In this document: one piece after another, positions 1 to 29,536 of the stretch
Numbering within the stretch: position 1 is the first letter of the stretch
Layout: every line of letters starts with the position of its first letter
IMG/VR virus record: IMGVR_UViG_3300037963_004144
Location: 1 to 29,536 of that record
DNA length: 29,536 nt
Source: a virus
Direction: 5' to 3' (one strand)
Position numbers and translations under genes: made by a program
The notes under the pieces: model-generated
Databases searched by the model: none
The model's input: the letters and a program-made list of their open reading frames with translations, nothing else
Told to the model about the DNA's origin: nothing

Positions 1-24
1 ATACCCCTGCTTACACTTTTTCAT
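1..24 (-). CDS. 17: Start of the gene after gp16, probably terminase large subunit gp17 (partial)
   Basis: An ATG at 24-22 overlaps the gp16 stop codon as ATGA, and the frame stays open to the window edge, reading MKKCKQGY. In T4-like phages the gene after the small terminase is gp17, the ATPase/nuclease of the DNA packaging motor that works at the portal. A late-promoter-like CTAAATA lies 23 nt upstream of this ATG. Only eight codons are visible, so the identity comes from gene order and the overlap, not from any motif. Confidence 0.5.
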
Positions 25-449
25 TTATCTTTTTCTGGGTTATTATTATTTAGAAATCCTTGCTTCAGAAGTTTCTGTAGTTCTGATGTTGAACCTACAA
101 ACACTGCATTGTTAGTAACATTATTAGGACCCTTTGCTCCATCTTCTTCAAGATCCTTTAGTTTCTTTTGTAAATCTGCTAACTTATCTGTGGTATCTGC
201 CACACTTTTAATTAGTTGTCCAGCAACTTCATACGCTCTAGGACTAGCACTTTCTCCTGCCAGTTCCATTATTCCGTTTATTGCCTCTTGTCCCTTCTCA
301 ATTAAAGAATATAGATTTGCTCTACTATATTCATAGTCTTTTTTAATATCGTTACTTTCTATCGGTCTCTTAATAGGAGATGGTTTTTCTGTTTCAACAA
401 TACTACTTTCCACATTAAGTGCATCATCAATCGCATCAAAATCAGACAT
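21..449 (-). CDS. 16: Terminase small subunit gp16
   Basis: The product is 142 aa from ATG 449 (T4 gp16 is about 164 aa). It is the DNA-recognition part of the packaging motor and works with gp17. The core, about residues 38-100, starts with DYEYSRANLYSLIEKG and runs into a charged helical stretch (DKLADLQKKLKDLEED) that probably oligomerises. The N-terminus is acidic and the C-terminus Asn-rich, both probably flexible. The frame also opens at a TTG at 458, but that would overlap the gp15 stop (457-455), and ATG 449 gives the expected MSDFD start. I see no strong Shine-Dalgarno sequence, so expression may depend on coupling to gp15. Identification rests on the core sequence and on the order 13-14-15-16. 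Confidence 0.88.
   Translation of the reverse strand: MSDFDAIDDALNVESSIVETEKPSPIKRPIESNDIKKDYEYSRANLYSLIEKGQEAINGIMELAGESASPRAYEVAGQLIKSVADTTDKLADLQKKLKDLEEDGAKGPNNVTNNAVFVGSTSELQKLLKQGFLNNNNPEKDK
47..53 (-). promoter_or_regulatory. Putative T4-type late promoter inside the 3' end of gp16
   Basis: The minus strand reads CTAAATA, close to the T4 late -10 box TATAAATA. It lies 23 nt before the ATG of the next gene, the same spacing as the other putative late promoters here (20-25 nt). The predicted leader is about 17 nt and purine-rich (AGAAAAAG). The site would give the putative gp17 gene its own late transcript. T4-type late promoters are read by RNA polymerase carrying the gp55 sigma factor and gp33; neither protein is encoded in this window. 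Confidence 0.5.
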
Positions 450-454
450 AAGTA

Positions 455-1255
455 TCAAATATCAGACTGCTTTGTGGGACTATAAGACTTAGAATCAGTA
501 AATGTTTCCCAAGTTTCACTGAAACCGAAGTCATCACCAGGATTGGCATCAATTGGATCAGGAACAGCAGTATATCTTACCTCTCTCTTTGCTGTCTGAG
601 TATTGGTGTCGGCGTACATATCAACTTGAACCTTACGGATGAGACCTTCAGGATTCTCAGCAACAGGACCAAACAGGTAAGTTTTTGCTGTGAATCGTAA
701 AGTATATATTAAAGCTCTACGTGTAGAGAAGTCACCTTCATAATCATCCTGAAAATTAACTGAATTTAAAACTACCGGAATATCTCTTTTTTCTCCGATT
801 GATTCTATTAAATCAACAGTCACATTAAACGATGGTTGAAAATAAGGAAGTATTTGCTCAACAATTTGGAGAGCATCATCATTTAATTTTGCGAAGATGC
901 TCACTTCAAATCCAATATTATATGGGACAGGCATGAAGACTTTTTTCATCTTATCATTTCCATCAACCGCTCTGAAAGTCTGAGTGATTCCAGACTTTCT
1001 AGTTGAATCATATGAAATAGATGTCATCTCAAATGACATTCTAGGCATCGTGATCTGAACTGGTTTATCAAGGTTTGCCTGTTGCTCTAACCTTGCCAGA
1101 AACTTTTGTGTTGGACCATATGCCAATGGAACTTTCAATTGACTTACAACACCACCACTTGAGTCTTTGTGTTTGATATTTAAATCATTAAACAAAGTAC
1201 CGAAAGATATAATAGTCTTTCTGATAATTTCGTGATAGTAGTAAGTTCCTAACAT
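455..1255 (-). CDS. 15: Tail sheath stabiliser / tail completion protein gp15
   Basis: The product is 266 aa (T4 gp15 is 272 aa). gp15 forms a ring at the top of the tail, caps the sheath and tail tube, and joins the tail to the neck proteins. The match is direct: residues around 130-145 read VEQILPYFQPSFN, nearly as in T4 gp15, followed by an RDIPVVL strand and an EGLIRKVQVD motif near residue 210 that corresponds to EGLIR in T4. The N-terminus (MLGTYYYHEIIRKTI) also resembles the T4 start. The ATG at 1255 overlaps the gp14 stop as TAATG, indicating translational coupling, and the gene abuts gp16. Nothing looks truncated. Confidence 0.93.
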   Translation of the reverse strand: MLGTYYYHEIIRKTIISFGTLFNDLNIKHKDSSGGVVSQLKVPLAYGPTQKFLARLEQQANLDKPVQITMPRMSFEMTSISYDSTRKSGITQTFRAVDGNDKMKKVFMPVPYNIGFEVSIFAKLNDDALQIVEQILPYFQPSFNVTVDLIESIGEKRDIPVVLNSVNFQDDYEGDFSTRRALIYTLRFTAKTYLFGPVAENPEGLIRKVQVDMYADTNTQTAKREVRYTAVPDPIDANPGDDFGFSETWETFTDSKSYSPTKQSDI

Positions 1256-2640
1256 TAGTATGTTCCAAAGGGATTGGTTTCAGTGAAGTCAATAATATTA
1301 TCTGCTTGTACTTCAAACTCGTCATTGTCTCTGTATTTATCAGTCTCCGTGTTTGCTACACCAGCATTTTTCACAACGTAAGCAGCACCAGACTTAGCAC
1401 CGGTAAGAGTTTCACCAGCATAGAAGTAACCAGAAGTAAGACCAACACGAAGAATATTGGTATCTGCATCCCATCTCTTGACTCTACCAGACATGCCGGA
1501 TCTAGATCCAGTAATAACCTCATTAAACCAGTAAGTTCCAATACCAGTTGTAGCAGCAGCACCAATTGTAACTGTAGGAGCAGATCCTAAGAATCCGGCA
1601 CCAGCATCTACAATTCTAATTTCAGAAATTGTCCCTGCGGCAGATACAACTGCTTTAACAGAGGCATTCATATTCGGGGTAAGAGGTGCTGCTGAGACAG
1701 AAACTGGTGGTGTGGTTGAAAATCCACTTCCACCATTTGTAATTGTAAATTTAACAACTCCTCTAAGATTGGTTACAATACCACATGTTGCCGCCGCTCC
1801 AGTTCCACCTCCACCACTAATCGTAATCGTTGGTGTTTGTGTATATCCAGCACCAGCATTTGTTAATAAAATTTCAGATATTGATGTAATATTGTTTCTA
1901 GTTGTTGTAATCGCTACAGCTGTAGCATCTGTACCACCTGAAGGTGCTGTTGTAATAGCGACAGTTGGCGTACCAGTGAACCCTGAACCATCATCATTTA
2001 AAAATATCTTACGGACATATCCAGTGGAAACAGACGCTGTTGCAGAGGCACCTGAACCCGTTGAGAACATCGTTAGATCAAGGATGTAACCCTGATCCTC
2101 AAGAACAGTATCAATAGCATCAATACTGGTGTCAAAGTCTTCATCTTCATATTCAAAGAGTTCACACTTAAGTTCATAAACATAGTTCTTACCCAGTTGA
2201 TAAAATGGGTTTTCATGTTCAACAAATTTAACTTCAAATAAACGTTTACCGAGTGGAAAATAAATTAAATCTCCTTCTCTAGGTCTTCCGAATACTTCAA
2301 CTTCTTGATCACTCACATCTTGTAAGAAGGGTGAAATAAAATCTTCAAATCTCTCCCTAGACACTGTGACTGTCAACTCATCTCTGAGACTGACGCCAAA
2401 CTTAGTCATAAGGTCACCAGCACCACTATATCCATCGTATGTGTTTACATACGCTTCCAGTAAGAAGTTGTCATCAAACTTGGAAGATTGTACTTCTTCA
2501 ATAATAGTCTGTTTGCGAACATACTTTCTAGGGATGTATGTTACTTCAACACCATATATCTTGAGTTGTTCATTGATCAACTCCTGTACTAATCTTTGTT
2601 CCCCAAAGGAACCTTGTAGAAAAAAGGGATTAAGTGCCAT
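1255..2640 (-). CDS. 14: Neck protein gp14 with an inserted repeat region
   Basis: The product is 461 aa, against about 256 aa for T4 gp14. gp14 and gp13 form the neck that closes the filled head and receives the tail. The N-terminal 190 residues are the gp14 core (MALNPFFLQGSFGEQRLVQE, then VEVTYIPRKYV, FGRPREGDLIYFPLG, YELKCELFEYEDE), and the C-terminal 40 residues (DKYRDNDEFEVQADNIIDF to NPFGTY) look like its conserved end. Between them, about residues 195-425, is a Gly/Ala/Thr-rich insertion with four repeats marked by GSGF, GAGY, GSGF and GAGF at 41-45-residue spacing. It overlaps gp13 upstream (TGATG) and gp15 downstream (TAATG). The extra mass probably decorates the outside of the neck; that is inference. 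Confidence 0.92.
   Translation of the reverse strand: MALNPFFLQGSFGEQRLVQELINEQLKIYGVEVTYIPRKYVRKQTIIEEVQSSKFDDNFLLEAYVNTYDGYSGAGDLMTKFGVSLRDELTVTVSRERFEDFISPFLQDVSDQEVEVFGRPREGDLIYFPLGKRLFEVKFVEHENPFYQLGKNYVYELKCELFEYEDEDFDTSIDAIDTVLEDQGYILDLTMFSTGSGASATASVSTGYVRKIFLNDDGSGFTGTPTVAITTAPSGGTDATAVAITTTRNNITSISEILLTNAGAGYTQTPTITISGGGGTGAAATCGIVTNLRGVVKFTITNGGSGFSTTPPVSVSAAPLTPNMNASVKAVVSAAGTISEIRIVDAGAGFLGSAPTVTIGAAATTGIGTYWFNEVITGSRSGMSGRVKRWDADTNILRVGLTSGYFYAGETLTGAKSGAAYVVKNAGVANTETDKYRDNDEFEVQADNIIDFTETNPFGTY
1334..1341 (-). promoter_or_regulatory. Possible late promoter (GATAAATA) upstream of gp15
   Basis: The minus strand reads GATAAATA, a 7-of-8 match to the T4 late box, 79 nt before the gp15 start and inside the gp14 coding sequence (codons Asp-Lys-Tyr). 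The spacing is longer than for the intergenic boxes, so this may be chance. Confidence 0.2.
1365..2058 (-). repeat. Repeat insertion in gp14 (four GxGY/F beta modules)
   Basis: This part of gp14 encodes about 230 residues absent from T4 gp14. Four units of 41-45 residues share a pattern: a short strand, an Asp/Asn plus GxGF/Y turn, then a (T)PTVxI-type strand. Turns are at residues 218, 263, 304 and 347. After the fourth unit comes a different segment (GRVKRWDADTNILRVG, then ETLTGAKSGA) that resembles beta-rich modules in other phage baseplate proteins. The same GxGY module occurs in three other proteins of this window. Confidence 0.75.
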
Positions 2641-3497
2641 CAGCCAATAAAGTCAAGAGGTGGTAGTTCGTATTCCATTGCCATACGACTACGAATATCT
2701 GCGATTTCTCTTTCACCGTCGTCGTAATACTGTCTGCCGTTGAGTTCAATTCCTCCTGGTAATTTAGTTCCACCAAACTTCATCATGTTTGCTCCCCACT
2801 GCCTTTTGATTAATGCAGTAAGATATCTCTTAACAAAACTATCGTTGTAGATTTGAGTGAAACTTTGTGGATCTAATGCACGATGACAATCAATAACGAT
2901 ATAATCGTCCTCAGTTACACTACCCCAATCAATATCAAGATACATTCTGTCTTGACGCTTGTTAAATCTAATTTGCTTATCTGGTGTCAGTAAGAAGTCA
3001 ATATCTTCAAGATAAGTCTTAGTCATCGCATACTGCAACAACTCTACCGAGTTGAAGTAATACAAATCATTCAAGAACAACTGATACTTGATACTAAACA
3101 TTCCTCCAGAAATGCTGCTAGTATCAAACTTGAAAATCTTTTCAATACCAATGACCGAATCTGGTACTTGAATAAAGTTAGACGTTTCGTAGAAATTGGA
3201 GGTTGTTGTGCCGTAACCACTGATAGACGTAGATGTTGCGCTTGTAGTTACAATACCTGCCGTATTTGTACTTGAAGAATTATTAGTTGCCTTTCCTCTA
3301 TCAATATCTGCTTGAGTAAATTTATACTTAAGATACATTCTCTCAACGCCATCATAATGACGTTCTTGGAAATACTGAATAGCATCATCAACCAAATCAT
3401 CGATTTGGTCATCATCAACGTTGATCTCCAACACAGGAGCACCAAGTTGTCTTTTACAGTAATCAATCAGCCCTTGGCGTGTTGATGGTTTTGCCAT
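2640..3497 (-). CDS. 13: Neck protein gp13
   Basis: The product is 285 aa (T4 gp13 is 309 aa). It is a head-completion/neck protein that binds below the portal and, with gp14, forms the site for tail attachment. Recognisable parts are the N-terminus TRQGLIDYCKRQLGAP, an acidic helix (DDDQIDDLVDDAIQYFQE), YDGVERMYLKYKFTQADID, a FIQVPDSVIGIEKIF segment and the C-terminal LPGGIELNGRQYYDDGERE with its following helix. A Ser/Thr/Asn-rich linker at about residues 72-100 looks flexible. The ATG overlaps the stop of the 70-aa gene as TAATG, with GAGG about 9 nt upstream as a ribosome binding site, and its own stop overlaps gp14 as TGATG. It therefore belongs to the late unit that starts at the promoter near 3745. 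Confidence 0.9.
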   Translation of the reverse strand: MAKPSTRQGLIDYCKRQLGAPVLEINVDDDQIDDLVDDAIQYFQERHYDGVERMYLKYKFTQADIDRGKATNNSSSTNTAGIVTTSATSTSISGYGTTTSNFYETSNFIQVPDSVIGIEKIFKFDTSSISGGMFSIKYQLFLNDLYYFNSVELLQYAMTKTYLEDIDFLLTPDKQIRFNKRQDRMYLDIDWGSVTEDDYIVIDCHRALDPQSFTQIYNDSFVKRYLTALIKRQWGANMMKFGGTKLPGGIELNGRQYYDDGEREIADIRSRMAMEYELPPLDFIG

Positions 3498-3709
3498 TAG
3501 AATCCCTCGGAATCTATATTTTTAGTAGTTCTTTTAGGTTTTCTCAACTTAACTAACTCATTCTCTTGTTCAGTTAGTTTCGATGTTAAAGATTCAACTT
3601 GTTGAGTTAAAGTTAAAACCTTTGCTTCCATAGCAATCGATTGAGATAAAAAATCACTCAATTTTCTCTGATAGATCACTATCAAATTTTTAATTTCAAG
3701 TTCATTCAT
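3497..3709 (-). CDS. Small coiled-coil protein before gp13, function unknown
   Basis: The product is 70 aa. After a short N-terminal helix (MNELEIKNLIVIYQRKLSDF), residues 25-58 show heptad-like spacing of Leu/Val with Glu, Gln and Lys (VLTLTQQVESLTSKLTEQEN), typical of a coiled coil; the C-terminus is basic (KPKRTTK). I know of no firm function. It is the first gene after the terminator/promoter at 3719-3752 and is coupled to gp13 through a TAATG overlap, so it is made with the neck proteins and may be a small virion or assembly factor. A second ATG at 3705-3703 is in another frame. There is no clear Shine-Dalgarno; the predicted leader is about 30 nt. Confidence 0.75.
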   Translation of the reverse strand: MNELEIKNLIVIYQRKLSDFLSQSIAMEAKVLTLTQQVESLTSKLTEQENELVKLRKPKRTTKNIDSEGF

Positions 3710-3718
3710 AATTGATAT

Positions 3719-3743
3719 AAAAAAAGGTGGGACTCGCCCACCT
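3719..3743 (-). terminator. Rho-independent terminator after the fibre gene
   Basis: On the minus strand a 7-bp perfect stem (AGGTGGG / CCCACCT, 3743-3737 with 3731-3725) encloses a 5-nt loop (CGAGT) and runs straight into a run of seven T. It lies 24 nt past the stop of the 822-aa gene and ends transcripts arriving from the baseplate genes. It is the only strong intrinsic terminator I found in the window. Confidence 0.85.
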
Positions 3744-3744
3744 G

Positions 3745-3752
3745 TATTTATA
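3745..3752 (-). promoter_or_regulatory. T4-type late promoter TATAAATA for the neck/terminase unit
   Basis: The minus strand carries a perfect TATAAATA in the gap between the fibre stop (3767) and the 70-aa gene (3709). With T4 geometry (box at -13 to -6), transcription would start near 3739, inside the 5' arm of the adjoining terminator stem. The new RNA would therefore lack part of that arm and escape termination. The box is 36 nt before the ATG. Confidence 0.75.
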
Positions 3753-3766
3753 AGTTGTACTTAACC

Positions 3767-6235
3767 TTAGAACGAACCACCATCTACAGTTATATTTTCC
3801 AGACTTCTTGTAGATCCACTACAAGAAATAACTGCTTGACTGTTTCCTTGACAATCACTAACTGTCAGTGCTCCAATCTCAAGATTGCCGTAAGAGATGC
3901 TTCCCATTACACTATTAGTTTCGGATACTGCATCAGCAACTACAATTCTTCCGGCACTGTCATCCCAGAATACTGAAGCAGTTTTAGCAGCTCCACCTGT
4001 GTAATAATGCATTACAAGACCAACGTCAATGTTGGCGTCAGAGGAAGGTGCTACAAGAGAACCACCACTATTAACAAGACCTACTTCAATTAGAGAGTCC
4101 TCAACCTTTAAGGATTCAGTATTGACAACAGTTTGAGCACCCTTTACAACAAGATTTCCATCAACCGTTAATGTTGACGCGATAGAAACATCTCCACTAG
4201 TATTGGAGATAGTTATAGCAGATGTTCCGTCCTTTGCCTTAAGATTTGTTGCCTCAAGAGTTGTAACATCAATTGTGTTAGCAACTGTAAGGACATTACT
4301 TGCGAAAGTGAGGTCTGCACTATCTTGAAGAGCACCTGAGCTTCCTGCGAGAACGACTCTAGTGTTTGTAAGATCACTAACAGTTGCAGAAGAAAGAATT
4401 GTTTCAGCACCGGAAATGTTAGCGCCACCGTTGCCATCAATGGCACCAGTTACAGTAAGACCAGCACTAACAACGGCATCCTTGGTAACTGTAATAGAAT
4501 CACTTACGGTTACATCACCAGTTACGGCAGCAGTGCCAGTTACGGCAAGAGTTGAACCATTAAATGTAAGATTAGCACTATCCTCAAGAGCACCGGAGGA
4601 ACCCGCAATAACAACTCTATTATCTGTCAGGTCGCTAACAGTTGCAGAAGAAAGAATTGTTTCAGCACCGGAAATGTTAGCACCACCATTACAATCAATG
4701 GCACCAGTGAAGGTGGAAACACCAGCGACGTTAATGTCGTCGAGGAAAACTGCCTGATTATTAGTATGAACAACGTTAGTGAGGAAGTTAGCAGCATTAC
4801 CCATATAAGCATGGGCAGAACACTGATAGTGAAGAACGGTAGGAGTTGTGTCGGTTACTTCGATTTCAGTGTAAGCACCAGCTTGACCAGCAGTTCCGTT
4901 TGTAGTTACATTAGTGCTGTATGCGGTGGTCTTGACCGCTTCAAGATAGAATCTAAGTGGGTGACCATTATTGCTAGAGTCTGCCTGATCAAATTTATAC
5001 TTTCTACCAGGAATAAAGGTAATAAATGGAGATTCTTGACCATCAATGAAATATGCAGAGGAAGAACCACTACCTAAGTATCTGTGTTTTGTAGTCTTGG
5101 AAGCAACAGTAACTTTAAAAGTGACTACTGCCGAAGACGAGCGACCAGCACCGACTAAGGTATCGTGCCCAGCGAAAGCTGTAGCAGTTACAATACCAGA
5201 AGCATTTACATCTACGATGGATGTAATAGAATCACTAACAGTAAGATCTCCAGTTACCGCGAGAACACTACCATTAAAAGTAAGATTAGCACTATCTTCA
5301 ATAGCACCACTAGAGCCAGCGATAACAACTCTATTATCGGTAAGATCACCAACAATCAGGGAGTTAGTAGAAAGATCTGTACCATCATAAGTAAGGTTTG
5401 CGTCATCTTCAAGTTCACCAGAAGTACCAGCAATAACAACTCTGTTATTTGTTAGGTCACCAATAGCTGCGGTATCGGCGGACAGAGTGTCAATATTGGC
5501 AGTTCCATCAAGATGAAGATTTCTCCACTCTTTACCAGATTCACCCAAGTCATAACTGTCATCATCATTTGGAACGAGACTGGATATAAATTCACCAGCA
5601 ACGTTAATATCATCAGTGTCAGCATCACCAAGGTTAATTGTTCCACCCTTGAATGTCGCTACACCGACAAATTCAGCATATCCCTGAACATTTATGTTTC
5701 CACCAACAGTAACATTCTTAGCAACGCCAAGACCACCATCAAGTTGAACACTACCAGTGTTAACATTACCGAGAGTGTTATCTGTTGTATTTGTGAACGT
5801 TGTAACACCTGAGATATCAACTGTAGAGTCAATATCAAAGTGACCTGTTACTGTGGTAACACCAGTCAAAGTTGAGTTGTTAGAACCAGCACCCCAACTT
5901 AAATTGCCACTTCCATCGTTGGTAAGAACTGAACCCGATCCACCTTGAGTTCCGGGGAAATAGTAAGTTACAATACCAGCAAGAGATGCTGGAGATGCTA
6001 GTGTAATATAACTAGTACCATTGTTCGTACCTTCTACGAGGTTGACACCAGATCCCTTGGTGGCACTCTCAATAGTCCAGAATCTACCTGAACCTACGAA
6101 CTGATTGTTTGCTGTTGTCGAGTCAATACCGACATAAAGGTCATATTTGTCGGTTGTAAATCCCGGCTCACCTGCCCTCAATGCTGGCAAATTACTAAAG
6201 AGACCTCTCTTGAACTGTAATACAGGAGCAGCCAT
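3767..6235 (-). CDS. Fibre-like virion protein with repeats and a cupredoxin-like segment
   Basis: The product is 822 aa and probably a tail fibre or other host-contact protein. Residues 1-37 (LQFKRGLFSNLPALRAGEPG, then DKYDLYVG) match the short N-terminal domain seen in Mtd-type and other phage fibre proteins. Most of the rest is Thr/Ser/Gly/Val-rich beta repeat. One unit (DLTDNRVVIAGSSGALEDSA) recurs four times, starting near residues 260, 297, 534 and 620, and an 86-residue block (about 511-596) is duplicated. Residues 366-490 form a different domain with a cupredoxin-like metal-site pattern (listed separately). The C-terminus has an INVDGxL-like stretch and DVGLVMHYYTG, common in marine phage fibres. 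The gene sits where T4 has gp12 and fibritin, has a late-promoter-like CTAAATA 25 nt before its ATG, and is followed by a terminator. Receptor binding is inferred, not shown. Confidence 0.78.
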   Translation of the reverse strand: MAAPVLQFKRGLFSNLPALRAGEPGFTTDKYDLYVGIDSTTANNQFVGSGRFWTIESATKGSGVNLVEGTNNGTSYITLASPASLAGIVTYYFPGTQGGSGSVLTNDGSGNLSWGAGSNNSTLTGVTTVTGHFDIDSTVDISGVTTFTNTTDNTLGNVNTGSVQLDGGLGVAKNVTVGGNINVQGYAEFVGVATFKGGTINLGDADTDDINVAGEFISSLVPNDDDSYDLGESGKEWRNLHLDGTANIDTLSADTAAIGDLTNNRVVIAGTSGELEDDANLTYDGTDLSTNSLIVGDLTDNRVVIAGSSGAIEDSANLTFNGSVLAVTGDLTVSDSITSIVDVNASGIVTATAFAGHDTLVGAGRSSSAVVTFKVTVASKTTKHRYLGSGSSSAYFIDGQESPFITFIPGRKYKFDQADSSNNGHPLRFYLEAVKTTAYSTNVTTNGTAGQAGAYTEIEVTDTTPTVLHYQCSAHAYMGNAANFLTNVVHTNNQAVFLDDINVAGVSTFTGAIDCNGGANISGAETILSSATVSDLTDNRVVIAGSSGALEDSANLTFNGSTLAVTGTAAVTGDVTVSDSITVTKDAVVSAGLTVTGAIDGNGGANISGAETILSSATVSDLTNTRVVLAGSSGALQDSADLTFASNVLTVANTIDVTTLEATNLKAKDGTSAITISNTSGDVSIASTLTVDGNLVVKGAQTVVNTESLKVEDSLIEVGLVNSGGSLVAPSSDANIDVGLVMHYYTGGAAKTASVFWDDSAGRIVVADAVSETNSVMGSISYGNLEIGALTVSDCQGNSQAVISCSGSTRSLENITVDGGSF
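4377..4423 (-). repeat. 47-bp perfect direct repeat, copy 1, in the fibre gene
   Basis: This segment is identical over 47 bases to 4635-4681, exactly 258 bp (86 codons) away. The surrounding protein (ISGAETILSSATVSDLT) is repeated too, so this is an in-frame module duplication inside the fibre gene. Confidence 0.9.
4635..4681 (-). repeat. 47-bp perfect direct repeat, copy 2, in the fibre gene
   Basis: Identical to 4377-4423. Flanking bases differ at several positions between the copies while the 47-bp core does not, which suggests a fairly recent duplication or ongoing gene conversion, or strong constraint on the core. Confidence 0.9.
4766..5140 (-). other. Cupredoxin-like domain inside the fibre-like protein
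   Basis: Residues 366-490 of the 822-aa protein differ from the surrounding repeats. They contain FIPGRKYKFDQADSSNNGHP and later VLHYQCSAHAYMGNAANF. His425, Cys472, His475 and Met478 occur in the order His...Cys-x2-His-x2-Met, like the copper ligands of plastocyanin-type proteins (His...Cys-x2-His-x4-Met); the short His-x2-Met spacing is closer to CuA sites. A beta sandwich fold is likely from the strand pattern. Copper binding is inference; the domain may keep the residues without the metal. Confidence 0.55.
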
Positions 6236-6247
6236 CTTCTAAAGTCT

Positions 6248-6277
6248 TTCTTTTTTTACTATTTAGTTAAAAAAGAA
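6248..6277. repeat. AT-rich imperfect palindrome around the fibre-gene promoter
   Basis: The two arms 6248-6261 and 6264-6277 are inverted copies with 13 of 14 positions paired, centred on ACTATTTAGT. The centre overlaps the CTAAATA late-promoter-like box. It is not a terminator because no T-run follows on the minus strand. Poly-A/T composition makes some of the pairing easy to get by chance. Confidence 0.5.
6260..6266 (-). promoter_or_regulatory. Putative late promoter for the fibre gene
   Basis: The minus strand reads CTAAATA in the 49-bp gap between the 89-aa gene and the 822-aa gene, 25 nt before the ATG at 6235. The predicted leader of about 19 nt ends in AGAAG, a weak Shine-Dalgarno. 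It gives the fibre gene its own late transcript, ended by the terminator at 3719-3743. Confidence 0.55.
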
Positions 6278-6284
6278 GTAAAGG

Positions 6285-6554
6285 TTAGAAAGTACCAGCA
6301 TCATACGCTTCATCATCACTACCATCAGCAAGATCAACAACTTGATGGGCGGGAACATGAATATAATTGCTTCCATCATACATTAAAAATGTATTTGTTG
6401 CTCTTCCAGTGCTTTGAACATCACCGACATTTGTTAAATTATTAACTGTAGCACCCGCAGTTGCTTGATTTGATGCTACTACCTTTATAGCATTGGTCTG
6501 ACCAACTCTAACAGTTGTAGTATTGTTGTTAGTTTTGACTCTAATATTCGCCAT
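6285..6554 (-). CDS. Small virion-type protein, 89 aa, unknown function
   Basis: The product is 89 aa. The N-terminal half is Asn/Thr/Val-rich beta (IRVKTNNNTTTVRVGQTNAI). The C-terminal half reads NLTNVGDVQSTGRATNTFLM then YDGSNYIHVPAHQVVDLADG. The 'trait (x) ... L.YDGSNYVHV'-type pattern is common in repeat units of phage fibre and tail proteins, so it may be a small detached fibre module or an adaptor. It starts in a TAATG overlap with the stop of the 115-aa gene, so the two are probably translated together, and it lies just before the fibre gene. No signal peptide or membrane segment is visible. I do not recognise a named family. Confidence 0.72.
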   Translation of the reverse strand: MANIRVKTNNNTTTVRVGQTNAIKVVASNQATAGATVNNLTNVGDVQSTGRATNTFLMYDGSNYIHVPAHQVVDLADGSDDEAYDAGTF

Positions 6555-6901
6555 TAGAATTTCGTTGCTCCAGCGCGTACTAGGACCATACCTTCAATTA
6601 CTCTAGTCATAACACCAGCATTATCAGTCATCACTACATCATAAACATACCTACCATCTTTTAGATTAGCAGTCTGAGATGTAGTCAAACCAAGTTTGAC
6701 TTGACCATTTGTTGCTGCACCGTAAATAGATGAAGTAAATGTAGTAACACCTGAGGTAGCACCTGGATGCTTCCTCATCTGGGATTTAAATGTATAGTTA
6801 GTCAGGTTCAACACAGAGTTAGATGTCCCATCTTCAAGAGTGAAGACTTGACTAAAATCTGTGCTTTGATCAATTTGAATATTACTGACGTATACTGCCA
6901 T
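6554..6901 (-). CDS. Small virion protein, 115 aa, resembling a baseplate/fibre attachment domain
   Basis: The product is 115 aa and all-beta in appearance. It begins MAVYVSNIQIDQSTDFSQVF with LNLTNYTFKSQMRKHPGA following, then TTSQTANLKDGRYVYDVVMT and a C-terminal VIEGMVLVRAGATKF. The layout of an 'early strand, Ser/Thr-rich loop, DGRYVYD strand, EGxVxV strand' resembles the N-terminal domain of phage baseplate upper proteins of the BppU type, which connects fibres to the baseplate. That likeness is from memory of the pattern and is not secure. A CTAAATA box lies 20 nt before the ATG and the stop overlaps the 89-aa gene (TAATG), so both should be made from the same late message. Confidence 0.72.
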   Translation of the reverse strand: MAVYVSNIQIDQSTDFSQVFTLEDGTSNSVLNLTNYTFKSQMRKHPGATSGVTTFTSSIYGAATNGQVKLGLTTSQTANLKDGRYVYDVVMTDNAGVMTRVIEGMVLVRAGATKF

Positions 6902-6920
6902 TTTTCAAAGGTATTTTAAG

Positions 6921-6927
6921 TATTTAG
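6921..6927 (-). promoter_or_regulatory. Putative late promoter for the 115-aa/89-aa pair
   Basis: The minus strand reads CTAAATA 20 nt before the ATG at 6901, overlapping the last codons of the 54-aa gene. The predicted leader is about 14 nt and holds no clear Shine-Dalgarno. Confidence 0.5.
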
Positions 6928-7088
6928 GAAGGCAGTCCTATTACACTGACAACTTCTTGTTGCTTGAAATATAGTTTTGCGTAAGATTTACAAATGTTTT
7001 GAAGTTCACCAATATTATCGCACTCGTCAATTAGTCTTGCCTGTTGCTCATAAGCAAACATTTCAAGTTTGATTTGATCGGGATCCAT
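6924..7088 (-). CDS. Small conserved-looking protein, 54 aa, unknown function
   Basis: The product is 54 aa from the ATG at 7088: MDPDQIKLEMFAYEQQARLI, then a helix with INDEX-like charged spacing, ending KLYFKQQEVVSVIGLPS. It looks fully helical and soluble. The frame opens further upstream at 7121, but ATG 7088 has GGAG about 9 nt before it, which fixes the start better. It overlaps the 3' end of the 69-aa gene by 26 nt in another frame. I recall short proteins like this between tail genes of marine T4-like phages but know no function; a chaperone or small tail component is possible. Confidence 0.7.
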   Translation of the reverse strand: MDPDQIKLEMFAYEQQARLIDECDNIGELQNICKSYAKLYFKQQEVVSVIGLPS

Positions 7089-7272
7089 TGATAAACTCCG
7101 TGAGAAGGGACTTGATTTCATCTATATCTTTCCGCATTTCATCAAGTTCTTGTTTTTGACGATCGCGGTTAGATCTCATCTTAACATACTCATTGTAACC
7201 AGTTGTATCCGTATTGACAATAGCACCCGTATCTGTGCGATACAGGTGCTTGTGATCTTTTACTTTTTTCAT
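7063..7272 (-). CDS. Small basic/coiled-coil protein, 69 aa, unknown function
   Basis: The product is 69 aa from ATG 7272: MKKVKDHKHLYRTDTGAIVN, then TGYNEYVKMR, then a charged helix (KQELDEMRKDIDEIKSLLTE) with coiled-coil character, ending in a short polar tail. The ATG overlaps the stop of the 2346-aa gene (TGATG); a GTG one codon upstream is possible but less likely. Translational coupling to the large baseplate-type gene suggests it partners with or helps assemble that protein. No family recognised. Confidence 0.7.
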   Translation of the reverse strand: MKKVKDHKHLYRTDTGAIVNTDTTGYNEYVKMRSNRDRQKQELDEMRKDIDEIKSLLTEFINGSRSNQT

Positions 7273-10200
7273 CACGCAAGAGCGATAACTCTAAAGTCTC
7301 TAAACCTTGGTGCTCTCGCTTCGTTTGTTCCACTCATGACGATCTTGATTCTAAATCCATTAAACTGGGCAAGATTATCAGCACTAAACTGATAGTCTAT
7401 ATATTCACCATCCGCACTTGCGCGAACAAAGGCGTCTGGTCTACCATTATTGAGAACAGAATCAACCACTTCATCACCAAATCCATCACCATTCGTGTCT
7501 GTAAGATTGTCAAATCCAGGGAACAATTCAAACGCTTGTTCAATGCCATTAGAATCAACTCTAAAGAGTTCATAAAGAACTCTGAAGTCTGCTGAAGAAT
7601 GACGATAAGAAGAAACAATTACCTTCAGAGAAGTTGCAGGTTGTGCGAGATCTGTTCTTCTAGAGACATAATATCCAGTGTGTGGATCTTCAGTGATAGA
7701 ATTAACTCTACCATCATTAGCATAATCTGAGATTGGATTGTTGAGTCTGTTCCTTCCAAATCTAAAATTGGACCCTTGAAGATCAATCGTTGGAGACAGA
7801 TTTGAATCTGTTGTATTCATAGTAACTGCGAGAGTCAAAGACTTACTACTTGGAAGATTCGACAGTCTGGTTGTCTCGTTGACTCTGGAAGCAACAATTC
7901 TTGGAGTTGTCAATGGATTTGGATTGTTAAGAGAAACATTTTCATATCCTTGATCAATGAATGAAAGTTCAGAACCACCAGCACTAGTTCCAGATACTGT
8001 TCTGATTTGAGAAGCAGTGCTCGTGCTCGTGGATGGTGTAAACAGATTTATTCTTGGTGTAATTTCATCAAACTGAATATTGTTAGATGAGAATACCACT
8101 GGACCACCAACACTATTTTCATCAGTGAAACTAAGTTGATTGTCTCCAGTTGTTCTTGATCCACGATCAATCTGCAGATGATATGTGTCAAAGTCTCTAG
8201 CATTCTTCAGAGTAGAATCACTAGGCATATTGTGTTGCTTATTGATTCTGTGGAGGGAAATTCCGTTCAATTCATAAGTAAAAATTTGATCATTGAGATC
8301 ATGAGATCTCTTGAGGGAACCATCAATTCCTCTTGTTCCAATTCCAAGTGTTCCAGCACCACCAGCTCCGGCAGTAATAGAGTTGTAGTAAATAATTTCG
8401 TTATTTACTTTGGCATAACCAGTAGAAGTAGAAATACCTTCAAATGTTGCGAAGAGCGATGTATTAGCAACAGAAATCGTTGTATCACTCAATCCAAGTG
8501 CAGCGTTAAGTGTAGTTGGTAATGTATTTGGTTCAATGTCTGCGAGAGTAACGACATTGTTGTCAGCATGAAGACCATGATTACTCTGCTCAACTTCAAG
8601 AACTCTTCCATCATACAGATTACTGATAACACTAGAGTTTCTAATGGTTGTGTTTGCGTAGGACACCGCTACGTTGGGCGAACTGTAAACAACAAGTGCT
8701 TGACCTGATGTAAATTCTTCACCCTGAACATCAGTTAGATACAGAGTATCTTTTCCTGTGATGTTTTTAACTGAGAATTGTGCCCCACGTCCTCTAGCAA
8801 CATCAGATGTCGTGATTCCAAGAACATCGCCAACAACGTATCCATTACCAGCAGTTGTAACGTGTGGATTTCCATTAAGTGTATTACTAGAGAATGTAAC
8901 AATACCAATAGCACCAGATCCAGATCCGGTGATGGAGTAGAAATTAACTCCTGTGTAGGTTCCGTTACTATACCCAGCACCAACTAAATTGCTAGTTGTA
9001 TTTGCGATGTTTCCACCAATCTGCTCAATATTTCCACTAATAGCAGCAGAAGAGGTGTTATCACTAACCTTCTTACCGATGGTAAGAATACTATCCATAA
9101 CAGAAGTTGTTGTGATGCCAACTTTTAGTTTTCTTGGAAGAGTTTTGACTGGATTGTTTGGAAGTCTAGCACTCAAATCACTACCATTTTCTAATGATGG
9201 GTTGAAGAAATACGCAATTCCAGGATCCTTAATAAAGTCTGCTTTATACAGATCAAACTTCATGTCTTCAAATTGACTTGCTGTCCAAATTGTTCCATTT
9301 TGAGATTTGAACAGACTTCCACCAACATACTGTTTTGTTACAATAACACTTTCAGCGTCGGGAAGTGTGGCGGCGTTGACAGTCCTTTCACCCATTCTTG
9401 CTATCCAAACTTCATATTCAACTGAAGATGGAGCAAGAAGAACGAAACAATACTCACGATCTGGTTCCAGATAAACTGGTGATGGGAAAGTAATTGTAGT
9501 TGCGACGGATGCGTCTGTAGAGGTTTGAATGTCTTTTGGTTCCAGAGTAACCTGAGAATACTCAGTTACAAGTTCTGCGGTCGGTGTTCCCAACTCAACA
9601 GTTCTAAGTTCACATCTAATCTTCTCATTTTCATCCTTAGAAGCAAAATAAACATCAAGTTTAGTCAAGAACGCTCCAGTTTCATCGACTGTGAATGATT
9701 GTGCCAGAGGATCGTAGAATTCAACAATGTTTGTAGTTCTACGGAACGTCTCAACAATTCCACTAGTGGTGTATGAACCTTCACCACTACTAATCTTCAA
9801 ACTACCAGGCAATGGTTCTGCGTTAGTAGAACTAGAGGTGAGTTTGAATGTTTTTCTTCCTGTTGTGAATCTGACAGCAGGTGGTGGAGATGCAAGTGGA
9901 TTTCTGAAGAAGAATGATCCAAACACATCACCAAACGTATCCGTAATCAGTCTTATATCAGATACTTTTGCTTGTGCTCCACTGGTTTCACCAAGAAGAA
10001 CCATATCTTTTACGATACGTCCATTGAACGTGCCGAGTACGTCCTCCATCAAAGAATTGATATCAACGTTTAATACTGTTGAGGATGCAGAATAAACTGA
10101 TGGAAGAGTGACACTTCTATTGTATGGATTGAGGCTAAAAGTATCAGTTGGATTGGTAATAGGACCTCTCTTATGATTTGGTTGACAAATTCTTACAGAG

Positions 10201-13200
10201 AAGAGTTGTCTAGATCCAACAAATCCTTTAACTGTTTCCCCATTACTAAACACACCAGAAGTCATTGACACTTCAATTAGTTTAGGAATGATGTCCAAAT
10301 CACTACTACTATCAAAGAAGTGGTAGTGTCTAGCAAGTGGTCTCAAACCATTAGCAACAAATGCTACATTTCTAGATCTAATATGAGTATCTGCTGCTGA
10401 AGATGTCTGAGTGATAGATTCATTTCTTTGAACTTGGCCGCGGCGACCAACATCAGCAACTCTTCTTCTAGTTGTTCCACCATCAACAACAATTGTTCTA
10501 GTCCAACTATCTTGAGAGGGAGAGATTACAACTCTACCTCTAAATTCAACCATGTTGAATGGGTTTACATTCTCAACTCTAGAGGCAAGAGGTTGTCTAA
10601 TCCAAGATTTATCACTATATTTAAGTGTGATGAGATCGCCTGTTTTTTGAACGTTTGGATCAAGAAGTTTAAAATCTAAATCAAAACCACCAACATTGGG
10701 AGGACCGGAAGCAACCTCTGGTTTCAGGGAAAAATAATCAACAGGAGTTTTCAATTCATTATTTTCAATGCCTGCCTCAGAATCAGATCCCATTCTTTGA
10801 TTATCAGCAAAATCATCAACAAAGAAACCTGACTTGAATCTATCAAGTCCATCAGCATCTCTAACCTGGAGAGTTCTAGTATCAAGTTCAAGGAGAGAAA
10901 GTGAAGTAAGAGTTTCTAAATTCTCAACTCTATCTTCGATCTTTCCAATATCTCTCATCGTATATCTTCTGTTGTCAACCAAAGTTAACACCGCATCAGA
11001 AGTATTGTAGAGATATGCTGGTAATTCAATAGTACCAATTTCCATCATATCTGAGGAAATTTGTGGTTCTTTAGGATTTTCGGAGCTAGTTCCTTTAATT
11101 ACGGAAATATTACCTTGAGCACTAAAAACAACTTTATCAATTCTTGGAAGATAATAACTGTATCCAACTAAAGAACTTTCATCTGGTGCGACCAATAGAG
11201 TAGGATTAGTTCCTGTTGTGGCAAAAGTTCTTGCTGTATAATCAAAAGGAGAAAGTGATGTAGAAGTAAAATCAGATACTCTGGGTCTAAAATCTAAAGT
11301 ATCAGAAGATCTCAGCAATTCTGCGGGTGGGACATCATCTTTAAATCTTGCAGCATCATAAGAATTGACTGTGTAAACATCACCAGTATCATTAGATGGT
11401 ACTGTATAATGGTTGTAAATAATCAGAAGTTTTCTTGAAGGGACATAATTACTCTTTTCCTTACGAACAATTCTAGAGTAATCATAGAACTGTGGTTTTA
11501 CTCCCTTATCAAGAGTATAATTATTTGTTACGTCAGAATAATTTCCAAGACCAATAACTTGTAATGGCGCGATTATTCCAGATTCTTCAAAAGTAACATT
11601 TTCTCCAACCGTAAACTTATTGTCAGTCAAATATACGATTTCAACTTTCGTTGCTGAAGATCGTGTAACAACCTGAGCAATCGCGTTACTTGTTCCTCCA
11701 ACAACTCTCTCACCAAGAATGGAGGACGTATTTAGAGCAAGACCTGAGGGGAACTCAAGAGAGTCGAGAGTTGGGATTGCCGTTCCTAACGATTCATATA
11801 CTGCAACAACTTCAACGACATCTGGAACATTCAGAGAAATTTCTTTGTCCTGAATTCTCATTCCATAGAAATCACTTTGTGATGTTGCTGATATAGAGGT
11901 AGATACACCTGCAGCAGACTTAGTAACTTCAACTTTAGTGCTTCTGGTGAATACCTTATCCTTATTAGTGATTCCAACTTTCTTAACGGTAGTATTTACC
12001 GTTACGTTACTGGATTGAGATGCAGTAAGTCCAGTGAAGGTAATAACTTGACCTGCAGAACTGAGAGTTACTTGATCACCGGTCAAAGTTTCAATTGAAC
12101 CATCATTATAGTGAATACTATATCTCTCTTGATCAAAAGATTCAAAGAGAGAACTACTAATGCCAGTAGCAGTTACATTAATTGCCAGAGTTCCAACAGC
12201 ACTTGTAGATTGCTCTCTTATCTGACTAGAAACTAAAAGGTTAGAAGATCCCAAATCAACAGAAGAAATATTTTGTTCTTCAAGAGGTGCGAACAAACCG
12301 CCACGATCTCTTACTACAGGTACACCTAATGTAAATGTTCCAGTGAAAGTAGAACTTGGAAGACTACCATCACAAACATTAATTCTGTCCTGCTCAGCGA
12401 CTAAGGTGACTTGTGTTTTAGCGGCATTGATGGCAGAAACTCTGTTGAAAGTTTCATCACCAGCTCCAGCGATCTGATATCTAACAATATCTCCAACTTT
12501 AATATTCTTAAAAAACTTGCCTGGAGAGGTCATAGCACCACCAGTGCTGATTCTAACAGTATCTGCTATACCAAATCCAGTGGGAAGTTTTCTTTCAAGA
12601 ACGGTATCAGCAATAAAATCTCTCTTGAGTTCAGAATTCAGTGCTGTGGAGTCCTGATATATTGACTTGACATCTTCAATAGTATGAGTTGTGAGACTCG
12701 TAATTGAACGAGAAATTTCTTTACTCTCATTAATCAAAAGTTGCTCACCAACCATGAAGGTTCCTGATGTCTGCATCAGGGTAATATCAGTGGTTCCACC
12801 AGGAGCACTCTGAACATATCCAGAAGCACCACTACTCACACCTCTGATGTAAGAGCTGACAGGCATGTCAGCAGTCAGAGTATTTTCGTTCAAACTAATG
12901 GTAGTATATGTCTGAACATCAAAAAGATACAAATCCCAGGAAGTAGAAAGATCTACCTGAGCAGAATCTGTAAGACTGAAGTTATATACTCTTGCCTGAC
13001 CAATTTCAGTTCCAGTAGCAGCAGTTGTAGAAGTTCCTCTTCTTTGACCCTGAAGTCTTACGATATTACTATTATTATTGACGCCAAACAGCGGAGTTCC
13101 CTGAACATTATTAACACGAATCAATGTTCCCATTTCAAATGGAACTAGAGCATTCGTTACTGTTTTAGTTTCTCTTGGTTTTTCAACGTCAATAATTTTG

Positions 13201-14312
13201 GTAGCAGTATTTTCAACATCATAACCTTTTACGTATGCCTTACCTGCAGAAACAGATACTGCCATAAGGTCTTCAGAAGGAGTATTTCCCTCATCAGTAG
13301 ATTGTCCAGAAAAATATACACCTTCAGTTCCAAGTCTGTCGTTCAGACTGTCTTTTACTTCAACATCAAATCTATCAATTGCATAATTACCAGATTCTTC
13401 GTAGGTTCTTTCTGCGAAGTAATCTCTAATAAGATTATAATTTGATTTGTTTTGAAGTTTCTTTACTTCTCCATTATCTACTCTGAGAAGTTCTACAAAA
13501 GTCTTATCATCATTATCAGTTAAAAGTTTTTTAGATAATGTAAGTTTAATTCTTAATCTATCTGCACCAGGGGCAGCAAAGTTAGAAAATCCTTTCGCAT
13601 TATCGTATAAAGAATCATCATCTTTTGCTGTGATGATTTCTTCAGTAATAGTTAGACCAACTCTGTAAGAAGGTGTGTTAGAATATGGATCTAAAAATAT
13701 CTTATCGGAAGAAACATCTACAAACGTTCCTCTGATAAAATATACACCAGGAGCAATAGATACTGCACTTCCGACTCCAGTTGCATCTTCAGATATCAAA
13801 GAAGCAATAGTCTCACCAGCATTTATCGCAGTGTTTCCATAAGTGAAGGAGTCTTCGGTGATTAAAACTTCCCCATCTTGGAAAGGTTCAATATCGTTAT
13901 TATCACCCGATTGAGTGTATTTTACAAAAATAGTTGGGTTTGTGATACCATTTAAATCAGATACATTTTCATATCTGTCAACTTTAGCAACTATACCTGA
14001 TGTCTGTCCTCTTAATCTCTTCCCTACAAGATTTTTACCATATACAGAAATATCAATCCCCAAGTGATCTGCGTTTAACTTAACTGCAGGGTACTCGGGG
14101 TCAAAGGCAATATTTCCAGGGATCACCATTGATCCCTCTTTGAACATATGACTTCCAAACGATTCTATCTGATTCTGCAGGATTGACTGCAGAGTCGTCA
14201 GTTCTCTAGCCTGAACTGGAAATCCTGGTTTGAATAAAACCTTGTAAAAATTATCATCCTTACTGAAATCATCAAAATAAGGATTGATATTGAGATTAGT
14301 TTTCTGTGGCAT
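7272..14312 (-). CDS. Very large baseplate/tail protein of the DUF4815 type
   Basis: The product is 2346 aa. The N-terminus (NINPYFDDFSKDDNFYKVLF, FKPGFPVQARELTTLQSILQ, GSHMFKEGSMVIPGN) is the hallmark of the DUF4815 family of phage virion proteins, thought to be baseplate or fibre-base components. A second conserved zone at about residues 1390-1710 includes FYDPLAQSFTVDETGAFLTK and LEPDREYCFVLLAPSS, also typical of marine T4-like phages. Later come GxGY beta modules (near 1780-1830), an 'EIIYYN...RGIDG...SH' module (about 1930-2016) and a C-terminal segment ending ARAPRFRDFRVIALA. It sits where T4 has gp9, gp10 and gp11 and probably replaces them at the baseplate rim. It starts 2 nt after the gp8 stop. 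DUF4815 membership is firm by pattern; the role is inferred. Confidence 0.85.
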   Translation of the reverse strand: MPQKTNLNINPYFDDFSKDDNFYKVLFKPGFPVQARELTTLQSILQNQIESFGSHMFKEGSMVIPGNIAFDPEYPAVKLNADHLGIDISVYGKNLVGKRLRGQTSGIVAKVDRYENVSDLNGITNPTIFVKYTQSGDNNDIEPFQDGEVLITEDSFTYGNTAINAGETIASLISEDATGVGSAVSIAPGVYFIRGTFVDVSSDKIFLDPYSNTPSYRVGLTITEEIITAKDDDSLYDNAKGFSNFAAPGADRLRIKLTLSKKLLTDNDDKTFVELLRVDNGEVKKLQNKSNYNLIRDYFAERTYEESGNYAIDRFDVEVKDSLNDRLGTEGVYFSGQSTDEGNTPSEDLMAVSVSAGKAYVKGYDVENTATKIIDVEKPRETKTVTNALVPFEMGTLIRVNNVQGTPLFGVNNNSNIVRLQGQRRGTSTTAATGTEIGQARVYNFSLTDSAQVDLSTSWDLYLFDVQTYTTISLNENTLTADMPVSSYIRGVSSGASGYVQSAPGGTTDITLMQTSGTFMVGEQLLINESKEISRSITSLTTHTIEDVKSIYQDSTALNSELKRDFIADTVLERKLPTGFGIADTVRISTGGAMTSPGKFFKNIKVGDIVRYQIAGAGDETFNRVSAINAAKTQVTLVAEQDRINVCDGSLPSSTFTGTFTLGVPVVRDRGGLFAPLEEQNISSVDLGSSNLLVSSQIREQSTSAVGTLAINVTATGISSSLFESFDQERYSIHYNDGSIETLTGDQVTLSSAGQVITFTGLTASQSSNVTVNTTVKKVGITNKDKVFTRSTKVEVTKSAAGVSTSISATSQSDFYGMRIQDKEISLNVPDVVEVVAVYESLGTAIPTLDSLEFPSGLALNTSSILGERVVGGTSNAIAQVVTRSSATKVEIVYLTDNKFTVGENVTFEESGIIAPLQVIGLGNYSDVTNNYTLDKGVKPQFYDYSRIVRKEKSNYVPSRKLLIIYNHYTVPSNDTGDVYTVNSYDAARFKDDVPPAELLRSSDTLDFRPRVSDFTSTSLSPFDYTARTFATTGTNPTLLVAPDESSLVGYSYYLPRIDKVVFSAQGNISVIKGTSSENPKEPQISSDMMEIGTIELPAYLYNTSDAVLTLVDNRRYTMRDIGKIEDRVENLETLTSLSLLELDTRTLQVRDADGLDRFKSGFFVDDFADNQRMGSDSEAGIENNELKTPVDYFSLKPEVASGPPNVGGFDLDFKLLDPNVQKTGDLITLKYSDKSWIRQPLASRVENVNPFNMVEFRGRVVISPSQDSWTRTIVVDGGTTRRRVADVGRRGQVQRNESITQTSSAADTHIRSRNVAFVANGLRPLARHYHFFDSSSDLDIIPKLIEVSMTSGVFSNGETVKGFVGSRQLFSVRICQPNHKRGPITNPTDTFSLNPYNRSVTLPSVYSASSTVLNVDINSLMEDVLGTFNGRIVKDMVLLGETSGAQAKVSDIRLITDTFGDVFGSFFFRNPLASPPPAVRFTTGRKTFKLTSSSTNAEPLPGSLKISSGEGSYTTSGIVETFRRTTNIVEFYDPLAQSFTVDETGAFLTKLDVYFASKDENEKIRCELRTVELGTPTAELVTEYSQVTLEPKDIQTSTDASVATTITFPSPVYLEPDREYCFVLLAPSSVEYEVWIARMGERTVNAATLPDAESVIVTKQYVGGSLFKSQNGTIWTASQFEDMKFDLYKADFIKDPGIAYFFNPSLENGSDLSARLPNNPVKTLPRKLKVGITTTSVMDSILTIGKKVSDNTSSAAISGNIEQIGGNIANTTSNLVGAGYSNGTYTGVNFYSITGSGSGAIGIVTFSSNTLNGNPHVTTAGNGYVVGDVLGITTSDVARGRGAQFSVKNITGKDTLYLTDVQGEEFTSGQALVVYSSPNVAVSYANTTIRNSSVISNLYDGRVLEVEQSNHGLHADNNVVTLADIEPNTLPTTLNAALGLSDTTISVANTSLFATFEGISTSTGYAKVNNEIIYYNSITAGAGGAGTLGIGTRGIDGSLKRSHDLNDQIFTYELNGISLHRINKQHNMPSDSTLKNARDFDTYHLQIDRGSRTTGDNQLSFTDENSVGGPVVFSSNNIQFDEITPRINLFTPSTSTSTASQIRTVSGTSAGGSELSFIDQGYENVSLNNPNPLTTPRIVASRVNETTRLSNLPSSKSLTLAVTMNTTDSNLSPTIDLQGSNFRFGRNRLNNPISDYANDGRVNSITEDPHTGYYVSRRTDLAQPATSLKVIVSSYRHSSADFRVLYELFRVDSNGIEQAFELFPGFDNLTDTNGDGFGDEVVDSVLNNGRPDAFVRASADGEYIDYQFSADNLAQFNGFRIKIVMSGTNEARAPRFRDFRVIALA

Positions 14313-14315
14313 CGT

Positions 14316-15863
14316 TTAGAATTCCAGGATGATTTTAACGTCTTCTTTTTGTCTTGAGTTTCTGGAGATTGCTGGACGATTGTCAATATAGACAATATCT
14401 CCCGACCCTTTATTTATCTCAGGATTGGCAATCCCGTTTGTAATTTGGGTGCCAATTGAAATAAGTTTTGTTCCTGTTGGATTCGTAGTAATACCAGTAA
14501 ATCCAGTATCAATAGAACCCGAGAAACCTCCAGTGGTAGTAACTGCGTTTGAATTTGAAGCAAACTCATACAATTTACCGTTGGTAGAAACACCAACATA
14601 ATCTGTTTGATCAAATGTAGTTTGATTCAGGAAAGCATTTCTATCTTGGAAATACTTCAATACTTTAGTTTCATTATCAAACGAAGCAACAAAACCAACT
14701 GCTTTTCCACCTGTAACACTTTGACTGATTTTATCGCCAACAGATACTGTTCCAGTAACTGAGGTAAATTTAAGAGCTCCTAATGAAGAGAACTGATTTT
14801 CAGCAAATATTGTTGTAGATCCAATAGAAGTTGGATTTTTAACAATACCAATTTGTGCGAAAGTTACATCAGTTGGAAAATCTCTGGTAGAATCATCAAA
14901 TCTAGCATAAACGAGAACTTTATCCGCACCAAGTTCCTTATAAAGGTCATGACCATGACCCTTTGATGGTGGAATAATTGGAATCAGTTTTGCTTTAGTA
15001 CTGGAGTTAGAATTGATTGATCCAAGATCAACAATTCCATAACTATAATTTTTTCCGCCAGAGGAAACTACAGTATTTGTAATTTTACCGTTGACATCTA
15101 CATCAACAATAACTTTACCACCAGTTCCATCACCTAAAATATTAACTTCATGAGACCCCTGAGAATATCCTAATCCCTGCTGGTCAATGTATACTTTCTT
15201 AATCTGATTCTCATTAGTATCAGAATCACCGTTATTTCTAACAGCGACTATCTGAGCATCTGTTGATGTGGACCAATTGTTAGGAAGTGAAATGTACTCA
15301 GTCGAGTCAAACTTGATAATATCACTTGGAGATACTGTAAAAAGATATTTCCAAACATATCCATCTCCACTTACACCTGCCTTTGATGGTTCAAGGTCAG
15401 TAAAAGTTGGTTCATCAAGAGACGCATTTCCTGTTGTGCTAATTCCAGAAGATCCATTATCAATAACAGTATATACTTTGAACTCACTATTCATTACATA
15501 GTAGTTCGCATCATAAAGTCTGGCAGACTTTGTAGTGGGTGAAAGATTTTTGAGACTGTAATCGTGACGATACATCTCATACTTTGTCCCTCTAGTCCAA
15601 TCAACTCTCCTTACCAGTCTTCTGACATTAGCAGAGGAGACTTTCTTACCAAAGGACATATTGTCGCCAATAAAATTGGCATAATCAATATTGTCAGTGG
15701 GACTAGGAGTATTTGTATCCCAGTCTGTAGTTCTTCCAAATCCAACTATGGAAGGATTGGATAGACCAACAAAAACATAGTAAGAGTTTGCAGAACTAGT
15801 GACGGAATCTACAAAGTTTCCCGCATTTAATATTCTAAACTGATCGGTTACAATTGCCGCCAT
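14316..15863 (-). CDS. 8: Baseplate wedge protein gp8
   Basis: The product is 515 aa from ATG 15863 (T4 gp8 is 334 aa). gp8 is a dimeric wedge subunit between gp7 and the outer baseplate. The ends match T4: the start MAAIVTDQFRILNAGNF corresponds to AIVTSKFR, the middle has VRRVDWTRGTKYEMY and SGDGYVWKYLFTVSPSDI (T4: GDGYVWEYLFEIPPD), and the C-terminus DIVYIDNRPAISR then EDVKIILEF aligns with YMENRPPI...EEINILFTF. The added length lies between these, about residues 220-470, and includes GxGY modules (QQGLGYSQG, SSGGKNYSYG). The frame opens upstream at 15920, but that would overlap the giant gene and precede the late promoter at 15883-15890, so 15863 is preferred. Confidence 0.93.
   Translation of the reverse strand: MAAIVTDQFRILNAGNFVDSVTSSANSYYVFVGLSNPSIVGFGRTTDWDTNTPSPTDNIDYANFIGDNMSFGKKVSSANVRRLVRRVDWTRGTKYEMYRHDYSLKNLSPTTKSARLYDANYYVMNSEFKVYTVIDNGSSGISTTGNASLDEPTFTDLEPSKAGVSGDGYVWKYLFTVSPSDIIKFDSTEYISLPNNWSTSTDAQIVAVRNNGDSDTNENQIKKVYIDQQGLGYSQGSHEVNILGDGTGGKVIVDVDVNGKITNTVVSSGGKNYSYGIVDLGSINSNSSTKAKLIPIIPPSKGHGHDLYKELGADKVLVYARFDDSTRDFPTDVTFAQIGIVKNPTSIGSTTIFAENQFSSLGALKFTSVTGTVSVGDKISQSVTGGKAVGFVASFDNETKVLKYFQDRNAFLNQTTFDQTDYVGVSTNGKLYEFASNSNAVTTTGGFSGSIDTGFTGITTNPTGTKLISIGTQITNGIANPEINKGSGDIVYIDNRPAISRNSRQKEDVKIILEF
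14411..14418 (-). promoter_or_regulatory. Possible late promoter (GATAAATA) upstream of the 2346-aa gene
   Basis: The minus strand reads GAGATAAATA (7 of 8 to the T4 box) inside the gp8 coding region, 99 nt before the next ATG. The same ten bases occur 98 nt before the giant gene. Weak evidence on its own. Confidence 0.25.
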
Positions 15864-15882
15864 TGTTGCTAGCTTTTTTCTA

Positions 15883-15890
15883 TATTTATA
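15883..15890 (-). promoter_or_regulatory. T4-type late promoter TATAAATA for gp8
   Basis: The minus strand has a perfect TATAAATA, directly after the stop of the giant gene and 20 nt before the gp8 ATG. Transcription would start near 15877, giving a leader of about 14 nt (A-rich, with no Shine-Dalgarno). The site allows gp8 and the genes after it to be made without reading through the 11.9-kb giant gene. Confidence 0.75.
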
Positions 15891-15891
15891 A

Positions 15892-18800
15892 CTATCCCAG
15901 GTCCTTTCTGAGAGATCCATTGTCTCTCAAACCGAATCCCCGTCTTTGGATAGTGGGGAATGTTGACAATCCAGCATCAACTCTCAAACCAGTAACACCG
16001 ATAGCGATTGGAGAAGATGCTCTGGTAAATCCAGAAAGTCTTCCCCAAGAAAGTATTCCTTGTGGAACCGTCAGACTACCTGTGGTAGTAAGACCTGTGT
16101 GCGTGGTTGTAGAAAGAATGTTACAAGTAGCAACTCCAGTCGTCGCAGTCGTGTGGAGGTCATTTATGATATAAACGTTATCGAGGAATGTTGTTCCGAT
16201 GGCAACGATTGAATTATCAGAACCGTTGATGGATCTAACACCATTACCAACACTTGTGTTCTTGACGAAGATTGGATAACCTTCTTGAAGTCCTGCGGTG
16301 CTGGACGCTGTGAAACTAAACGCAAGAGCAAGAGCGTTTCCACCGGTTCCAACTGCTGTCGCAATACCGGTAATCGTTGCAGCAAAACCAGCAACAGCAG
16401 TGATTCCAGTTAAACTTTCAACAGAAAGTGCTGGCGTAGAAACCAGAACTTGTGGAGGTGCTGTGCGTGTGTATCCAAAACCAGCATTGGTTACAGACGC
16501 TGAGTTGATAAAATCGTTAACGATAGCAACCGTACCTGTAGCAGTTGTACCAACACCAACACCCACTGCCTTCGGAGCAGCAATCTTTAGTGTTGCTGAA
16601 CCAGAATAACCAGCACCTCCTTCAGTAACATCCAAGGAAGTAATCGTTCCTGTAGAGGAAACTACAGCAGTGACAGCAGCAGATACATGTTCTGTTGATG
16701 TATTAACAAGTAATCCATTGACACTGGTGATATTGATAGAAGATTCATTTTCTTCATAATTGAAGAATTGTGCATCATCAACAAATATTTCAGTTGCAGA
16801 TGCAGAAATGTCTCCAATAACTCTAGCGGTAGGATAAACCTGACCCTCAATAGAATCTCTAGACTTGTTAACAAGTTCTCCACCAAGTCTCTGATCTACC
16901 TTCTTCTTAATCCAGCTAAGTGGTTTGAAGTTGGTTTCATCAATGCCAAGACCCGCATATATGTTAGTTTCTACTTTGTCAGAATTATTGATATTGTAAA
17001 TTGTTCTTGGATCTTGAGCAAGACTGTTTTCAGTCTTCTGCATCTGTAGGAGGTCTCCAGTTTCAACGGTAGTGTTAACATTTACGCTGACACTATCAGT
17101 TCCTCTTGTTCCTCTGTAGAAGAAGATATCAATATTATCATTTGAAGTTGGTGGAGTTGTGAATACAATTGATGTACCACCAACGAACTGATAATGAACA
17201 TTAGGTTGCTGAATGACACCATTTACATAGATCAGCAGAACTGCTTCAAGATCAATTGCTGAAGAGTCTGGATTATTCTTATCAACTTCAAAACTTAGGA
17301 GTTCACCTTTATAATTTAATGGGAATCTGACACGAGATCCATCAATAAGATCGGAGATAGAATCAATATAATCAAGTTCACCAAATTGCCAAGCAGCAAA
17401 TTTATCGTTAAAGATATCCAGAACTTCAAATTCTGGTTCATTTACCATAGCAGGAAGACCTTTGGCAGTTACAAGACCAACTGGTTTGAACTTATCGCCA
17501 ATTCTAAATCCATATCCATTTCTTACAATCTTGAAGTTTTTAACTTCAAAGAGAGTTGATCCAATTCCAACTGCTGTTATAGCAGCACCGACTTCAACAT
17601 TGAGAAGGAGACCACTACCAGAATCAGTTGTAGCACCCTGACCAAGACGAGAAACTCCAATGATTGGTAGATTTTCATAGGAAGGTGATGGAATATTGAT
17701 AGTTGGATTAGAACTATATCCTGTTCCCCCATTTGTTACGTTGAACGCGAGAGATCCACCAGCACCAACTGTAACTGTAACAGCAGCGGCGTTACCAGTA
17801 TGATTTGGATCAGTAATTCCAATAGCAACAGATCCACGGTATCCAGATCCGAGAATGTCAGTAGCACCAGCTCCAATAGACTGAATTACACCACCAGAAA
17901 CAAATGCGGTCACAGAGGCACCAACAAGAGGAGCGACTCCAAGACCCTGAGTAGATCCAAGGGAAACAATCATTCCACCTCTTGGAAGTTGATTCTTGTT
18001 TACGTCAGTTTCAGAAATTACAAGATCATCATTTGAATCCTTTACGCCAGTGAACACTACATTTGATGTGCTGCCAGTTTCAGTGAAACTATAGTTTCCT
18101 CCAGTGTTGTTGTCAGTGGTTGGAGTTTGGAACATATTATTGATGAATACCAAACCACTACCAGTTTCAATACCTGTTGTGTTAGCACCACCAACAGTCA
18201 GACGATATGTCGCACCAATACCAGTGAATTGTCTAGTGATGTCATCATAAATTTGGTTGGATGCATAATCATTTCTCAAATATACTCTACCATTGAAAGT
18301 AGACTTATGGAATGGAATATTGCTGTTATCAACCAGTTCTTGAGTATTACCTCTAGGTGCTTCAGTAAAGTGAATCTTACTTCTGGTCATATTGTAAGAA
18401 CCTTGGAACACTCTGATGGTGGATCCGTCAGTATGTGTGGTTGCTAAAGTTCCAACAAATCCTCTCTCAGTCTTGACAACGTTAAAGGAACCTGTTCCTG
18501 TAATAGGTCCGATAGTTGTGGTTCCAAGACCTACAGCGTTAACCTTAAGAAACTCATCATCAACCTTCAGAACATCTCCTGGGAGAATGGAGGAGATTCC
18601 AGAAATACCAAAGTATGTTGCTCCAACAGAAACAGAACCACCATTGTTACTGAGAGTGTAGTTGATTGGACTAAATGCCAGAGGAGATCTTGATACTCCA
18701 TCAATTGTAATCAAAGATTTCTCCAGTTTCTTCACCATTTCAAGAGTGTGACCATTTCCACTTCCGGCAGAGTTGAATGTAACTGCTGCACCAGTTTTGC

Positions 18801-21800
18801 TTGTGGCAAGTTTAAACTCATTATTGTTAATCTTGATAGCATAAACTGTAGAAGGAAGAACACTTCCATTAGACATAACCATAGAGGTATGAGCACCACC
18901 AATAAAGGTAGATCTTGGCGTATATGTTAGTTTTTCACGATTACTGAAGAAATGATCGGCAATTGTGAATACACCTGTTCCAAGATTGACTACGGTAGAG
19001 GCGCTAGGATTAAATTCCTTTTCAAATACTGGAACACTATTGTGCTTAACATCAAAGTCAACTTTATTAGTTCTATCACCATTAATAGAGTCAAACTGGG
19101 AGGTTTTCAGTTGTTCATTAGCAGATCCGTAAGTTAATGTTGCAGGAACATTATTCAAATCCTTCTCAGTCTGAATGATTTCGCTGTAAATTTGAACAGT
19201 GATATCATCACTAATGTTGGCATCTGGGTGGAATATCAGAACAAAGTCACTACCGCTAATATCAGCACCAAATGTGCCAATACCCATGGTACTGCCGATA
19301 GACAAATGTGGATATTGTACCGTAAAGGCGTTTGTGTTATTATGATTGAATAAGACCTGATGCAGTGCGGATGTATTGCCGTAAGATACTTTTGCGGTAG
19401 ATTTGACTGTTGTTACATCTGCCTTGTCATAAGTCAATACTGTAGAAATTCCAGTTCCTGAGAATGTGGAGAATTTCGTTTCAAGACGACCCTCTCTGAC
19501 AGAACTGTCTGGTTGACCACTTGCCTTAAAAATGTGAGTTCCAATTCCAGCACCGATTGTATTGAATCCAACAATCCTAGAGCGAACAAGAACATCATTG
19601 GACTCGGTATTCTCAAAATTCAACTTAAGAATATCAGATGCAATGTTGCTGGTGAAAGTTCCGATAAACTTAGGAGAATATCCTAAAGTGCTATTATCAA
19701 AGAAGAAGTCCGATCTATAAGTATCAGTTCCATCATGATCAATGAACATATCAACAATAGTCTTGTCTTTAGTAACAGTATCAATAAGTTCAATATTAGC
19801 AAATAAAGATTCAGTACCGCTTGAGGAACCCTCAAAAACTAATCCTGTTAAACCAGCACCTACAGATACGTTGTTTCCAATCAAATTAACAAATCCAACC
19901 GATTGTGTTCCAACGCCAGCAAGAGTTGTGTTGAAGTTATTCTTTATAAACTTAACATCTATATCATCATTATAAGGATCGTCTGGTGTGAGTCTCAGTG
20001 AAACGTTATCAAAATTATCCTTAATCGCTTGAATATCAGCAAGGTCATCTTTCGTATTATGAATAGATGCTCTCTCGACAGTGATTAAATCATCATTTTT
20101 TGTATTAACAACAATCAATTCAGTCGCTTGAAGATCTTTGCTATTTGGTTTGATCATCTGAACCAAATATCTGCTGTATCCATCATTAGCAATAAACTTA
20201 TCAATATCACGATACAGAGTCGTGTTAGCATTCTCTTGGTTAGAGAATTGACTGTTGAAGTTATCAATGGTCAAAACTCTGTTAGTCTTACATTCAATGT
20301 AATCTGAGAGTCTCTTATTCTGGAACTTGATAAACTTAGACTTGTTGTTTGATGCATCAATATCAATACCAAAATCAAAGAAGTTGATTGCATCGACTCT
20401 CATCGTGCTTCCATCTGCATTAAGGTTGATGATGTCGATTAATGCACTGCTGTTCGCAGAGGTACTTGTTGCCGCAGAGACTGTTCCCTCTGTTGTAATT
20501 CCAGTGTCGGCAAAGTTTTTCAATCCGGAAGAGTGAAGAATTCTATTGACAGGATTTACCCAATCTTCAAATTCTATTGGACTCTTAATACTGTAAGATA
20601 GATTCTGATAATAATCATTATCAGGGATGACCTGATAGTCTTCATTCAACTTACCTGTGTCATTTGACCAACCATAATCTGTTTCAAGAGAGTAATCAAC
20701 TTTAAAAATACCAGTATTTTCATCAACTTTGTTGACAGTCGCTATTGTGCCAGAATTTTTTCCGACAATTACATCATCTTCAGATAACTCATAAGTTCCA
20801 TAAACCTTAACTGCATCATTAAGATTATTGGTAATAATTAAATCTACTTCGGTATAAGTGTTTCCAGACTTTATGAAGAGAGATTCTCCAACAATAAACT
20901 CTAAAGGAGTTTGTACAACACTAAATGTTGGATAGTTGTTCTTATTGACAAGAGTAACAAAAGTGCTCTGACCATCAGTTTGAGCAACGCCTGCGTTAGT
21001 TGCGTAAGGAGAAATATCAAATTCAACCTCTGCAGGGTTGGTATTTCTATATGCTGTTACTTTAAAGAAGTTGTAAGCATAATCTTGGGAATTGAATCCT
21101 GTGCCTGTAGTAGATGCTAAAGAAATGTTCTCGGCATATACAAAGTCATTTACAGCAAATGGTGCTGTGGCGGTTGTAAATCCAAGAGTTGGAGTTGCGA
21201 GAACACAAGTCACGACACCGGCAGGTGACGAGAAAACACTATTAACGCCAACACCATTGCTATTGTTTATGGAGAATACTTTAGATTCTGTATCAGAAAG
21301 ACCCTTGGGAACATCAAGTATTTCAATCTTATTGATAGATGAACCCTGCATCTTAGCAATAAGGGTTCCATTATCATAAGCAGATCCGGTATCTGGATTG
21401 ACAAGAACAAGATCTGGAGGAGAAGTGAATCCGGAACCACCAGATGTTATTGTTATACCAGAAATGGTATTTCTGTTGACAATTGTAATATTTGGTGAGA
21501 TGTAAACTTCTGGACTGAGTGTTTTGTCTGCGGAAAAATCAAATCCTGCATCTTGTATGGTAACTTGGTTGATTCTACCAAGAGTTGTGGATGTAGGAAT
21601 TATATCAGCATTGATACCCGCAGTAGACGCAATACTTACGAACTTGGGGAGTCTCTTATAACTCGCTCCACCAAAAGTGATTTCTAATTTGTCAACACCA
21701 CCAAGAGCTCTTGGTGAAGAGGTGGAATACTTAAGAACACTTGTAGATGATTGATTATAGTCAAGATCCTCTGGGACACTCTTGAGGGAAACAGTAAATA

Positions 21801-24800
21801 CTGTTTCACCAACTCCTGTTACACTATACGTTCCGGAATAAGTGCTATCAATGAAATTAATTTCCGAATAGTTTGTTACTTCAGTATCAGCAGTGCTAAT
21901 GTATCCTGCCTTGTCTAGTTGATAGTAAACTTTGGATGGAAGGTTTTTATCAAAGTTGAGAGTAACTGTTGATGCAGTAACTGTATTAGCAATACCAACA
22001 GTTCCTACACCTACTGTGCTGAAGGTTGTAGAAGATCCAATAGAAACTAATTCATTCTTGAAATCGCGATCATAATAAAGTCTGAAGTTATAACCACTTA
22101 ACGAGGAATCATTTACATTGAATACCAAGTTGTTATCTCTAACAACATTCAATCTTGGGTTGATTGGAGACAATTCTTGACTGGAACCACCAGTAGATCC
22201 AAAACTAACTACGGTTGGTGGGTTAGAAACTGCGTCAAACCTTGTTTCTGCAAGATTGATAGTGTTGTCGTCAATTCTGTAAACAAAGTAAGATCCGGTG
22301 GAAAGACCAGATATAATAAGATCTGAATCGTAAAATACCTTGTCACCTGTCTTGAGACCATGCTCAGTGAGTGTCAGTCTATTTGTGGAGGTGTTTACCG
22401 CAGTTGAAGTAAATCCGATTGGATTAACAAGTAATTTATCATTAGCGGAGTTGTACTTGAGATATACGGAAACTGATGTGCCAATACCAACTGATTGCTC
22501 AGAATTAACGCTCAGATTTACAGTATCACCGTTAATCAGACCATGTGCTGTAGAAACAGCGACTTTTGCTCTAATTTTTTCTACCTTAGCAGTTACTTGA
22601 GTTTTATTTGAAGTTAAAGAGTATCTGTAATCTCTACTATCCCCATTTGACGTAATATTTCTGAAGAACAAACCTTCAGTATTTTTGGTGAGACCAACTT
22701 GAGTACAGAGACCAATTATATCATCAGTCTTTTTGACAATGAATAAAGTTTGGGTGTTTCCACTTTGAGGAATACTATAGGTTGCGCTAGTGTTGGTGTT
22801 GGAAACCGTGAACCCTTGTGAACCAGCAAATCTCTCAAATGTAACTTGTTCACCAGTTTTGAAGGGATGGTTAGGTAAGTAAATTCCCTGAGTTGGTACA
22901 GAAATTGTATACTGGCGACTTCCAGTAAAATATCCCTTGGAAGAGGAAGCTCCAACAGTGGTTCCAATACCTACAGATTGAATACTATTGAAAAATACCT
23001 TATCATTTACAGTAGAGTCAAAATATGGAACATTTACAGGTAAAGTGAATTTGCTTGGAGATACAAATACATCAGTGTTTGCCGTATGTGCGGCACCTAC
23101 AATGCCCCTCAAGACCCTAACTGCTTTCTTGTCTGGATATGTTCCTAAAACGGATAAAGTCTCTGTGCCGATGCCTAGAGTGCTTCCTACAGAGATGGAA
23201 TCAACAACTCTGTTGACAAATATATCCGTAACAAAACCAACTGTAGAGTTAGCCGCGACTTGAACAGAAAGGCGAGTTCTTTCTGACGAAACTCCAATTT
23301 TATGGGATTTTGTAAGACCAGAAATAAATGTAGATAGTCCAGAAACTGCAATTTGATCATTGTCAAAATATCCGTGAGATGGATCAACATTGACAGATAC
23401 TGCGCCACTCTTTTCCCAAACAAGAACTGCATTTTGATGACTTTGAATCGTGGTGGTTACATCTACAATAGACTTACCAGTGACTCTACCAACATATGCA
23501 GAAAGTCCACCACCATTAGTTTCTTCATTATCAAACGTTATAGTTTCTCCAACTCTATAACCTGTACCGGAATTATTAATCTTAAATCCATCTACAGATC
23601 CTCTAGTGATAGAATCAATTACAGCACTTTGAACCAGAATTTCATTGGGTTCGGAAACAAAATCATTAGTAGCAAATTTATCGCCAGCAACATAGGGGAG
23701 AGTATTTCTTCGTAAATCTGAAGAGTTGAAATCAAACGTTTGATTGATGTTTTGAGTTACTGGAACAGAAGAATAAGATTCACCAATGAAGAATGGGAAC
23801 TTACTATTTTTACCATCACTCGTTATCGTAGCATGGTAAGCATAAACTCCATTAGGATATTCTGGGGTTTTGGCATACCTTCCATTGTGCTCATCAAGGT
23901 CACCAGAGTCTGTAAACTTGTAATCCTCTACAAAGAATCCGGCAGCAAATCCAGAAGGTCTATCAGAAACTTCAGCAGTTGCTAGTTCGTAACTACTTGT
24001 TAGAATTTTGATACCCGAGTTTACGTCTGAAGGATCTGTATAGGCATAACCACCATAGATTGGATTACCATCGTATGCCCAACCAATAATTGGAGAGTGT
24101 GTTCCGCCAATATCACCAAAAGTATCAGCACCGATAGCAGTGGAATACCCTACTAATCCATATCCAAGTTTTTCTTCAGTTTCAACTAAAATTTCATCAC
24201 CAAATCTAGTATGAGCGTTGCAGACTAAATCTCTAACTTCAACATCAACAACACCATTAGATCCAGCAGAAGTTACAATTACTGAACTGGTATTTTGAAC
24301 ATAACCTGCACCACCAGTGAGAACTACAACATTAGTAATTTTTCCACCACTAACAATGGCTCTAAGTTTTGCTCCAACACCCTCACCCTCAACTTTAAGG
24401 TCTGGCGCAGATGAATATTCACTACCAGAATTAGTGACCTGTACAGAAACAACTTTTCCACCAGAGATTAATGGTTTTAATTCTGCATTTTTACCATTTT
24501 TAATCTTGATGTCTGGTTTTTTGTGGAAATTCAGGATTGTTGAACCATAACCTGTCCCAGTCTCATACAAATAAAGATCAACAATCTCACCTCTTACTGA
24601 TGGTGTTGCTGTGATAACCCCAGATATACCATCAAACTCCGCATTGACTGTAATTGTTACTGGAGGATAGGCAAAGTTTTGAATTCCAGTTCCTACACCA
24701 GTAATGTTGACATGCTGTCTCTTAGTGTAATCAGTTGTATTTGTTCCACCAACTCCAGCATTTGCAAGTCTGAAAGAGTGATCGTCAATCTTCAATACTT

Positions 24801-27765
24801 GATACTGTACACTAGTGGTCAATCCAGTTACAGCAGTATTATCTGTTGTATAGAGTATCTTATCTCCGTCTGAGAATCCATGATTATTGAAAGTAATTGA
24901 GTCACTTACAGAGGAAATATTTTCAGACTTGACCTTTAGTTGTCTGTTCTCATATCCACTTCCAGGGTTAGTAACTTTAATAGCACTAATATTTTTCTTA
25001 CCATCAAATAATCTAAATTTATGAATGCCTTGTGAAAAAGTTGTAAATCCTACTGTACTAATACCACTTGAGTAATTCTCAAATGTTTCAAACAACTTAA
25101 TTGTTGTTGTGTTGACAACTTGAGCAAAGTATACGGAACCACTCGCCAATGCTTTATCTTGATGAGTGTTTGAACCGCCAAAGATTCCTATTCCAATCGC
25201 ATTATTACCATTTCTGCTATAAACAATAGCATCACCACTTCTCAGATTGTGTGGTTTATCAAAACTAATAGTATCATCACTATTACTAATATTACCCCCA
25301 CCAGAAGTTGAACGAGCATCAAACTCAATCTCACGATATCTGGTTTCTAATATTGGTTGTAAAACTGCACCAGATCCATTACCACCATCAATAGTGATAG
25401 AAGCAACATCTACTAAATCAAAATCTTGTGGATCAATCTTTACTTCAGTTACACTACCACGAACCACAGGTCTTACAAGAGCAGTGGTATAAGCAGCTCC
25501 AGGAGAACCAATTTCAATAGTTGGTGGATTGATTACATCGTAGTTTTTACCACCGTTATAAAGTCTTACATTTTTGATTGGACCATAGTAAATCTTGTCA
25601 TTTGACTTGTAGTTTACAACTTCAGTACCGTTAACTAACATTCCTGTAGAACCAGGAATAGTTGATGTGCCCTTACCGTCTTTGATATTTCTGACGATTG
25701 GGAATTTTTTCAGTAATTGTTGAGGATAAATTGCCTCACTCTTTTGAGATGCAAGAACAAATTTGTGTGTTCCTGCCCCAGCAGAGGTAAATTCCAAAGA
25801 AGATCCCCCTTCAATCAAAGACCTAGAGGCAAAGAGTTTTATTTGATTGGATGCGGACAGTACTTTGACGAAGTAAACGCCCTCAGAGAGTCCTACAAGG
25901 GTGTCTGAGGATGCTTTATAGAAGACTTCATCACCAGTTACGAAGGGAACTGGACTTGCAAAGGAAATAATACTATACTTTTGTGTTGACGCATCAAATC
26001 CTTGAAGAGCACTACCAGCAGCAGACGCAAGAGTAGCACTCAGAGCAGTTTCACTAATATCATATGAAGGTAAAGAGTTTGAAGCAACATATGCATGGGT
26101 TTCGTCAGTATATACATTCTGAACATCACTGGTGATGGTATTGTCACTATAGAACAATGGAGTGCCACTACTGGTGGCGGTTTCAAGTTTTCTCCTAATT
26201 GTGTAGATTGTTGTAGAATTAGCAGTAAATCCTACAAGGTTGTCAAGGGTGATTTGCTTGTTAACAGCACTAACTGTAGCGACTACAGCGTTCGCATGGA
26301 GAACAGTTTCTGTGGATCCACTTAGAATATCTACAGTATCTCCAACCTTGAGACTTGAATCATCAATTTCACTCTTTAGTTGAACTGTGGCACCATTGAT
26401 GCTCTCTACATCAAATCTACAACTTGTGTTATAAATCCAACTATTAGCAAATATTTGCTTATCAGTCTTATTCAGTTCTGGATTTTTGATTCTTTCGCCA
26501 ATATTTTTGACAAATATCTTTTGACCTTCATTAGAAAGCAAAATGTCATTCGTCGCTTTGAACTCAGAAAGAACTCCTCCAATACGAACTTCTACTTTCT
26601 TGGAAATATCACCATCTTCGTAACCAATGTAGACCTCATCAGTTCTAAGTTCTGTTGATGGTGAAATCGCAGTTCCGATACCACTACATCCAAGAAACTG
26701 GTTTACAGTCTTATCTGTATACTCAATAGTGTTTCTTCCAGAAATAATCTTTCCGGTTTGAGCAAATCCAACTGTAGAATCAACAGTTACTACAGAAGCA
26801 CCAACACTAACTGTATTTGCTACTCTAGTAGCAGGTTGAACTTTGAATGTTCCCTCAATAAGATCTCTATCATCAAAACCTACAAACAGTCCAAGTTTGT
26901 AATATGTGCTAATTCCAGAGCGTGTGAAAATTTCAACTTCTGATACAGAAGCTTGAGTTGCACTATCAGTAGACTTTCTAATTGTTTGCCCAACTAACTT
27001 GTTTGGATCGCCAGAAACTCTCTCAACAACAACTTCTTCTCTTCTCCTAAACTTTGCTGCTGAAGGTTTTATTAGATAGTCTTCTAGATCAATTACCTTT
27101 GGATCAACACCATAAAGAACTTTGAAGAGAATCTTGAAAGAATCCTCTGTTCCTTTTGATTCGTATAAACTTCTTATCTCTTTAACAAAGTTGTTTACGT
27201 CTAAATCATCTACAAAATCAACATCTTCAAGACCAGGAGCAAAAGAATATTTTAATTTTCTGTAGAACTCCTTTAGAAATAAAGCACTAAGGTTCTGTAC
27301 CGTAGAACCATTGGCATGAACTTCTTCAGAGGTGTCGCTGAATATTAATTCTTCTGGATCAAGAGCGGAACGATAAGAAGAAATACCACTAAAACCTCTA
27401 ATACATCCCGTAAAAGAAGTTGCAGTTTTGCCAGTATATGTTATAATTTCATCACCGATCTTAAACAGACCATACTCATCAGGAAATCCCTTGGTTGTAG
27501 AAACCTGAACTGTATCAGCAGTAGAGGAAATTCCAGCAGTCAAACTGGTGTATCCAGTGACAACCTCTGGTGTAAGGTTATCAAATTTGAGATACTGGTC
27601 TAAGTTCTCAACAATATCAGTAGCACCGCCCTGATGTTCTTGAGAAATATAATATTGCTTCAGAAAGTCAATAGATTTTGGACTTTCGGATCTAAGAAAT
27701 TCGGGTAACTGACTCTCAATTACTTGCTGAACTTTTACCCTTCTTTCAAAGCCTGTTTGTATCAT
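15892..27765 (-). CDS. Giant 3957-aa baseplate protein in the gp7 position
   Basis: The product is 3957 aa, nearly four times T4 gp7 (1032 aa), and lies between gp6 and gp8 exactly where T4 has gp7. The N-terminal 260 residues look like a conserved baseplate core (GFERRVKVQQVIESQLPEFL; VKEIRSLYESKGTEDSFKIL; DPKVIDLEDYLIKPSAAKF). A second core near the C-terminus (about 3455-3650) has FAAWQFGELDYIDSISDLID, LLIYVNGVIQQPNVHYQFVG and FKPLSWIKKKVDQRLGGELV, and the protein ends in LSWGRLSGFTRASS then RRGFGLRDNGSLRKD. In between is a chain of beta modules: GxGY/F repeats, 'IGDEIITY...RG' modules, and a YHYH-like domain at about 1220-1330. The ribosome binding site AGAGAGGA overlaps the gp6 stop, 2 nt from the ATG. 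Equivalence to gp7 rests on order, not on sequence I could align. Confidence 0.85.
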   Translation of the reverse strand: MIQTGFERRVKVQQVIESQLPEFLRSESPKSIDFLKQYYISQEHQGGATDIVENLDQYLKFDNLTPEVVTGYTSLTAGISSTADTVQVSTTKGFPDEYGLFKIGDEIITYTGKTATSFTGCIRGFSGISSYRSALDPEELIFSDTSEEVHANGSTVQNLSALFLKEFYRKLKYSFAPGLEDVDFVDDLDVNNFVKEIRSLYESKGTEDSFKILFKVLYGVDPKVIDLEDYLIKPSAAKFRRREEVVVERVSGDPNKLVGQTIRKSTDSATQASVSEVEIFTRSGISTYYKLGLFVGFDDRDLIEGTFKVQPATRVANTVSVGASVVTVDSTVGFAQTGKIISGRNTIEYTDKTVNQFLGCSGIGTAISPSTELRTDEVYIGYEDGDISKKVEVRIGGVLSEFKATNDILLSNEGQKIFVKNIGERIKNPELNKTDKQIFANSWIYNTSCRFDVESINGATVQLKSEIDDSSLKVGDTVDILSGSTETVLHANAVVATVSAVNKQITLDNLVGFTANSTTIYTIRRKLETATSSGTPLFYSDNTITSDVQNVYTDETHAYVASNSLPSYDISETALSATLASAAGSALQGFDASTQKYSIISFASPVPFVTGDEVFYKASSDTLVGLSEGVYFVKVLSASNQIKLFASRSLIEGGSSLEFTSAGAGTHKFVLASQKSEAIYPQQLLKKFPIVRNIKDGKGTSTIPGSTGMLVNGTEVVNYKSNDKIYYGPIKNVRLYNGGKNYDVINPPTIEIGSPGAAYTTALVRPVVRGSVTEVKIDPQDFDLVDVASITIDGGNGSGAVLQPILETRYREIEFDARSTSGGGNISNSDDTISFDKPHNLRSGDAIVYSRNGNNAIGIGIFGGSNTHQDKALASGSVYFAQVVNTTTIKLFETFENYSSGISTVGFTTFSQGIHKFRLFDGKKNISAIKVTNPGSGYENRQLKVKSENISSVSDSITFNNHGFSDGDKILYTTDNTAVTGLTTSVQYQVLKIDDHSFRLANAGVGGTNTTDYTKRQHVNITGVGTGIQNFAYPPVTITVNAEFDGISGVITATPSVRGEIVDLYLYETGTGYGSTILNFHKKPDIKIKNGKNAELKPLISGGKVVSVQVTNSGSEYSSAPDLKVEGEGVGAKLRAIVSGGKITNVVVLTGGAGYVQNTSSVIVTSAGSNGVVDVEVRDLVCNAHTRFGDEILVETEEKLGYGLVGYSTAIGADTFGDIGGTHSPIIGWAYDGNPIYGGYAYTDPSDVNSGIKILTSSYELATAEVSDRPSGFAAGFFVEDYKFTDSGDLDEHNGRYAKTPEYPNGVYAYHATITSDGKNSKFPFFIGESYSSVPVTQNINQTFDFNSSDLRRNTLPYVAGDKFATNDFVSEPNEILVQSAVIDSITRGSVDGFKINNSGTGYRVGETITFDNEETNGGGLSAYVGRVTGKSIVDVTTTIQSHQNAVLVWEKSGAVSVNVDPSHGYFDNDQIAVSGLSTFISGLTKSHKIGVSSERTRLSVQVAANSTVGFVTDIFVNRVVDSISVGSTLGIGTETLSVLGTYPDKKAVRVLRGIVGAAHTANTDVFVSPSKFTLPVNVPYFDSTVNDKVFFNSIQSVGIGTTVGASSSKGYFTGSRQYTISVPTQGIYLPNHPFKTGEQVTFERFAGSQGFTVSNTNTSATYSIPQSGNTQTLFIVKKTDDIIGLCTQVGLTKNTEGLFFRNITSNGDSRDYRYSLTSNKTQVTAKVEKIRAKVAVSTAHGLINGDTVNLSVNSEQSVGIGTSVSVYLKYNSANDKLLVNPIGFTSTAVNTSTNRLTLTEHGLKTGDKVFYDSDLIISGLSTGSYFVYRIDDNTINLAETRFDAVSNPPTVVSFGSTGGSSQELSPINPRLNVVRDNNLVFNVNDSSLSGYNFRLYYDRDFKNELVSIGSSTTFSTVGVGTVGIANTVTASTVTLNFDKNLPSKVYYQLDKAGYISTADTEVTNYSEINFIDSTYSGTYSVTGVGETVFTVSLKSVPEDLDYNQSSTSVLKYSTSSPRALGGVDKLEITFGGASYKRLPKFVSIASTAGINADIIPTSTTLGRINQVTIQDAGFDFSADKTLSPEVYISPNITIVNRNTISGITITSGGSGFTSPPDLVLVNPDTGSAYDNGTLIAKMQGSSINKIEILDVPKGLSDTESKVFSINNSNGVGVNSVFSSPAGVVTCVLATPTLGFTTATAPFAVNDFVYAENISLASTTGTGFNSQDYAYNFFKVTAYRNTNPAEVEFDISPYATNAGVAQTDGQSTFVTLVNKNNYPTFSVVQTPLEFIVGESLFIKSGNTYTEVDLIITNNLNDAVKVYGTYELSEDDVIVGKNSGTIATVNKVDENTGIFKVDYSLETDYGWSNDTGKLNEDYQVIPDNDYYQNLSYSIKSPIEFEDWVNPVNRILHSSGLKNFADTGITTEGTVSAATSTSANSSALIDIINLNADGSTMRVDAINFFDFGIDIDASNNKSKFIKFQNKRLSDYIECKTNRVLTIDNFNSQFSNQENANTTLYRDIDKFIANDGYSRYLVQMIKPNSKDLQATELIVVNTKNDDLITVERASIHNTKDDLADIQAIKDNFDNVSLRLTPDDPYNDDIDVKFIKNNFNTTLAGVGTQSVGFVNLIGNNVSVGAGLTGLVFEGSSSGTESLFANIELIDTVTKDKTIVDMFIDHDGTDTYRSDFFFDNSTLGYSPKFIGTFTSNIASDILKLNFENTESNDVLVRSRIVGFNTIGAGIGTHIFKASGQPDSSVREGRLETKFSTFSGTGISTVLTYDKADVTTVKSTAKVSYGNTSALHQVLFNHNNTNAFTVQYPHLSIGSTMGIGTFGADISGSDFVLIFHPDANISDDITVQIYSEIIQTEKDLNNVPATLTYGSANEQLKTSQFDSINGDRTNKVDFDVKHNSVPVFEKEFNPSASTVVNLGTGVFTIADHFFSNREKLTYTPRSTFIGGAHTSMVMSNGSVLPSTVYAIKINNNEFKLATSKTGAAVTFNSAGSGNGHTLEMVKKLEKSLITIDGVSRSPLAFSPINYTLSNNGGSVSVGATYFGISGISSILPGDVLKVDDEFLKVNAVGLGTTTIGPITGTGSFNVVKTERGFVGTLATTHTDGSTIRVFQGSYNMTRSKIHFTEAPRGNTQELVDNSNIPFHKSTFNGRVYLRNDYASNQIYDDITRQFTGIGATYRLTVGGANTTGIETGSGLVFINNMFQTPTTDNNTGGNYSFTETGSTSNVVFTGVKDSNDDLVISETDVNKNQLPRGGMIVSLGSTQGLGVAPLVGASVTAFVSGGVIQSIGAGATDILGSGYRGSVAIGITDPNHTGNAAAVTVTVGAGGSLAFNVTNGGTGYSSNPTINIPSPSYENLPIIGVSRLGQGATTDSGSGLLLNVEVGAAITAVGIGSTLFEVKNFKIVRNGYGFRIGDKFKPVGLVTAKGLPAMVNEPEFEVLDIFNDKFAAWQFGELDYIDSISDLIDGSRVRFPLNYKGELLSFEVDKNNPDSSAIDLEAVLLIYVNGVIQQPNVHYQFVGGTSIVFTTPPTSNDNIDIFFYRGTRGTDSVSVNVNTTVETGDLLQMQKTENSLAQDPRTIYNINNSDKVETNIYAGLGIDETNFKPLSWIKKKVDQRLGGELVNKSRDSIEGQVYPTARVIGDISASATEIFVDDAQFFNYEENESSINITSVNGLLVNTSTEHVSAAVTAVVSSTGTITSLDVTEGGAGYSGSATLKIAAPKAVGVGVGTTATGTVAIVNDFINSASVTNAGFGYTRTAPPQVLVSTPALSVESLTGITAVAGFAATITGIATAVGTGGNALALAFSFTASSTAGLQEGYPIFVKNTSVGNGVRSINGSDNSIVAIGTTFLDNVYIINDLHTTATTGVATCNILSTTTHTGLTTTGSLTVPQGILSWGRLSGFTRASSPIAIGVTGLRVDAGLSTFPTIQRRGFGLRDNGSLRKDLG
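23776..24108 (-). other. YHYH-like domain within the giant baseplate protein
   Basis: Residues about 1220-1330 read HSPIIGWAYDGNPIYGGYAY, then FFVEDYKFTDSGDLDEHNGR, TPEYPNGVYAYHATIT and FPFFIGESY. The order 'GWAYDGxPIYG ... DLDExNGR ... TPEYPxGxYxYHxT ... FPxFIG' is the signature of the YHYH domain family (PF14240 type), here with YAYH for the name motif. His1223 and His1311 are kept. The family occurs in bacterial secreted proteins and in marine phage structural proteins; its biochemical role is not known to me. Confidence 0.8.
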
Positions 27766-27767
27766 TC

Positions 27768-29536
27768 TTATCCTCTCTTAAGTTCTCCGTTTAGATAACT
27801 TGAAGTAACTTTATAACCGACGCCAGAGATCTGTTCGCCAGATGTAATAGTATCTTTAACCATATTTATCTCACTATCAGCAACCGAGAAAGATAGGTAA
27901 AGATCCTTCAAACCGATAACATCATTTGAATCGGGGACTGCTTGAATCTCAACAATGTTATTTTCTTTAACTGTTGAAGAAAATGTGATTGTATTCAGTA
28001 AAATTTCACCCTTCACATAATCAACCGTTCCTGCCGACTTGATTACAACCTCATATTCACCCTCAGCATTTCTTTCTTTAACGACAGAAATAGTTCCTTT
28101 ACCATTTTCTCCTGGAGTATCGGTAAAAAAGAATGTTCCACTTCTTCCAGAGAGTCCAAATCCTGTGCTCTTGATATTGAACCCATTTTTATCCATACGG
28201 AACTTATTTCCGTAGCAGAGTTCATATTGTGCAGAAGTATTGATTAAAGTTTTCAGATTTCTTCTGATTCTTACTCTGGTAATGTTAGAAGTAATAGCAC
28301 TATCAGTGCTATCAATGGTTTGGCACAATTTACTGTATTTGAAGCGTCCACCAAACTGATTAATGTTTGCTGTAGCAAAAGTATTCAATGTTGATGAAAC
28401 TTTTGACTTCAGATCATTGACATTTGAGACTTTTGCATTGTTGTAGTAGACTGCGGAGTCAATTTCAACAAAAAGTACCTTAAGATCAACAATTTTTTGG
28501 TTTATGCCCGACAAAGAGTAATTTTTGAGTTTTGTGGCGATCGATTCTTTGTCAAAATCCGAAACAAAGTCGCCCATTTTAGGTTTGATACTAATAATAA
28601 CGTTTCCAAACTCGGGTGGGTCCAATTCTTCACCACCAACAACGGAAACGGACTCTGTATTAGGGTAAATTGACTGAATTATTGCTTCATAGTCACGAGC
28701 AGTGACTGCACGGTACTGTGATGAGTAAATTCTTGGTGCAAAATACTTAATTGAGTCAATACTTTCAATTTCTCCACCATTTTGTGCTTTTGTGGTAGTT
28801 GAAATCGTAACATCACTGCTTGGAACAATGACATTTCCAAGATTATCGGTAACTCTTCCAGAATATGCGAAATTTTTCGCTCCATTTCCATCAATACCGT
28901 CTGTAGTGATGTATGAGACGGTAATTATTGCGCCATTTTCTAATTTTTTACCAAAATATCCGTCACCAAAGAGAAGTTCGTACCTTTCGTCTTGAACTTC
29001 TTGTAAAAGATAGATTTCAGAGTCCTTATTCAGGTTCAAAATGTTCTGAGCAAGCTCATATTCCCTTCCTTCACCAGAATCTGACGATCCTTTGACCTTA
29101 ACTACAATTGTAGAGGTATCAATGAACGGATTTTGTAAAATAAAGCGTTGATCTAACGATCCATCAACGACAAATTGTTTTTTTAAGTAAGTTCCCTGAC
29201 AAACATCAAGGTCATTGAACTTAGCAGTTCCAGAATTGATTGTAGTAGTGACATCTTCTGGAACTGAGAAGACAAATTGACTCTCATTGACGCTTCCTAC
29301 GCACACCAGACCCGCCTCTAAGGTCATTGTAGGTGATGTGCTTGTGGTTTGTACCGTCAGATTAACACGCGCCTTAGCGGCGCTTCTGGAGCGAGGTACA
29401 TAACCAATATTTCTTGCCAAAGAAACAACATTTTCTCTCAAAGTTGCCGAATCCAAGAAGGATTCATTGACAATCATGTTTGAGTTATAGGCAGTAATGT
29501 AAGTATTATACGCTAACGTGTCAATTAAGACAGAAA
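27768..29536 (-). CDS. 6: Baseplate wedge protein gp6 (5' end outside the window)
   Basis: 588 residues are visible, and the frame is open to the window edge. T4 gp6 is 660 aa. gp6 forms the inner wedge ring that binds gp7 and gp53 and transmits the contraction signal. The first internal ATG at 29477 is not the true start: upstream codons read LIDTLAYNTYITAYNSN and continue into MIVNESFLDSATLRENVVSL and NIGYVPRSRSA, the conserved gp6 N-terminal region. Later parts fit the baseplate J-like fold: YLLQEVQDERYELLFGDGYF, LENGAIITVSYITTDG, KYFAPRIYSSQYRAVTARDY and GGEELDPPEFGNVIISIKPK. Its stop is 2 nt before the ATG of the giant gene. I see no defect. Confidence 0.93.
   Translation of the reverse strand, partial: SVLIDTLAYNTYITAYNSNMIVNESFLDSATLRENVVSLARNIGYVPRSRSAAKARVNLTVQTTSTSPTMTLEAGLVCVGSVNESQFVFSVPEDVTTTINSGTAKFNDLDVCQGTYLKKQFVVDGSLDQRFILQNPFIDTSTIVVKVKGSSDSGEGREYELAQNILNLNKDSEIYLLQEVQDERYELLFGDGYFGKKLENGAIITVSYITTDGIDGNGAKNFAYSGRVTDNLGNVIVPSSDVTISTTTKAQNGGEIESIDSIKYFAPRIYSSQYRAVTARDYEAIIQSIYPNTESVSVVGGEELDPPEFGNVIISIKPKMGDFVSDFDKESIATKLKNYSLSGINQKIVDLKVLFVEIDSAVYYNNAKVSNVNDLKSKVSSTLNTFATANINQFGGRFKYSKLCQTIDSTDSAITSNITRVRIRRNLKTLINTSAQYELCYGNKFRMDKNGFNIKSTGFGLSGRSGTFFFTDTPGENGKGTISVVKERNAEGEYEVVIKSAGTVDYVKGEILLNTITFSSTVKENNIVEIQAVPDSNDVIGLKDLYLSFSVADSEINMVKDTITSGEQISGVGYKVTSSYLNGELKRG
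27863..27870 (-). promoter_or_regulatory. Possible late promoter (GATAAATA) upstream of the giant gene
   Basis: The minus strand reads GAGATAAATA inside the 3' end of gp6, 98 nt before the giant gene's ATG. It shares all ten bases and nearly the same spacing with the site at 14411. It is a 7-of-8 match to the T4 late box and could be chance. Confidence 0.25.

Follow-up and report, generated by a model that had tools for sequence, protein, structure and literature searches.

The tail fibres of the T4 gp37 type carry iron-binding HxH motifs, in which paired histidines in the fibre tip bind iron, and a Trojan-horse idea has been put forward for this tail-fibre iron (PMC11705849). The fibre described here has in common with them a predicted metal site in a phage tail fibre, but the site consists of a His2-Cys-Met set in a beta-sandwich domain. 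Searches of the openly accessible literature gave nothing relevant on cupredoxins or plastocyanin-like domains as parts of phage fibres or of whole virions, and none of the papers covered describes a virion with a copper protein; a superfamily-level annotation of the domain (InterPro/Gene3D) may already exist.

The whole stretch of DNA analysed (the window) is a 29.5 kb fragment of a virus record, and encodes T4-type baseplate and neck genes, with gp6-, gp7- and gp8-like proteins as well as head closure, head-tail adaptor and sheath-stabiliser genes. One of its products is a tail fibre of 822 aa, of the kind seen in T4-like marine phages, and the Mtd_N-type segment at its N-terminus is the probable attachment end (Table 1). 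Model and sequence comparisons together indicate that a domain in the shaft of this predicted baseplate-anchored fibre is a genuine cupredoxin with an intact predicted type-1 (blue) copper ligand set, present as an optional module.

Table 1 Positions of the fibre gene, its predicted copper site and a ligand-less relative in the window
Feature	Position	Strand	Evidence
Tail fibre CDS, 822 aa, domain-bearing	3767..6235	-	ORF; phrog_30742 tail fibre, E 3.9e-61
Mtd_N-type segment, N-terminal, residues 7-36	6128..6217	-	Pfam PF18454, E 4.6e-8, 33.3 bits vs 26.3 cut-off
Modelled cupredoxin domain, residues ~370-484	4784..5128	-	AF2 pLDDT 92.9, pTM 0.85; Foldseek PDB, rusticyanin prob 1.00
His425, predicted first copper ligand	4961..4963	-	Invariant in 35- and 53-sequence alignments; codons CAT and CAC both used
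Pro426, directly after first ligand	4958..4960	-	Pro in 239/253 distinct copies; Asn in amicyanin
C-terminal ligand loop, Cys472-x2-His475-x2-Met478	4802..4822	-	Same spacing in 253/253 distinct loop-bearing copies; loop length of amicyanin 1aac
Cys472, predicted ligand	4820-4822	-	
His475, predicted ligand	4811-4813	-	
Met478, predicted ligand	4802-4804	-	
Ligand-less domain relative in 3957-aa gp7-like baseplate protein (His to Tyr, Cys loop absent)	21919..22161	-	HMM match; profile-profile probability 95.4 with the 53-sequence alignment; AF2 model of low confidence

Fold and ligand set of the fibre domain

A sequence-only reading of the window had placed a blue-copper pattern between beta repeats of the 822 aa protein, and the segment is indeed a folded unit flanked by shaft-like repeats. 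His425, Cys472, His475 and Met478 are found where that reading had put them, in the contexts NNGHPLRF and HYQCSAHAYMGN, and in the order of a type-1 copper ligand set, which is conserved. The His-x2-Met spacing had been called shorter than in plastocyanin; it is short, but it is not abnormal, as it equals the loop length of amicyanin (1aac). Cysteines are few in the fibre, as had also been proposed, with four in total (472, 515, 795 and 805). We discarded a disulfide as the role of Cys472, since the three other cysteines all lie outside the cupredoxin domain.

The AF2 model of residues 364-490, for which the alignment of 36 rows was restricted to the window and IMG/VR loci, is of high confidence (Table 1) and shows nine strands, in line with the Greek-key beta-sandwich of about 8 strands that is expected of a cupredoxin. 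Cys472 closes the penultimate strand (model positions 104-109), His475 and Met478 lie in the loop that follows, and His425 is located just ahead of another strand; in the model, this layout of strands and ligands is the cupredoxin arrangement. Rusticyanin was the top Foldseek match in the PDB (E 5e-4), and all 50 matches listed were cupredoxins or proteins with cupredoxin domains, among them laccases, bilirubin oxidase, nitrite reductase, AcoP, pseudoazurin, SufI and factor V, in loose alignments (TM about 0.5, rmsd about 6). The cupredoxin-like fold expected from the sequence is thus supported by a confident model and its structural matches, and we consider it almost certain that the segment adopts this fold. 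Comparison with viral models (BFVD) gave 68 matches at E 1e-3, of which the named ones were mostly cyanophage virion proteins. The domain model was also matched by 'beta-sandwich proteins' of 124-425 aa from pithoviruses and marseilleviruses, with TM values up to 0.77 (BFVD A0A481Z6J5, A0A481Z7Q7 and A0A481YY19).

Most of the fold relatives among the PDB matches listed are electron-transfer proteins and copper oxidases, and the ligand set, with the axial Met kept, is that of electron-transfer cupredoxins. Both fit a redox-active site. On the host surface, the fibre would then sense or exchange electrons, and its adsorption would depend on the host's redox or light state; effects of light on infection by cyanophages have been studied (PMC7112961). 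The window encodes no redox partner next to the fibre, and the hosts of other phages carrying the module, discussed below, also speak against such a role, which we regard as improbable.

At the sequence level, searches of the PDB with single sequences gave no useful match for the domain, and no Pfam or NCBIfam model scored above its cut-off over it. The Copper-bind model (PF00127) did not match the window fibre, and matched a single one of 35 family members without reaching the cut-off (E 0.056). A profile of 53 diverse copies gave pseudoazurin as best PDB match (E 0.013), with plastocyanins among the next at about 0.1, mixed with immunoglobulins. When this profile was aligned by hhalign with one built from the plastocyanins and pseudoazurins of marine bacteria, the probability was 80.5 and the score 33.3, compared with a maximum of 15.9 for 200 column shuffles and 9.2 for the reversed profile, which relates the domain to known cupredoxins. 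The same alignment pairs His with His, and Cys-x2-His with Cys-x2-His. A relation to amicyanin over the whole length was not found with one amicyanin sequence (hhalign probability 8, over 28 columns only).

Type-1 copper has as its signature a cupredoxin fold with methionine as the fourth ligand, and the loop spacing is exactly that of amicyanin. Both count against the binding of another metal (zinc or iron) or a non-metal role, such as thiol chemistry, a reading for which the established iron sites in T4 fibre tips, as cited in PMC11705849, provide a precedent and which we judge highly unlikely.

Conservation and loss of the ligands

In an alignment of 35 sequences with a mean column identity of 48%, all four ligands were invariant, and in a more diverse alignment of 53 sequences (36% mean identity) the sole invariant columns were the four ligands and Tyr470. 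The larger alignment takes in copies that were found by a Cys-loop pattern, and the fair test is therefore provided by ligand-blind scans; a genome scan seeded on the Cys loop was likewise excluded as evidence for conservation of Cys, His and Met. Two scans of IMG/VR used seeds outside the ligand positions. With the seed between His and Cys, the site was complete in 80/80 copies, and with the seed upstream of His it was complete in 77/79 readable copies; both exceptions replace Cys472 by Ser and His475 by Asp while retaining His425 and Met478. These two related viral proteins (L298 and L305) represent a natural knock-out of the metal site. Both synonymous codons are in use among the copies at His425, Cys472 and His475, and the invariance is thus attributable to purifying selection rather than to recent copying. 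The conservation of the four ligands is well beyond chance, and the Cys and Met residues, for which free variation among homologues would have spoken against the copper-site proposal, are lost in few paralogues only.

A tblastn search of phage records matched 71 of them, from phages of Synechococcus, Prochlorococcus, Pelagibacter and Methylophilales. Twenty-five of these loci were examined and contained 28 copies, of which 21 had all four residues, and the remaining seven belonged to a handful of paralogues. In gp7 of P-HM1, P-HM2 and MED4-213, an intact copy is directly preceded by a degenerate one that has Lys for His, Asp for Cys and no Met; the copies of S-BM3 and P-TIM40 lack both the His and the Cys loop, and those of P-RSM6 and S-CREM1 lack the Cys loop only. 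The window itself has a ligand-less relative in its gp7-like protein (Table 1), which was matched to the ligand-bearing 53-sequence profile with an hhalign probability of 95.4, and for which the AF2 model was of low confidence (49.5). The same gp7-like protein (15892-27765, minus strand) has a strong but partial match to the YHYH domain (PF14240, E 7.9e-26) at residues 1222-1315.

The ligand-less copies in the gp7 tandems, in S-BM3 and P-TIM40 and in the window gp7-like protein would be expected if the cupredoxin fold now served simply as a beta-sandwich, either spacer or adhesin, with ligands that are relics and hold no metal in vivo. Relics drift, yet the sites are complete in the two ligand-blind scans across diverged sequences with synonymous codon changes, and several of the losses affect at least two ligands at once (C with H, or H with both C and M), which is the pattern that a functional site would lead one to expect. 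We therefore consider relic ligands unlikely. Since some paralogues have lost the site with the rest of the domain kept, its retention in the fibre copies is informative. The Ser/Asp fibre copies and several paralogues without Cys loop do count against the copper reading, as they indicate that the fold can stand metal-free in some settings.

That the ligands are kept in almost every related virus suggests, from sequence comparison, that these fibres carry bound copper. We hold it very likely that the fibre domain has a real metal site, and probable, with somewhat less confidence, that this site is of the type-1 copper kind.

Distribution and proposed role of the module

In Synechococcus phage S-B05, a homologous fibre of 630 aa matches that of the window from the first to the last residues and has no cupredoxin match, which makes the domain an optional module. 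Phages that do have the domain include Synechococcus phage Bellamy and Prochlorococcus phage P-SSM2. Besides fibres, the domain recurs in gp7 and gp9, in proteins of Autographiviridae podoviruses (including fibres) and in pelagiphage fibres. It also has many matches in bacterial contigs, where Pelagibacter proteins show a fibre-like N-terminus, and many of these matches are probably phage sequence. Some bacterial copies look cellular, judged by the proteins that contain them: large adhesin-like proteins in Flavobacteriaceae and Alphaproteobacteria, and small proteins of SAR86 (~160-180 aa) with a lipobox-like start. No match to the domain was found in the plasmids searched.

The lipoprotein-like SAR86 proteins (L169, 3857-4342; L180, 3728-4273; L168) consist mostly of this domain with all four ligands, and at two SAR86 loci the domain gene adjoins the gene of a large (~1000 aa), probably secreted protein. 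Very large adhesin-resembling proteins on three alphaproteobacterial contigs (L178, L179 and L182) contain domain copies with the ligands kept, with two copies in one frame in L178 and L182.

We infer both copper as the metal and its role, and draw a role as staple in adhesion from the context of display, as the domain is shared by fibre, gp7 and gp9 proteins across several phage groups and is also present in adhesin-like proteins of bacteria and lipoprotein-like proteins of SAR86. The fibre would be made metal-free in the host cytosol, and each of its chains would capture a single copper ion, giving three in a trimer, at the time of lysis or later. The copper would then lock the ligand loops into a stable, outward-facing surface, and the fibre surface stiffened in this way would take part in contact with the host surface. 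Copper would serve as a staple for a displayed adhesion module, in place of disulfides, which may be hard to form in a virion assembled in the cytosol. For the statement as a whole, a cupredoxin module with a copper staple and a role in adhesion, we see about even chances.

A copper staple is preferred over redox sensing because phages of Pelagibacter and Methylophilales, hosts that do not perform oxygenic photosynthesis, have the module as well, as do adhesin-like proteins of bacteria. The fibre copper might also be a metal bait, recognised by a metal-uptake receptor of the host, as a copper form of the iron Trojan-horse idea; iron-bearing HxH fibre motifs and the Trojan-horse hypothesis have been published for marine phages (PMC11705849), and the named phages with the module are marine. 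The staple is preferred here because the module is also present in baseplate proteins, with gp7 wedges and other virion proteins being places where a bait is less sensible. No receptor for it is known from a host, a cupredoxin buries its copper ion and leaves it poorly accessible, and a role as bait is accordingly quite unlikely in our judgement.

Should the site be loaded, the attachment apparatus of abundant marine phages would bear copper centres, copper would become a testable factor in adsorption, and virions would possibly take part in the copper speciation of seawater. Homologous fibres with and without the module offer a natural plus/minus comparison. A more far-reaching possibility, to which we give some credence but which we consider doubtful, is that a large cupredoxin family, as yet without a name, equips the particles of many marine phages with real blue-copper centres on fibres and baseplates; such virions would carry copper, and their attachment to the host would depend on copper or redox state.

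Comparison with described families and cupredoxins

The cyanophage fibre and gp9 families phrog_30742, phrog_677 and phrog_27200 contain the domain, and are either named, for instance as tail fibre, or unnamed, with copper or cupredoxin mentioned in none. By fold, the best PDB matches are rusticyanin and the type-1 domains of multicopper oxidases, in which the Cys loop is longer. The His-Pro context of the fibre domain recalls the HPxH motif of laccases and multicopper oxidases; these enzymes differ in their trinuclear cluster and oxidase partner domain, neither of which was seen in the fibre.

Amicyanin (1aac), plastocyanin and pseudoazurin (PF00127) have the cupredoxin fold and the ligand order His...Cys-x2-His...Met in common with the fibre domain, and amicyanin also has the same C-x2-H-x2-M loop. 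The distance from His to Cys is 47 residues in most copies of the phage family and 39 in amicyanin. The proline that follows the first His in most phage copies, where amicyanin has Asn, is unlike amicyanin, plastocyanin and pseudoazurin, and would result in the loss of the usual backbone hydrogen bond to the Cys sulphur. Finally, plastocyanin, amicyanin and pseudoazurin are free carriers, whereas the domain described here is embedded in a fibre.
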